Assembly (NCBI GenBank): GCA_009780415.1
Contig: WRAC01000001.1
Coordinates: forward strand, 62,001 to 126,000
Direction: 5' to 3'
Source: Defluviitaleaceae bacterium
Lineage (GTDB): Bacteria > Bacillota > Clostridia > Lachnospirales > WRAX01
Length of the DNA: 64,000 bases
Made by a program: the position numbers and the translations under genes
The notes under the pieces: generated by a model
Told to the model about the DNA's origin: nothing
The model's database searches: none
What the model saw: the letters and a program-made list of their open reading frames with translations, nothing else
Shown here: positions 1-64,000 of the stretch, piece by piece
Position numbering within the stretch: the first letter of the stretch is position 1
Layout of the letters: each line of letters opens with the position of its first letter

Positions 1-543
1 AATTTATGTAACGCAGATGGTATGAAAGACTTCTACCGCTACAATCGTTCAAAGAAGGAACTTTATAATTATATTCGCCGGTCTGACTGTAAAATACCGC
101 GGCATTTATGCAAAATGATTGCTGATATGGACGAAAAATCAGACAAAGTATGGGCAGAGATTGAAAAATTGCCAATCGTACTCCGTCACGGAGATTTCTT
201 CCCGCCCAATATATTTTATGCGGATGACAAAATCATTCTGATAGACTGGGACAGCGCAGGTTGGAGTTATTTGGGTGAAGATATTGTAAACTTGATAGCA
301 GACTCAGGTGACGTTGACCATATGGCGGAATATTATCACACTTGTGTTCCTGCCTATTTGAAAGGTTTCTCGGAGTTTTCAGATGCTTCGCAGATAGAAA
401 GCCTATATATTTACGAACGCATTGTCATGCATTTTGGTTACAGGCTTATAGGCGGCGTTACTTGGCGAAACGATGTGAAGACGCCGGAAGAGCAAAAATC
501 AGACCTTAATGTGCTGCAAAAAATATATGAGATGGAAAATTGA
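1..543 (+). CDS. APH/choline kinase-like phosphotransferase, C-terminal part (5' end outside window)
   Basis: Frame open from base 1; motif LRHGDFFPPNIFY...ILIDWDSAGW resembles the APH catalytic HGD..N and IDWD motifs. Confidence 0.75.
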   Translation, partial: NLCNADGMKDFYRYNRSKKELYNYIRRSDCKIPRHLCKMIADMDEKSDKVWAEIEKLPIVLRHGDFFPPNIFYADDKIILIDWDSAGWSYLGEDIVNLIADSGDVDHMAEYYHTCVPAYLKGFSEFSDASQIESLYIYERIVMHFGYRLIGGVTWRNDVKTPEEQKSDLNVLQKIYEMEN

Positions 544-715
544 CAGCCTGGGGGGCGGACACAAAGTCTGTCCCTTAGATTATTGACTATATACGTTTTA
601 AAGTCCGTGAATGTTGCATTCCGGGCTTGTAAAAATCAGTTATATCCAAACAATATGTTGATACGGTTAATTCATTGTGATAATGTTAACGGGAAAGCAC
701 GAACGGAGGGTTTGT

Positions 716-1564
716 ATGGATATATCCGTAAGCCGCGGGGGAGAGCCCGCGTATGAGTTAATGTTCGACACACTGATGACGGAGGTTTACGGCTTCTCCT
801 TCTCGCCCTGGCTTGAGCGCAAGCTGTGGGACGAACGGTACGAGAGCTATTCGTTTATAAGGGACGGCAAAATGCTGTCGAACGTCTGCATATACAAAAC
901 CGATCTGCTGATACGGGGGGAGCGCGTCCGCGCACACCAAATCGGCGCGGTCGCCACGTTGGAGGGCGAGAGGGGCAAGTCGCTGTCACGCACGCTGATA
1001 GAGCATATTTTAGGCGCGTACCCCGGCACCCCGGCGTTTTTGTACGCGGGCGCGGATGTACTGAATTTCTATCCGCGCTTCGGGTTTCAAAGGAAGTACA
1101 CCTATCGCCCGGTGCTTGGGGCTTCGATAAATAACAAAACGGAAAATGCCGTGAAGTACCTGCCCGACGACGCGTTTGTGCAGAAAATGCTTTACGGGGG
1201 GCGTGTTTATTCGGATTTGGCGGACGCAATGAACATGCAAAGCGTGCAGATGTTCCGTTTGCTGATGTCCTACACCGACAACATTTATTTCCTGCCCGGC
1301 TGCGGGGCGCTGGTTGTCGCGAGGCAGAAGGATGATAAGCTGTTCATTGCCGATGTGATTACGGAGAAGCCGCTTGCGTTTGACATACTTTGCAACGAGC
1401 TGCCCTTTAACGGGGTGGAGCTTGTTGAGTTTGGGTTCTGCCCGGATTGGCTGGGCGCCGTTCCGCGCTGGGAGCGGATGGATTGGGACAGGGAGCCGGT
1501 TTTTTTCTTTGGCGATTGGGAGCTGCCCGAGATATTCCGTTTTCCGGTTTTGTCGGCGACGTAG
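716..1564 (+). CDS. GNAT-family N-acetyltransferase
   Basis: ORF 677..1564; likely start at MDISVSRGG after a GGAGGG Shine-Dalgarno; GNAT-like pattern (GAVATLEGERGKSLSRTLIEHIL...YPRFGFQRKYTY). Confidence 0.7.
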   Translation: MDISVSRGGEPAYELMFDTLMTEVYGFSFSPWLERKLWDERYESYSFIRDGKMLSNVCIYKTDLLIRGERVRAHQIGAVATLEGERGKSLSRTLIEHILGAYPGTPAFLYAGADVLNFYPRFGFQRKYTYRPVLGASINNKTENAVKYLPDDAFVQKMLYGGRVYSDLADAMNMQSVQMFRLLMSYTDNIYFLPGCGALVVARQKDDKLFIADVITEKPLAFDILCNELPFNGVELVEFGFCPDWLGAVPRWERMDWDREPVFFFGDWELPEIFRFPVLSAT

Positions 1565-1598
1565 AATCGGGGGTGCAACTCAGATTGTAAAAAATTAC

Positions 1599-1627
1599 TT
1601 GACACAAAGAACTCGTCAACGTATAAT
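1599..1627 (+). promoter_or_regulatory. Sigma-A type promoter
   Basis: TTGACA (1599-1604), 17 bp, TATAAT (1622-1627), upstream of the 1657 ORF. Confidence 0.75.
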
Positions 1628-1656
1628 ACAGATAGTGACAAAATATAAACTAAGGA

Positions 1657-2298
1657 GTGAATTTTATGTTGAGAAAAAAGAAGCTGTTTGTAGCTGCGTT
1701 AATGGCGGTTGTGCTTGTGCTTTCATTAACGCCTGTGTCCGCCGCCTTTGACGGCGCGGCGAGGCCGCAAAGCCCGGTCAACGTTTCGGACTTAGCTTAT
1801 CGGGTGCTGGCGGCAACCGAAGCGAACGAGGCATACAGAGCCGGAAGGATGAGTTTATCTGAAGCGCCTCACATACATATAACATTTGATGAATTTGTGG
1901 CGTTACGGAACTCAAGGCTGCCGGAGGCGATGGCGGCTAACGCGGCTTTGGAAGCGTTAATGGCTTCTTCTTCGTCTGTTGGTTACGGAGGGTACACAAA
2001 AAGCAATAGTGATTTTGATAAAACCAAAAATTTCGATGATGAAGAAATTGTTATGTGGATAGGGAATATTTCTTCAACAATGGGCTGGTTTTTTGGCCGT
2101 TTTGAGGTAGGCAGTTTGCTTACGCGAGATAGGGTAAGGACACAAGCATCCGCTCCGTCCGGTATCTCAAAACGGGCTATGGTTACATCGGGCAGCAATT
2201 CAAACACCACAAGCTGGATACGTACCGGTAATGCCATAACCAGTTATGTAAATTTATCTAATAATTCGGCAATATTTGAAGCCGAAGCGCAACAATAG
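1657..2298 (+). CDS. Secreted hypothetical protein
   Basis: Signal peptide-like N-terminus MLRKKKLFVAALMAVVLVLSLTPVSA; promoter upstream. Confidence 0.6.
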   Translation: MNFMLRKKKLFVAALMAVVLVLSLTPVSAAFDGAARPQSPVNVSDLAYRVLAATEANEAYRAGRMSLSEAPHIHITFDEFVALRNSRLPEAMAANAALEALMASSSSVGYGGYTKSNSDFDKTKNFDDEEIVMWIGNISSTMGWFFGRFEVGSLLTRDRVRTQASAPSGISKRAMVTSGSNSNTTSWIRTGNAITSYVNLSNNSAIFEAEAQQ

Positions 2299-2369
2299 GG
2301 AAAATGCCGCGTGAACGACCGGAATCGCTATGATTCCGGTCGTCTATTTTTATGTGGGGATGGTGTTTT

Positions 2370-2936
2370 ATGCGTAAATTCATTAAGTCTATAAAGGGTA
2401 AGATAATCCTAGGCATCCTTGCCGCGCTTTTACTTACCGCGGGAACTTACGGCGTTTTGGTCGCCCGTTTCATAAAGCTGAATTTTGATCCTTTATTGAA
2501 TGAAAAGCTGGTTAGAAATCTTGATGATGATTGGACTACATACAGTTATGTCGATGAGCGGTATAGATATGGTTTAGGCCGGGCACGGCCCCGCTCTTTC
2601 AGTACCTGGGCGCAAATGGCTACGCTTACGCATATTGAAAACAATGACGGGCTTCTTACATATATATCCGATATCTATATTTCATTTCAGGCGCATACCT
2701 TCGGCAGCATAAATTATACCCGCCGGTACAATCTCAGCTTGACTTATTTGGGGACGGGTACAGAATACCGCCGCTACTCCGGAATGAGAGGGGCGAGGGT
2801 GGACGTAAACGGCCAGCTTCTTCCGGATTTTGAGTACCACAGCGACTGGCTTTTTGTATACGAGAATTATTATAACGAAATTATGGCTTTCATTCAAGAA
2901 CACAAGGAGTTTTACGGGGAGGAGAATTTTAGGTAA
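2370..2936 (+). CDS. Membrane-anchored hypothetical protein, paralog 1
   Basis: MRKFIKSIKGKIILGILAALLLTAGTYG N-terminal TM; near-identical to the next ORF. Confidence 0.6.
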   Translation: MRKFIKSIKGKIILGILAALLLTAGTYGVLVARFIKLNFDPLLNEKLVRNLDDDWTTYSYVDERYRYGLGRARPRSFSTWAQMATLTHIENNDGLLTYISDIYISFQAHTFGSINYTRRYNLSLTYLGTGTEYRRYSGMRGARVDVNGQLLPDFEYHSDWLFVYENYYNEIMAFIQEHKEFYGEENFR

Positions 2937-2967
2937 GTAACCTATTTTTATGTAGGGATGGTGTTTT

Positions 2968-3537
2968 ATGCGTAAATTCATTAAGTCCGTAAAAGGGAAA
3001 ATAATCCTAGGCATACTTGCCGCGCTTTTACTTACCGCGGGAACTTACGGCGTTTTGGTCGCCCGTTTCATAAAGCTGAATTTTGATCCTTTATTAAATG
3101 AAAAGCTAATTAGAAATCTTGATGATGATTGGACTACATACAGTTATGTCGATGAACGCTATGTATATGGTTTAGGCCGGGCACGGCCCCGCTCTTTCAG
3201 TACCTGGGCGCAAATGGCTACGCTTACGCATATTGAAACAAATGACGACGGGCTTGTTGTGTATATATCCGATATCTATATTTCATTTCGGGTGAATACT
3301 GCGGGCAGAATAAATTATAACCGCCGATACAATCTCAGCTTGACTTATTTGGGGACGGGTACAGAATACCGCCGCTACTCCGGTATGAAAGGGGCGATGG
3401 TGGACGTAAACGGCCAGCTTCTTCCGGATTTTGAGTACCACAGCGACTGGCTTTTTGTATACGAAAATTATTATGACGAAATTATGGCTTTCATTCAAGA
3501 ACACAAGGAGTTTTACGGGGAGGAGAATTTTAGGTAA
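2968..3537 (+). CDS. Membrane-anchored hypothetical protein, paralog 2
   Basis: Tandem duplicate of 2370..2936, offset about 598 bp. Confidence 0.6.
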   Translation: MRKFIKSVKGKIILGILAALLLTAGTYGVLVARFIKLNFDPLLNEKLIRNLDDDWTTYSYVDERYVYGLGRARPRSFSTWAQMATLTHIETNDDGLVVYISDIYISFRVNTAGRINYNRRYNLSLTYLGTGTEYRRYSGMKGAMVDVNGQLLPDFEYHSDWLFVYENYYDEIMAFIQEHKEFYGEENFR

Positions 3538-3555
3538 GTAACATGGTCTTAACGG

Positions 3556-3583
3556 CAGGGGCAGTCCTTTTGGGCTGCCCCTG
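3556..3583. terminator. Hairpin between convergent genes, bidirectional terminator candidate
   Basis: CAGGGGCAG...CTGCCCCTG. Confidence 0.6.
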
Positions 3584-3592
3584 ACGCTATGC

Positions 3593-5338
3593 CTATTTCT
3601 TCCTCAAATGCGCTCCCGATACCCCGTCGTCCGCGAACCTGAACAGGGATAAATGCCCCGTGCTGCTGGTACTGCCGGAAGCGTTCGCGATAGTTCCGGT
3701 GTGGTTCGACCCGTTTACGATGCGTAAAGCCGTCCCCGCCGCGAAATATCCAACCCTTGTAAGCACGATCTGCCCTGTGGTTCCCAGATTGGACGCGCCG
3801 GCAACGGGGGAGGTATGGTTAATCTCGATATAGAAATAATTGTCCGGCGGATTCCCCGCAGCCAACGACAATACGCATGTCAGTGAGTAAAGCCCGGGCA
3901 TCGTTATCGTGAAGGTTTCGACGCCGTCATAATCTATACCTTCGGCGTAATACTGCTGCGGCGACTCATTCAAAGGCGGGAATCTGACCGCCCCGCCGCT
4001 TGGAATGGCTTGGATGCCTATTATATTGGCATTTAAGAAGGGTTGTAAAACAGGCTCCGCTGAACCCGGCGGGCCTTGAATGCCTTGCTCGCCCTGATCA
4101 CCTTTTTCACCTTGCTGGCCTTCGCAGCCTTGAGGGCCCCGGGGGCCTCTGGGGCCTTGCTCACCCCGGTCGCCTTTTTCGCCGTCGTCGCCCTTCAGGC
4201 CCTGAGGGCCTTGCGGGCCTTGAATACCTTGCTGGCCTTGCTCGCCCTGATCGCCTTGTTGGCCCTGGTCGCCCTGACCGCCTTGCGGACCTTGGGGACC
4301 CTGCGGACCCTGCGGGCCTTGAGGACCTTGAGGACCTTGAGGACCTTGAGGACCTGGGGGGCCTTGCTCGCCCTGATCGCCTTGCTGGCCCTGATCGCCC
4401 TGACCGCCTTGCGGACCTTGGGGACCCTGCGGGCCTTGCGGACCCTGCGGGCCTTGAGAGCCTTGAGGGCCTGGAGGACCCTGCTCGCCTTGATCGCCTT
4501 TATCGCCTTGAGGGCCTTGAGGACCCTGCGGACCTTGGGGGCCTTGCTCACCCGGACAGCCTTGAGGCCCTTTGGGGCCTTGTTCGCCGGGACAGCCCTG
4601 CGGGCCTTGGGGGCCTTGCTCACCCGGACAGCCTTGAGGCCCTTTGGGGCCTTGCTCGCCGGGACAGCCTTGAGGGCCTTGGGGGCCTTGGTCGCCCTTT
4701 TGCCCTTGGTCGCCTTTGGGGCCCTGGTCGCCTTTGGGGCCTTGTTCGCCGGGACAGCCCTGCGGGCCTTGGGGGCCTTGGTCACCCTTTTGCCCTTGGT
4801 CGCCTTTGGACCCCTGGTCGCCTTTGGGGCCTTGCTCGCCGGGACGGCCCTGCGGGCCTTGGTCACCCTTTTGCCCTTGGTCGCCTTTGGGGCCCTGGTC
4901 ACCTTTGGGGCCTTGGTCGCCTTTGGGACCTCGGTCACCCTTGCAGCCCGGCGGCCCTGCCGGACCTTGTTCGCCCGGGCAGCCTTGCGGGCCCATGGGG
5001 CCGGGCTCTCCCGGACAGCCTCTCGGCCCGGCGGGGCCGGTTTCGCCCGGACAGCCTCTCGGCCCCGGCGGGCCTTGCGGGCAGGGATCGGTTTTGTGAT
5101 CACCGTCGCAGTCATGTTTGTGTCTGTGCCCGTGTCTATGGTCTTCTCTGTATTCATCCCTGCATCCGTGCCTATGGTCTTCTCTGTATTCATCCCTGCA
5201 TCCGTGCCTATGGTCTTCTCTGTAGTCGTCCCAGCAGTCGTCTCTGTAGTCATCTCTGCATCCATGACTGCCCTTTTCTTCATTTCTCCTTTCGTACCAC
5301 CAAGAAACTTCCCTATTGCGGTCTGACCTATCTGACAT
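3593..5338 (-). CDS. Collagen-like surface/exosporium-type protein (BclA-like architecture)
   Basis: Long G-x-y repeat tract ([17 protein letters not shown]), His/Asp-rich N-terminal repeats, globular C-terminal domain. Confidence 0.85.
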
Positions 5339-5438
5339 TATCTAGCCTCCTATAATACCGCATATGTTTTGATGGTATATAATATGATATTTAACAATTT
5401 TTGTGAGCGTACACAGGATATTGGGGCGGCATTAAAAA

Positions 5439-5459
5439 GGGCAGACACAAGGCCTGCCC
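5439..5459. terminator. Hairpin terminator candidate
   Basis: GGGCAG...CTGCCC. Confidence 0.45.
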
Positions 5460-5511
5460 ATCTCTATCCGCGCGGATATAACAAACCATTTTCCCTAAAA
5501 GATACCAAATG

Positions 5512-5540
5512 TTGACAAATTTCGGAAAACCGCCTATAAT
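5512..5540 (+). promoter_or_regulatory. Promoter of Hol-Tox type toxin mRNA
   Basis: TTGACA, 17 bp, TATAAT. Confidence 0.8.
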
Positions 5541-5604
5541 AATGCTTGTGTGTCATGTGAAAAGGGACGGTTTGTAGCTTAGCCTCTGTATAGGAGGTGA
5601 AGCC

Positions 5605-5709
5605 ATGTCGGTTTTCGAAGCTTTAATGTTTGCAATCGCGTTCGCAACGTTGATTTACTGCATCGCCCGCGATAAGAACAAGAAAAACAAGCGAAGAAAA
5701 CGGAAATAA
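5605..5709 (+). CDS. Putative holin-like (Hol-Tox/Fst-type) small membrane toxin, 34 aa
   Basis: MSVFEALMFAIAFATLIYCIARDKNKKNKRRKRK after an AGGAGGTG Shine-Dalgarno; matches the remembered Hol-Tox pattern MS-(x)-EALxLMIxFATLI. Confidence 0.8.
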   Translation: MSVFEALMFAIAFATLIYCIARDKNKKNKRRKRK

Positions 5710-5848
5710 CCGCGCCCACTTTTGACCAAGGTATGCGCGGTTAATCCGGAATAACTATACTTTCGGCTTTGACTGAGGCAAGCCGGCCGCCTTTTAAAAC
5801 AGTGATACATACTGAGGGGGTTACCCGCCCTCTCTTTACTTTACCATA

Positions 5849-5877
5849 ATCATACCAAATACATCCGCAGCTGTCAA
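5849..5877 (-). promoter_or_regulatory. Convergent antisense RNA promoter for the 5605 toxin
   Basis: Minus strand TTGACA, 17 bp, TATGAT, downstream of and converging on the toxin ORF. Confidence 0.65.
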
Positions 5878-5926
5878 GCGTCGTTTGCGCTTTACCTATT
5901 ACCTATTACCTATTATTTATTGCCTA

Positions 5927-7129
5927 TTACCTAATTTTAATTCCCTTAGCGACGACGAAATTTGCCGCGGACATCAGCCCCGCGAGGATAAACACATACT
6001 CCGGCCCGAAGTTTACCCATATCATGCCGCACACCGCGGAACCGGCAATGGCGAGGATATGGTCAATGGACATGCCCAGCGACAGCGACGGCGTCACATC
6101 CTCCGGGCGCAGGGCGATCTGGCGCATGTAGATGGCGCGGTCCATGCCGAACTGCGCGGTCATGCGGTCTACGATGTTCAGCAGGTAAACCAGCAGCATC
6201 GCCGGCCCCGCCAGCGACACGGCCCGCGCGCCGACCCAGCGGCTCAGCAGCCCGTAAGCTATGTAAACCCCGATAAACGCCAGCGCCTCGATCATCATCA
6301 CCTTGCGCACGCCGTAGCGGTCAATCCAGCGGCCCACGATTGGCACGAAGAAAATGCCGATAAACGCGCCGATTACGGCCAATATGGACATGGAGTCCGC
6401 GCGGAAGCCCAGCAGCTCAATCAGCACCCAGGGGCTGTAAACAATCATTATCTGCTTGCGCCCGCCGAAGAAGGCGCAGATTATATAATACCGTATGTAT
6501 TCTTTCCGGAAAATAAACCTCGCGTTCACCGGCGCGTCTTTTTCCGGAGCGGGATCGACCTTCCGCAATATGCCAAAGAAAACCGCCGCCAGTATGAAAC
6601 ACGCCGCGCTTAATAAAAACACCGCAACCGGAACCCCGAAATCGAAAAAGCCGAACCGGAACCCAAAGAAAATTATCAGCCCGGCAAGCATGGAAAACGC
6701 CATGGACATAGAGTTGAACCGGCCCATCATCCGGCCCATGCCGCGGTCTTTAACCAGCGACAGCCCTATGGAATCCCTCACCGGCATGTTCATATGCGTG
6801 CCCAGCGAATAGATGAAGATAAAGATCAGCATAACGCCGAACGAGGGCCGCCACAGACCCAGCACGGTCATCCCCGCCGCAGCCAGAAGCATGGCGATTA
6901 TGGCGGTTTTTACGTTTTTAAGAAACGCCAGCGACGCTATCAAAAGGAGCGAGATAACCCCGGGCATCTCACGCGGGAACTCGATAAAACCGCGGTCTTG
7001 CGCCGTTGCGTTGTAAGCCTCCCTGAAATAATTCGACAGGATCGAGTCGCTAAGCCCCATCGCCAGGCCCGTAAAGGCCGAAATTATAAGGAAAACCATG
7101 ATGCCGTCGATTTTTCTGTTTTTTCCCAT
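5927..7129 (-). CDS. MFS transporter
   Basis: 12-TM style hydrophobic protein, MFS-like organisation. Confidence 0.8.
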   Translation of the reverse strand: MGKNRKIDGIMVFLIISAFTGLAMGLSDSILSNYFREAYNATAQDRGFIEFPREMPGVISLLLIASLAFLKNVKTAIIAMLLAAAGMTVLGLWRPSFGVMLIFIFIYSLGTHMNMPVRDSIGLSLVKDRGMGRMMGRFNSMSMAFSMLAGLIIFFGFRFGFFDFGVPVAVFLLSAACFILAAVFFGILRKVDPAPEKDAPVNARFIFRKEYIRYYIICAFFGGRKQIMIVYSPWVLIELLGFRADSMSILAVIGAFIGIFFVPIVGRWIDRYGVRKVMMIEALAFIGVYIAYGLLSRWVGARAVSLAGPAMLLVYLLNIVDRMTAQFGMDRAIYMRQIALRPEDVTPSLSLGMSIDHILAIAGSAVCGMIWVNFGPEYVFILAGLMSAANFVVAKGIKIR

Positions 7130-7261
7130 TATCTCCCCCCGCGCATTATAGTATATATCTATTTAACCCCCCTGTCAAATTATGTATATAATTATCATGA
7201 ATTCCCCGTCTGCCTGGGTTAAAATGATAAGGTGTTCAAAAATGCCGCCGGGATGGCAGGG

Positions 7262-7440
7262 GACTATGTTCGTAGTTCTAATTAAACTAATGATTTACAT
7301 AGCAGATAAATTTTCCAAAAGAAAATAACCGCCACTCTTTAGCCGGATAACGGTTATTTTCTACCACTTATTTTGGCTAACCGCTTACCGGCAACGCCTT
7401 TTTATGTCCTCATTATACCTAACAAAAACTCTCCTGTCAA
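7262..7440. pseudogene. Type I TA unit copy A: toxin 5' part lost, antisense promoter intact
   Basis: Contains the ...GTAGTTCTAATTAAACTAATG...AAAAGAAAATAA toxin tail without start; minus-strand TTGACA-17-TATAAT at 7440-7412. Confidence 0.7.
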
Positions 7441-7468
7441 TATATTTCGCTTAAACTCCGCAATTTAA

Positions 7469-7497
7469 TTGACAATAAGTCACCCTTGTAATACAAT
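7469..7497 (+). promoter_or_regulatory. Toxin promoter, TA unit B
   Basis: TTGACA, 17 bp, TACAAT. Confidence 0.75.
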
Positions 7498-7594
7498 GAT
7501 CCACGTGGGACTTGTCCCATAGGCGCTGCCATTAGTACACTCTTTGTGTGCGAAGCGGTAGGCGGTTGGCCCCTCCCTGAAAGGGGGTGAGGCT

Positions 7595-7702
7595 ATGTCT
7601 GCATATGATACTATAATCATTATATTTGTAGCTATGACATTCGTCGTAGTTCTAATTAAACTAATGATTTACATAGCAGATAAATTTTCTAAAAGAAAAT
7701 AA
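7595..7702 (+). CDS. Small membrane toxin (Hol-Tox/type I TA), 35 aa, unit B
   Basis: MSAYDTIIIIFVAMTFVVVLIKLMIYIADKFSKRK; Shine-Dalgarno GGGGGTGAGG. Confidence 0.75.
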   Translation: MSAYDTIIIIFVAMTFVVVLIKLMIYIADKFSKRK

Positions 7703-7784
7703 CCGCCACTCTTTAGCCAGATAACGGTTATTTTCAATCGTATTATTGGCTAACCGCTTACCGGCAACGCCTTTTTATATCTTT

Positions 7785-7813
7785 ATTATACCCGGCAAAA
7801 GCGATGCTGTCAA
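7785..7813 (-). promoter_or_regulatory. Antisense RNA promoter, TA unit B
   Basis: Minus strand TTGACA, 17 bp, TATAAT. Confidence 0.75.
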
Positions 7814-7818
7814 GATAT

Positions 7819-8712
7819 TTAACTATGGAAATAGCGCAAAAAAAACCAGGGGCTTTCAAAATCCGCCCTGTAGATGCGGGCTTCCGAGCTTATGCCTTCG
7901 CCAAGGTAAGCGTTTCCCTCAATATCTATCAATAACATCCCGGCCAGCCCCGAAATAACGGCATAACGCCCGATATGGCGGTCATAAGCCATATTTTCGA
8001 TATCCCGCGCTATACGTTCAAGGGTTCGCGATACAAATTCATCTTCCGCGCTCATTTGGGAGAAAATCTCCATGAATTCCGTTCCGATGGCTTCACGCAG
8101 GATTTCCAGTGCCAGAAAACATTTTATCCTCAAGGATTCTATATCGGCTTCCCATTCCCCGGTAAAATCATCCACCCATATGACGGGATTACGTGCCATA
8201 TCCGTATCGTACCCGGCCGCGGATCCGAAAACCTCCGCCAGCCCGCGGACAGGCACATACCAACGTCCGTTTATTTTTTCAGGCGCCGCAAGCAAATCAG
8301 CTTCCTCAAATACTCCGCCTCTGTTCACAGACGCTACCGCTGACCCGTCAGGTATAAAAACCGTGATATTATTGCCTGTCAAAGCAATCCCTCCGCAGGC
8401 GCTTTCCGCATCGGCAACGCCAAAAACCGGCCCGGCGGCGCAGAGAGGCATTAAAGCGCGCCCATCGCGAATTTCGGGTATAAACAGCATAAATTCGCCG
8501 TTTGCCATAAATAACGCCTGGCCCTCCATTGCCTCAACCGTCCCCAAAGGGAACGAGTAGGCGTTAACGGCCGGTTCCCAATCCCAACCATAAACGCCGC
8601 TTTCATCAATAAACCCTATCTGTTTCATATCGTACACCGGGCCGCCGTAAACCGTAACGGGGATTAATAAAATGAACACGGTCACTAAAAATGATTTTAA
8701 GAATTTCATCAT
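7819..8712 (-). CDS. Secreted protein with copper-amine-oxidase-N-like (stalk) domain
   Basis: Signal peptide; KINGRWYVPVRGLAEVFGSAAGYD pattern. Confidence 0.6.
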   Translation of the reverse strand: MMKFLKSFLVTVFILLIPVTVYGGPVYDMKQIGFIDESGVYGWDWEPAVNAYSFPLGTVEAMEGQALFMANGEFMLFIPEIRDGRALMPLCAAGPVFGVADAESACGGIALTGNNITVFIPDGSAVASVNRGGVFEEADLLAAPEKINGRWYVPVRGLAEVFGSAAGYDTDMARNPVIWVDDFTGEWEADIESLRIKCFLALEILREAIGTEFMEIFSQMSAEDEFVSRTLERIARDIENMAYDRHIGRYAVISGLAGMLLIDIEGNAYLGEGISSEARIYRADFESPWFFLRYFHS

Positions 8713-8747
8713 TTTACACTTCCTATTTTATCCTTATAATAATAAAA

Positions 8748-8889
8748 TATGTTTTCCAAAAGAAAATAACCGCCTCTATTCTTTAGCCAGATAATAGGCG
8801 GTTATTTTCTACCAAATTAATTCAGGCTAACCGCTTACCGGCAGCGCCTTTTATGTTCTAATTATACTCAGCGAAAACGCTGCTGTCAA
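8748..8889. pseudogene. Type I TA unit E: only the toxin 3' tail plus intact antisense promoter
   Basis: TTTTCCAAAAGAAAATAA + terminator stem + minus-strand TTGACA-17-TATAAT (8889-8861). Confidence 0.65.
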
Positions 8890-8918
8890 GATATTTCCGT
8901 ACCGGCCCCGCAAAATGA

Positions 8919-8947
8919 TTGACAATAAATCGCTCCTGTATTACAAT
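8919..8947 (+). promoter_or_regulatory. Toxin promoter, TA unit C
   Basis: TTGACA, 17 bp, TACAAT. Confidence 0.75.
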
Positions 8948-9042
8948 ACACGTGGGACTTGTCCCATAGGCGTTGCCAAAAGCATACTTTATGTATGCGA
9001 CAGCGGTAGGCGGTTAGCCGCTCCCTGAAGGGGGGTGAGGCT

Positions 9043-9150
9043 ATGTCTGCATATGATACAATAATCATTATATTTGTGGCTATGACATTCGTCGTAGTTC
9101 TAATTAAACTAATGATTTACATAGCAGATAAATTTTCCAAAAGAAAATAA
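9043..9150 (+). CDS. Small membrane toxin, unit C, identical peptide to unit B
   Basis: MSAYDTIIIIFVAMTFVVVLIKLMIYIADKFSKRK. Confidence 0.75.
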   Translation: MSAYDTIIIIFVAMTFVVVLIKLMIYIADKFSKRK

Positions 9151-9230
9151 CCGCCAATCCTTTGCCTGATAGCGGTTATTTTCTTCCAATATCAGGCTAA
9201 CCGCTTACCGGCAGCGCCTTTTATGTTCTA

Positions 9231-9259
9231 ATTATACTCAGCAAAAACGCTGCTGTCAA
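9231..9259 (-). promoter_or_regulatory. Antisense RNA promoter, TA unit C
   Basis: Minus strand TTGACA, 17 bp, TATAAT. Confidence 0.75.
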
Positions 9260-9288
9260 GATATTTCCGTACCGGCCCCGTAAAGTGA

Positions 9289-9534
9289 TTGACAATAAAT
9301 CGTTCCTGTACTACAATACACGCGGGATTTGTCCCATAGGCGTTGCTAAAAGCATACTTTATCGTAGTTCTAATTAAACTAATAATTTACATAGCAGATA
9401 TGTTTTCCAAAAGAAAATAACCGCCCATCTCTAGCCAGATAACGGTTATTTTCTACCAATTAATATCAGGCTAACCGCTTACCGGCAGCGCCTTTTTCTA
9501 TTCCTATTATACCTGAGGAAAAACATCCTGTCAA
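9289..9534. pseudogene. Type I TA unit D: toxin promoter and antisense promoter intact, internal deletion removes RBS and toxin N-terminus
   Basis: TTGACA-17-TACAAT at 9289-9317; junction ...AAAGCATACTTT|ATCGTAGTTC...; minus-strand TTGACA-17-TATAAT (9534-9506). Confidence 0.75.
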
Positions 9535-9557
9535 GGTATTTAAGCGGATTGCTCCGC

Positions 9558-10223
9558 CTACGCGAGCCTCTCCTCCAGAATCCTCAGATAATCATACTCC
9601 GCAAGGATCTCGCCGCTCATTACGCGCTCCCAGTACGCCGGGTCGTATTGGAAGCCCAGACGGTGGCACTTTGTGACCAGCACGCCCGCGAAAATGGCGT
9701 TGCGCATGCGGTTCCACTCGGCCTCGTTGTTGACGTAGAACAAAGGGCAGCTCTTGCCCGTTACGCAGTAATGGCGGAATACCTGCGAAAACGGGTCTAA
9801 ATTATGGCGGATGCAGATGTCCGCCGTTAAACCGATCAGAGCGCGGTATGTAACGGACGAAAACCGGCCGTCCGGCTTGGGATGGCATGTTTCGATGCCC
9901 AAAAGCCGGGAATTGTTCGTCCTCGCCATCTCGTTCCAGCTCGCGCCGAAGCTGCGCCCGGCATGAGCGGCGCGCTCGTTTTCCGGCACACAGCGCAGTA
10001 TCTCGCCCTGCAAGCCCACGATGTAATGCGCGCTTACCCTGTTGCCCGCGCTTCCATTCTCAAAGTAGTTACGGTTTGCCATTGCGCTGGAACCGGCGTT
10101 GCCCACGAAATGGATCACAACGCCCTGCGGGTCAAGCCTGGCGCCGCCTCTGCCCCTCTCGGCTCCCGGCGTCAATAACGCGTCCTTAATATTAATCTCC
10201 ATTTTTATCTCCCTTTTCCTCAA
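9558..10223 (-). CDS. Phage N-acetylmuramoyl-L-alanine amidase (endolysin)
   Basis: VIHFVGNAGSSAMANRNYFENGSAGNRVSAHYIVGLQGEILRCVPENERAAHAG. Confidence 0.85.
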   Translation of the reverse strand: MRKREIKMEINIKDALLTPGAERGRGGARLDPQGVVIHFVGNAGSSAMANRNYFENGSAGNRVSAHYIVGLQGEILRCVPENERAAHAGRSFGASWNEMARTNNSRLLGIETCHPKPDGRFSSVTYRALIGLTADICIRHNLDPFSQVFRHYCVTGKSCPLFYVNNEAEWNRMRNAIFAGVLVTKCHRLGFQYDPAYWERVMSGEILAEYDYLRILEERLA

Positions 10224-10647
10224 TTTTATTCCTTACCAGATGTATGAATTTACTCAGGAACGGTACCTCTATGCCCAGCTCGCCAAGGTTTTCCAGTATC
10301 GAGATCCCCTCGGTGGACAGCAGGTAACACACCGACAGCATACCGAAGAATGCCGGTAATTCAACACCAAGCCCGATATGAACCGCAACTTCGGCCACCA
10401 GGTAATCAATGCCGAAGGCGACGCCTATCAAAACAAAGTAGCACAGCTTTTTAATGAACCCCCAGAAAGCGTCGCGGCTGTTGAGGCTGCGCTGTTTGCA
10501 CGCGGCTATTATACCCGTTATATAATCGCCCGCCTCGAATGCTATGAGTAATAGAACAAGTGCTTGCCCAAGCCCTTCCGCGTAGTGCGCGGTCAACGCG
10601 CCAAGCGCCGAAGCCCCCGCCTTTATGCCGTTTTCGTAGTATTTCAT
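10192..10647 (-). CDS. Phage holin family protein
   Basis: DYITGIIAACKQRSLNSRDAFWGFIKKLCYFVLIGVAFGIDYLV, Phage_holin_4-like. Confidence 0.85.
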   Translation of the reverse strand: MKYYENGIKAGASALGALTAHYAEGLGQALVLLLIAFEAGDYITGIIAACKQRSLNSRDAFWGFIKKLCYFVLIGVAFGIDYLVAEVAVHIGLGVELPAFFGMLSVCYLLSTEGISILENLGELGIEVPFLSKFIHLVRNKIEEKGDKNGD

Positions 10648-12599
10648 AGCTCAATCCATCCCGAAACGGTTTCGGCGTACATGCTTGTATTATACTCAAT
10701 GTATCCGTCCTGTTCAATAATGTTTTCCGTAAAAGCGGACAGCTTCTGCCCGTAATCGGTTATAAGCGGGTGATCCGCGTAAAAACGCGCCCCGGCCTTG
10801 CATCGCATCATCCTGAAACGCGGCGGCGGCGGGGTAAAACACGTAATCGAACCGGTGCTTCCATGTACCGTCCCGAAATAGAAAATTCGGTTGTTATATA
10901 ACACGCCGCGCGTTGTGGCCACCGCACCCGGCGCGGGCATTATCCGCCCGAATTCCCATTTATCCGTATCCGCGCGGTAAATCATGCTCGTTCTGCTGGG
11001 CGCGGTGCCTGCCCCGTTAATAAAATATTTTCCGGGGGCTATGTTGAACGCCGCCCTTGCCGAGACCGTCATCAGCGCCCTACCCAGCCTGTTCCACGTA
11101 TTTTCCGCCGGAGCGTACGTCAAAACCGTGTCTGCGGCCGTATCCGCGCCAATAAAGTAAATCAGCCCGTTATAGACAAAAGCCGTTTGCGACGCCCGCC
11201 CCATTATCACAGGCGACTCTGACGACATACTCCAGGAATCATTTTCAATGTCGTAAATACGTATATTCCGCTGCATAACCAAGCCGCCCATCACGTAAAT
11301 ACGCCCGTTTAAAAGGACACTTACGGTGTTGGACATATCCCAGCCGGACGGGGCATCGGCACCCGCGCTGTAGGTACCGCTTACCGTATCAAAAATTCTG
11401 ATTGTACGCTGAGCGGCACTTTCGCCTCCGCCGAATATGTAGAATTTATCTTCGTCGCAAATTACGCTGCAATTTCCGCAATTCGTCGGCGTTGGCGGCC
11501 CGACGCTTAGTTCATGCGTTTCAAGGTCAAATATCAGTAAAATGTTTTGCGCGTTTAAAGTTCCGCAGCCGAAAATGTAAGCCTTTCCGTCATGCAGCCC
11601 CACTGCCGCCCCGTTCATCGGTATCGGCGCGTCCGGAAATATCCGCCAGCCGTGGTAAATTGAGGCCATGTTTGTTTGAAAGCTCTGAAACCCTGATTTT
11701 TCGGGCTCTGTGCCCTCCAAGGCCTCAGCCACGAATTGGCGCATAACGGTTTGCGTCACAAACTGCTCCGTGTCCAGAGATTTTTGCAAGGCCTCAAAGT
11801 TCTCCTTTATTTCCAAGCCTTCCAAATAAATCGTATTTATTTGCGCGACATGCTCATTTCCTTCAAGCACCTTGCCCTCAAGCAAATCAAGCTTTTCCTG
11901 AGCTTCGGATATCGCGCTTTCCACGGCTGCGTCAAGCCGCTTCAAGCCGTTTTCCGCCGCTTCAAGCATCACTTTCAGCTTTCCGCCGTCCGATTCGGTT
12001 GTCTCCAGAATTTCCTTCGCGTTTTGTATAACCGAATTTAATTCGGTGGTTATTTTTTCCATTTCCTCGGTTTCCAGCCCGAATGCCTCAAATACCTCCT
12101 CCAGCTCCGCAATACGCGCGTCAACTCCTTCAACCGCCGCGTCTACAGCCTTTGTGCCGTTTGCCGCCGCGGCAACCCTGTCGGCCAGCAATTTGCGCAA
12201 TCCCTCGATTTCGTCGTAGTAAAAGCGCCTGCTGTCCGATGAAAACCGTGCCAGCGTCGGCGTTACGGCAAAGTTAAAGTAATTCGTCGCCAAATTTCCG
12301 TCCGGCTCGAACGCCATGTCCAGCTGGCCCGTCACTGTTCCGTACCGGGCAAATGCCTCCGGCGGCGGGACGCATACGATTCCATCATCCTTTATCTGGC
12401 AATCGCAAGCCGCTACGGCATTGTTTTTATAGCTGAACGCGGCCCTGACGGCGGAAAACCGCCCATAATCCAGTTCCCTGGAGCCGTCAAAAACCCTAAA
12501 CCGAAAAACAACCGAATCCACATTTCCCTGATTAACCGAAATATTCGGTAACCGAATTTCTGAATCCCGCAGGTCCAATTCATATGTTCTTTCTATCAA
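10644..12599 (-). CDS. BppU-like baseplate/receptor-binding protein with C-terminal kelch-type propeller
   Basis: N-terminus resembles BppU_N; coiled-coil centre; repeated GGxxxxxxxxxxIYDxxxxxW kelch-like blades. Confidence 0.7.
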   Translation of the reverse strand: MIERTYELDLRDSEIRLPNISVNQGNVDSVVFRFRVFDGSRELDYGRFSAVRAAFSYKNNAVAACDCQIKDDGIVCVPPPEAFARYGTVTGQLDMAFEPDGNLATNYFNFAVTPTLARFSSDSRRFYYDEIEGLRKLLADRVAAAANGTKAVDAAVEGVDARIAELEEVFEAFGLETEEMEKITTELNSVIQNAKEILETTESDGGKLKVMLEAAENGLKRLDAAVESAISEAQEKLDLLEGKVLEGNEHVAQINTIYLEGLEIKENFEALQKSLDTEQFVTQTVMRQFVAEALEGTEPEKSGFQSFQTNMASIYHGWRIFPDAPIPMNGAAVGLHDGKAYIFGCGTLNAQNILLIFDLETHELSVGPPTPTNCGNCSVICDEDKFYIFGGGESAAQRTIRIFDTVSGTYSAGADAPSGWDMSNTVSVLLNGRIYVMGGLVMQRNIRIYDIENDSWSMSSESPVIMGRASQTAFVYNGLIYFIGADTAADTVLTYAPAENTWNRLGRALMTVSARAAFNIAPGKYFINGAGTAPSRTSMIYRADTDKWEFGRIMPAPGAVATTRGVLYNNRIFYFGTVHGSTGSITCFTPPPPRFRMMRCKAGARFYADHPLITDYGQKLSAFTENIIEQDGYIEYNTSMYAETVSGWIEL

Positions 12600-12632
12600 A
12601 TGTACCCCTCCTGTTTTAATATATTTCTCAAT

Positions 12633-12863
12633 TTACCTCCACCCGCCCATTATCACGCCGTTTACGATAATAACCCTGTCACCGGCGGCGGGAACATAGG
12701 ACTTTAGGAATTTGTAAGCTTTCTGTGAATTACCCGTCTCCCCGGCAAAGCGCAGAAACGGCTGTCCGGAAACGACGGAGGCCACAGTGGCATATTGCAC
12801 ATCGATCCCCGTATTCCTTTGTCCATTATTGAGCATTTTGCCATATTGCATATCCGATGTCAC
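12633..12863 (-). CDS. Small phage hypothetical protein
   Basis: ORF in phage operon, overlaps upstream gene end. Confidence 0.55.
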   Translation of the reverse strand: MTSDMQYGKMLNNGQRNTGIDVQYATVASVVSGQPFLRFAGETGNSQKAYKFLKSYVPAAGDRVIIVNGVIMGGWR

Positions 12864-13981
12864 AGCCGGATCACTCTCCTCGCCTCATGCGTCATCATTC
12901 CGCCGTTCCGTAAATCCATTTCCCACGCTGTTTCCACAAATTTTGCCGGCGTATCAAGCACTTCAGGTATATTGAGGAACAACGTTCCGAAGCAGCCATG
13001 CCCGGGCATCACAGGCGTTTTAAAATGCAGCCTTGACCCTGCGATGCTTTTTTCAATGGCTGACCTCTTGGTGAATATGTCCAATGTTTCCTGGTCATTA
13101 ATATTGTTCAATTGTTCATAATCTACAATATTTCGCCCCCTGCGTACAGTAGACAATGGGTTCTGCGGATTGCTGTTAATATAAGTGGATGATATCTCTT
13201 CCCTGTTAACATTCAGCGCCACACGCGTGAATATGTTAGCGCGTCCCGTAAATTCAGCGTTTTCTGTGAAGCTTGGGTACAGAACGCTGCCCGTCAAGCT
13301 CGAATAACTCAAATCCACCTTTCTCTCCGCCGGGTCAATATACGAAAAACTGCACAAAACCCCCGTTTCGTCGGCAAAAATAGGCGTATAGTTCATCTGC
13401 CTCAGGATTTCGTTTACGACATCACGTTTTTTCATACCCGTAGGATACTCCGCATCATCGGCAAATACTTTATTAGACGCAGCAATTTTACTAAATAATA
13501 TGCCTGATGATGCCAATATCCGTTCAACAGTACCAATATAAGGGCTTCCGCGGGATATGTAAAATCTATTCGTGAACCTGTCCTCCTCAAGGATAACTGT
13601 TTTGTCATAAGCCCCTATTATCAAGCTTTTCGACGCTCCAACAATCCTGTATCTGGGGCTTGACAGCAAAAACACGCCCAGCGGCCACTCAACCGTCCCT
13701 CCCTTTGGCATATGAAGCACAAACCAGGGCCTCAGCTTGTCCGACAAAAAGTCGATCTTCTGGCGCCATTCCGCTGACAGTTCGAAAACAGCGGAGCGCA
13801 TAACGGCGCGGTTTTCCCCATAACTCACGCGTCCTGATTTGCATTCAACCTCTCCGATCTTCATCTCATTTCTGTTCAACAACTCAAAACGGAACGAAAC
13901 TTTTCGGGTGCCGCGTTTCATATGCAATTCGTTCATTATTTCATGTTTTGAGTATCCTTTTTTGTTAATTATGCTATTCAC
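12860..13981 (-). CDS. Phage tail/baseplate hub-like structural protein
   Basis: Position and hub-like pattern (VERILASSGI...YPTGMKKRDVVNEILRQMNYTPIFADETG). Confidence 0.55.
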   Translation of the reverse strand: MNSIINKKGYSKHEIMNELHMKRGTRKVSFRFELLNRNEMKIGEVECKSGRVSYGENRAVMRSAVFELSAEWRQKIDFLSDKLRPWFVLHMPKGGTVEWPLGVFLLSSPRYRIVGASKSLIIGAYDKTVILEEDRFTNRFYISRGSPYIGTVERILASSGILFSKIAASNKVFADDAEYPTGMKKRDVVNEILRQMNYTPIFADETGVLCSFSYIDPAERKVDLSYSSLTGSVLYPSFTENAEFTGRANIFTRVALNVNREEISSTYINSNPQNPLSTVRRGRNIVDYEQLNNINDQETLDIFTKRSAIEKSIAGSRLHFKTPVMPGHGCFGTLFLNIPEVLDTPAKFVETAWEMDLRNGGMMTHEARRVIRL

Positions 13982-13990
13982 CGCCCTCTA

Positions 13991-16015
13991 TCAATTTGTT
14001 TCAGTCTCAACAAACACGAAGTTAACGATAACATATCCGGGTTCAGCCGCAACCGACCGAACTTTACCCGAAATAATACCGAACGCCGAACCGAATCTCC
14101 TGTCGCATAAACATAAAATTCCGTCGCTTAACGCGAATTCGGTTAACATTTCATAATCCAGCATATTGCACAAATATGACAGAAATAATACCCTGGATTC
14201 ACAGCTTCCAATTTCTGTAACCGGCCTTTTCCTGCCTATTAACTTAGTCAGCACCTTGTCCCTGGATACCTCAGCCGCTTTCGGTTCCTCACCCGGCGCA
14301 AGCATCGTCAGCGCAATTAATTTTTCCGGCCTATCCTTTATAAAAATGATTGTTTCATTGAAATCAACCAAAGCGTCAGCCTTATCCGATTCCGAATATC
14401 CATTCCCTTCATTTTCAATAAGCCGCGTAAAATACGTATATTTTATTCCGGGTGATGCCGTGAAATCCGTATAAACACATTCTATAAACCTGTCAAATTG
14501 TTTATAATGCTTGTCCAGCATTATTTGTTCAATTTGTATATATTCATCAGTACCTGCATTTGACCTGAATACTTCCAACTTATAGAATTCGGTTTTTAAA
14601 TCATACATAATTCGGTTAATCAGCTTAATACCGATTCGGTTGTTATCAACAATATTAAGCTTTATATCCGGCACAAATTTACCCGAGACCGAAAACGCCA
14701 GCGCAGCCCATCCGGAATATAATCCGTATTCATTTCTTATACGCATTTTAACCGAATAATTACCATCGGGAAACAGAATTTCGGTTTTATAGGTAAAGCT
14801 GCCGTCGAAAGCGACATCACCGGTTTCGCTCCAAACATCACCGTTTGCGTTATAAAACATCATTTCCCAGCTCATAGCATTTACAGCCGAAAACGTTACA
14901 ACCGGGCGGTTTATGCTGCTGACAGCAACGATTACGGGGGTTTGCGGCGTACCAATCACCCAAAAAGCCGCCACATCGCTCCAAGGCCCCAAATCGCCCA
15001 ACTGCCCCGTAGCGCGTACCTGCCATTCAACCGTACTCTGTCCGGTTATGGATTCGGTTAAAAGGCTTGTAACGCCGTTCGTAATTCGGTTAACCCAATT
15101 TCCGCCTGAAATCCTATATCTCACATCAAACCGCGAAGCGCGTAAATCGTACTGTGAGTTATACCTCCATTCAAGCAAAGCTCCCGAAGCGGCTTCCACA
15201 GCGACATTCACCGGATACACCAACAGCGGAGCAAGCGGCGGGGTCGATGCCAAAACGAAGCTTGCAATCTCCGAAAACTCCGACGTTCCAAGGTTACTAA
15301 CCGTTTGCACGCGCCAAGTAACCGAATTTCCGCTGGCAAAAGAACCGGGCGCAAACATATGGCTGTTATTAATATTCGGTAGGTTGAGCTGCTGCCAATT
15401 ACCCGAATTTACCCTATATTGCAATACACTTCGTTGTTGCTCGTCCCTCGGAGCGCTTGAATTTCGGTTAAATCGCCAACTCAACTGAATTTCCGAATTC
15501 GGGTGTCGGTTTACGCCTCCATTCGGTTGCAATGTATCCGGCGTTCTTGGCTCAAAAGTCTGATAACCAACCCGAAGCTCACAAAGCGAATAGTTGCAAT
15601 GCAAAAACCCATTACTGGTGTTACTTGGGTAAAAGCCTATACTATAAGCGATATTGCTTGGAAAATGCGTAAACAGCTCCGCTTCCCTTACTACATCAAT
15701 ATTAATGTATTGCGCGGAGCCCGTCATGCCCGTGCGCGTAAATTCGGTTGACACTCGGTAATCATTAACCGAATTAAACACAAACCCGCCGACTTCAAGA
15801 CGCCCTGTACCGTTCAGCAGCGTTTGCGTCTCGAAACGCAGGCGTAGCATCATACTTGTAATTCTCGCGCCGCTTAAATCCGGCTGCTGGAAAATCAATC
15901 CGCCCGTATTGAACACGCCGCCCGTATGACCAATCCGCGTGGATTGCCCGCTTACAATGGGTATTATATTATTACTGCTATTAACCAAAAGGCCGTTCAC
16001 CGGCTTCAAAACCAC
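13991..16015 (-). CDS. Phage structural protein with fibronectin-III-like repeats
   Basis: Repeated WRVQTVSNLGTSEFSE / WQVRATGQLGDLGPWSD FnIII-like segments. Confidence 0.6.
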   Translation of the reverse strand: MVLKPVNGLLVNSSNNIIPIVSGQSTRIGHTGGVFNTGGLIFQQPDLSGARITSMMLRLRFETQTLLNGTGRLEVGGFVFNSVNDYRVSTEFTRTGMTGSAQYINIDVVREAELFTHFPSNIAYSIGFYPSNTSNGFLHCNYSLCELRVGYQTFEPRTPDTLQPNGGVNRHPNSEIQLSWRFNRNSSAPRDEQQRSVLQYRVNSGNWQQLNLPNINNSHMFAPGSFASGNSVTWRVQTVSNLGTSEFSEIASFVLASTPPLAPLLVYPVNVAVEAASGALLEWRYNSQYDLRASRFDVRYRISGGNWVNRITNGVTSLLTESITGQSTVEWQVRATGQLGDLGPWSDVAAFWVIGTPQTPVIVAVSSINRPVVTFSAVNAMSWEMMFYNANGDVWSETGDVAFDGSFTYKTEILFPDGNYSVKMRIRNEYGLYSGWAALAFSVSGKFVPDIKLNIVDNNRIGIKLINRIMYDLKTEFYKLEVFRSNAGTDEYIQIEQIMLDKHYKQFDRFIECVYTDFTASPGIKYTYFTRLIENEGNGYSESDKADALVDFNETIIFIKDRPEKLIALTMLAPGEEPKAAEVSRDKVLTKLIGRKRPVTEIGSCESRVLFLSYLCNMLDYEMLTEFALSDGILCLCDRRFGSAFGIISGKVRSVAAEPGYVIVNFVFVETETN

Positions 16016-16030
16016 ATCATGCTGAGCTAT

Positions 16031-16315
16031 TTACTCCACTCCCCTTATCACAAGGCTTGTGTGCGCTGGATCCTCATTAGCACTTTCCATCAGCCATTCA
16101 CGCAACGTCAAAAGCTGGATTTCATCAAATTCTTTAAGTATTTTCAAAACCTCCGCGACCTCCTCCAGCTCATCTAAATAGTATTCTAATCTTGTACATA
16201 ACGCATATATTTCCTCGTTATTTTTGTACACATTTACCTCCCATTTAATATTCGGATTCTTCGTTACCAAAAAAATAAATCTGAAAAGGCGGTTTCGTTT
16301 TATCAAAAAACTCAC
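16031..16315 (-). CDS. Small phage hypothetical protein
   Basis: ORF in phage operon. Confidence 0.45.
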   Translation of the reverse strand: MSFLIKRNRLFRFIFLVTKNPNIKWEVNVYKNNEEIYALCTRLEYYLDELEEVAEVLKILKEFDEIQLLTLREWLMESANEDPAHTSLVIRGVE

Positions 16316-16856
16316 CCGAATGCGGGATAAACCGAATTTTTATTCCATTTTCGGTTTCTTGCCTAGCGTCGAAGCTTATACCGCCGACATTTACCGCATT
16401 CCGCAGCTCTATCGCGATAAGCCCCCCATTGCTCAAATCACCTATCCATACGAGATTCTCAACATATTGATTTAAAAGTATCTTCCGTATGTCCAGCACC
16501 GCCATATTCAATTCCTGACTATCTATAACCGAATTCGGTAAGAAGCGTGTTAATATATCCGGCGCAAACTCCGCCAATGTTGCGGAAAGTTCAATATCCC
16601 ATCCCCGAATCACTGTTGAGTTAACCGAACCAAATAACTCGCCATCCTCCCTATACCTACGAAAGACAGGCTGGGAGCGGAATACAAAGCCGTCCCTTGT
16701 CGCGCCTAAGAAATTTTCACCGTCCGACAGCAATTCGTTTATTCTTTCCTTAACATCCGCAACTCTCTTCAGATCCCGCAAATTAAAATCCGAAAAAAGT
16801 AGTCCGGCGTTGATTTGCAGCCTTTTATGCGTTTCCTTACTTGTAAATTTCAGCAT
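16245..16856 (-). CDS. Phage hypothetical (tail/baseplate) protein
   Basis: ORF in phage structural operon. Confidence 0.6.
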   Translation of the reverse strand: MLKFTSKETHKRLQINAGLLFSDFNLRDLKRVADVKERINELLSDGENFLGATRDGFVFRSQPVFRRYREDGELFGSVNSTVIRGWDIELSATLAEFAPDILTRFLPNSVIDSQELNMAVLDIRKILLNQYVENLVWIGDLSNGGLIAIELRNAVNVGGISFDARQETENGIKIRFIPHSGEFFDKTKPPFQIYFFGNEESEY

Positions 16857-16865
16857 TTTTTCTCC

Positions 16866-17276
16866 TTATCCCGATTCGTCCGTATAACAGCTCAAGGTAT
16901 AGTAAAATATCCGGTCCTTTGACAAGTTATCTGAATTCGGTTCCGCCTCGGTAAATTGTCTTGTCCTACCCAACCGAATATAACCGAATCCATTTGGCAG
17001 TTTTATCATTACCCCTTCCGCTGGAAACGCTCGCGTAATCTGCGCAATTAAATCATTAATGATTGTAAAATCCTCCGAAAAGGTATAAATTACGGCCTTT
17101 TCACTGCTCTTACCAAATATCTGGCACGACGAAATCGTATATGTAATATAAGGTTTTTTAATGCCTTTAGGCACGTAATTCTGTACAAAAGCCGGAATCC
17201 CGAATCCATTCCAAAATTCATGTAATGCATTCGCAGCAGCGCAAAAAACCGAATTTATATTACTCATCACCATCAC
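16866..17276 (-). CDS. Phage hypothetical (tail completion-like) protein
   Basis: ORF in head-tail region; LHEFWNGFGIPAFVQNYVPKGIKKPYITYTI. Confidence 0.5.
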   Translation of the reverse strand: MMVMSNINSVFCAAANALHEFWNGFGIPAFVQNYVPKGIKKPYITYTISSCQIFGKSSEKAVIYTFSEDFTIINDLIAQITRAFPAEGVMIKLPNGFGYIRLGRTRQFTEAEPNSDNLSKDRIFYYTLSCYTDESG

Positions 17277-17652
17277 CGCCTCCCGGCATTTCAGTTTTTA
17301 TTACTCCGCACATTTGTAGCTTCAAGCCTGATATATCAGGCGTCACGCGCGATTCAGGATTCGTCAGAATCCTGTATGTAGAGCCATCCCCAAGCCTTTT
17401 CACAAAATCGTCGAATACCGGAATTTCATAATCCATGCCTCTTTGTATGTACAACGAGTATCTTTCCGCTACATCCACTATTTGACCAACCGAATTTGTT
17501 CCATTGCCGCTTACTTCTTTTTCCCTCGACAATGTGATAGCCGCCCGAAATATCGGCCCTTTTTCCCACGATACCCTGATTACGCCGTCAACCGATTTTT
17601 CAATAACCCTTGAATATAACCGAAAATCCTCGGTAAAATCTGCTAAAGCCAA
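17260..17652 (-). CDS. Phage hypothetical (head-tail joining region) protein
   Basis: Position after capsid cassette. Confidence 0.5.
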   Translation of the reverse strand: MALADFTEDFRLYSRVIEKSVDGVIRVSWEKGPIFRAAITLSREKEVSGNGTNSVGQIVDVAERYSLYIQRGMDYEIPVFDDFVKRLGDGSTYRILTNPESRVTPDISGLKLQMCGVIKTEMPGGGDGDE

Positions 17653-17703
17653 CCTATCCCTCCTATCTCAAGTGAAGGGGCTTTTTACAGCCCCCTCAGA
17701 CAA

Positions 17704-18156
17704 TCAAAACACGTGCAACAGCGGATCAGACATCTTCCGGTATCTATTCAGACTTTTGGCAAACTCCGTTTCCCAGCTGCCTCTGCCCTTTTCAACCGTA
17801 TAACGGTATTCACCGAATTGCTCCGATAATATATTTCCTTTCGGTGATCTCTTACCGAATTCTTCAATTTCGGTTACCAACTCCAAAAAATCTATGGGAA
17901 TATTCAACCGAAAAGCTGATGTATAAATTCGGTTAACTGTTTTATTGAGCGTAAAATATGATTCTTCATCACTTTTATAATCTTTGTGCAATATGTACAC
18001 CGAATTTCTATCAACACCTGCAAGGTAAACATAATCACCCGACTGAAAATCTTCCGATAATTTAATCTTTCCGTCCTTCACCACAATTTCACCGTTAACA
18101 CAGTAACCATCCCAAAACATGTTCCGTACTTCGCGCATAATCGTCAAAAGCATCAA
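17704..18156 (-). CDS. Phage hypothetical protein (head-tail region)
   Basis: ORF immediately downstream of capsid. Confidence 0.55.
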   Translation of the reverse strand: MMLLTIMREVRNMFWDGYCVNGEIVVKDGKIKLSEDFQSGDYVYLAGVDRNSVYILHKDYKSDEESYFTLNKTVNRIYTSAFRLNIPIDFLELVTEIEEFGKRSPKGNILSEQFGEYRYTVEKGRGSWETEFAKSLNRYRKMSDPLLHVF

Positions 18157-18187
18157 TTTGCCTCCTTTTCACTGTTTAAAAAGGTGT

Positions 18188-19087
18188 TTATTGTATAGTA
18201 TGCTTAATTTCGATCATACCAATGTTCTTATTCTCATGCACGCGGTTCCAGTTTACGGGATTACGAAGTTCCGCATTTGAAGGTGATTCACCAGAAACAA
18301 CCGCTCCGGTAAACGCAATTCCAAGCGGATGCATGATTAAGGCTTTACGTGTAATGAGGTAATCTTCGCTCAATAACGCGCTTCTGCTCACTTCAACCGG
18401 TGTCATATCCACAGGCGTTCCGTCGCCGCGTCCAATAGCCCCTTCTGCCAGAAGATATGTAGAGAATACTTTCCCCGCTTCGTCATATTGCACAGAATCA
18501 TCCACAATTACATCATACCCAAGATACTCAGCAATCCTCGCTCCTGTAGACGGCCGCATAAACGTGATCAAATCCTGCTTCTGCAAGCTCGTATACACCG
18601 CGCTGTGCATCACAATCGCGTGTAATTGACCGAATACGTCACCGAGTAGCTGCTTTGCGTCAAGCACCATTTCCGCGTTAAGCGCCCCCGGATTAGCCGC
18701 GCCGAACACATGCCCGGACATCCCAGGAGACGCGAAAGCCCCTGCCAGTGAGGATACCAGCACTTTCTGCTCATCGCGTACCCAATATTCCGCAACCATT
18801 TCCGCAATCGCCGCAAGCGCGCTGTCTCCCGCTATCGCGGACGCCAATTCCCTAATACTCCATGCCGCGGCGCGGAAATTAATTGCCGCCACATCGGCCC
18901 GAGCCGTCACAGGCGTTGGGTTTAAGGCTCCCGTCATGCTTAAAACCTCACTGTCAACCGAAATTCGGTTCCAATAAGGCATATTTACGGTACGCCCTCC
19001 CCTACTGGCCAAATTCGCCAGAGCCTCTGAATTCACTACCGCTCCCGACCTTATCAAAGGCGATTTTTCCGCCACTTTCTCACGCAC
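18188..19087 (-). CDS. Phage major capsid protein
   Basis: Position and sequence (LLGDVFGQLHAIVMHSAVYTSLQKQDLI...VIVDDSV), between scaffold and head-tail genes. Confidence 0.8.
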   Translation of the reverse strand: MREKVAEKSPLIRSGAVVNSEALANLASRGGRTVNMPYWNRISVDSEVLSMTGALNPTPVTARADVAAINFRAAAWSIRELASAIAGDSALAAIAEMVAEYWVRDEQKVLVSSLAGAFASPGMSGHVFGAANPGALNAEMVLDAKQLLGDVFGQLHAIVMHSAVYTSLQKQDLITFMRPSTGARIAEYLGYDVIVDDSVQYDEAGKVFSTYLLAEGAIGRGDGTPVDMTPVEVSRSALLSEDYLITRKALIMHPLGIAFTGAVVSGESPSNAELRNPVNWNRVHENKNIGMIEIKHTIQ

Positions 19088-19175
19088 ATAAGCCGCAAAT
19101 ACCGTGGGTTCAATTATTTCATTGATTTTATTAATGATATATACTCCTCCAATATTTTTATTTAACCGAATTCGG

Positions 19176-19814
19176 TTAAAGCTTTACACCGGCTCTCAAA
19201 GCCATCTCGGTGGCTGAAACGGGATTTTCCCTATAAATCCGGGTTTGCTCATCCAAATTCGGTTTATCCCTGCTCCAGGGATTATTATTCGGTTTTGTAA
19301 TTGCCGGCCTCAATGCTACTTCGGCCTTTTCAAACATCACATTACCGAAAGCGTACGGATATTCGGTTTTGAGTGATTTTATTTTTTCGGTTAAAAGCTT
19401 TTCGGTTACGTTGTAATCATAACCGAATTCTTTATCATCAAAGCACAGCTCTTTTTTCAACAGCTTAATAAAATGCGGATTAGCCCCGCCAGCCTCAAGC
19501 GCCTTTGACATTTCTAAATCCCGCCGTTCCAACGTTTCGGCTTCTTCCCTAACCTTATCCATCTCCTCAAATTCCGTTATCCTGTTTGCGGCGGTGGAAA
19601 ACTCTTCCCTGACGGCTGCGAAATCCTCATTCAACGCACATAACTCGGCAAGCTTCTCCTTGTAGAGTTCCTTACGTACAAATCCATCGGATATCAACTT
19701 CGCAATAGCCTGGGAAACCGCTCCCATAGCCGGTTCCTCAACTTCTTTACCCAATATGCTTTTAATGTTTTCAATTACTGCGGATCCCATAGTACCTCCT
19801 GTTTTTAAAGTCAA
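19176..19814 (-). CDS. Phage scaffold protein
   Basis: Charged helical protein between portal and capsid, GP20-like. Confidence 0.75.
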   Translation of the reverse strand: MTLKTGGTMGSAVIENIKSILGKEVEEPAMGAVSQAIAKLISDGFVRKELYKEKLAELCALNEDFAAVREEFSTAANRITEFEEMDKVREEAETLERRDLEMSKALEAGGANPHFIKLLKKELCFDDKEFGYDYNVTEKLLTEKIKSLKTEYPYAFGNVMFEKAEVALRPAITKPNNNPWSRDKPNLDEQTRIYRENPVSATEMALRAGVKL

Positions 19815-21042
19815 CCGAATTTTCGGTTAATCTCAAAATCTCATCGATCCTGGATTCGGGTATCAACGGATTTAGTTCCAATGCGGTACGCTGATCTATA
19901 TCCGCGCGCATCTTGTAGATATTGCTTATGGTTTCCGCATCGTTAATCAGTGACCTGCGCCTAAACGTTATATTAACGGGCTTTTTGAGATTCAAAAATT
20001 TTAAGATCCCGGCGACGAAGCTCTCAGCCTGCCACTCGAACATATCGGCCTTCAAATCCAATTCGGTCATAGCCGCCTTAATCGCGACATTTGTCAGCCC
20101 GCCGCCGCTCAGTTCCTCGGTGTCAAGCGTTTGCGTCTCCTTGTACATTTGTCTCTCAAGAAGCCTCAAAGCCTCACTGCGCGCGGCATACGGGACATCG
20201 ATGGTCTTTATCTGCGCGCCCGAATCCCCATCCGTATAAATCGTCCGGTACTCCTCAATTTCCTCAATCAATTGCCTAAGATTCGCTCCGCCGTAGTTTT
20301 GTACGACATAGTAAATATCATTCGCACGATCCAGATTATCCCCAAAATCCGACATTATCCGGTCATACAGATCAATATCGTTCTTTAGCCCGCAACTCAG
20401 ATAACTCTCCTGATTGTCGTTCCCATATAGGGCAATAACCGGTAAAACCGAATATTGATCCACCGAAATTTCGGTTATTTCATCACCGGATTTTATAACT
20501 TTTCGGTAGTATGGCCGTTTCTCAGCCTCCAACCGAATTTCATCATTGTTTATCCGATAAACCGAAATTCCATCTATCTCAAAAACCTCAACAAACATAG
20601 GCTTTTTCGCGTCAGCCTGGTAAAACCGCATTCCAATCTTAACTTCTGACGTACGCTCATCGTTTAATCCAAAGAATTCGGTTGCATACATCGGAATAAC
20701 CGAATCACCGGTCCAGAATCCCCAGCAGCACCCGTCAATCAGCGCATGCCTGCCAATCCGCTGTAATGAAACGTCGAAATCCGCGCCCAGCCTCTCTTTT
20801 ACGTCAGCGGGCAAACTTGCCCCATTCCCAAGCAAGTACATGCAAAGCTGATTCACGCTTTTGGCAAAAAACCCGCAGCATTTTCGGTTAGCCGGCTTTG
20901 TAACCCTTTTATTCGTTTTATTCGAGTCTCCTATAGTCAAAACCTTCGCTCTTTTACTCATAATTTCGGTATTTTTTCGGTTGTAATATGCGCGCGCGAT
21001 TATCGCGTGTCTAAACATTTCCGAATTTTTATAATCAGTCAC
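19771..21042 (-). CDS. Phage portal protein (SPP1 type)
   Basis: Portal-like sequence adjacent to terminase (VDQYSVLPVIALYGNDNQESYLSCGLKNDIDLYDRIMSDFGDNLDRANDIYYVVQNYGG). Confidence 0.85.
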   Translation of the reverse strand: MTDYKNSEMFRHAIIARAYYNRKNTEIMSKRAKVLTIGDSNKTNKRVTKPANRKCCGFFAKSVNQLCMYLLGNGASLPADVKERLGADFDVSLQRIGRHALIDGCCWGFWTGDSVIPMYATEFFGLNDERTSEVKIGMRFYQADAKKPMFVEVFEIDGISVYRINNDEIRLEAEKRPYYRKVIKSGDEITEISVDQYSVLPVIALYGNDNQESYLSCGLKNDIDLYDRIMSDFGDNLDRANDIYYVVQNYGGANLRQLIEEIEEYRTIYTDGDSGAQIKTIDVPYAARSEALRLLERQMYKETQTLDTEELSGGGLTNVAIKAAMTELDLKADMFEWQAESFVAGILKFLNLKKPVNITFRRRSLINDAETISNIYKMRADIDQRTALELNPLIPESRIDEILRLTENSVDFKNRRYYGIRSN

Positions 21043-21131
21043 CGAATTTTTAATAAAGTTCAGCTTCGCGGTTTCACCTTCGGCGCAAGCTTCAAGCCAG
21101 TCCTGGTATGTATTAATAAAATCCCTCCTAC

Positions 21132-22361
21132 TTAAATAATTCTCATAGTTCTAACAAAGTACCTCAAGGCGTCACAGGCATGGTCATTTTCCTTTTTAGG
21201 CTTTTCCGTACTCTCATTGCCATCCCATGCATATTGCACAATTTCATTCAGCAGACGTCTACACTTTATGTGTATTTTAACCTGTCCCAAACTTAACGCA
21301 GAAGCCGTATTTCTTATACCCGCAATAATCTCATTGTCGGCCCTTTTTACTGCATATTCGCCCTTTTTCCGTATTAATTGTATAAAAGAGGCCGCCGACG
21401 GATCAATAATAATACAGTCTATACCGCAATTGTTTCTTTTGGTCAATTTGCATAATTTGTCATAATACTCCTCGTCTGTACACGCCATCCCCGATTCGCG
21501 CCCGCTATGATAAAATTCGTCTATCGCAACCCATTTTCCATCTTTACAACCGAATAATAACATAACAGTTGCGTTCTGTATTCCGTAATCAACCGAAATT
21601 ACATATCGTTCGTACTTTTCATCAATTCGGTCAATAATATTTTCTTTACCGAATTTCGGGTAAACCATGCCATCCGCCGCTGTCCATCTGCCCTCAATAT
21701 ATCTGCCGTAATACACCGTGCCCTCATATTCTTTTTTCAATTCCGCCACAAAGCCGCTGTTAAGATACGGATTGTCATCAATATGAAAATATTGCACAAA
21801 AGCAGCCGATTTATCCAAAAAACCTTTCAACCAATGCCCCGGCCCCTCAGGATTACAGGTGCCGTCGAAACGGCTGTATGGCTTATCCAGCCTGGATTTC
21901 AGCAATTCAAATACCTCTCTGCCCCACTCCGCGACTTCGTCTCCATACACATATTTAAAGCTTGCCCCACGCAATTTTGCCATCTGTGCGTTCTTTTCAG
22001 CGCCAATAACGTACACTGTCTCATTAAACAACTTGCACATATTCCATCCATCAACTTTATGCACCATTTCTTCTCCATAGACTTCCCGCATTGGCGCTAA
22101 AATGTTGCGTTCAATGCTCCCCACGGTGACGCCCATAATGCAGGTAAGTCCCGGAAGTCCTGTTCTTATGCGAATCTGTTTAGGAATAACATGCCTGATA
22201 TCAACAAATGTCTTCCCGCTGCGCGTAGCGCCCACCTTAAAATTCCATCTCTTATCGGCATCCCGTATGTACGAAAGCTGTTTTTCCGTAAGCTTCCCAA
22301 CCCCATCAATCTGTTTCATTGTGCACTTTTTCCTGTACAATATCACCAAATCCACCGGCAT
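21132..22361 (-). CDS. Phage terminase large subunit (PBSX-like)
   Basis: GATRSGKTFVDIRHVIP Walker A; YVISVDYGIQNATVMLLFG nuclease motif; HACDALRYFVR. Confidence 0.9.
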   Translation of the reverse strand: MPVDLVILYRKKCTMKQIDGVGKLTEKQLSYIRDADKRWNFKVGATRSGKTFVDIRHVIPKQIRIRTGLPGLTCIMGVTVGSIERNILAPMREVYGEEMVHKVDGWNMCKLFNETVYVIGAEKNAQMAKLRGASFKYVYGDEVAEWGREVFELLKSRLDKPYSRFDGTCNPEGPGHWLKGFLDKSAAFVQYFHIDDNPYLNSGFVAELKKEYEGTVYYGRYIEGRWTAADGMVYPKFGKENIIDRIDEKYERYVISVDYGIQNATVMLLFGCKDGKWVAIDEFYHSGRESGMACTDEEYYDKLCKLTKRNNCGIDCIIIDPSAASFIQLIRKKGEYAVKRADNEIIAGIRNTASALSLGQVKIHIKCRRLLNEIVQYAWDGNESTEKPKKENDHACDALRYFVRTMRII

Positions 22362-22764
22362 CTGCCGTCAAAGCCGCTGCTTCCTCATCCATTTTAAGAA
22401 TACCGTCAAGCACTTCAAGCGCTTGATACATTGATTTTTCAGCTCTTTCCCGCTCCAGCCTCTCCAGCAAATACGCCGACATCGGTTTGCTTAATTTTCC
22501 AGTAATACCGCCTTTCTCCAAATTTACCTCTTTTTGGTTTTGTAACTTTTCCACTGCCTTTTTAACGCCTATATGCTCCTCCGCAAGCTCAAGCAGCTCC
22601 CCGTAATCCCAACCATTTTTTAAACAACATTCCTTCAAAATCGGCAATCCATCGCGGTTTTCCAATATATAATCCTCAATCCGCTTAATAATTTCCCTAA
22701 TCTTTTTAACTCCCGCTATCTCAAAACACCCGCCAACATATTTTTTATATTTATATCTTAACAC
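22306..22764 (-). CDS. Phage terminase small subunit candidate
   Basis: Position upstream of TerL; helical DNA-binding-like. Confidence 0.55.
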   Translation of the reverse strand: MLRYKYKKYVGGCFEIAGVKKIREIIKRIEDYILENRDGLPILKECCLKNGWDYGELLELAEEHIGVKKAVEKLQNQKEVNLEKGGITGKLSKPMSAYLLERLERERAEKSMYQALEVLDGILKMDEEAAALTADAGGFGDIVQEKVHNETD

Positions 22765-22842
22765 AGACCGAATGTATGTTTTTGGGCAAATTTTAACAGC
22801 CTTTAAACCCGCTCCCAGTGCAGCATCCAGAAATTCGGGTAA

Positions 22843-23436
22843 CTATAATTTACCCGAATAATCATAAAATTTCTTTGCAGCCGCCGACCTCTCCGTATTA
22901 ACCTCCTCCCCTATCCTTTCCCAGCTCAAGCCGTTTATCACACGCAAACGCGCTATCAACCGCATTTCCGTGTCCCCAATCTTGCCAATGGCCTTCTCAA
23001 GTTTCAGCCTTTCGCGCATAATTTTGTGCATATTCAACAACATCGCTTCTTCCAGCTCCTCCAATAGTATCATATAATCCATATACCGGTCCCTTTTATC
23101 CCACTTGCCCCCCGCACAGTTTGACAGCCATGAACCCCAGATATATATAGCTTTCTCGCGTATTTCACGCATCTCGTTCTTTAACCTCCGAGCCTCGTTC
23201 AATAACAGCGAAAGCCTCTTCCCGTCATAATCGTGATTATTGTATTTTGCGCTTTTTTTTCCTTTGTTCAATTTGTACACCTCCAAGCCGCGCAATTTTA
23301 ATTTATTACGTAACCGCAAGGTACTCATTCGCCTTTTCCTCAATAAGCCGGCCAATCTTCTCATAATCATAATCATGACTTTCAAATTGCGGAAATTTGC
23401 TGTTCCATGTGCTGACACGCATATTTTTTCCAACAC
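22843..23436 (-). CDS. Phage late-regulator / sigma-70 region 4-like protein
   Basis: C-terminal RLRVINGLSWERIGEEVNTERSAAAKKFYDY HTH-like. Confidence 0.55.
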   Translation of the reverse strand: MLEKICVSAHGTANFRNLKVMIMIMRRLAGLLRKRRMSTLRLRNKLKLRGLEVYKLNKGKKSAKYNNHDYDGKRLSLLLNEARRLKNEMREIREKAIYIWGSWLSNCAGGKWDKRDRYMDYMILLEELEEAMLLNMHKIMRERLKLEKAIGKIGDTEMRLIARLRVINGLSWERIGEEVNTERSAAAKKFYDYSGKL

Positions 23437-24259
23437 TTATGTACTTTTTGCCATTCTTAACGCCATTTTCCATCCAATCTTTAAGCACTGTGCATATATA
23501 TGCCAAATTAAACTTGTTGTAATCCATCGAAGTATCTATAGCCAATTTAATTGTTTCCGCGGGAAACACGTCCAGCCATTTAGTCAGCACCACGCACATT
23601 CTCTCCCTGGTTACGCAATCAACCGAATTCGGTAACAAGCCATTAATTTCCGCGGCGCGTGAATTCGTTTTCGTTGTCGCCGTCCCGGCCTTCTTCGAAG
23701 AAGAAGACGATTTACTTTCATTTACTTTACTTTTCTTTACTTTACTTTGTGTACTTCCGGTACCTTTTTCATCATTTCCGGTACCGGAAATTCGGTTTCC
23801 GGCACTGGAAATTGTTTCATAATGCACCTTTTTTTGAATAGATTTCGGAACAATTTTTATGTTGTCAACCGAAATCACTACATATTCCTCAATTAAACAT
23901 ACCAAATCCCTCTTAGCACAAATTCGCAGAAACCGCTCCTGTATGCCCCTTGAGGTTAATATTCCATGCTCCTCATATACACTTTTGTCAAACAGCTCTT
24001 TCTCCATGCAGTATTTCACAACTTTCGCAACAAAATCACCTTTACAGCCCCCGCCGATTCTTTCCGCCAAAATAAACGCGTCCTCATCACCGAATTCAAG
24101 GTAATACCCTTCTCCCCCATAAATATCACACAACAGCGCCAAATAAACACTTATAGCCTCAAACCCGAATTTATTTTTCAGCAGCATAATTTTTTTATCG
24201 CGGAAAATTTTAATATCCAACGGAAAATAATCCGCTCCCGTTTTTAATCCGCGCGCCAT
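23306..24259 (-). CDS. Phage replication initiator (Lin1244/Lin1753-type N-terminal domain, DnaD-like)
   Basis: MARGLKTGADYFPLDIKIFRDKKIMLLKNKFGFEAISVYLALLCDIYGGEGYYLE. Confidence 0.8.
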   Translation of the reverse strand: MARGLKTGADYFPLDIKIFRDKKIMLLKNKFGFEAISVYLALLCDIYGGEGYYLEFGDEDAFILAERIGGGCKGDFVAKVVKYCMEKELFDKSVYEEHGILTSRGIQERFLRICAKRDLVCLIEEYVVISVDNIKIVPKSIQKKVHYETISSAGNRISGTGNDEKGTGSTQSKVKKSKVNESKSSSSSKKAGTATTKTNSRAAEINGLLPNSVDCVTRERMCVVLTKWLDVFPAETIKLAIDTSMDYNKFNLAYICTVLKDWMENGVKNGKKYISVGKNMRVSTWNSKFPQFESHDYDYEKIGRLIEEKANEYLAVT

Positions 24260-24468
24260 TATGCCACCACCATATGATTTCCAATAAAATTCCATATGTA
24301 GTTTTCAACACATTCCATACAAACGCTTTCTCCCTCAAAAATATAATACACTTCCTGTGACCCCCCATAAATCAACCTTCCGCATTCACAAACCGTCAGA
24401 TAAGCCTGCATTTCTTTCTTTTTAACCTCACCAAATTTAATACATTCTGTCAATTCCGGATGCTGCAT
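24259..24468 (-). CDS. Small Cys-rich phage protein (zinc-ribbon-like)
   Basis: CECGRLIYGG...CMEC. Confidence 0.5.
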   Translation of the reverse strand: MQHPELTECIKFGEVKKKEMQAYLTVCECGRLIYGGSQEVYYIFEGESVCMECVENYIWNFIGNHMVVA

Positions 24469-24487
24469 TTTTATCTCCCCTCTTAGT

Positions 24488-24537
24488 ATTCGGTTGATTA
24501 ACCGATTTCGGTTATATTATATTAAATATAACCGAAA
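24488..24537. promoter_or_regulatory. Divergent control region with inverted AACCGAA half-sites (operator candidate)
   Basis: TTTCGGTTATA (24506-24516) - 10 bp - TATAACCGAAA (24527-24537), plus ATTCGGTT (24488-24495). Confidence 0.65.
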
Positions 24538-24586
24538 TTGTCAATAATAAATAATCACTAAAAACCCTTGTATTTTTTAGACGAAT

Positions 24587-25249
24587 ATGTTAAACTTAAA
24601 TCGGCGAAATTCAGTCATAACTATTAAGGAGACCGAATTTATGAGCACTGGCGGGCGTCTGCGTACCGAGCGCAAGAAACTTAAAATCACACAGGGCGAA
24701 ATGGCCAAACGCATAGGGGTCAGCCTCTCAACCATCTCCGACATCGAACGCGGCAAAATAAAAAGCGTCACCCCGCGTCTGGCAAATTTACTGCACGAAG
24801 CTTACGGGATCGACCCGCATTGGCTTATGTACGGCAATGCCGCCCAATTCACGCCCCTAACCGAATCGATCAAAACCGTGTTTATTCCCTCAACCGAATA
24901 TTCGTCCTTACCGGACAGAATTACCTTATCCCCGATAGAAACCGAAATTATATTACTCTACCTTACGCTGGACAAAGAAACACGCCAACAGGTTTTAACC
25001 GAATTCGCATACAGCATAGCGAAAAACAAAGACATACCAAAGCCTGTCATAACAGCCTTTAACGGCCCCGCAAAACATTCCCGTCCAACCGAACATGACA
25101 CCGAATTTGCATCCGATATTTTACCCGTCATATCCAGCCGGCAGTATTTTGACCAATCCGGATTAAACGTATCCTTAACCGAAAATGAAGTGCTTGAAAC
25201 CGAAAAAGCAATATCAAAACGCTCAAAAGGACAGAAAAAAAAGGCATAA
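24587..25249 (+). CDS. XRE-family transcriptional regulator (phage repressor-like)
   Basis: GGRLRTERKKLKITQGEMAKRIGVSLSTISDIERGKIKSVTPRLANLL; probable start at 24641 (MSTGG). Confidence 0.85.
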   Translation: MLNLNRRNSVITIKETEFMSTGGRLRTERKKLKITQGEMAKRIGVSLSTISDIERGKIKSVTPRLANLLHEAYGIDPHWLMYGNAAQFTPLTESIKTVFIPSTEYSSLPDRITLSPIETEIILLYLTLDKETRQQVLTEFAYSIAKNKDIPKPVITAFNGPAKHSRPTEHDTEFASDILPVISSRQYFDQSGLNVSLTENEVLETEKAISKRSKGQKKKA

Positions 25250-25284
25250 CTCTAAGGGCACGAATAAGCCCTTTGTTATCTACA

Positions 25285-25449
25285 TCATTTAATCTTCGAT
25301 AAAACTAGGCAAACTACCAGCGGCTCCGCGCCAACCGGCACATACAGCATCCTTTCCAACCCGTCGTATGTAAAAAAACCGCACTCATAATATTCCAGCC
25401 TCACTTTCTTTTTTTTCAACATAAACTCAAATAAAAATATGACTGCCAT
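25285..25449 (-). CDS. 54-aa hypothetical protein (below the supplied ORF cutoff)
   Basis: MAVIFLFEFMLKKKKVRLEYYECGFFTYDGLERMLYVPVGAEPLVVCLVLSKIK preceded by GGAGGAGAGCG. Confidence 0.45.
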   Translation of the reverse strand: MAVIFLFEFMLKKKKVRLEYYECGFFTYDGLERMLYVPVGAEPLVVCLVLSKIK

Positions 25450-25558
25450 CGCTCTCCTCCCGTCAGGTTGCGAAAATACCGGAAAAGGGCTTATTCAGTC
25501 ATATTATAGTACATCGCGTTAACTACCGACACTGACTTCATGTATTAACGCGAATTAT

Positions 25559-28500
25559 TTAATTACCCATCGATTCGGTTGCAACCGAAAGCATCAGCTT
25601 AATCCGGTTCAACTGATTAACCTCGCTTGCGCCGGGATCATAGTCAACTGCGACTACATTTGTTCCCGGCCAAAGCCTCCTTAATTCTTTAATTATTCCC
25701 TTTCCAGTCACGTGGTTCGGCAGACATGCGAAGGGCTGCGCGCACACAATATTTTTCACGCCGGATTTGATAAGCTCAATCATTTCAGCCGTCAGGAACC
25801 ATCCTTCACCGCTCTGATTCCCCATCGAAACAATCGGCTTCGCCAATTTCGCCAATTCGGTTATTTTCTGCGGAGGCACAAACCTGCGGCTCGCGGTCAA
25901 AGCCTTCCCGGCAAAACCCCTATACCGCTCAATTACCCGTATCATCACATTCGTTAAGCATTTTACCCACCAAGACCCGCCAAAATACTTCCATTTATAC
26001 GTAGAATTATATAAACCATAAAGGAAGAAATCGGTTAGATCCGGCACCACGGCTTCCGCTCCTTCGGCCTCCAAAAGCCCTACAATATCATTGTTAGCCG
26101 TTGGATGATACTTCACAAGTATCTCACCAACCACCCCAACTTTCGGTTTATCAACCGAATTCAACTCTATTTCATCGAAATCTTTAATTATTCCATATGT
26201 ATTCCTTTTTAACTCCCTAAACTTCCCCCTTCGCACCGCGCCCTTCAAAACCCTCACCCATCGCCCGCAAAGCCCGTCAACCGCGCCTTTCACTTTTTCA
26301 TACGGCCTTGTCGCGTACACCGTTCTCATCAGCAAATCCCCATATATCAACGCTTGCATGCTTTTATTCAACAAACCCAGCCCAAGCTTCATGCCGGGAT
26401 GTTTCTCAAACCCCTGCGCCGACAGCGCAATCACCGGAATCCCCGGAAATCCGGCCTTCACAAGCGCCCTCCTGATAAACCCAACATAGTTCGACGCCCT
26501 GCACCCGCCGCCCGTCTGCGTCATCACAACCGAAAGCTTTTCCGTATCATACTCGCCGCTGAAAACCGCCTTCAACACCTGTCCCACAACAATCACCGCC
26601 GGATAACATGCGTCGTTGTTAACGTACCGTAACCCTATATCCACGGCATCCTTGTCCATCGCAGGCAGCACGCGCAAGTCATATCCCTCCGCCTGAAACG
26701 CCTCCTGCACCAGCTCAAAATGCAGCGGGGACATCTGCGGAGATAATACTGTGTGTCTGTATTTCATTTCCCGTGCGAAGAGAGGGAACCCGTCTAAATG
26801 CGGTTTTACATTTTTAACCGAATTAACCGAATATTTCCCGTCTCTTGCGCGAAGCGCCGCAAACAGCGACCTAACCCGGATTCTCGCGCTGCCAAGGTTA
26901 TTGACCTCGTCTATTTTAAGCAGCGTAAAAATCTTACCCTCTCTGTTCAAAATATCCTGAACCTCATCCGTAGTCACGGCATCCAGCCCGCAGCCGAACG
27001 AATTCAACTGAATCAAGTCAATATTCGGTTGGCCGCATACAAATCGCGCGGCTGAATATAGCCTGGAATGATACATCCACTGGTCACGCACATTCAACCG
27101 AATATTTCGGTTATCACCCGGCAAATGGGCAACCGAATCCTCTGAAAGCACCGCAACCCCAAACCCCGTAATCATCTCAGGTATCCCGTGGTTAATCTCA
27201 GGATCGGCATGATACGGCCTCCCAGCCAACACAACGCCCCTCTGCCCGGATTGCCTCAGGTACTCCAGCGCCCTCTCGCCTTCACTTCGCACATCCTCGC
27301 AAAACCGCTCCTGTTCGGTTAAGGCTTTCTTCAGCGCACGCGATATCTCACGCTTAGGCACCTCCGGCAAAGCCGCCGCAAGCCCGTTAAGCAGGGCTTT
27401 CTTGTTATTCAACGTTAAGAAGGGATTCCTGAAATCAATACCTTCCGTACGCAATTCCTCTACATTCAACCGAATATTCTCCGGATAACTGGCAACAATC
27501 GGGCAGTTATAGCAGCTTTCACCCGAATCAGTTTCATCTTTTTCATAAACCACACTGGGATAGAAAATAAATTTCACCCCGTCCCCAATCAGCTCCATAA
27601 TATGCCCATGGGCCAATTTCGCGGGATAACACACGCTTTCGCTGGGCATACTCTCCATGCCCTTCTCATAAACCCCGCGCGTAGTACACGGCGACAACTT
27701 AACCGAATAGCCTAATTCGGTAAAAAGCGTATGCCACAACGGATAATTCTCATACATGTTAAGCACACGCGGAATCCCCACAACGCCGCGCTTTGCCAGC
27801 TTCTCCGGCAGCGGCTCATAATCGAAGACCCTCTTATTCTTATACGCGTACAAATTCGGTAACTCTGAATTCAGCTTAACCGAATCCTCATTACCCGAAA
27901 ACGCCTGTACCCTCTCGCAACGGTTACCCGAAATAAACCGCCGTTCAACCGAATTATCACCGATTTCCGTAAACCTGTTTACCGTCAGCAAGCAATTGTT
28001 CCCGCAGCCCTTACAACGGCTCAAACTAGGCGAAATCCGCAACGCAACAAGCTTCTCCCGCGTCAAAATCCCCGAAGCAACCCGCTCCCCGGCCGCAACC
28101 GCAACCGAACCGCAAGCATACTCATCATCCAAAACGAAAGGGTCAAGGGGCGAAGCTCCTTGCAGGGGCTTGGGGACAGAGTCCTCAAGGTCTTGTCCTT
28201 TATCCCTGGCAATCAAAGCCGCGCCATAAGCCCCCATAAGCCCCGCAATATCAGGCCTCGCGGCCCGTTTCCCGGCAATCTGCTCAAACGCGCGAAGCAC
28301 GGCGTCATTCAAAAACGTGCCGCCCTGCACCACCGCGCGGCTGCCCAAATCCTGCGGGTCGGTGATTTTTATAACCTTTTGCAGCGCGTTTTTCACAACG
28401 CTGTACGCAAGCCCCGCGGCGATATCCCCGACATCCGCGCCCTCTTTCTGCGCCTGCTTAACGCGGCTGTTCATGAAAACGGTGCAGCGGCTGCCCAAAT

Positions 28501-29938
28501 CTATAGGATTCCCGGCGAACAGCGCAATCTCGGCAAACTCGGACGCGGTATACCCCATACTAGCGGCGAACGTCTCGATAAAAGAGCCGCAGCCCGCGCT
28601 GCAAGCCTCGTTCAGCAGCACATTCTCAATCGCCCCATCCTTCACGCGGATGCATTTCATATCCTGCCCGCCGATATCAAGTATAAAATCCACATCCGGC
28701 ACAAAATGGGCGGCGGCACGGTAATGCGCGACGGTCTCAATCTCACCCAAATCCACGCACAGCGCGGCTTTCACAAGATTCTCCCCATACCCCGTCACAC
28801 AGCTCTGCGAAATATATGCACAATCCGGCATAGTTTCATATATGCAATTCAACGAATCAATAATTACTTTCAAGGGATTTCCTTGGTTATTCTGATAACT
28901 GGAATGCAAAAGCTCGCCATCGGCTCCAATCAACGCCAGCTTCGTCGTCGTCGAGCCCGCGTCAATGCCAAGGAAACACGGCCCGCTGTATTCGGTTAAA
29001 TCGGCATGAACAACCGAATCAGTCTTGTGCGATTTCGTAAATTCGGTCAGCGCCGTCTCCGACCGAAAAAGCGGCTCAAGCCTCGCTATCTCAAAATTAA
29101 CCTTCTTATTATTATGTAAGTTATGTATTAATTCACTTAGCGTCAATCCCGGCAAAACCACGCTGTGCGCCGTGCTGTACGCCGCGCCCATCGCCGCGAA
29201 CAAATGCCCGTTTTCCGGCGACAAAGCGTTCCTCTCCTCCAAATTCAACACCTTAACAAACCGCTGCCTAAGCTCCGGCAGGAAATGCAGCGGCCCGCCC
29301 AAAAACATCACGTTTCCGCGGATCGGCTTGCCGCAGGCCAGCCCGCTGATGGTCTGCGCCACAACCGCGGCAAAAATCGACGCCGCCAAATCCTCGCGCG
29401 ACGCGCCCTCGTTAATCAGCGGCTGGACGTCGCTCTTCGCGAAAACCCCGCACCTCGCCGCGATGGGATAAATGTTCGAAGCGCCCTCCGCAAGGCGGTT
29501 CAGCCCGGCGGCATCCGTCTGCAAAAGCGCCGCCATCTGGTCGATAAACGCGCCCGTGCCGCCCGCGCAAATGCCGTTCATGCGCTGCTCCAGCCCGCCC
29601 GTAAAGTAAATAATCTTGGCATCCTCGCCGCCAATCTCAATGGCCACGTCGCACTCAGGCGCGCCAAACCGCACGGCCGTTGCAACCGCGACAACCTCCT
29701 GCACAAAGGGAACCCCTATCCACTCCGCAATGGAAAGCCCGCCCGAGCCCGTAATTACGGCATCAAGCGGCTCCGTCCCAATCTCCGCTTCGGCCGCCGC
29801 AAACAGCGCCCCAAGCGTCTCCGCAATATTAGTAAAATGCCGCGCGTACCGTGAAAAAACAAGGCTTCCGCCCTCGTCCACAACCGCGACCTTCACCGTA
29901 GTCGAGCCTATATCAATACCCAAACGTAATTTAGCCAT
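25559..29938 (-). CDS. Multidomain acyl-CoA dehydratase activase / 2-hydroxyacyl-CoA dehydratase activator (BadF/BadG-type domains plus HgdB-like region)
   Basis: MAKLRLGIDIGSTTVKVAVVDE; second LGIDAGSTTTKLALIG domain; CxxC and NDACYP motifs; Shine-Dalgarno TAGGAGG. Confidence 0.9.
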   Translation of the reverse strand: MAKLRLGIDIGSTTVKVAVVDEGGSLVFSRYARHFTNIAETLGALFAAAEAEIGTEPLDAVITGSGGLSIAEWIGVPFVQEVVAVATAVRFGAPECDVAIEIGGEDAKIIYFTGGLEQRMNGICAGGTGAFIDQMAALLQTDAAGLNRLAEGASNIYPIAARCGVFAKSDVQPLINEGASREDLAASIFAAVVAQTISGLACGKPIRGNVMFLGGPLHFLPELRQRFVKVLNLEERNALSPENGHLFAAMGAAYSTAHSVVLPGLTLSELIHNLHNNKKVNFEIARLEPLFRSETALTEFTKSHKTDSVVHADLTEYSGPCFLGIDAGSTTTKLALIGADGELLHSSYQNNQGNPLKVIIDSLNCIYETMPDCAYISQSCVTGYGENLVKAALCVDLGEIETVAHYRAAAHFVPDVDFILDIGGQDMKCIRVKDGAIENVLLNEACSAGCGSFIETFAASMGYTASEFAEIALFAGNPIDLGSRCTVFMNSRVKQAQKEGADVGDIAAGLAYSVVKNALQKVIKITDPQDLGSRAVVQGGTFLNDAVLRAFEQIAGKRAARPDIAGLMGAYGAALIARDKGQDLEDSVPKPLQGASPLDPFVLDDEYACGSVAVAAGERVASGILTREKLVALRISPSLSRCKGCGNNCLLTVNRFTEIGDNSVERRFISGNRCERVQAFSGNEDSVKLNSELPNLYAYKNKRVFDYEPLPEKLAKRGVVGIPRVLNMYENYPLWHTLFTELGYSVKLSPCTTRGVYEKGMESMPSESVCYPAKLAHGHIMELIGDGVKFIFYPSVVYEKDETDSGESCYNCPIVASYPENIRLNVEELRTEGIDFRNPFLTLNNKKALLNGLAAALPEVPKREISRALKKALTEQERFCEDVRSEGERALEYLRQSGQRGVVLAGRPYHADPEINHGIPEMITGFGVAVLSEDSVAHLPGDNRNIRLNVRDQWMYHSRLYSAARFVCGQPNIDLIQLNSFGCGLDAVTTDEVQDILNREGKIFTLLKIDEVNNLGSARIRVRSLFAALRARDGKYSVNSVKNVKPHLDGFPLFAREMKYRHTVLSPQMSPLHFELVQEAFQAEGYDLRVLPAMDKDAVDIGLRYVNNDACYPAVIVVGQVLKAVFSGEYDTEKLSVVMTQTGGGCRASNYVGFIRRALVKAGFPGIPVIALSAQGFEKHPGMKLGLGLLNKSMQALIYGDLLMRTVYATRPYEKVKGAVDGLCGRWVRVLKGAVRRGKFRELKRNTYGIIKDFDEIELNSVDKPKVGVVGEILVKYHPTANNDIVGLLEAEGAEAVVPDLTDFFLYGLYNSTYKWKYFGGSWWVKCLTNVMIRVIERYRGFAGKALTASRRFVPPQKITELAKLAKPIVSMGNQSGEGWFLTAEMIELIKSGVKNIVCAQPFACLPNHVTGKGIIKELRRLWPGTNVVAVDYDPGASEVNQLNRIKLMLSVATESMGN
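28131..28196 (+). repeat. Dispersed GGGTCAAGGGGCGAA...AAGGTCTT repeat, copy 1 (inside activase ORF)
   Basis: Matches copies at 30844, 43612 (inverted) and 45906. Confidence 0.8.
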
Positions 29939-29949
29939 TCTACCTCCTA

Positions 29950-30113
29950 AGAGCCTGTCTAGTATCTCCATTCCGGCGTCTTTTCGGTAAATTTTCCGTT
30001 ATGCGTCGTCACGAAAAACCTTCCGTGCCTTCGGGCACGCGCAGTTTTCCGTTCCTAGCCTAACGAAAAATTTACGCGAAAATCCACCGAAAGCGAGATA
30101 CTAGACAGGCTCT
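29950..30113. repeat. 164-bp structured inverted-repeat element, copy 1
   Basis: 19-bp perfect terminal arms AGAGCCTGTCTAGTATCTC / GAGATACTAGACAGGCTCT; core matches 58340-58501. Confidence 0.85.
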
Positions 30114-30254
30114 GAAAACTAAAATCAATCCCATTAAAAATTATAATATCGCCCAATAATATTTTCAACGCACAAAATTTATCACAAATGTAATTTTTTA
30201 TCCAATCGGTGACGATATTAATAATACGCTGTATAATACGGGAGGGGTATCCTT

Positions 30255-30830
30255 ATGTCTGAACCGGCACTTAAATACGATGATTACCAATATGAAAAGC
30301 TTAACGGAAAAATTACCGCAATGGCGCCAAGCCCAAATGTGAACCATACAAAATCCGCCATCAATATATTTAAAATTTTTGACCGTTACCTTGAAGGTAA
30401 GCCTTGTGAGGTTTTTTCCGAGGGCTATGACGTTCATTTATCAGAAAGCGATTACGTAATTCCGGACATGATGGTCGTATGCAACAAAGATATCATTAAA
30501 TACGACGGTATATACGGCGCGCCCGATTTGGTCGTTGAAGTCCTCTCACCGGGCACATCCAGAAAAGACCGCGGCTACAAAAAGAACCTCTACGAAAAGC
30601 ACGGCGTAACCGAATTTTGGCTGGTTTCAACCGAAATGCGCTCCATCGAGGTATATTTGCTGACAAACGGACGCTATGAATTAGACGATGTTTACACAGT
30701 TTTCCCGGAATCCTTAATCAAACGGATGCGCGAGGAAGGCAAAACCGAATTCGTAACCGAATTCAACCCCGCGATTTTCCCAGAGCTGATTATCAAGCTT
30801 GACGAAGTATTCAAAGATCTGATCAACTAA
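30255..30830 (+). CDS. Uma2 family (DUF820) putative endonuclease
   Basis: PDMMVVCNKDIIKYDGIYGAPDLVVEVLSPGTSRKDRGYKKNLYEKHGVTEFWLV. Confidence 0.9.
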   Translation: MSEPALKYDDYQYEKLNGKITAMAPSPNVNHTKSAINIFKIFDRYLEGKPCEVFSEGYDVHLSESDYVIPDMMVVCNKDIIKYDGIYGAPDLVVEVLSPGTSRKDRGYKKNLYEKHGVTEFWLVSTEMRSIEVYLLTNGRYELDDVYTVFPESLIKRMREEGKTEFVTEFNPAIFPELIIKLDEVFKDLIN

Positions 30831-30843
30831 CCTGCCCAAATAT

Positions 30844-30908
30844 GGAAGGGTCAAGGGGGCATACCCTTTGCAAGGGTTTGGGGACAGAGTCCCCAAGGTC
30901 TTATCTTT
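30844..30908 (+). repeat. Dispersed GGGTCAAGGGG...AAGGTCTT repeat, copy 2
   Basis: GAAGGGTCAAGGGGGCATACCCTTTGCAAGGGTTTGGGGACAGAGTCCCCAAGGTC. Confidence 0.8.
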
Positions 30909-30927
30909 ATATATTTTATATATAATA

Positions 30928-31056
30928 CCATGTTGCAATCTAAGTGATAGTAAGTTTTTACTGACGGCGCAAAAACCGCGCCATGGGCAAGTCGTACCGC
31001 GCTTCGCTACAGCGTACGACATTGCTCACTAACTATCACTATGATTGCAAGATGGT
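30928..31056. repeat. Inverted-repeat element ACCATGTTGCAATCTAAGTGATAGT...ACTATCACTATGATTGCAAGATGGT
   Basis: Near-perfect ~25-bp arms; related hairpin at 63038-63085. Confidence 0.7.
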
Positions 31057-31072
31057 AAGAGGAGGCATTGCA

Positions 31073-32260
31073 ATGAAGATAGCCAGCAGTAACGTACAAA
31101 TGTCGGCTGTCAGCTCGCGTGAGCAATCGGTCAGCTTCAGGCACGAAACCACGCAGATTTTCACAACGCAGGGCGCGCTGCGCGAAGCCGGGCTCATTGG
31201 CTCCGGCGTATCGCTGACCTTGTCCGACGAAGCCCGCGCCGCGCTGGAGAAAGCGGCGGAGGAACCCGAGCAGAACAACAGCCTCACGGACGAAATGAAC
31301 CGCGCGCAGAATGACCGCATACGCAGCTTTATCAACAACTCGAACAACATTTCTGTCAGGCATTTATCCAGCCGGTTTATGCTGTCGCATAACGAGTTTA
31401 AGATGGATCTGCTGCGAAGCATGATGGAAGCCCTGACAGGCCGGAAATTCCGCGTTAACCCGCTGCCCGAGATGGGCGGTCAGCAAGGCCAGAACCAAGT
31501 CTCCGCCACGCAGGAGCATATACAGGCGCAGTGGAGCCGGATCAGCCAGCTCCAGATGAGCCAGCAGGATTTGCAGGCCCTGCAAGACCGCCAGCCCGCC
31601 GTTCTAACCTTCACAAACGTTACTTTGGAGCGGTTTGAGCGCGAAAACGTGTGCTTCACGGCTCAGGCGCACATCACAACCGAATGCGGGATGGAAATCG
31701 ACATCGACATCGCCCTCAACATGACCAGGGAGATTTACGAAAGGTTTGATTTCTCGTCATTCACCACCATGCAGTTCGTTGACCCGCTGGTAATCAACTT
31801 CGACACCGATATGGCGCGTTTATGCGACACGAAGTTTGAGTTCGACCTGGACGCAAGCGGCACGCCCAACCAGATTTCCAGGCTGCTGCAAGGCTCCGGC
31901 TATCTGGCGAAATGCAACGGCTCGGGCGAGGTTCAGGACGGCAGCCAGCTCTTCGGCGCGCTCTGCGGCAACGGCTTCGCGCACCTGACCAAATACGATA
32001 CCGACGGCAACGGCTGGATCGACGCCAACGACGAGGTCTGGGACAGCCTGCGCATCTGGGTACATAACCCGGACGGCACGAACAGCCTCTTAGCTCTGGG
32101 CGAGGTCGGCATCGGCGCAATCTTCCTGGGCTCCGTGGAAACGGACTTCACACTGGCAGGCGACAGCGGCGACGTAAACGGCATGCTGCGCCGCACCGGC
32201 TTCTTCCTCTTCACGGACGGCAGCGCCGGCACCGTGCAGCATTTGGATTTGAGGGTATAA
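31073..32260 (+). CDS. Hypothetical protein with EF-hand-like motif
   Basis: KYDTDGNGWIDANDEVWDSLRIW; Shine-Dalgarno AGAGGAGG. Confidence 0.6.
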   Translation: MKIASSNVQMSAVSSREQSVSFRHETTQIFTTQGALREAGLIGSGVSLTLSDEARAALEKAAEEPEQNNSLTDEMNRAQNDRIRSFINNSNNISVRHLSSRFMLSHNEFKMDLLRSMMEALTGRKFRVNPLPEMGGQQGQNQVSATQEHIQAQWSRISQLQMSQQDLQALQDRQPAVLTFTNVTLERFERENVCFTAQAHITTECGMEIDIDIALNMTREIYERFDFSSFTTMQFVDPLVINFDTDMARLCDTKFEFDLDASGTPNQISRLLQGSGYLAKCNGSGEVQDGSQLFGALCGNGFAHLTKYDTDGNGWIDANDEVWDSLRIWVHNPDGTNSLLALGEVGIGAIFLGSVETDFTLAGDSGDVNGMLRRTGFFLFTDGSAGTVQHLDLRV

Positions 32261-32266
32261 AAAAAT

Positions 32267-32298
32267 CAGGGGCAGACCTTATGCTTCATCTGCCCCTG
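32267..32298 (+). terminator. Hairpin terminator candidate
   Basis: CAGGGGCAGA...TCTGCCCCTG. Confidence 0.6.
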
Positions 32299-32511
32299 TT
32301 GCACCCGCTGTGTTCACTTTCACTGCCCGTTCATTTGGAAATCTGTCTGATTATTAATAATCCTACTCTATTATACACTATACGTTTGGATTTGTCAATA
32401 TAAATTAAATACAATTTGTAATCCCTCTTTCCCGGCTTTTCCGCATAATTTGACATTCCGTCCCGTTTAAGGTATAATTAAGTCCGTATAGTATGGATAA
32501 GGATTGATTTC

Positions 32512-33813
32512 ATGCGAAATTTCCACAATCTACGAAAGCGCGAGTTTATGCCGTTTTCGCTGATGATATGTGTGAACCTTGCGTTGCTTGCTTTGGGCTT
32601 TATTGCGGACGGGCCGGCTGAAACCTGGGCCGGCTTCACGCGGATTATCCAATCCCGGTCTATCCTCGTCACCGACTATATATATATAGGCGGCATCGGC
32701 GCGACGCTGATGAACGTGTCCATCGTGGGCCTGGCCTGCACCGTCATGCTTATCCGGCTGGGACTGAAACCCGGCGGCGCGAACGTCATGGCGGTTTGGA
32801 TGTCCATGGGCTTTGCGTTCTTCGGCAAAAACGTGTTCAACATGATACCGCTGACCATCGGCGTCTGGCTTTATTCCAGGTACGTCAAACACCCGTTCTC
32901 CCAGCATTATCTGGGCGCGATGCTCGTCTCAACCCTCTCGCCCACCATCTCCGAGATCGCGTTCATGGGCGTTTACAGCCGCTTTATCGAGATTCCGGCG
33001 GGTATCGCAATGGGCTTCTTCATCGGCTTCATCTTCCCCGTCATATCCGCCGAATCCGTTAAGACGCACAACGGCTTCAACCTCTACAACATGGGCTTCG
33101 CGGGCGGCGTGGTCGCCACCGTCCTAGCCACGGGCTACCGCAACCTGGGCATACCCGTGCGCCCCGCCTCGTACTGGTCAAGCGGAAACAACGTATTTAT
33201 GGCAGCTTTACTGTACTCCATCTCAGCTTTAGTCCTTCTCATCGGATTATTTTTTGATTCAACCACAAAAAGCGCAAAAAAACACAAAAAAGAGCCGATC
33301 CTGAAAAACCTGCGCGGTTTCAGGCGTATTCACGGCCACAGCGGCAGGCTCCTCACCGACTACTACCAAATGTACGAAAACAGCATATACATAAACATGG
33401 CCTGCCTCTGCGCTTTCGGCACAACCATCGTCCTGATTCTGGGCGCGCAGCTCTCCGGCCCGGCCGTCGCGGGCATCCTGACCATGATGGCCTTCGGCTC
33501 CCTCGGCAAGCACATGCGCAACGTCACGCCCATCATCATCGGCGCGATCCTCTCCGACTTCGCCAACAACCTCGACCCCGCCGCCCCCGTAAACATCGTC
33601 GCCATCCTCTTCTCAACGGGCCTCGCGCCCCTCGCCGGCGCATACGGCCCAATCTGGGGCATCATCGCCGGGTTCCTGCACGTAAACGTCGCCACCTACA
33701 TCGGGAGCCTAAACAGCGGCCTGAACCTCTACAACAACGGCTTCGCGGCGACCTTCGTAGTCATGTTCCTGCTGCCCGTCATAACGATATTTAAAAAGGG
33801 AGAAAAGTATTAA
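32512..33813 (+). CDS. DUF1576-like membrane protein
   Basis: Multi-TM; promoter TTGACA-17-TATAAT immediately upstream. Confidence 0.65.
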   Translation: MRNFHNLRKREFMPFSLMICVNLALLALGFIADGPAETWAGFTRIIQSRSILVTDYIYIGGIGATLMNVSIVGLACTVMLIRLGLKPGGANVMAVWMSMGFAFFGKNVFNMIPLTIGVWLYSRYVKHPFSQHYLGAMLVSTLSPTISEIAFMGVYSRFIEIPAGIAMGFFIGFIFPVISAESVKTHNGFNLYNMGFAGGVVATVLATGYRNLGIPVRPASYWSSGNNVFMAALLYSISALVLLIGLFFDSTTKSAKKHKKEPILKNLRGFRRIHGHSGRLLTDYYQMYENSIYINMACLCAFGTTIVLILGAQLSGPAVAGILTMMAFGSLGKHMRNVTPIIIGAILSDFANNLDPAAPVNIVAILFSTGLAPLAGAYGPIWGIIAGFLHVNVATYIGSLNSGLNLYNNGFAATFVVMFLLPVITIFKKGEKY

Positions 33814-33839
33814 AAAGGGAGGATTGCTCCTCCCCGGGT

Positions 33840-35336
33840 CTAATTAACTCTCGCCCTAAAATATCTCCCATACTTCGTAAAAACATAAACCGTATGCGAA
33901 GCCTCGTCCATCGACAGCCAAATCCCCTCATCCGCGGGCGGCACGGCATACGAATACACCCTCCCCGCCCCTTCATCCCAAATGACCACCGAAATCCCGC
34001 GTTCGCGCTTCTCGGGCGTTGGCCGCACATTATGACGCGTACCCAGCGTATATTCATAAAACGTCGTATTATCCTGCGTTTTCGAGCGTCCCGTCGGCGT
34101 AAGCGTGTTCTGCTCAACGTACGGGGCGTACAAGCCCGCCCCCTCCACGCGTCCGTGGGTCTTGTACGCGATCCTGCCGCCCAGGCTCCATGCCGCCATA
34201 AACTCGGATTCCTCGTACCACAACCGCACCTCCCCGTCAACCGCCGCCGCCGGGTCGTTTACGATAACGTAATACCGCCCGTCGTCGCCGCGCTCATAGC
34301 CCACTACAACCAGCAAATGCCCGAAAGTCCGGCGTATCGGCGCGTTCGTGACGATGGGCAAATCCCCCGGCACATCGGCGTTTTGCTTGTACCTGACGCT
34401 TGTGATCACGGGGTTGCCGTTCATCAGCTCCCATTTTATATCCTCTATGCCCGCGCAATACTCTATGTACGACGCAAACCCGTACGACGCGATAAAAGCC
34501 GCGTTAAACACCCAGTTGCCGTAACCGTCGTAAGCCGTGTCCAGCACGCCCATCGCCGCCATTTCGGGCAGGACGCTCACGCCCCTCCAATCCAGCACCA
34601 TTGCGGCGGAGACAGGGCTGCACACCCGCGTGTGGAATTGCGGGTCGCGCGTGGTCTGCGCGATGGGCCTTACGTTCAGCGTCCCGGTGTAATCCGCGAT
34701 GGCCGCCAGGGCTTCCGCGTCAAAGGGGGAATGCGCCGCAAGCGCCGCCCCCTCAAGCGTATTGCGGAACGTAGCCGCCACCAGCCGCACCGACGGCGCA
34801 GCCCTGCCGTCCTCCGTATAAAAAACGAGCCTGTACCTGTACGCGTCCGCTTCCTTGCCGCCAATAACCGTGATAATGTCCACGTCAACAAAAGCGGCGC
34901 CCCTTTCATCTTCGGGGGTCGGCGGCGCGGAGGTACTGTCCCCCGCAGTCGTCCATTTGGCAATCTTCAGCCAGTCCGTCCAGACGCCTTCAACGCGCAC
35001 CGTAGCTTCGGCGGTAATCCAGGTTTTTGCCGGGGTATCGGCGTTCCAGGACAGCACCATGCGCGTGAATCCCGGGGTTTCAAACTCCGCCGATTCGAAT
35101 GCGCCGCTGACTGGGAACATACCCAAAGCGCCCGGTTTCAGGCGGATCTGCCCGTCCTCAAACTCTGTCTGTAAAAAAGTGCCGTTCTCAAAGTCCGCGT
35201 ACGTACTATGCAAAATAATCCCTCCCTGAGCCATTACGGGCATGCAAACAAAAACTAATAATATTACAACAAACGAAACCGCTATTTTACCGGACATTCT
35301 ACCGTCCGACGGCAAAAGCCGCAATCGACCCGGCAA
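33840..35336 (-). CDS. C39-like peptidase family protein
   Basis: CSPVSAAMVLDWRG and FGHLLVVVGYERGDDGRYYVIVNDPAA. Confidence 0.75.
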   Translation of the reverse strand: MPGRLRLLPSDGRMSGKIAVSFVVILLVFVCMPVMAQGGIILHSTYADFENGTFLQTEFEDGQIRLKPGALGMFPVSGAFESAEFETPGFTRMVLSWNADTPAKTWITAEATVRVEGVWTDWLKIAKWTTAGDSTSAPPTPEDERGAAFVDVDIITVIGGKEADAYRYRLVFYTEDGRAAPSVRLVAATFRNTLEGAALAAHSPFDAEALAAIADYTGTLNVRPIAQTTRDPQFHTRVCSPVSAAMVLDWRGVSVLPEMAAMGVLDTAYDGYGNWVFNAAFIASYGFASYIEYCAGIEDIKWELMNGNPVITSVRYKQNADVPGDLPIVTNAPIRRTFGHLLVVVGYERGDDGRYYVIVNDPAAAVDGEVRLWYEESEFMAAWSLGGRIAYKTHGRVEGAGLYAPYVEQNTLTPTGRSKTQDNTTFYEYTLGTRHNVRPTPEKRERGISVVIWDEGAGRVYSYAVPPADEGIWLSMDEASHTVYVFTKYGRYFRARVN

Positions 35337-35405
35337 GCATCGCCAAAGCCAGCAGCACCGCGATAGTCATAGCAATTATACGCTTACGGCGTTCTTTCCT
35401 ATGCA

Positions 35406-35573
35406 TTATTTATCTCCTTCGTAAGGGCGGCTCTCGCGGCTGCCCGAGTTGGATAAATCCCCGGCTAAACTGGCTATGGCTTTCTTAGTATCTTCCAATT
35501 CCTCAATGGTCTTACATTTTCCAATCATTTCCAAAACCATAACCATTATCGCTTTAAATTGAAAATCCGTCAT
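35406..35573 (-). CDS. Small hypothetical protein
   Basis: MTDFQFKAIMVMVLEMIGKCKTIEELEDTKKAIASLAGD. Confidence 0.55.
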   Translation of the reverse strand: MTDFQFKAIMVMVLEMIGKCKTIEELEDTKKAIASLAGDLSNSGSRESRPYEGDK

Positions 35574-36085
35574 TTGCCTTCCCCTCCGGCCTCTCTTACC
35601 GATAAAACAAACAAATAATCCGAAAGCCTGTTGATATACGCCAGCGCGTCCACCGACAGCGGATACTCCCAGCCGATTGTGCAAAGCGCCCTTTCAGCCC
35701 GCCTTACCACCGTCCGCGCGATATGGGCGCAAGCAGAGACCTCGTTTACCCCCGGCAAATCGAAGCAAGTCTCCCCGCTCCAGCTCCCGGCAATCGCGTC
35801 GATCCTTTTCTCAATCTCCAGCTCCAGCCCCGCGGGAAAGGGATATTTATCCATTTCCTTGCCGCCCAGAGCGGCGCAGTGGGACATCAGCACGATCAGA
35901 TCCTTCTGTATTTGCTCAATAAAAGCCTTTTCATCCCCGGAAACCTTGCATTTCAACATACCAAGCCACGCGCTGACCTCGTCCAGCTCGCCCAGCGCCC
36001 TGAACCTGTCCGCGTCCTTATGCAGGCGCATGCCGCCCAGCAGCTCAGATTGCCCGTAATCGCCGAGTTTTGTGTAAATCTTCAT
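35570..36085 (-). CDS. PduO-type ATP:cob(I)alamin adenosyltransferase
   Basis: MKIYTKLGDYGQSELLGGMRLHKDADRFRALGELDEVSAWLG. Confidence 0.9.
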   Translation of the reverse strand: MKIYTKLGDYGQSELLGGMRLHKDADRFRALGELDEVSAWLGMLKCKVSGDEKAFIEQIQKDLIVLMSHCAALGGKEMDKYPFPAGLELEIEKRIDAIAGSWSGETCFDLPGVNEVSACAHIARTVVRRAERALCTIGWEYPLSVDALAYINRLSDYLFVLSVREAGGEGK

Positions 36086-36126
36086 GTTATCACCCTTTTA
36101 TATATTAACATACATTTTAAGCACTA

Positions 36127-37155
36127 TCAACCCTTCCGCGCCACAATCAAATCCCTCTTTATCGCCTGGTCAACCCTATGCGTAAAATCATCAAACGGAT
36201 ACTCCGTCAAAACTTCAAACCCAGCGCCGCGTACAACATCGGCAAGCTCCGCCTTTTTGGTGGTAAACTCATTAAAGGCAAAAACCAGCGCGCCGCCTCG
36301 CGCAAGAACCGCAAACAGCTTATCCGCGACGCTTTCAACCAGGGGAACGGCGTTCCTCGTTTTACCCGCGCTTTTATGCTGAACCCCATAGGGCAAATCA
36401 GCCGCAATTATATCTATTGAACCGTTCTTAATAAAATCCAGGCACACGGCGCAATCACCCGTATACAGACTGTAATTCTGGCGTACCTTTCTATCAAAAT
36501 CCTCTTTATTGCTTGCGAACTCCGCGTGGACGGCATCCGCAGCCTTACGCCCCTGCTTATCCGCGCGCTTTTCCTGCCTGAATTTATGCTTGTAACGCCC
36601 CTCTTGCAAATATTTCTCAAAAAATACATTCGCTTCGGAAGCGTTTTTCTCTATCTCAATGCCCACGGCGTCCATACCCCGGGCAATGCCCTCAAACAAA
36701 ACCGTCCCGCGGCCCGCCACCGGGTCAAGGAGCCTTAGCTTCCGGCCCGCAAGCGCCATGGCCGCTCCGCTGGCTACTGACGGCGCAAGCGCCATGGCCG
36801 CATTAACCATCAGCCGCACAAACCGCTCGTTTGTCTTACCGGTATATTTTAAAATCGTGTTGATATTCTCGGGAAAAGCGTACCCGGCATCCGCATAAAC
36901 CGGCAGAAGCTTGCCGCCATGCAGCTCAAACAGCGCAAGGAAGAACGACAGCCCCGCGATTTCAGCAAGCGCCGCCGCATCGGCCGGGCCCTCCGCCCGA
37001 AAGCCGAGGTACGCAACCCCCGCCAGCTCCATAAACTCTATATCGGTAAAATTCCTCTTGCTTGTAACAATTTCAAACTCTTTCCTCATAATATCCCGCG
37101 CCGCGCCGAAATAAACGCGGTTAAACCCGGGATTTAACAATAACGCATAGCGCAT
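36127..37155 (-). CDS. TRM11/THUMP-like RNA methyltransferase
   Basis: DPVAGRGTVLFEGIARGMDAVGIEIE; DIIAADLPYGVQ; start moved to MRYALLLNPG. Confidence 0.75.
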   Translation of the reverse strand: MRYALLLNPGFNRVYFGAARDIMRKEFEIVTSKRNFTDIEFMELAGVAYLGFRAEGPADAAALAEIAGLSFFLALFELHGGKLLPVYADAGYAFPENINTILKYTGKTNERFVRLMVNAAMALAPSVASGAAMALAGRKLRLLDPVAGRGTVLFEGIARGMDAVGIEIEKNASEANVFFEKYLQEGRYKHKFRQEKRADKQGRKAADAVHAEFASNKEDFDRKVRQNYSLYTGDCAVCLDFIKNGSIDIIAADLPYGVQHKSAGKTRNAVPLVESVADKLFAVLARGGALVFAFNEFTTKKAELADVVRGAGFEVLTEYPFDDFTHRVDQAIKRDLIVARKG

Positions 37156-37177
37156 GAAAGTCCTCCTGCCCGCTTCG

Positions 37178-37299
37178 GCTGTCCCATACCGAAACGCGTG
37201 GGGTGGGGCGGGCCGCCGCGTACGCGGCGTGTGCGCCTGCGGCGCACAGCGCGGGAACCGCGCGCCCGCCCCACCCCACGCGTTTCGGTATGGGACAGC
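37178..37299. repeat. 122-bp element with 36-bp perfect inverted-repeat arms
   Basis: GCTGTCCCATACCGAAACGCGTGGGGTGGGGCGGGC / reverse complement at 37264-37299. Confidence 0.9.
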
Positions 37300-37324
37300 A
37301 AGGTTCATCGTCAAAGATTCATCG

Positions 37325-38152
37325 TCAAGTATAAAACTTCACCTTACCGGCCGCATATTCGGCCAATTCATTCTGTTCATCCAGTTCATGCGCCTTTGCG
37401 AACCGCTTCGCCGCCGCCTTATAAAACCCGGCGTTGAAGTGCATCACCCCGATATTATAAACCATCGCCGCCCGCTTTTTCCTGTTAACAAGCTGGATAC
37501 ACAAATGCGCAATCCCGGCAAGCACCAGCGCCGCGCCGCCCAGCACAACGTACTGGCTGTCCAGCAAAAGCCCCGACAGCGCCGCCGGAATCCCCAGCAC
37601 CAGAATCAGAACATTCACCCCGAATTTCCCATAAGGCAGCGACGCGGCGGGGGTTTTATCAATCTTTTCCTTAACCTCGGGGCTAAAGGCCCTTGCCGCC
37701 GTTTCGCGCTTCAATTTCTCGGGCTTTTTGCGCGGCTTCTCAACAACCGTTTCCGGCGGCAGGATCCTATATTCCTCAATCCTTCGATCCTTTATCTTAA
37801 AAACAATATGGATGTCGCGCTTTAAATTATTCCCGCCCTTGGAACGCACCTTCCGCGTGATGGTCAGTATGTAATAAATCCCTTCCTCGTAAGGGTCGGT
37901 GGGCTTCATAACGATCATGTTCTTAGCCGTGTCATAGGTAATCTCGGTATCAAGGATATAACCGTTCGTCTCGGTAACGGTCATGCTCTTGTGCGACACC
38001 GTCACCGGGTCAAGGACGATATTAAACTTAATGAACCACAAAACCGGCCCGCTCAGGTCGTTCAGGCGCACCTTAACACGCCCCGCCAGCTCCGGGTCGC
38101 TGATCCCAACGCGTATCTTCTCTCCCCTGACAATATGCTTATTATCACCCAT
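37325..38152 (-). CDS. Hypothetical membrane protein
   Basis: TM pair before helical C-terminus (VMHFNAGFYKAAAKRFAKAHELDEQNE). Confidence 0.6.
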   Translation of the reverse strand: MGDNKHIVRGEKIRVGISDPELAGRVKVRLNDLSGPVLWFIKFNIVLDPVTVSHKSMTVTETNGYILDTEITYDTAKNMIVMKPTDPYEEGIYYILTITRKVRSKGGNNLKRDIHIVFKIKDRRIEEYRILPPETVVEKPRKKPEKLKRETAARAFSPEVKEKIDKTPAASLPYGKFGVNVLILVLGIPAALSGLLLDSQYVVLGGAALVLAGIAHLCIQLVNRKKRAAMVYNIGVMHFNAGFYKAAAKRFAKAHELDEQNELAEYAAGKVKFYT

Positions 38153-38163
38153 AGCAAGAGCAG

Positions 38164-39159
38164 TTAATAGTTAATAGGCAATAGGCAATAGGTAAATTCA
38201 AAGGCGATTCTGTGTCTATATTCTTCGCCGGCTTTTAGCAGGCCGCCCGGGAATTGGGTTATGTTGGGCTTATTGGGGTAATATTGCGGCTCCAGGCACA
38301 TTCCGCTGTTTTTATTGTAAATTTGGCCGCCGCGCCCTTTATGCTCAGTCATCTTTTCCGACACATAAAGCTGTATGCACGGCAAATCCGTATGCACGCG
38401 CAGGACGCGCCCGGTGTCGGGGCAAAGAACCTCCGCCGCCGGGTTTTCCCCGTCAAAGACGTAGTTCAGGTCATAATCGTCCCTTGCCACATCCCTCACG
38501 GCCCTGAAATCATACACCGTACCCTCAACCGGCAGCACCTCGCCCGTCGGGATCTGCCCCTCGCCAAGCGGCGTATACGCCCCGGCGTTCAGCCTTAACC
38601 TGTGCGACAGCACATTGCCCTCCCCGCGCAGGTTAAAATATGCATGGTTGGTCATACTCACATATGTATCCTTATCCGAAACCGCGAAAAAGTCCATAAC
38701 CACGCTGTTTCCGTCCAGCCGTACCGTTATCTCCGCGTCCAGGTTCCCCGGATACCCCATTTCCCCGTCGGGGCTGTGCAGCTTCAGCTTCACACCGTTT
38801 TCCAGCGCCTCCGCGTCCCATATCCGTTTGTTCCAGTTCCCGCCGCCGTGCAGGTGGTTAAGCCCCTCATTGGCACAAAGCTTATGCCGGGCGCCGTTAA
38901 GCTCAAACCCAGCCCCGCCGATCCGGTTCGAGTACCGCCCGACCATCGCGCCCACATAGGCATTGTCCGCCAAATACTCATCCGCGGTATCATACCCCAG
39001 GCACACCTCACCCGGGTTCCCGTCCCTGTCCGGCGCGGTTATGGACGTTATAATCCCGCCCAAATCCGACACCGTAAACCCAACCTTCTCACCCTTCACG
39101 GAAAAAAGCCTGACCGTCCGCCCGTCAGGCATTTTCCCCCAATCCTTAACAGTTACCAT
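38164..39159 (-). CDS. galM: Aldose 1-epimerase (galactose mutarotase)
   Basis: MTNHAYFNLRGEGN; MCLEPQYYPN. Confidence 0.9.
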   Translation of the reverse strand: MVTVKDWGKMPDGRTVRLFSVKGEKVGFTVSDLGGIITSITAPDRDGNPGEVCLGYDTADEYLADNAYVGAMVGRYSNRIGGAGFELNGARHKLCANEGLNHLHGGGNWNKRIWDAEALENGVKLKLHSPDGEMGYPGNLDAEITVRLDGNSVVMDFFAVSDKDTYVSMTNHAYFNLRGEGNVLSHRLRLNAGAYTPLGEGQIPTGEVLPVEGTVYDFRAVRDVARDDYDLNYVFDGENPAAEVLCPDTGRVLRVHTDLPCIQLYVSEKMTEHKGRGGQIYNKNSGMCLEPQYYPNKPNITQFPGGLLKAGEEYRHRIAFEFTYCLLPINY

Positions 39160-39243
39160 ATCCTCATCTCCTCAAAAACGATACTCACCATTAGTATTAT
39201 AATCCAAAGCCCCAATTTATTCAACCACGGAATCGAACGCATT

Positions 39244-39735
39244 CTATACATGCTTCTCATAAATCCGCCCGCCCTCATTCGGCTCAATTTTACCCGTGTC
39301 TATATAATCCATCGATTTCCAAAAAAATCCATTACCCACAATGTCTGTCAAATAAATGCCTTTTATATTATGTTTTTTAAGCTCTTCCTCGGCCTTGCTA
39401 ACCATCGCTTTACCCAATCCAATCCCCCGCAGCTGTTTGTCGGCGTATATTTCCGACATATGCCCCCAGCCTTCATATCCGTCAGCATATCCGCGCACTT
39501 CCCCGCAATCCGGGTGGAAAGTGACAAAGCCCTTATACCCGCCGTCCATTACGCATATAAAAGTTGTTTTCCCCCCAAAATACCTTTTAAAATGTTCAAA
39601 AAGCTCATCAAACGAATACGCCGGATAAAATAAATCCGGCTCCTCCCGGGAAATTTCCGCCTCATACCTTTGATACAAAGGCAGCAGCTCCATCATCATA
39701 TCTTCATCCCCCATATCCAACTCAACAAACTTCAC
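39244..39735 (-). CDS. GNAT acetyltransferase
   Basis: MSEIYADKQLRGIGLGKAMVSKAEEELKKH. Confidence 0.8.
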   Translation of the reverse strand: MKFVELDMGDEDMMMELLPLYQRYEAEISREEPDLFYPAYSFDELFEHFKRYFGGKTTFICVMDGGYKGFVTFHPDCGEVRGYADGYEGWGHMSEIYADKQLRGIGLGKAMVSKAEEELKKHNIKGIYLTDIVGNGFFWKSMDYIDTGKIEPNEGGRIYEKHV

Positions 39736-39831
39736 CCCGCACCCTCCTCTTAAAACCGCACTAAAACCCCCAAAAAAAATCTTTCAGGGGTTTTGCCTAT
39801 TACCTATTACCTGTTACCTATTTACCTGTTT

Positions 39832-41088
39832 TTAATACCATCCTCTCAGCTTCATAACCTGAGCGATCCTCTGAATCGAATACATATAAGCCGCCGTCCT
39901 AAGCGGCACGCCATGCTTCTCCTTCACCGCCCAGACAGCCGCGAACGCGTCCACCATCGCGCGCTCCTCTTTTTCCGCAACCTCGGCGTCGCTCCAGTAA
40001 TATCCGTACAGATTCTGGCACCACTCAAAATACGAGACCGTCACGCCGCCCGCGTTCGCAAGGATATCCGGCACAACCGCAATGCCCTTATTCAGTAAAA
40101 TCGCGTCCGCCTCAGGCGTTACCGGCCCGTTCGCGCCCTCGGCAATCAGCTTGACGTTGATTTTCGGCGCGTTATCCACCGTTATGGCGTTCTCCATCGC
40201 GCAAGGCAGCAAAACGTCGGCCTCCATCGCCCAAAACTCCTCCGGCGTAATCTCCTTAGCGCCGGGAAATCCCTTAATAGAGCCTTTATTGCCGTTCTTA
40301 TATTCCAAAAGCTTTTTGCAATCTATCCCATTTTCATTGCAAAGCACGCAGTCCCACTCGCAGATTGCCGTAATAACGGCCCCCTGCGCCTCCGTGCAAA
40401 GCGCGGAATGCGAGCCCACGTTGCCAAAGCCCTGCAGCAGCACCTTCGCGCCCTTCATGTCAAAGCCCAGCTTCTTGCAGGCCTCGCGGACGGAAATCGC
40501 CACGCCAAGCCCCGTAGCCGCCGTGCGGCCCTTCGACCCGCCGAACTCCACCGGCTTGCCCGTAATAACGCCCAAAGCGCTGTGGCCCGATAACTTGCAA
40601 TACTCGTCCACCATCCATGCCATAATCTGCCCGTTTGTGTTCACGTCCGGCGCGGGGATGTCCACCTTTTCGCCAAGCAGCTTATGCGTGGCCTGAACAT
40701 AACCCCTCGACAGGCGCTCCTTCTCCCCCTCGCTGAGCGTCCCGGGATCGACGCAGACGCCCCCCTTGCCGCCGCCGTAAGGCAGGCCCACAATGGCGCA
40801 TTTTATCGTCATCCATGTCGCCAGCGCCTTTACCTCGTCGCCGTGCACGCTGGGGTGGAAGCGGATGCCGCCCTTGTACGGGCCCAGCGCGTCGTTATGG
40901 TAACCGCGCCACGCGGTAAACACCTTCGTCGTGCCGTCGTCCATCCTGACCGGGATGTTAACCTCAATCACCTTTTGCGGGTTCTTCAAGATCTCATAAA
41001 CCGCCGGATCCGCGCCCAGCCTGCCGCAAGCGTCCTTTATCAGCGACTGCGCCGCCTGTAAAGGGTTTAACGTTTCCATACTAAACAC
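39832..41088 (-). CDS. Glu/Leu/Phe/Val dehydrogenase (glutamate dehydrogenase)
   Basis: GPYKGGIRFHPSV; PYGGGKGGV; LQGFGNVGSH. Confidence 0.95.
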   Translation of the reverse strand: MFSMETLNPLQAAQSLIKDACGRLGADPAVYEILKNPQKVIEVNIPVRMDDGTTKVFTAWRGYHNDALGPYKGGIRFHPSVHGDEVKALATWMTIKCAIVGLPYGGGKGGVCVDPGTLSEGEKERLSRGYVQATHKLLGEKVDIPAPDVNTNGQIMAWMVDEYCKLSGHSALGVITGKPVEFGGSKGRTAATGLGVAISVREACKKLGFDMKGAKVLLQGFGNVGSHSALCTEAQGAVITAICEWDCVLCNENGIDCKKLLEYKNGNKGSIKGFPGAKEITPEEFWAMEADVLLPCAMENAITVDNAPKINVKLIAEGANGPVTPEADAILLNKGIAVVPDILANAGGVTVSYFEWCQNLYGYYWSDAEVAEKEERAMVDAFAAVWAVKEKHGVPLRTAAYMYSIQRIAQVMKLRGWY

Positions 41089-41164
41089 CTCCGTAAAAAT
41101 TTATCTCATTTTATCAAAGAAAAACAATTTATTCAACCGCAAATATGGCGCGAGTAAACCCATT

Positions 41165-41299
41165 ATTTATTAGTCTTATCATCTTTCCTGGCTTCTTGTA
41201 AAACTTCGTTTATAACATCCGTAACGCCTTCCCAATCCTCTTTCTTGCAAAGCTTGGCAAGCGCGGAAAACAAGGCGATTATCTCAATCCTGGTCATCG
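41165..41299 (-). CDS. Small hypothetical protein
   Basis: MTRIEIIALFSALAKLCKKEDWEGVTDVINEVLQEARKDDKTNK. Confidence 0.5.
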
Positions 41300-41847
41300 T
41301 TTGAGCTCCTTTCGTCAGAATCTGCGCTTCCACCACATTCACCTCTTATAACAAACCCCACATCCAAAATAACCTTCCTATCCTTATCCGGCTCGGTAAA
41401 CCGCGGGCAAACAAACCGCTCAAACCACCATTCCCCTGCCTCAAAGCCCTCCTCTTTAAGCCTTTCTAAGCATTCCGCCTCCCTGCCGTACAATTCAACC
41501 TCTTTCCCGTAAATCCAGCACACACCGAACGCGCCCTCGGGAAAGTCAACATGTCCGAAGCCCTCGGGTACATCGGTGCCTTCCGGCGTAAACATCCCGA
41601 TCCAATACTCATAATTCTCATTTTCCCCGCGCATCAAGCCGATGTTCGCCGCGCTGTCCTCATAGGCGCTTACCCCGCCGGTCCGCTCCTCGATCAAATC
41701 AAACCAGCCGTTCACAAACCACTCGCCCCACCTCGTGCCGAACGACTTGCCAATGCGGTCACCGTTGACGTACCTTTTCCCGATAAACCGCAGCGCGGGA
41801 ACGTCTTGCCTGTATGCCTTAATGATTTCCGTCATATAATCCCCCAC
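41284..41847 (-). CDS. GyrI-like/AraC effector-binding domain protein
   Basis: IGMFTPEGTDVPEGFGHVDFPEGAFGVCWIYG. Confidence 0.65.
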   Translation of the reverse strand: MGDYMTEIIKAYRQDVPALRFIGKRYVNGDRIGKSFGTRWGEWFVNGWFDLIEERTGGVSAYEDSAANIGLMRGENENYEYWIGMFTPEGTDVPEGFGHVDFPEGAFGVCWIYGKEVELYGREAECLERLKEEGFEAGEWWFERFVCPRFTEPDKDRKVILDVGFVIRGECGGSADSDERSSNDDQD

Positions 41848-41860
41848 CTAGTCCATTGGA

Positions 41861-43597
41861 CTAGTTCCTGTTATAAACCGTCCCGCAGACCGGGTCAACC
41901 GTAATGCTGCTGCCGTCCGAAATCAGCTTCGTCGCGTCCTCCGCGCCCGTAATCAGCGGAATATCCATCGCCACCGCCGCCGCCGCTATGCCCGACGCGC
42001 CGAACTCCTCCTCCGTAACAACCGCGACGGCCCGACGCAGCAGCCGCAGCGCCTCCTTCGTCGTCTTATCGATAACGATGACGCACCCGTCCACAAACTC
42101 CGCGCTTTCCTTGCGCCGGCTGATAACGCAGGCCTTGGAGCCGACGCTCTGCATCCCGTGGCCCACGCCCTTCACGATGGTATCGCCCAGCACCAGCACC
42201 TGCACCATGTTCGTAACCGAACTCTGCTGGGACGACGAGCCCGTCACCACGATAATATCGCCCTCCGCCGCGTGCCCGGATTCCAGCACCTTCTCCGCCG
42301 CGTTCCTGTAAACCGCGCCGCTTTCCTCGTGGTATTCGCTCAGAAGCGGCACCACGCCCCAGCTCATCGCCATCTGCTGATACGTCTTAAACTTGGGCGT
42401 AACGGCGATAATCCGCACGCAGGGCCGGTACCGCGAAATCATCCGCGCCGCCGTCCCGTTAACCGTCACCGTAACGATGGCGACCGCTCCCAGGTCATGC
42501 GCCGCCGAACAAGCCGCGTGGCTTATCGCGTCGGTGATATTATGCTCGATTTTGGCGTTATAACCCCGGAACTGCTCCCTGTAATCAATATTCTCCTCGG
42601 TCTGCTGGGCGATCTTCACCATCGTTTTCAGGCTCTCCACCGGGTATTTCCCGCCCGCCGTCTCGCCGCTCAGCATCAGCGCGCTTGTGCCGTCATAAAT
42701 CGCGTTCGCGATATCCGTAATCTCGGCCCGCGTCGGCCTTGGGTTATTAATCATGCTTTCAAGCATATGCGTCGCCGTAATAACCTTCTTGCCCGCCCGG
42801 TAACACTTTTTAATCAGCGTTTTCTGTATCCCCGGCAGCTCCTCAAACGGGATCTCAACGCCCATGTCGCCCCGCGCCACCATTATCCCGTCACTTACCC
42901 TTATAATCTCGTCAATATTTTCAACGCCCTCGGCGTTCTCAATCTTCGATATCAGCTGGCACCTGATCGGCCCAAGCCCCGCCAGAAAATTCTGGGCCAG
43001 AAAAACGTCCTCCGCCGACCTTACGAAACTAAGCGCGATATAATCCGCGTCGTTTTCATAGGCAAACGTCAAATCCGCCTTATCCGTCTCGCTCAAATAA
43101 GGCATGTCAACGCTGACCCCCGGCAGATTCAAGCTCTTCCTGTTCTTCAGCTCCCCGCCGTAAATCACGCGGCACAGGATATCGCTGCCCTTAACCTCCT
43201 CAACCCTAAGCTCAATCAGCCCGTCGTCAAGCATAACCTTTGTACCCTTTTCAACGTTCCCCGGCAAACCCTCATAAGTTACCGAAACAATCTCCTTCGT
43301 TCCCGGCACGTCCCTTGTAGTCAGCGTAAACTCCGCGCCGACCTCAAGGTTTACCTTGCCCTTCTCAAACGTCCGCACCCTGATCTCCGGCCCCTTGGTA
43401 TCCGCCAAAATCGCCACAGGCCGTTTCAGTTCCTCCCTCAGCTTCTTCAGCGCCTCAATCTTCGCCAGATGCTCGGGATGCGTCCCGTGCGAAAAGTTCA
43501 GCCGCGCCACGTTCATCCCGCCCAGTATCAGTTCCCGCATAATTTCCGGCTTCTCCGACGCCGGCCCTATCGTGCAGATTATTTTGGTTTTATGCAT
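41861..43597 (-). CDS. pyk: Pyruvate kinase
   Basis: KIICTIGPASEKPEIMRELILGGMNVARLNFSHG; C-terminal PEP-utilising-like extension. Confidence 0.97.
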   Translation of the reverse strand: MHKTKIICTIGPASEKPEIMRELILGGMNVARLNFSHGTHPEHLAKIEALKKLREELKRPVAILADTKGPEIRVRTFEKGKVNLEVGAEFTLTTRDVPGTKEIVSVTYEGLPGNVEKGTKVMLDDGLIELRVEEVKGSDILCRVIYGGELKNRKSLNLPGVSVDMPYLSETDKADLTFAYENDADYIALSFVRSAEDVFLAQNFLAGLGPIRCQLISKIENAEGVENIDEIIRVSDGIMVARGDMGVEIPFEELPGIQKTLIKKCYRAGKKVITATHMLESMINNPRPTRAEITDIANAIYDGTSALMLSGETAGGKYPVESLKTMVKIAQQTEENIDYREQFRGYNAKIEHNITDAISHAACSAAHDLGAVAIVTVTVNGTAARMISRYRPCVRIIAVTPKFKTYQQMAMSWGVVPLLSEYHEESGAVYRNAAEKVLESGHAAEGDIIVVTGSSSQQSSVTNMVQVLVLGDTIVKGVGHGMQSVGSKACVISRRKESAEFVDGCVIVIDKTTKEALRLLRRAVAVVTEEEFGASGIAAAAVAMDIPLITGAEDATKLISDGSSITVDPVCGTVYNRN

Positions 43598-43611
43598 GTT
43601 TTAACCTCCTA

Positions 43612-43690
43612 AAGACCTTGAGGGCACCGCCCCTGTACGCCCGCTTTTTGGGCGTACGGCTCCCGCAAGGAGCTTCGCCCCTTGACCCTT
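43612..43690 (-). repeat. Dispersed GGGTCAAGGGG...AAGGTCTT repeat, copy 3, directly upstream of the pyk RBS
   Basis: Inverted orientation; carries an extra GTACGCCC...GGGCGTAC hairpin. Confidence 0.8.
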
Positions 43691-43758
43691 CTGTTTTAAT
43701 ATAGATTATATATTATAGCAAGGTGATTTACAATTTTTATTTTACACTGAAAAAGGAC

Positions 43759-43787
43759 TTGCGTAATTGTTATATCCGGCGTATAAT
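43759..43787 (+). promoter_or_regulatory. Antisense RNA promoter for the 43956-44045 toxin
   Basis: TTGCGT, 17 bp, TATAAT. Confidence 0.6.
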
Positions 43788-43955
43788 GGGGATAGAATAA
43801 AGTCGGGGGAACGTGTCACCGCTCCCCCTGTCCATTGGCCGCGTTAAATTCTGGATTTAACCATGTCATTGGACCGGCACTTACCGCATTGACGGTTAGG
43901 CTTGCACAACTATTTAATTGAAAATAGTCGCGACACCCTTCCATAAGAGGCGCGG

Positions 43956-44045
43956 CTATTTTCCTTTTCTGTCAACGTATACCAGCAAAGCCACAAGGAA
44001 CAAGCCCGCTGTAAATAATATCATTAATATCTCATACGTGGACAC
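43956..44045 (-). CDS. Hol-Tox family small membrane toxin, 29 aa (GTG start)
   Basis: MSTYEILMILFTAGLFLVALLVYVDRKGK; Shine-Dalgarno GGAGGGTG. Confidence 0.75.
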   Translation of the reverse strand: MSTYEILMILFTAGLFLVALLVYVDRKGK

Positions 44046-44149
44046 GCTTATCACCCTCCCTTCCGGTTGGATTTGGTTTTTCAACCATCACCGCCTTTCG
44101 GGATGTGCAAGCTGGGAATTAACCGCCCTATGCGTTCATGCGTAGTGAA

Positions 44150-44178
44150 ATTATAACACGTATATAAAATTAATACAA
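44150..44178 (-). promoter_or_regulatory. Promoter of the 43956-44045 toxin
   Basis: Minus strand TTGTAT, 17 bp, TATAAT. Confidence 0.65.
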
Positions 44179-44187
44179 CTCGTAATA

Positions 44188-44386
44188 ACCGTTAAAATCC
44201 TCATTTGCACAATGGTGCTGTAAATCAAGTGAGTTTAACCACGAAATACACGAAAAAAGAAAATTAAAAAATCGAAATGCTGATGCGTCATGTTCATTGA
44301 TTTCGTGTGTTTCGTGGTTCATGTCTTTTGTCTTTGTGAAGATAGCAACACTGTACAAATGAGGAATTTAACCGTTTACACTGGAC
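44188..44386. repeat. Nested imperfect palindrome (MITE-like)
   Basis: Outer arms CGTTAAAATCCTCATTTG/CAAATGAGGAATTTAACCG; inner AACCACGAAATACACGAAA / TTTCGTGTGTTTCGTGGTT. Confidence 0.65.
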
Positions 44387-44426
44387 AAAAATCCCAAAAT
44401 CAATTAAAATATACACGGGTGATTTT

Positions 44427-45899
44427 ATGAATGTTGTACTTGCCATAGACCTCGGCGCATCCAGCGGACGCGCCATGCTGTGCTTTTACGAGGACGGGAG
44501 GTTCCGCCTTCAGGAGGCCCACCGCTTTGAAAACATCCCCATAACGCGGGACGGGCGTCTGATGTGGGATTATAAAACGCTTCTGCGCGAGGTTAAAACC
44601 GGCATGAAGAAAGCTTCCGGGGTTACACATATCGACAGTGTCGGCATAGACACCTGGGGCGTGGATTTCGCGCTGGTTACGAAAGACGGCGAAATATTGG
44701 AGGGCCCCGCCCACTACCGCGACACGCGCAAAAACGGCATAAGCGAGGAAGTGTTCAAAGACGTTCCCCCCGAATTTATCTACCGGCGCACAGGCATCCA
44801 ATTTATGGAAATAAATACGTTATACCAATTATACGCGCTGAAAAGGGACAGGCCGGAGCTGTTCGGCCAAGACCTGCGGCTCCTTATGATGCCGGATTTG
44901 CTGGGCTGGTCGCTTACGGGCAAATTCTGCGCCGAGATCAGCATCGCATCCACCTCAAACCTAGTGGACCCCTATTTCAAGCAATGGGACAACGGCCTCA
45001 CGGACAAACTGGGCCTGGGCCCTATTATCCCCTGGTTCCAGAACATCGTACATCCCGGCACCGAACTGGGAGCCGTAAAACCCGAAATCCTTGAGGAGCT
45101 GGGCCTGCCTGACATGCGCGTCATTTCCGTGGCGGGGCACGACACCGCCAGCGCCGTGGCCGCCGTCCCCTACAACCCCGAAAACACGCTGTTCCTGTCC
45201 AGCGGCACATGGAACCTGATCGGCGCGGAGCTGGACGGGCCCGTCCGCTCCGCCGAATCCGCCGCCGCCAACGTATCCAACGAAATCGGCTATGGCGGCA
45301 AGATAAGGTTCTTGAAAAACGTAACCGGATTCTGGCTGGTTCAGCAGGCGCGCGAAACCTTCCGCGCCCAGGGCAAAAGCCTTGATTATGCCGCTTTAGA
45401 GAGCTTGGCCCTCGAATCCGCGGCTTTACGGCATTTTATTGACCCGGACAATCCGGATGTCGCAAGTCCCTGCGACATGCCCGCGCAAATCCGCGCCTGC
45501 TGCCGAAGAACAAACCAATCCGTCCCCGAATCCGACGCGGCCCTGATGCGCTGCATCTACGACAGCCTTGCGCTGAAACTCCGCATGGCGGCGGAAAGCC
45601 TTGAAACAAACAGCGGCAAAACCTTCGGCGCGATCCACCTTGTAGGCGGCGGCACCCAATCCGCCCTCCTATGCCAAACCATAGCGGACATAACGCGCAA
45701 ACGCGTGGACTCAGGCCCCGTGGAAGCCACGGCCCTGGGCAACGCCGCCGCCCAGTTCATAGCAAACGGCACGCTCAAAGACATAGGTGAAGCCCGCCGC
45801 GTAATCCGCGAAAGCTTTGACATTAAGCAATACAATCCGGCCATACCGCACGAAACCGCCGAAATCGCATACACTCGGTTCAAAGCGCTAATCATATAA
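44427..45899 (+). CDS. rhaB: Rhamnulokinase
   Basis: FGGY kinase pattern MNVVLAIDLGASSGRAMLC; SVGIDTWGVDFALV; HLVGGGTQSALLCQ. Confidence 0.9.
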   Translation: MNVVLAIDLGASSGRAMLCFYEDGRFRLQEAHRFENIPITRDGRLMWDYKTLLREVKTGMKKASGVTHIDSVGIDTWGVDFALVTKDGEILEGPAHYRDTRKNGISEEVFKDVPPEFIYRRTGIQFMEINTLYQLYALKRDRPELFGQDLRLLMMPDLLGWSLTGKFCAEISIASTSNLVDPYFKQWDNGLTDKLGLGPIIPWFQNIVHPGTELGAVKPEILEELGLPDMRVISVAGHDTASAVAAVPYNPENTLFLSSGTWNLIGAELDGPVRSAESAAANVSNEIGYGGKIRFLKNVTGFWLVQQARETFRAQGKSLDYAALESLALESAALRHFIDPDNPDVASPCDMPAQIRACCRRTNQSVPESDAALMRCIYDSLALKLRMAAESLETNSGKTFGAIHLVGGGTQSALLCQTIADITRKRVDSGPVEATALGNAAAQFIANGTLKDIGEARRVIRESFDIKQYNPAIPHETAEIAYTRFKALII

Positions 45900-45905
45900 T
45901 CCAAA

Positions 45906-45970
45906 AACGAAAGGGTCAAGGGACGAATGTCCCTTGCGGGGGTTTGGGGGCGGCGCCCCCAAGGTCTTAA
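45906..45970 (+). repeat. Dispersed GGGTCAAGGG...AAGGTCTT repeat, copy 4, upstream of the fucI RBS
   Basis: AAGGGTCAAGGGACGAATGTCCCTTGCGGGGGTTTGGGGGCGGCGCCCCCAAGGTCTT. Confidence 0.85.
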
Positions 45971-45990
45971 CTTTATAAGGAGGAACCCGA

Positions 45991-47775
45991 ATGACTTACC
46001 CAAAAATCGGCATAAGGCCGACGATAGACGGGCGCTGGGGCGGCGTCCGCGAAGGCCTGGAAGCGAAGACGATGGCGATGGCGAAATCCGCTGAGGAGCT
46101 GATAACGTCGACATTACGTTATCCGGACGGCACGCCCGTGCAATGCGTGGTGAACCCGGGCACGATAGGCGGCGGCGCGGAAGCCGCGAAATGCGAGGAT
46201 TTCTTCGCCGCGAACAACGTAACGGCAACGCTGACGGTCACGCCCTGCTGGTGCTACGGGTCGGAGACCTTCGACATGAACCCGTCTACGGTCAAGGCGG
46301 TGTGGGGCTTCAACGGAACGGAGCGCCCCGGCGCGGTTTACCTTGCCGCCGTAATGAGCGCGTACGCCCAGAAAGGCCTGCCCGCGTTCAGCATCTACGG
46401 GCGCGACGTGCAGGATCTGGACGATAACTCGATCCCGCCGGACGTTAGGGAGAAGCTGCTGGATTTCGCCAAATGCGCGATAGCGGTGGGCTGGATGAGG
46501 AACAAGAGCTACGTGAACTTAGGCGGCGTAAGCATGGGCATCGCGGGCAGTTACTGCAACGAGAGCTTTTTCCAGAAATATCTGGGGATCCGCGCGGAAT
46601 GGGTGGACCTGACGGAGCTGTTAAGGCGCGTAAACCTTGAGATTTATGACGAGGACGAGTACGAGAAGGCGTTTAACTGGATACAGGCGAAGTGCAAAGA
46701 GGGCTTTGACGTAAACGCGGGGAAGGAACTGCCGTGCGTCATAACGAAATCCAAGTATGTCCCGGCTGATCAGGACTGGGCGTTTATCGCCAAGATGACG
46801 GTTATCGTCAAGGACATCCTGTTCGGCAACCCCAAACTGGCGGAGCTGGGCTGGCACGAGGAAGCGCTGGGCAAAAACGCCGTGGCCGGCGGGTTCCAGG
46901 GACAAAGGCACTGGACGGACTGGCTGCCGAACGGCGACTTTACCGAGGCGATACTGGCCTCAACGTTCGACTGGAACGGCGCGCGCGAACCCGTGGCGTT
47001 CGCAACCGAGAACGACACGCTGAACGGCGCCGCGATGCTGTTCGGGAAGCTTGTGAGTGACACCGCGCCCTGCTTCCACGACGTGCGTACATACTGGAGC
47101 CCGGAGGCCGCGGAGCGCGTTTCCGGCAAAAAGCCGGAGGGCAAGGCCGGGGCCGGTTTCATACATCTGATAAACAGCGGCGCGACGGCGCTGGACGGCA
47201 CGGGCGCGGCAAAGGACGCGGAGGGCAGGGGCTGCATGAAGCCCTTCTGGGAAATGAGCGAGGCGGATATCGACGCATGTACGGAAGCGACGCTTTGGTG
47301 CCGCGCGAACTACGAATATTTCCGCGGCGGCGGCTATTCCAGCAACTTTAAAAACGCGGCGGAAATGCCCGTAACCCTGCTGCGCGTGAACATTATCGAC
47401 GGCGTTGGCCCCGTACTCCAAATCGCACAGGGACACACCGTGAGCCTGAACGACCACACCCACAAAACAATCGACCTGCGCACGGACCGCACATGGCCCA
47501 CTACATGGTTCGTGCCGGAGCTGACGGGCAGCGGCCCGTTCACGGATGTCTACAGCGTAATGGCGGCATGGGGCGCGAACCACGGCGTCACGGTCTACGG
47601 CCACGTGGGCGCGCGCCTGATAACCCTGGCCAGCATGCTCCGCATCCCCGTATCCATGTGCAACGTCCCCGCCGATAAATTCTTCCGCCCCCACGTCTGG
47701 GCCGCATACGGCACGTACGACACACAAGCCGCCGACTACAAAGCCTGCGAAACCTACGGCCCGCTCTATAAATAA
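45991..47775 (+). CDS. fucI: L-fucose isomerase
   Basis: PKIGIRPTIDGRWGGVREGLE; TPCWCYGSETFDMNP. Confidence 0.93.
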   Translation: MTYPKIGIRPTIDGRWGGVREGLEAKTMAMAKSAEELITSTLRYPDGTPVQCVVNPGTIGGGAEAAKCEDFFAANNVTATLTVTPCWCYGSETFDMNPSTVKAVWGFNGTERPGAVYLAAVMSAYAQKGLPAFSIYGRDVQDLDDNSIPPDVREKLLDFAKCAIAVGWMRNKSYVNLGGVSMGIAGSYCNESFFQKYLGIRAEWVDLTELLRRVNLEIYDEDEYEKAFNWIQAKCKEGFDVNAGKELPCVITKSKYVPADQDWAFIAKMTVIVKDILFGNPKLAELGWHEEALGKNAVAGGFQGQRHWTDWLPNGDFTEAILASTFDWNGAREPVAFATENDTLNGAAMLFGKLVSDTAPCFHDVRTYWSPEAAERVSGKKPEGKAGAGFIHLINSGATALDGTGAAKDAEGRGCMKPFWEMSEADIDACTEATLWCRANYEYFRGGGYSSNFKNAAEMPVTLLRVNIIDGVGPVLQIAQGHTVSLNDHTHKTIDLRTDRTWPTTWFVPELTGSGPFTDVYSVMAAWGANHGVTVYGHVGARLITLASMLRIPVSMCNVPADKFFRPHVWAAYGTYDTQAADYKACETYGPLYK

Positions 47776-47922
47776 AAACAATCGCTTACCGCAGGGGCGG
47801 GCCCGGTGTCCGCCCCTTACTCAACTTCAATTCAACTTTTTCCCGAAAAACACAACTATTTCCGTATGGTTAAACCCCCAAATTACTGTTAATATTAACT
47901 CATCCGGCAAAGGAGGAGTTTT

Positions 47923-48759
47923 ATGATAGACAACATCAGCGCAGGCGGCCAAATCCTGCTGCTGCGCAAACGTAAGGGCTTTACGCAGGAGGAGCTGGCG
48001 GACAGGCTGGGTATCACCGCCCAGGCAATCAGCAAATGGGAAAACGGCCACGCGCTGCCGGAAACCGCGCTGCTCCCGTTATTGGCGAAGCTCTTGGACA
48101 GTACAATCGACGCGATACTGATGCCCGTTACCGTTAAAGAGGGCGACATAATGTCCTTCGGCAGCTATCAATGGCGCGTTTTGCAGGTAAACGAAGGCGG
48201 CGCCCTGATAATCACGGAAACAACCATCGGCAAGGCACCCTTCCACGACAGCCACACCGGCGTCACATGGGAGAAATGCAGCCTGCGCAAATACCTGAAC
48301 GGGGAGTTTTGCGACAAGTTTACGGACGCGGAGAAATCCCGGATAATAAAGACAAAGCTGAGCGACCGCGACAACCCCTGGTACGGCGTAAGCTGCGGCG
48401 ACCCGACATTTGACAGGATATTTCTGCTGAGCTACGACGAAGTAATCCGGTATTTCGGCGACAGCGGCGATATGCGAGGCAAAAAGGGCTGGTTCTGGGC
48501 GGAGGAAGATAAAATCGCGCCCGCTGACTGCACTTGCCGCCTTAAATACGGCGACTGCATTTTCGACCAATTCAACGATGCCCGCAAAGTCCGGAGTTTA
48601 AGGGGCGACGACGACTGGTGGTGGCTGCGCTCCCCCGGAGGGTATGGCATGCACACCGCCGGCTCAATCGGCTACTTCGGCGAGCTGTTCCTTTGCGGCG
48701 ACGATGCCTGCAGGGTGGACGGCGGCGTTCGTCCGGCCCTGTGGCTCAGCATACAGTAA
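47923..48759 (+). CDS. XRE-family HTH protein with DUF6273-like C-terminus
   Basis: LLRKRKGFTQEELADRLGITAQAISKWENGHALPE; WWWLRSPGGYG...GGVRPALWLSIQ. Confidence 0.8.
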   Translation: MIDNISAGGQILLLRKRKGFTQEELADRLGITAQAISKWENGHALPETALLPLLAKLLDSTIDAILMPVTVKEGDIMSFGSYQWRVLQVNEGGALIITETTIGKAPFHDSHTGVTWEKCSLRKYLNGEFCDKFTDAEKSRIIKTKLSDRDNPWYGVSCGDPTFDRIFLLSYDEVIRYFGDSGDMRGKKGWFWAEEDKIAPADCTCRLKYGDCIFDQFNDARKVRSLRGDDDWWWLRSPGGYGMHTAGSIGYFGELFLCGDDACRVDGGVRPALWLSIQ

Positions 48760-48969
48760 AATGGAGGCTTGAAAAGGTTACATAAAATCCATATAGTTTA
48801 GTCTCATATAAAAACGGCGGTGTATTGGCAAGATACACAGCCCACAGATTGTTGACAAACGACGGTTTCGGGCGATCACAGATCGCCCCTACGAAGTTCG
48901 CCTGATAAAAAATATATTTTGCCGGCAGTCTGACGCCTATCGGAGTATTATATCCGGCAGGCGTTTTTC

Positions 48970-50031
48970 TTACCGCGGCAAAAACTCAGTTGCCGCGGTT
49001 GAACCCGATTCAATAACGCTGACCTTGACGCCCGTCAATAATTCGCCGCTATGGTTGCCTACGTACAGATAATACTCCCCGTCTAAATTAACATCCCGGC
49101 CGGCAGACGGGATTGTATTGATGTAAGGGCCTTCATAGCCATACATATAAGTCGTGTAAAAATACCATTGGCCTGACTGAGACACTCTTTCAGCGTATTC
49201 ACGCCTCAGCCCGGAATATATACGGAAGCCGGAACCGGACTCCGAAGTCACTTCCACAATGTACGAATTATCGCCGCCCATAACTACCTTTGCGACGGGA
49301 AAGGCTTCCCCCGGCGCTATTTCCGCAATATACGCCCCGTCAGAAGCGGTGCCGTCGCCGGGCGGTGAATGGTTAATCCGCCCGTTCGGATGGAAGGTAG
49401 AAAGCGTTACGGTCACATTGCGCAGCCCGTCACTTGGGCTTCCTATGTAAACATAAAAGCTCCCCTCCTGAACATTGCGCGCCGCGACACCGGCGTTGCT
49501 TAACGTGTGGCTTACCTCATAGCCCGGGCTAAGCGTCAGATTGCCCAGATACCAGGGGCTGCCGCTCAATGTCATGATATCGCCGTCCTTAATCGCGCCG
49601 GCAAAGAACGCTCCGACCGTTTCGGAATATATATGGATTTCGTATTCAATATCATCATAAAGCTCTATTTCGGCGATGCGGATCAGCTCACCCGGGGCAA
49701 TATGGTCAAAGCTCAGGTGAAGTATATTAAGACTCCCCCTCAATTCCGCCATCTGCCTATATCTTTCTTCGGAAAGCTCTATAAACCTGTCACGTAATTC
49801 ATTAAGCTCCCTCTCCCTTTCAAGCAGCTCCAGTTCCCTTTCAAGCAGCTCCCTCTCCCTTTCAAGCAGCTCCCACTGCCTTTCAGATAAGCCGGGCGGC
49901 TCCGGCGCGGCTCCGAGCGCCTCAACCTGAGCCGGGCTAAAGTTAAAGCCGATCAAAAGCCCGGCGGAGACGACAGCCGCCCCGATCAGCCCAAACAGCG
50001 CCCTGCCGCTTTTTTTTTGCTTTTTTCCCAA
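48970..50031 (-). CDS. Hypothetical protein with ERELLERE coiled coil; probably the frameshifted C-terminal part of the M56 protein
   Basis: Overlaps 49943..50977 in another frame at an A9 run; begins with a TM segment. Confidence 0.55.
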   Translation of the reverse strand: MGKKQKKSGRALFGLIGAAVVSAGLLIGFNFSPAQVEALGAAPEPPGLSERQWELLERERELLERELELLERERELNELRDRFIELSEERYRQMAELRGSLNILHLSFDHIAPGELIRIAEIELYDDIEYEIHIYSETVGAFFAGAIKDGDIMTLSGSPWYLGNLTLSPGYEVSHTLSNAGVAARNVQEGSFYVYIGSPSDGLRNVTVTLSTFHPNGRINHSPPGDGTASDGAYIAEIAPGEAFPVAKVVMGGDNSYIVEVTSESGSGFRIYSGLRREYAERVSQSGQWYFYTTYMYGYEGPYINTIPSAGRDVNLDGEYYLYVGNHSGELLTGVKVSVIESGSTAATEFLPR

Positions 50032-50977
50032 GAATATTCAAAAACCGTTGTTTCAGCATGCGTTTCCCTCCAATAAAATTCGTGGTCAGCCGGCTGCGGC
50101 AAACCCGGCGGCCCGCGGCCATGTTCAGGAGCATTTCGCTGTATTTCTTCCGCAAGCCCATGTCCATGCCGTGTACCGTCAGCGTGTCGCAGATGGTCTC
50201 TATGTCCTTGTTGGCCTGTTTTATCATAAGGTGGACGGCGGGGTTAAACCAATGGATGCTTATCGTTATCATAAGGGCAAGCTTATACCATAAATCCCGG
50301 CGCTTGTAGTGCGTCAGCTCATGCCGGAAAATGAAACGCAAGTCCTCCTCATCACAGCTCAAGTCCGGCAGCAACACGGCAGGCTTTATAAAACCCATAA
50401 GCATCGGCGTTTTAATGCCCTTGCAGCGTTTAAGGCCGAGCGCTCTCACAATACCCATCCGCCGCGCCGTTTCGTTAAATATTTGCAAATAACCGGGGTC
50501 GGGTTCAGGCATACCCCATCTCCGCACAAAGCGCTTGAACATAAGATGGTTTGCCGCGTGGTAAGCCACGGACAGGAATATCCCCGCAAACCATACAATC
50601 CGGATCACGTCGAACAGATTGGCGGAAGACGGGTTGATTGATTCCCGCGCGGGCTCGGCTGATAAAACCGGAACGCCGCGGCTCACGGTTTCCCCGCCGT
50701 CACGCCGGGAGCCGTCCCCCGCCAAACCGGCGGTATTATTAATCCGCCGTATGTCATAGGAAGAGGCAGCCGCGGGCACCGGCACATGTATCTGAACAGC
50801 CGGCCTGGGGATAAACGAGGCGAACGGCAGGCATAAACAGCCCATCACCAATATCCACATTAAATAACGCCCGCCCGCGGTATATTTCCTTTCCAAAAAC
50901 GGCGCCGCGAACAGCAAAAGGATGATGAGCGGCGTTATTATCAGCGAAACGCTTGCCAGAGACAGCAACAGCGTCAC
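49943..50977 (-). CDS. M56 (BlaR1-like) metallopeptidase
   Basis: FIFRHELTHYKRRDLWYKLALMITISIHWFNPAVHLM. Confidence 0.9.
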   Translation of the reverse strand: MTLLLSLASVSLIITPLIILLLFAAPFLERKYTAGGRYLMWILVMGCLCLPFASFIPRPAVQIHVPVPAAASSYDIRRINNTAGLAGDGSRRDGGETVSRGVPVLSAEPARESINPSSANLFDVIRIVWFAGIFLSVAYHAANHLMFKRFVRRWGMPEPDPGYLQIFNETARRMGIVRALGLKRCKGIKTPMLMGFIKPAVLLPDLSCDEEDLRFIFRHELTHYKRRDLWYKLALMITISIHWFNPAVHLMIKQANKDIETICDTLTVHGMDMGLRKKYSEMLLNMAAGRRVCRSRLTTNFIGGKRMLKQRFLNILGKKAKKKRQGAVWADRGGCRLRRAFDRL

Positions 50978-51366
50978 TGCGCATCACCCGCTTTTTCATC
51001 GATGAAGCTTTTTAACTCGTCAAGGTCGCGCCGCGAAATGCCGTCGCCGTTATAAAGCGACGCGACGAAGCTTTTCAGCGAATTGCCGTGCAGCCGCTCC
51101 AGAAACGACTTGCTCTCGCTTTCCAAATATTCGTCCTCGTTTATGACCGGGGCGTAATAATTCGTCTTGCCGTTTCTGTAAACGGATAAAAACCCGCGGT
51201 CAACAAGTCTGGCCAAAAAATTAAGCAATGTCGTAAGCGCCCAATCCTTCTTCCCCTCAAGCTTATTCATAATAACCGCCGACGTTGTTTCGCCGCCGCA
51301 TTTCCAAATAACCTTCATGATTTCCAGTTCCGCGTCCGGAAGCCGTGAAACCGCCATTTGCCCCAC
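50974..51366 (-). CDS. BlaI/MecI/CopY family repressor
   Basis: LPDAELEIMKVIWKCGGETTSAVIMNKLEGKKDWALTTLLNFLARLVDRGFLSV. Confidence 0.92.
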   Translation of the reverse strand: MGQMAVSRLPDAELEIMKVIWKCGGETTSAVIMNKLEGKKDWALTTLLNFLARLVDRGFLSVYRNGKTNYYAPVINEDEYLESESKSFLERLHGNSLKSFVASLYNGDGISRRDLDELKSFIDEKAGDAQ

Positions 51367-51526
51367 CTCATTCTACATATGTAAAACATATTATCATTTT
51401 ACACATGTAAAACGTATTTGTCAATAGGTTTTTGAAATTTTTAAAGAAAAATTAAATCTTGTAATCAAAAGGATTAACGCATATAATGAATAAAAAAACG
51501 GGGAGGATGGGTTTATCACTAAATCG

Positions 51527-52399
51527 ATGCAAAAACTGATTGTTATTCCTTTAATCATGCTGCTGTCGCTTGCGCCCGTTGCGGACGCCCGCGCGTCAAG
51601 CCCGGAAAGCGGCGGCGCGGATGAGCGGATCATCCGCCTGGCGTCTTACGCCAGCATCCTTGGCGGAACGGTTATCCACCACCACCTCAGCCTGGGCGTG
51701 GACAAAGGCGCGGCCGATGCCTTCGAGCCGCTGCTTGCCGCCTTCGCAAACCGCCTGTACGGCTTGGAAACGGAGTTCGGCAAGGTTACGGTGCGTTATG
51801 AAGGGGCATTTGACGATATTAACCCCGATGATTTTACCGGCATTGTCCTGGCATGGAACGGAGACCCTCTGGAGTTTGATTTTACGGCAACCCGAAAGAT
51901 AAAGCACGGCCGCGGGCGCGATTTAGTCACCGACATCTATTTGGACATAACGGTTAACTACGAAAAACCGGGCGTTTACTCATTTACCGGAAAGTACGCG
52001 GGCGCCCCGTTCACCTTGTATATAGGAGTTAACTTCGAGCGCGTCGCCAAGTCTCCGGCGGACCCGGCAAGCTTAACCCACCTGTCCGTAACATATTTGC
52101 CCGCGGACGAGGTAAAGGCCCGTCCCGTAACGGACATCTCCTTCCATTTCGGCGGGGTTCATGAATGGTTCGGCGTGAACGACCTGAGGGATGTACGGCT
52201 TACGAACGGCGGTTTAGACGTTCCGTTCGGCTTACACGACTACATTGTACGGCATTTTGTGTACGATGGGGACGGAAACGCCTCCGGAACGGTGTTTACG
52301 CTGGTTCTTACAAATCCCCTGACAACCCCCGGAGTATACCGTCTATCCGGGTTTTACGGGGATGAGCGTTTTGATTTAAGCTGGATGCAATTAAATTAG
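51527..52399 (+). CDS. Secreted hypothetical protein
   Basis: Signal peptide MQKLIVIPLIMLLSLAPVADARA. Confidence 0.6.
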   Translation: MQKLIVIPLIMLLSLAPVADARASSPESGGADERIIRLASYASILGGTVIHHHLSLGVDKGAADAFEPLLAAFANRLYGLETEFGKVTVRYEGAFDDINPDDFTGIVLAWNGDPLEFDFTATRKIKHGRGRDLVTDIYLDITVNYEKPGVYSFTGKYAGAPFTLYIGVNFERVAKSPADPASLTHLSVTYLPADEVKARPVTDISFHFGGVHEWFGVNDLRDVRLTNGGLDVPFGLHDYIVRHFVYDGDGNASGTVFTLVLTNPLTTPGVYRLSGFYGDERFDLSWMQLN

Positions 52400-52423
52400 A
52401 ATGACATGGAAAGGAGCCATAAC

Positions 52424-54022
52424 ATGACACGGAGAATTATTTGCGCGGCTTTGCTAACCGTGATGCTTATTCTGGCGGCTTCCTGCGGCGCGGCGCCCGA
52501 CCATCCGTTTATGGATGATATACCGTTGATTATACCGTCAATCCCCGCCGGGGAGACATTCATTTTTCAAAATAATGAATACTCTATAATCGTAAACACC
52601 GAATCAATGCTTCCCTATCACTTTTTTAACTACATGGAAGGCTTGTTTCAGGTTTGCTACGATGCCGGGAATCATTTCGACCACGGGCACGGCTGCCTGA
52701 ACGTCGGCTTTACCGACACGTACGGCAACGTCATAATACCGCTTGAATACAGGCTCGGCTGGCATGACGAGCTGCACAGCGACGGTTTGGTGCTTTTGGT
52801 ATCCCATGATTTCAGGTACGGTTATGCCGACGCGTCAGGCGAATTTGTTATACCGGTTCAGTTCATGCATGTATCCGGTTTTAATGAGGACGGGCTGCTG
52901 ATAGCCGGAAAAATTTTCGATGACGGTTCGCATGGGTATGGCATTATTAACAGGGAAGGCGAAACCGTCCTGCCGTTTGAGTATGAATTTCTGACCAATC
53001 TATCGGGTGATGCGGTGGTGGTCGCTGAATTCGGCAGCTTTACGACAAGGTACGGATTGATGGACATTCGCGGCGAAATCATTATCCCTGTCCAATATGA
53101 ATTTATGCATATAGATATTAACGAAGGCTTAGTACATGTGCAAACAGGCGGGCACCCAGCCTTTGACTACCCGGACAGGAAGCACGGGGTTTATGACATC
53201 GCGGGGAACGTTGTTATTCCCGCGGAGCTGGATTACGCGTTTGTAAGCAATTTCTTTGACGGGCTGGCCTCCGTAACGCAAATGACCGGTGACCATGTCG
53301 TCATTTCCGCCGAACGGGGCTTTACCCAACCCGTCTTAATATACGGCTATATCGACAAAACCGGCGCGCTGGCCATACCGATGGATTTCAACCTCGCCAA
53401 CCATTTCGCCGACGGCCTTGCCTTGGTAGGGGTCTATGAGGATATAAGCAAGGGCGACGCTATGCTGTACGGTTTTATCGACACGCGGGGCAACGCGGCC
53501 GTACCGGTTATATACGCGGACGCGCGGGAGTTCTCCGAGGGGTTGGCGGCGGTCGGAATCAAAACCGCGGCGGGGATAAAATACGGTTATGTAAACAGGC
53601 GCGGCGAAACCGTTATACCGTTTGAATTTGACGCGGCGGAACTGTTCGGCGGCGGCTTTGCCTGGGTCAGAATCAACGGTATGTGGGGAATGATAGATTC
53701 CGCGGGGAACGCGGTAATCCCGCCGATTTATCAAAGCTATAGCAAAGTGTCGGACGGTTTGGCCGCGGTAAAGTCGCGTAATCTGTGGGAGCTTACGGAT
53801 TTTTCGGGGAATGTCGCCGTACAGTATTCATTTGAAAGCCTGCATATATTTTCGCACGGTCTGGCAATCGTTAGAAAAGACGGCAAATTCGGCCTTATCA
53901 ACACAAGCGGCGAAATAGTCGTACCCCTTGTATACGACGAAATTCAAAGGTTCGATGATTTTATTATAGTAAGGGAGAACGGATTGCGGGGAATTTGGAG
54001 GATAGTGCCGTCGGAAGAATAA
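52424..54022 (+). CDS. WG-repeat lipoprotein/secreted protein
   Basis: Multiple YGYIDKTG/YGFIDTRG/WGMIDSAG repeats; signal peptide with LAASCG. Confidence 0.85.
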   Translation: MTRRIICAALLTVMLILAASCGAAPDHPFMDDIPLIIPSIPAGETFIFQNNEYSIIVNTESMLPYHFFNYMEGLFQVCYDAGNHFDHGHGCLNVGFTDTYGNVIIPLEYRLGWHDELHSDGLVLLVSHDFRYGYADASGEFVIPVQFMHVSGFNEDGLLIAGKIFDDGSHGYGIINREGETVLPFEYEFLTNLSGDAVVVAEFGSFTTRYGLMDIRGEIIIPVQYEFMHIDINEGLVHVQTGGHPAFDYPDRKHGVYDIAGNVVIPAELDYAFVSNFFDGLASVTQMTGDHVVISAERGFTQPVLIYGYIDKTGALAIPMDFNLANHFADGLALVGVYEDISKGDAMLYGFIDTRGNAAVPVIYADAREFSEGLAAVGIKTAAGIKYGYVNRRGETVIPFEFDAAELFGGGFAWVRINGMWGMIDSAGNAVIPPIYQSYSKVSDGLAAVKSRNLWELTDFSGNVAVQYSFESLHIFSHGLAIVRKDGKFGLINTSGEIVVPLVYDEIQRFDDFIIVRENGLRGIWRIVPSEE

Positions 54023-54044
54023 AAACGGCATTTTACCGTCAGCT

Positions 54045-56000
54045 TTAATAACGTATGGTTTCGATTATATTTTTACCTTGAATCCGCGAGGCGGAATACC
54101 GCATTGTAACCCATGTCACAATCAGGACGCCAAGGGAGCATTGGATTATCGGCAGCCACGGCATAGGGAAGCCGAGTTCAACAGGCACAGCCAGATACCG
54201 GTAAACCGCATATGACCCGGCAACGCCCAGCGGCAAACCGATAACAAGGGATTTCAAGGAGCATAGTATGCTTTCGAGATTCAGCATACGGCTTAATCCC
54301 TCCGGCGTCATGCCCGCGCTCCGCAAAACCGCGAATTCGCGGGAACGGGAGCGCACGTTTGCCGATATGGTGCTGATTACGTTTGTCAGGCCTATAAGCG
54401 TCAGCATAGCGATAAAGCCGTAAATAAAAACCATGATGAGTCGGCCTATATCGCGTGTCATATCCATTTGCTCCTGGATATTGAATACGCTCAAATCCCC
54501 GAGGCTTTCATCGAACGTAAACATATCACGCAGCACGGCGCCCGCATATTCGGTAAATCCCGCCGCGTCCGATGAATTGGCGAACCATACGTACGATAAG
54601 GCGTCAAGCGCGGGAACGATGATGTTCACCATACTGTTGCTGACCCAAAGGATTTCCTTAGGTATTTCGCCTATCGAAAGCACGCCGTGCAAGGTTATGT
54701 CAAACTCATCGCCGTAATAATAATTCTTCATGCGTAATGTTTGATTGCTGAAAATCAATGGGGCGAGTATCTGCCGGCCTTCATCATGATACAGGGTAAA
54801 CTGATTTACAAGAATATTTGAACCGCGCGGCACTCCCGCCAGCCTGCATAAAGCATCATAATTTTCCGCGTCCAAAACGATAAGGCTTGCGAAGATGATG
54901 TGTTCCCGATTATCCGGGCCGAGGGGCGGGTCAAGGATTTCCCTCGTCCTTGAGTTCAGCATTTCAATCGGAACCAGCGCCCGGTACGAGTGATAATCGG
55001 CTCCCGCGCCGAATACGTCCGTATCGGGAAACTCACGCATTTTTTCCGTTATTTCGCCGGCAAGGACGCTGTTAACCGCAACATATTTCCGTTCGATTAA
55101 TTCCCAATCCTCTATCCGTCTGGCATCATAGTAAGAATAAAATTGCGCCGCCACATTTATGTCTATGCCGGGGAAGAACACGTTTGTAAGCGTGCCCATC
55201 ATCATCCCGAACGTGCCGACCACAATAAATAAAACAATGCTGACGGTCAGCGACACTACCGTTGCGCGAAAATTCCTGCGGCTTCGCTTCAATGACTTGG
55301 AAGCCAACACGCCCTCAAACCCGAATAACTTTTGGATAAGCCAATTTTTGCGGGCTTGCCCCGGCTTGACTTTAACCTCGCCCGCGACGCGTATGGCGTC
55401 AATAGCGGTCAGCCCCGCCGCTTTACGGGCCGGAAGCCATGCCGAAAGGCCTACCGTCATAAATGATATTATTACAGAAAGCAGCAATGCCTGCCACGCG
55501 ATTACAAAATCCAAAACAAGGGGCTGTTCGCTGACATTGTTAAGCCTAGTAAGAAAATAATCCACGATGCGAACACCCGTTAAGTTTACAAGCAGCCCTA
55601 AGGCTAACCCGGCAGGAATACCGATTAAGCAAAGGTAAACGCCTTCATACATAATCGTTTCCGCAATCTGTTTCTTTGTTGCGCCCACGCTTTTTAAGAT
55701 TCCGAACTGCGCCGCGCGTTCGCCCGCGCTCACCCGGAAAGCGTTCGATACGACGATGACGGACGCGGCGACGATTATGGAAACAAAAACCGCGCTCATG
55801 CCGAACAGCATTGAATTATACATATTTATGTAATATTCATTATCGCCTATCACATGCCTGAACATAGCGTCGCCGCTCGCCGCGAAGCCAAAGACCGCGG
55901 TTATCATTGCGGTGGCGAGTATAATGCCGGCAAGCGTCCACGCGGTGCGGCCCCGGCTTGATTTTATTTGGCTGTACGCCAATTTTGCCGTCAGCTTCAT
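54045..56000 (-). CDS. ABC transporter permease (FtsX-like)
   Basis: Multi-TM FtsX-type permease coupled to the ATPase below. Confidence 0.9.
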   Translation of the reverse strand: MKLTAKLAYSQIKSSRGRTAWTLAGIILATAMITAVFGFAASGDAMFRHVIGDNEYYINMYNSMLFGMSAVFVSIIVAASVIVVSNAFRVSAGERAAQFGILKSVGATKKQIAETIMYEGVYLCLIGIPAGLALGLLVNLTGVRIVDYFLTRLNNVSEQPLVLDFVIAWQALLLSVIISFMTVGLSAWLPARKAAGLTAIDAIRVAGEVKVKPGQARKNWLIQKLFGFEGVLASKSLKRSRRNFRATVVSLTVSIVLFIVVGTFGMMMGTLTNVFFPGIDINVAAQFYSYYDARRIEDWELIERKYVAVNSVLAGEITEKMREFPDTDVFGAGADYHSYRALVPIEMLNSRTREILDPPLGPDNREHIIFASLIVLDAENYDALCRLAGVPRGSNILVNQFTLYHDEGRQILAPLIFSNQTLRMKNYYYGDEFDITLHGVLSIGEIPKEILWVSNSMVNIIVPALDALSYVWFANSSDAAGFTEYAGAVLRDMFTFDESLGDLSVFNIQEQMDMTRDIGRLIMVFIYGFIAMLTLIGLTNVISTISANVRSRSREFAVLRSAGMTPEGLSRMLNLESILCSLKSLVIGLPLGVAGSYAVYRYLAVPVELGFPMPWLPIIQCSLGVLIVTWVTMRYSASRIQGKNIIETIRY

Positions 56001-56680
56001 TGGCGCACCGCCTCGTCACGGAGGATCCGCCCATCGCTGATTGTTATTACACGGTCAGCCTGCAAGGCTATGTTTTCGTCGTGAGTAATTATGATCAGGG
56101 TCTGGTTAAATCTTTTGTTGGACAGTTTCAAGAGGTCTATAACCTCACGGCTGGATTTGCTGTCAAGGTTCCCCGTGGGTTCGTCGGCAAGAATTACCGC
56201 GGGGTCGTTAATCAATGCCCTGCCGATAGAAACCCTCTGCTGCTGCCCTCCCGAAAGCTCGCCGGGCAAATGCCCTGCCCGGTCAGACAGCCCTATGGTT
56301 TCAAGGATATATTTTAACTTGCTCGCGTCCGGCTTGCGCCCGTCCAATAACCTTGGCAGCATGATGTTTTCTTCGGCGGTAAGCGTATGGATTAAGTTGT
56401 AAAACTGATAGATAAGGCCTATATTGCGGCGGCGGAATATTGCCAGCTCGCTTTCGTTTAATTTGTAAATCTCGTTGCCGTCAATTGTCACCGTTCCCGA
56501 AGTCGGGCGGTCAACGCCGCCTATAAGGTGCATGAGCGTGGATTTGCCGGAGCCGGATGCCCCGATAATCGCCGCAAACTCGCCTTTCTCAACGCTGAAG
56601 CTCACGCCGCCCAGCGCCGTGACCACCGTATCGCCTTTCCCATATGTCTTGTACAAATCTTTCACTTGTAAAACAGCCAT
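55997..56680 (-). CDS. ABC transporter ATP-binding protein
   Basis: GASGSGKSTLMHLIGG; LSGGQQQRVSIGRAL. Confidence 0.97.
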   Translation of the reverse strand: MAVLQVKDLYKTYGKGDTVVTALGGVSFSVEKGEFAAIIGASGSGKSTLMHLIGGVDRPTSGTVTIDGNEIYKLNESELAIFRRRNIGLIYQFYNLIHTLTAEENIMLPRLLDGRKPDASKLKYILETIGLSDRAGHLPGELSGGQQQRVSIGRALINDPAVILADEPTGNLDSKSSREVIDLLKLSNKRFNQTLIIITHDENIALQADRVITISDGRILRDEAVRQ

Positions 56681-56768
56681 TTTTTACCTCCCCGTGTTTG
56701 ATGAAGCTATTTTAACAAACCAAAATGACTTTTCGGTGACTTTTTTTATGCCGAAAGTGACAATCCGG

Positions 56769-57620
56769 TCACTTAAAGAATTTCAGCGTAAATACAGCGC
56801 CTTGCCCATTACCGCCGCCATCTATTTCAATATCCCCGTTTTGCCCCCGCATTATCGCAAGGGCAAGAGGCAAGCCTATGCCGCAGCCTTTTTCATGGTT
56901 GGAGCCTTCAAACCGTTTGAAAAGCTTATAAATTTTATTTTTTTCTATTCCATTACCGCTATCCGTAACGGAAATCCACTTGCAGATAGGGTTTGAACCG
57001 CATTCTATGCGTATCGCGCCGCCATCAGGCGAAGCTTCCGAAGCATTTTTAATTAGGTTGGTTAAGGCTTCGCTTGTCCAGCGCCTGTCACAGGGCAATT
57101 CCGCGCCATTAACAATTTCTATTCCCTGATTTTTCACATCAAGCAGGATTTGAAGCGGTTCAAGCGCAAGGCCGATCAGTTCGTTTGACGGTATGGTTTC
57201 TGTTTTAAACTCTACGGCCCCCGCGTCAAGCTTCGCTATTTTAAGCAGCGCATAGGCAAACCACTCCATACGCGCAAGCCCCGCCTTTATATTCGACAGA
57301 AATTCCGTCTGCTTATCCGCGGGCGTTTCGCCTGCGGTGAGGGCGTTTTCAAGCAGCTCGGCCATAATCATCATTGAGGTGAGCGGCGTTTTAATCTGGT
57401 GGGAGATGTTCACAAGGGTATCGCTCATTGCGTTGCGTTCCTTTTGCAATATGTCAACCTGTTCATTTTTGCGGTATGCAAGCGTATGGATATCATTTTT
57501 GAGTATGCCCCATCCGCCCTCACGATTATCACGCAAATCAACGGATTGCCCGTCTATGATTTTACGGATATTACCGGACAGTTCCCTTACCTCGCTTTTT
57601 TTAATCCACACGGTAGCCAA
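56769..57620 (-). CDS. Sensor histidine kinase
   Basis: NISHQIKTPLTSMMIM; GNGIEKNKIYKLFKRF. Confidence 0.9.
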   Translation of the reverse strand: MATVWIKKSEVRELSGNIRKIIDGQSVDLRDNREGGWGILKNDIHTLAYRKNEQVDILQKERNAMSDTLVNISHQIKTPLTSMMIMAELLENALTAGETPADKQTEFLSNIKAGLARMEWFAYALLKIAKLDAGAVEFKTETIPSNELIGLALEPLQILLDVKNQGIEIVNGAELPCDRRWTSEALTNLIKNASEASPDGGAIRIECGSNPICKWISVTDSGNGIEKNKIYKLFKRFEGSNHEKGCGIGLPLALAIMRGQNGDIEIDGGGNGQGAVFTLKFFK

Positions 57621-58257
57621 TCCCCCTAACAGTTTCGATATTCAGCGAATCGCCAAGTTTTTCACGCAGTCTTTTGATATATACGGTCAGCGTGTTATCT
57701 TCAACGAAGCTTCCCGCCGAATCCCAAATATTCTCCAAAATTTGCGCGCGCGTAAGCAATTGCCCTCTGTGCGAGGCGAATATCAGCAGCAGACGGTATT
57801 CAAGGGCTGTTAATACAAGCAATGCCCCGTTTATATACGTTTTGCCCGCCGACACATCAATCGTGATATCCCCAACGGTTAACAAAGACGGGATTGAATT
57901 GCCGGCAGCCTCATTCAATGTGCGCTTGACCCTGGCAAGCAGCTCGCGTATGCGGAAGGGTTTGATAACATAGTCATCCGCGCCGCCTTCAAAAGCCTTA
58001 ACGATACAGGCCTCGTCATCAACAACCGTCAGAAAGATTACCGCCGTATCCGATAGCTTTTTCCGGACATCAAAGCCCGTACCGTCAGGCAATTGCATAT
58101 CCAATATCGCAAGGTCGAATTTATGGGCCGCTATAGCATTGACCGCTTCATTTACGGTCAAGCCGTGGGATACGGCGTACCCTTCCCGCTCAAGGGCATA
58201 TACAAGCCCCGACGCTATCATTCTATCATCTTCAACAACTAAAATACGCTTCATCAA
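57601..58257 (-). CDS. OmpR-family response regulator
   Basis: ILVVEDDRMIASGL; LAILDMQLPDGTG; TLTVYIKRLREKLG. Confidence 0.95.
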   Translation of the reverse strand: MMKRILVVEDDRMIASGLVYALEREGYAVSHGLTVNEAVNAIAAHKFDLAILDMQLPDGTGFDVRKKLSDTAVIFLTVVDDEACIVKAFEGGADDYVIKPFRIRELLARVKRTLNEAAGNSIPSLLTVGDITIDVSAGKTYINGALLVLTALEYRLLLIFASHRGQLLTRAQILENIWDSAGSFVEDNTLTVYIKRLREKLGDSLNIETVRGIGYRVD

Positions 58258-58339
58258 TTCTCACCCCGTATATAAGAACGATAAATATCAGACCTGTCCG
58301 GCAACTTGCATTCGGCGGATTTCTTTGATATTTTATATT

Positions 58340-58501
58340 AGACCTGTCCGGTAACCTGCTTTCGGTGGATTTTCGCGCAAATTTTTTGTTATGCTAGGAA
58401 CGAAAAACCGCGTGTGCCCAAAGGCACAGAAGGTTTTTTGTGACGACGCAGAACGGAAAATTTGCCGGAAAGACGCCGGAACGAGGTTACCGGACAGGTC
58501 T
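58340..58501. repeat. 162-bp structured inverted-repeat element, copy 2
   Basis: 18-bp perfect arms AGACCTGTCCGGTAACCT / AGGTTACCGGACAGGTCT; core homologous to 29950-30113; extra left end at 58290-58323. Confidence 0.85.
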
Positions 58502-58688
58502 ATTGATAAAAGTAACAAAAATCGACCGGGATTTCAAGATAAATAATAACCATCTTATCTTTACACTAAGCCCATGATTTGATAAGATGGATTACGATAA
58601 TATAAAATAATTTTATTTACCCTCTTGACTTGAACATGATGTCGCAGTTTAAACTCTCTTTAAGAGATTGGGAAAGGAGGGTACGGTC

Positions 58689-60245
58689 ATGGAATTGCTG
58701 ACAGTCAGCAGGATTTCAAAGGATTATGGCGTTTCCACAAGAATGCTGCGCTATTATGAACAAAACGGCCTCATTAAAAGCCTTAGAAAAGAAGGATATT
58801 CATACAGGGTTTATGATGAGGCCGCGGTCATGCGCTTGCAGCAGGTTATTATCCTGCGCAAATTGCAAATCCCGGTAAAGCAGATATGCGCTATCTTAAA
58901 TAATCCCGGCGCCTCAGCGGTTATTGAGGTCTTTAAGAAAAACATACGGGAAATTGATATCGAAATTACCGCTTTGTCTACAATCAGAAAGATTTTAAAC
59001 AGATTTGTAAACGAGCTTGAGGAAGCGGCCAGCCTAAATCTTAGCCTTGATTTCCTAAACGGCGATTCCGTAAAGGAATTAACCGGCTCCCTCTCCCTGA
59101 TCCAAAAAAACATAAAGGAGAGTATGGCAATGAACGATCTGAACCAAGCCGCGGAGGTTTTGAGCAAACTGCGCAATGTAAGGGTGATATACCTGCCGGC
59201 TATGACGGTGGCGTCATACCGTTATATAGGCGAAAACCATGAGGAAAACGCCTTGAAAACGGTGGATGAGTTTGTAAGGAAAAGCGGGCTTCTGCAAATT
59301 AAGCCCGATTTACGTCATTTTGGGTTTGAACACCATCTTTTGTTTTCGGAACACCGCGGTTATGATGCGATGGTATCAATACCCGATGATATGGACGTCC
59401 CCGCGCCGCTTGTCAAGAAGAAATTACGCGGCGGGATGTACGCTGCTTACACAACCGATATTGGCGCGGTTGATTCTTGGCTGGGTATGCTGGCTTGGAT
59501 AAACGACAGCGGCAAGTATCAGTTTTGTGATACCTACGCGCGCATAGAACCGGCTGTGGAGGAAATTATATACACGGGAAGGTTTTATTTCGAAGAACAG
59601 TTAAATTATTACAATAATATTCAAGCTCCTGATTTTAACCCGGATGACATGCAGTGGGACATGTTAATGGCCATAAAGCCTGCGGAAACCACCGCGGAGG
59701 TTTCTGAGGATATAACGGACAGCTTGGAAAAATGCGGTTTAAATGCCAGACTTGTAAATAGAAATAAAACAAAGATAATAGGATTTTCAAAAATCATACC
59801 CAGAGGCTCAAAGGATGATTTTGTGGAAGAATTTACGAATGAAATCAAATCCGACGGGCGCTTGGATATACTGAATCAATACAGAAAGCCCGGCGCCCCG
59901 CTCCTCGGCTTTGGCTTCCATGATTTAGATTCCAAAAGGAACGGAGGCTGGCGCTTAACATACGGTATGTTGGAATCAGACATAACAGATGCGGATGCTT
60001 TTATGAAACATAATCCGTTTGTTAAAAATATCGACGCCTCTAAATGGCTGCGCATAGAATACACAAAGGAATTTGACTCTGATTCTATCGCGAAAAAAGC
60101 CTACGAAGCCGCCCCTAAGCTTGGATATATTTTTAACAGCACCATTATGGGTAATATCGACGAATACCCGGACGGCAATATTGGGAAACCCGCCGGCGGA
60201 GACGGTAGGGAAAGCGTCCTATATCACTGGTTTCCCGTTTTGTAA
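58689..60245 (+). CDS. MerR-family transcriptional regulator with effector-binding domain
   Basis: VSRISKDYGVSTRMLRYYEQNGLIKSLRKEGYSYRVYDE. Confidence 0.9.
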   Translation: MELLTVSRISKDYGVSTRMLRYYEQNGLIKSLRKEGYSYRVYDEAAVMRLQQVIILRKLQIPVKQICAILNNPGASAVIEVFKKNIREIDIEITALSTIRKILNRFVNELEEAASLNLSLDFLNGDSVKELTGSLSLIQKNIKESMAMNDLNQAAEVLSKLRNVRVIYLPAMTVASYRYIGENHEENALKTVDEFVRKSGLLQIKPDLRHFGFEHHLLFSEHRGYDAMVSIPDDMDVPAPLVKKKLRGGMYAAYTTDIGAVDSWLGMLAWINDSGKYQFCDTYARIEPAVEEIIYTGRFYFEEQLNYYNNIQAPDFNPDDMQWDMLMAIKPAETTAEVSEDITDSLEKCGLNARLVNRNKTKIIGFSKIIPRGSKDDFVEEFTNEIKSDGRLDILNQYRKPGAPLLGFGFHDLDSKRNGGWRLTYGMLESDITDADAFMKHNPFVKNIDASKWLRIEYTKEFDSDSIAKKAYEAAPKLGYIFNSTIMGNIDEYPDGNIGKPAGGDGRESVLYHWFPVL

Positions 60246-60268
60246 CATGCTCTGTTCTTAGTCTGTTC

Positions 60269-61042
60269 TTAGATACGCCTTATCATACCAGGCTCTAAGC
60301 CAAGCGTATCAATAAACCTCTTTATATATACGTCCCATAACGCCCATTCGTGACCGCCGGGTGATTCCTCGTACGTAAGGTTATATCCCAGGTCTTGAAC
60401 AAAATCCCTGAAACGGACATTGCCTTCGAACAGGAAATCATCCGTGCCGCAAAATTGGTAAAGGCGGGGCTTTTGCCGGAGCCTCGCCGTTCTTTCCGCG
60501 GCGGCGAACAGGTCGTTGGCGCTGCCCTTGATAGCGTCCACGCCTCCCGCAACCATTTTTATCTCATTTTTCATATCTTCCGTGCCCGCGAACAGATTAA
60601 CCAAATCCAGCGCGCCGGACAGGCTTCCCGCCACCGAGAATAAATCCGGGCGGTTAAGGGCGCATTTGAACGCGCCGAAGCCCCCCATGGACAAGCCGGC
60701 AACAAAGGTATCCTCGTACTTCCTTGACAGCTTGAACAACGCGCGGGTCACTTCAATCAATTCCACACTTACGAAAGTCCAGTACCTATAGCCGTTTTCT
60801 ATGCCGGGAAAATCGTTGTAAAAGCTGTTGTTGCAATCGGGCATAATAACGGCCAGCTTGTATTCTTCCGCATAGCGCGGGAGAGAAGTAGACCGCGCCC
60901 AGGAATTGAAATCGCCCGAATACCCGTGCAGCAGGTAAAGCACCGGGTATTCGCCGCCATTAATATCCTCCGGTATAATCACGTTCATATTTGTGTGGGA
61001 GTTGAGCGCCTTGGAATAAAAACTACAGGTCATAAACGCCAT
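60269..61042 (-). CDS. Esterase (alpha/beta hydrolase, esterase D-like)
   Basis: VLYLLHGYSGDFNSW; FVAGLSMGGFGAFKCAL. Confidence 0.9.
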   Translation of the reverse strand: MAFMTCSFYSKALNSHTNMNVIIPEDINGGEYPVLYLLHGYSGDFNSWARSTSLPRYAEEYKLAVIMPDCNNSFYNDFPGIENGYRYWTFVSVELIEVTRALFKLSRKYEDTFVAGLSMGGFGAFKCALNRPDLFSVAGSLSGALDLVNLFAGTEDMKNEIKMVAGGVDAIKGSANDLFAAAERTARLRQKPRLYQFCGTDDFLFEGNVRFRDFVQDLGYNLTYEESPGGHEWALWDVYIKRFIDTLGLEPGMIRRI

Positions 61043-61162
61043 ACAGATTCTCCTTTTGCTTCCTTTTGTTTCATAGTATAATAATTATAGCACGAATAGA
61101 ATAAATAATAAATATTTTATATTCTGAAAGCGAACCAACGGCCATCTTGCGACAATATAGCT

Positions 61163-61702
61163 ATGAAGGGGATGATGGCATCGGTTGAAAAAGAATTCTC
61201 CGATTTTTTGGAAGCTCATGAAAAAGACATCTTCTCCTTTTGCCTTTATTTGACTATGAGGGGGGACGATGCGGAGGAGTTGTACCAGGACACTATGCTG
61301 GCGGCATTTTTATCTATGGATAAGCTAGATATGGCAAAAAATCCCAAGGCGTTTATATATGCTATTGCCGCGGGAAAATGGAAAAACGCGCGCCGCAAGG
61401 CTTTTAGGCGCAATACTATCGCTCCGGCCGCGGATGTTTTGGAAATTGCGGATATGCCCGGCGCGGATGGCACGGAAGCCGCAATTGAAAAGGTGTTATT
61501 CAAAAAAGCAATCGCTGAAGCCTTCAGCCGTTTGGATGTCAAATACCGGGTTCCCTTGATATTATGTTACTTTGATGATTGTTCTATTGAAGTGATAGCC
61601 GGAATTTGCAAAATACCCAAAGGCACGGTCAAGAGCAGGCTGCATAAGGGGCGAAGCCTGTTAAAGCGGGAGCTGGTCAAGGAGGGGTATGATGGAAGAT
61701 AA
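61163..61702 (+). CDS. ECF-type RNA polymerase sigma factor
   Basis: GDDAEELYQDTMLAAFLSM; IPKGTVKSRLHKGRSLLKREL. Confidence 0.9.
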   Translation: MKGMMASVEKEFSDFLEAHEKDIFSFCLYLTMRGDDAEELYQDTMLAAFLSMDKLDMAKNPKAFIYAIAAGKWKNARRKAFRRNTIAPAADVLEIADMPGADGTEAAIEKVLFKKAIAEAFSRLDVKYRVPLILCYFDDCSIEVIAGICKIPKGTVKSRLHKGRSLLKRELVKEGYDGR

Positions 61703-62030
61703 TCTGACAAGTGATTTAAAGGAGTTTTTCGCGGACAGAGTACCGCCCCCGGCGGAAACCAGGACCGCCTTGACCCGAAAGCTGGCGGAGGCGCAAAGGG
61801 ATATTGAGCGCAGACGGACGATAGGGCAGTGTTTATTGGTCCTGCTCTATGCAATGCTGTTTTCGGCTTCAATACTCGGGATAGCGTGGGTGTTTTTCGG
61901 CGCGGGCATAATTGTCCTTGCCGTCTTGATTTACCTTTCCGCGTCCATAACCGCCGGGCTTGCCATTGTATTAGCCTTTAAAAGTCTATTAGCGAAAGGC
62001 GGTAACGCGTGTGATGCTGTTATGGACTAG
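61689..62030 (+). CDS. Small TM protein, anti-sigma-like candidate by position
   Basis: Overlaps sigma gene end; two TM segments. Confidence 0.5.
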   Translation: MMEDNLTSDLKEFFADRVPPPAETRTALTRKLAEAQRDIERRRTIGQCLLVLLYAMLFSASILGIAWVFFGAGIIVLAVLIYLSASITAGLAIVLAFKSLLAKGGNACDAVMD

Positions 62031-62322
62031 CGCCGGAATATTCGTATTCTCCATTCTCGCCCTTTTAACCATGCTGGGCTGCTGGACATATTCAGACGCT
62101 AAGATACGCTCCGGCAAACCGGAAATTTGGGTTTTGATCGTTCTTCTCGTACCCAATTTTATCGGCCTTATTATCTATCTTCTGATTGGCAGGACAAAGG
62201 AATCAGAAGGCCCGAAGCCGCCCGGGAATAAATTTTTCAAACCCCTCGCCGCCTTTGGCATACTGACCATATTGGCCTTTGCGGCCGTCATGACATTTGC
62301 GATACTTGTACCGATACCATAG
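62011..62322 (+). CDS. Membrane protein with PLDc_N-like segment
   Basis: GCWTYSDAKIRSGKPEIWVLIVLLVPNFIGLIIYLLIGR. Confidence 0.6.
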   Translation: MMLLWTSAGIFVFSILALLTMLGCWTYSDAKIRSGKPEIWVLIVLLVPNFIGLIIYLLIGRTKESEGPKPPGNKFFKPLAAFGILTILAFAAVMTFAILVPIP

Positions 62323-62344
62323 TATTAAACGGGAGGAAAACATA

Positions 62345-62983
62345 ATGTTATTATTTACTTTAAGCCTGATAGGACTAATACTTTCAATTTTTGCCCTGTT
62401 GGGCACCGTCGCCTTATGGGTCTATAAAGACGCCAAAACAAGGGCGGAAAACGCGGGGATTTGGGCGATATTAAGCCTTGTGGCATTCCCCGTCGGTTTG
62501 ATTGTTTATCTTTTGGCGGGCAGGACAAAAAAAGTCAACGGAACCCCAGCGCCTAAAATCAAATTAATAATACTCGCAATATTCTTTGCGGTCCTGGTGG
62601 CCGTATCCGCCGGGCTTCTCATATACAGCGTCACAGGCGGGTCTTTAACAGGATTTGGATCGGTAAAATCCGGCGCGTTCTCCATGTCGATGAATTGGTA
62701 TTCGGACGGCCGTTGGTCATTTAACGCCCGAAGCGCCAATGGCAGGATATCCAGATCCCCCAACCTGACTGCCGAGGAGCTTAATTCCTTCTTTGTAACT
62801 AATTCCAACAATAACGGGGAGGTGAGCTTGTTAATTTCTCAGGGGAATGTTGAAACAACCGTAGATATCTCCGGTTATTTCAACGGTTATATAGATATGA
62901 GTGATTTTAAACCGGGGCGGATAAGGCTGCAATTGAATTTTAACAGGGCGTCAGACGTAAGCGCCTTAATACGGTGGCGGTAA
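62345..62983 (+). CDS. PLDc_N-like membrane protein, paralogous N-terminus to previous ORF
   Basis: VALWVYKDAKTRAENAGIWAILSLVAFPVGLIVYLLAGRTKK. Confidence 0.6.
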   Translation: MLLFTLSLIGLILSIFALLGTVALWVYKDAKTRAENAGIWAILSLVAFPVGLIVYLLAGRTKKVNGTPAPKIKLIILAIFFAVLVAVSAGLLIYSVTGGSLTGFGSVKSGAFSMSMNWYSDGRWSFNARSANGRISRSPNLTAEELNSFFVTNSNNNGEVSLLISQGNVETTVDISGYFNGYIDMSDFKPGRIRLQLNFNRASDVSALIRWR

Positions 62984-63037
62984 GTCTCGGCTTCCTCAAA
63001 ATCGCTGTGAAGAACAAATTGCCCGATGTCTTTAATA

Positions 63038-63085
63038 CCAAGCTGCAATCTAAATCACACTAGCTTTGATTGCAGCTTGGTATTA
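63038..63085. terminator. Hairpin between convergent genes, related to the 30928-31056 repeat
   Basis: TACCAAGCTGCAATC...GATTGCAGCTTGGTA. Confidence 0.6.
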
Positions 63086-64000
63086 CTGTAAGAATTCACT
63101 TTTCTTCTCATCCAGCACAAGCAGCGCGCCCTCGAAATCATAGTCGTCAATCCGGTCCGCAAGCTTGTCCATGCCGACGATGCCGCGCAGCCTATCCACA
63201 TAATCGGACGCGCCGAAATCGTTCTTTTTCAATAACGGCTCCAGTTCCCCAAGCAGTTCCGACAACTCATCGCTTTTTATTTCAAGGGTAACCGGTTTTG
63301 CGTATTCCGCTTCTTTCAAAAGGGGTTCCAGTTCGATAAGGGCTTTTTTCAGTTCTTTTTCAAGAACGTCCAGTTGTTCGGGCGTCCAGCCATCCGGCCT
63401 GCCGCTCAGGGTTTCCTCAAGTGAAAACGCCGCGTCCCGCAGCTCATTTTTACCCAGATATCCCGCGCCGCTTTTTAAGGTATGGGCGATTCTGTGCGCG
63501 GTTTTTATATCCCCCGAATTTAACGCCGCGGATATTTTTTCAAAGGTGTCTTTATTACCCGCCGCGAAAACGACCGCCGCTTTACGGAACAGCTCTTCCT
63601 CACTTTTGAAACCGGATTTCCGTTTTTCGCCGCCGGTGCCCGGTTGGATTTTATTAAGCGGCAGATATTTCTTAACAATCTCGCACAACTCGTCCGAATT
63701 AACGGGCTTAGCTAAAAAATCGTTAAAACCGTTGCTAATAAACATATCCCTCGCGTTTTTAACGGCATTGGCGGTCAAGGCAACAATTACAAGCTCTTCA
63801 AACTTCCCGCCCATATTCCTTATCTCCCGCACAGTTTCAATACCGTCCATCTCCGGCATCATCTGATCCATGAAAACAATGTCGTAATCTTTTTGCTTTA
63901 TAAGCTCGATTGCCATAATCCCCGAATCCGCCGTGTCCGCTTGAATATCCATAAGGCTTAATAAACCGCTTGCTACCTTCAGGTTAAACACGTTGTCATC
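63083..64000 (-). CDS. Response regulator receiver plus Hpt domain protein (C-terminus of a hybrid kinase, truncated by window edge)
   Basis: DDNVFNLKVASGLL...DIVFMDQMMPEMDGIETVREIR; AHRIAHTLKSGAGYLG. Confidence 0.9.
   Translation of the reverse strand, partial: DDNVFNLKVASGLLSLMDIQADTADSGIMAIELIKQKDYDIVFMDQMMPEMDGIETVREIRNMGGKFEELVIVALTANAVKNARDMFISNGFNDFLAKPVNSDELCEIVKKYLPLNKIQPGTGGEKRKSGFKSEEELFRKAAVVFAAGNKDTFEKISAALNSGDIKTAHRIAHTLKSGAGYLGKNELRDAAFSLEETLSGRPDGWTPEQLDVLEKELKKALIELEPLLKEAEYAKPVTLEIKSDELSELLGELEPLLKKNDFGASDYVDRLRGIVGMDKLADRIDDYDFEGALLVLDEKKSEFLQ

Follow-up and report, generated by a model that had tools for sequence, protein, structure and literature searches.

When two nearly complete hairpins of approximately 160 bp in one bacterial genome share a common core but differ in their outer arms, with each pair of arms remaining self-complementary, the question arises whether the conserved entity is an RNA fold, a mobile element, or both. 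Two such hairpins are located in the 64,000-nucleotide stretch of a Defluviitaleaceae genome (hereinafter, the window). The initial annotation placed them at 29950-30113 (minus strand) and 58340-58501 (plus strand), interpreted the arm difference as covariation, and proposed either a conserved RNA fold or a MITE. Both the positions and the arms (AGAGCCTGTCTAGTATCTC and TAGACCTGTCCGGTAACCT, each of which matches its own partner perfectly) were borne out; the two copies comprise an inverted pair of 156 nt with 85% identity and consist of the following parts.

29951..30112, minus strand: A-class hairpin element, copy 1 (162 bp, GAGCC..GGCTC)
29948..29950: copy 1 flank TAA, target duplication in the plus-strand reading (from the sequence and the class pattern)
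30113..30115: copy 1 flank TGA (from the sequence), different by one base from the TAA opposite
30095..30112, minus strand: copy 1, 5' terminal inverted repeat GAGCCTGTCTAGTATCTC, close to the ends of IS5-family insertion sequences (GAGCCTGTTTAAAATCTC)
29951..29968, minus strand: copy 1, 3' terminal inverted repeat
29969..30094, minus strand: copy 1, conserved core (covariance model R1, 141 bits)
30052..30056, minus strand: copy 1, conserved internal loop, 5' side AGGAA
30003..30011, minus strand: copy 1, conserved internal loop, 3' side TGACGACGC
58341..58500, plus strand: B-class hairpin element, copy 2 (160 bp, GACC..GGTC)
58339..58340: copy 2, left target duplication TA (from the sequence; target TTAT)
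58501..58502: copy 2, right target duplication TA (from the sequence)
58358..58483, plus strand: copy 2, conserved core (covariance model R1, 135.8 bits)
58396..58400, plus strand: copy 2, conserved internal loop, 5' side AGGAA
58441..58449, plus strand: copy 2, conserved internal loop, 3' side TGACGACGC
58290..58323, plus strand: 5' remnant of a further, truncated B-class copy, immediately 5' of copy 2, absent from the initial annotation

Folding of the sense strand yields one hairpin for each copy, with energies of -102.8 and -103.5 kcal/mol for copies 1 and 2, respectively (z = -13.7 and -15.3), and no shuffled sequence folded equally well. As had been noticed previously, copy 1 ends next to an activase gene, which is of the BadF/BadG type (start at 29938, minus strand) and whose Shine-Dalgarno sequence AGGAGG starts approximately 3 bases past the element; copy 2 is flanked by a response-regulator gene on one side and a MerR-family gene on the other. 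No open reading frame of 120 or more amino acids is listed inside either copy, no match in Rfam, under gathering or relaxed thresholds, reached the cut-off of any family, and we found no earlier description of this hairpin family in the open-access literature.

The window contains other repeats as well. At 7180-9540, several cassettes approximately 370 bp apart, recognized by eye, encode MSAYDTIIIIFVAMTFVVVLIKLMIYIADKFSKRK-like small hydrophobic peptides and resemble type I toxin-antitoxin (holin-like toxin) repeats. A different hairpin of 122 bp, with perfect 36-bp arms starting GCTGTCCCATACCGAAACGCG, occupies 37178-37299, and copies of a further dispersed repeat, approximately 70 bp long (GGGTCAAGGGG..CTTGGGGACAGAGTCC), are found at 28131, 30839, 43659 (minus strand) and 45904.

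The two copies are not alone: BLAST and further collection identified at least 15 distinct copies in the same genome (2.53 Mb in 85 contigs). Full-length or partial copies were detected by BLAST on many contigs and fell into two tight groups, namely, A (contigs C1, C20, C33 and C25) and B (contigs C1, C56, C19, C72, C41, C18 and C4, with a partial copy on C58), such that the identity of intact copies is mostly 88-99% inside a group and approximately 85% between A and B; the nearest kin of copy 1 in this genome are 98% (C20), 92% (C33) and 88% (C25) identical to it. The tightness of the groups implies that the arm difference between copies 1 and 2 is a single subfamily split, with each subfamily having multiplied since, so that what was originally read as covariation in these two copies is one such split and does not amount to statistical covariation. 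Two further copies in this genome (L013 and L019) combine an inner hairpin that is nearly that of A and B with CTAG duplications and an unrelated outer stem. In one B-class copy (L029, G000:C4:78535-78734), a 34-nt perfect palindrome, GTAGCTATTCGCATTCTAGAATGCGAATAGCTAC, is inserted beside the internal loop; perhaps, this is a still smaller mobile palindrome.

Evidence of mobility comes from the ends. Among the 206 collected copies on which the end classes were judged, the typical element is 160-165 bp long and has terminal inverted repeats, and each recurring end class has a target duplication of its own, so that three types, TNA, TA and CTAG, are found around one core. In the A class, the flanking 3-mers are identical in 22 of 27 copies and are TTA/TTA or TAA/TAA in 21 of the 27; copy 1 itself, with TAA and TGA in the plus-strand reading, is one base short of a perfect TNA duplication. 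B-class elements, with the ends GACCTGTCC, are flanked by TA on both sides in 27 of 30 cases, within a TTAT target that occurs in one or the other reading direction, and CTAG is present on both sides in four copies of the third type. Moreover, in one locus (L160), a B copy is nested inside an A copy, with TA duplicated; in a set with one genome per species, this nesting is an indirect sign of mobility.

A search with an IS5-family transposase of a termite-gut relative (G053, see below) as the query detected full-length insertion sequences of this family (DUF4096 + DDE_Tnp_1), 849-966 bp long, plus one of 1384 bp, that carry A-class ends and TTA or TAA duplications. In one of these (L302; ends GAGCCTGTTTAAAATCTC, TTA/TTA), 16 of 16 terminal bases are the same as in the end of the hairpin element L137. 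Three others with A-type ends are:

L325: IS5-family insertion sequence, 966 bp, TAA/TAA
L300: IS5-family insertion sequence, 869 bp, TTA/TTA
L301: IS5-family insertion sequence, 849 bp, TAA/TAA

All four belong to sister families; in the genome that contains the window, the sole IS5-type ends found (L203, AGAACCTGTCTTCA) bear only a loose resemblance to the A class. At L208, the ends of a different IS5-family insertion sequence are AGAGCTTATCCCTAAATAA, flanked by TTA/TTA, and resemble those of the hairpin elements L088 and L192. By the homology of ends and target, as opposed to experiment, the IS5 family is the likely partner of the A class. No transposase with B-class ends was found. IS630 is not supported as a B-class partner: IS630 elements are present in some of the carriers, without B-class ends. 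Separately, in L339 (G024:C53), A-class ends approximately 1.2 kb apart enclose an IS630-type transposase gene; probably, an IS630 element resides within a hairpin element here. Taken together, the target duplications, the nested insertion and the matching insertion sequences of the A class bear out one side of the original alternative, and the identity of the hairpin family as MITEs is well supported.

The core extends far beyond this genome. When 58 genomes were searched by BLAST, relatives turned up in 12, counting the genome of the window. Of 392 genomes of the order, 60 matched the covariance model R1 of the core, which was built on a sequence-only alignment of 12 copies, as did 43 of 391 genomes drawn from the class, most genomes thus being without a match; many of the carriers contain tens of copies, with distinct places in the genome used for the count instead of R1 matches, which may register some copies on both strands. 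A pattern scan of genome contigs found true copies in one named organism only, the termite-gut Defluviitaleaceae MAG Th196P3bin142 (G053), Defluviitaleaceae being a family of Lachnospirales (NCBI taxonomy); matches in Quinella, Selenomonadaceae and others lack the hairpin and look like chance. Among seven matches in viral contigs, one copy is convincing, and the plasmid and phage records searched for the element contained no copy. Distant members retain the T-rich/A-rich stem together with the internal loop, AGGAA on the 5' side and TGACGnnGC on the 3' side. In L178, L182, L173 and L181, from other orders of the class, two oppositely oriented core hairpins are combined in one larger element.

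Across this range, the ends and the core have different histories. The ends show a mean identity of 0.77 between genomes inside one end class; for the inner domain, the identity is 0.69 between elements of the same genome with different end classes and 0.61 between elements of the same end class in other genomes, against a background of 0.60. These figures indicate that the ends follow the end class (presumably, the transposase) and the inner hairpins follow the host genome. Judged by these identities, ends and core behave as evolutionary modules, with end classes common to many genomes. Acquisition of new ends within a lineage and conversion among copies would both produce this pattern, and adaptation of the inner domain to the host is a possibility.

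The other side of the original alternative, a conserved fold, depends on the family as a whole. In an alignment made by MAFFT from sequence only, 25 of the 46 core pairs have changed on both sides, compared to 13.8 +- 2.1 in shuffled controls (none of 500 reached the observed value) and 10-14 when the pairing was slid; in the class-level set, the alignment of which was fitted to the structure, 92% of the cells are paired versus 61% upon shuffling. Furthermore, the two strands are not equivalent. The sense strand, confirmed by the loop motif, is the more stable one as RNA in 138 of 143 copies, with a mean gap of 15 kcal/mol, and is favored in 60 of 62 combinations of genome and end class; with DNA energies, it is favored in 140 of 143 copies. 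Accordingly skewed are the mismatches, with 539 G.T against 143 A.C in the core stem (64:6 by groups) and 118 against 26 in the arms (31:5 by groups), an asymmetry that is possibly somewhat inflated because the copies were gathered with a structure model that rewards G.U, the MAFFT table being skewed likewise. The G.T mismatch is more stable than A.C in DNA as well, so the asymmetry does not separate RNA from single-stranded DNA. Finally, the internal loop AGGAA/TGACGnnGC is conserved in sequence across the class, and a GA/GA loop also persists. A kink-turn reading of the internal loop, attempted by hand, needed extra bulges to fit and was rejected.

The principal rival to a functional fold is that these are plain DNA MITEs in which replication template switching or gene conversion between the arms of a quasi-palindrome generates the double changes in single events. 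The arms are indeed nearly perfect, with 17 of 17 positions paired in many copies, and the homogenized inner domain within genomes fits conversion between copies. Nevertheless, we consider this explanation unlikely: correction of one arm by the other should erase mismatched loops, and both GA/GA and AGGAA/TGACGnnGC persist class-wide; such correction is, moreover, symmetric with respect to the strands, and yet G.T outnumbers A.C about fourfold. The inequality of the strands also argues against terminal repeats kept only for the transposase, which, like arm copying, would treat the strands alike. Thus, the covariation claimed originally, although reducible to one A/B split in the two copies at hand, is strong and strand-specific family-wide, and the evidence supports selection for a core fold of the sense strand.

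We therefore regard as probable the interpretation that the family is a MITE superfamily with a core constrained as a one-stranded fold that acts for the element, and with ends that match the transposase that moves it. Under this scenario, the element is a non-autonomous mini-transposon that consists of one long hairpin; the A copies would be moved in trans by IS5-family transposases or their relatives, and the B copies by a separate transposase that prefers the TTAT target and duplicates TA. The arms would stay matched for two reasons, namely, that the transposase must recognize the same sequence at both ends and that the whole sense strand is selected to fold, the latter being suggested by the family-wide compensatory changes, the large excess of G.U over A.C on one strand and the class-wide loop sequence. 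The fold would then serve the element, either as an RNA of its own or, while it spreads, as single-stranded DNA, and not the regulation of an adjoining gene, given that the orientation relative to the flanking genes is mostly random.

In numbers, copies located between co-directional genes comprise 43 in the sense and 53 in the antisense orientation (p = 0.36); the occurrence of both orientations makes it unlikely that the asymmetry stems from selection on host mRNAs and suggests, instead, that it reflects the life of the element itself. In G053 (L212-L230 and others), which differs from the family overall, 13 copies in this setting are antisense and 3 are sense. These observations bear directly on the proposal that the element is useful to the host in the manner of REP or ERIC sequences, with the transcribed hairpin processing or stabilizing mRNAs and the copies retained for that purpose. 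The copies are intergenic and often lie right at stop codons, copy 1 is within the leader of the activase gene, and the transcripts of ERIC and NEMIS are known to act on neighboring mRNAs (PMC2229807). Apart from the lack of an overall orientation preference, though, the neighboring genes are unrelated, the end classes are lineage-specific and recently spread, and proximity to stop codons is also expected from TA targets combined with selection against gene disruption, all of which makes host utility an improbable explanation.

One genome shows a distinct pattern of orientation. In the complete genome G304, which belongs to the same order, 31 distant copies that lack the conserved loop (loci L413-L432) follow the direction of the replichore, with 1 plus and 9 minus copies at 0-1.65 Mb and 18 plus and 3 minus copies at 1.65-3.4 Mb. 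As a general rule, replichore orientation was rejected because it is confined to G304, with no such bias in G553 (80 copies) or G564. The same two genomes weigh against recognition of a single-stranded DNA hairpin by a Y1 transposase (RAYT/IS200-type), as with REP sequences; the strand-specific hairpin with mismatches and the orientation in G304 would be compatible with such a mechanism, but both the target duplications and the inverted terminal repeats point to DDE enzymes, so that we deem it very improbable. That the element is a cis-acting, riboswitch-like RNA leader of the activase gene, later duplicated to other sites, is hardly credible, notwithstanding the position of copy 1 directly before the Shine-Dalgarno sequence, given that the family adjoins other genes in many genomes, in both orientations, and has no match in Rfam. 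Going beyond the favored interpretation, one could imagine class-wide parasitic, RNA-like modules in which a folded core that is recognized by a host factor and adapted to each host genome persists by acquiring, time and again, ends that belong to different DDE transposases; this is a tentative idea that we are inclined to doubt.

Bacterial MITEs are usually viewed as leftovers of one insertion sequence. The hairpin family described here is a new MITE superfamily of Clostridia, with exchangeable ends and a class-wide core fold selected on one strand, and the retention of this fold while the ends and duplications change suggests that the hairpin has some function for the element. The family is, furthermore, an uncatalogued common repeat of Clostridia, those of termite guts included, with consequences for assembly, annotation and gene leaders, and it offers a dataset in which selection for folding is separable from selection for transposase ends.

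Several known systems share parts of this anatomy. The IS5 family (DUF4096 + DDE_Tnp_1) has the same A-class ends and 3-bp TTA/TAA duplication in its full-length insertion sequences, but the hairpin element carries no gene, and no counterpart of the core was seen inside those insertion sequences. The bcr1 repeat of the Bacillus cereus group, as described, is also short and mobile and is reported to keep a stable RNA fold; it is not known to swap ends. REP sequences and REPINs are similarly dispersed, hairpin-forming and non-autonomous but are much shorter, lack target duplications and depend on Y1 transposases. The nearest systems in anatomy are ERIC (IRU) and the Correia elements (NEMIS), which, in a comparison of layout only, are likewise full-length hairpins of 100-200 bp with TA ends and many intergenic copies (PMC2229807). 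These are proteobacterial, with one end type per family as described (PMC2229807), whereas the clostridial core is associated with several end classes and duplications class-wide and has, in addition, an internal loop conserved in sequence. With respect to an RNA module that changes transposase partners, the nearest precedent is the IStrons, in which one such module, a group I intron, is joined to parts of different transposase families, IS200/IS605 or IS607 (PMC4227781); the hairpin family, by contrast, has neither ribozyme nor transposase gene, and its core is a simple long hairpin.
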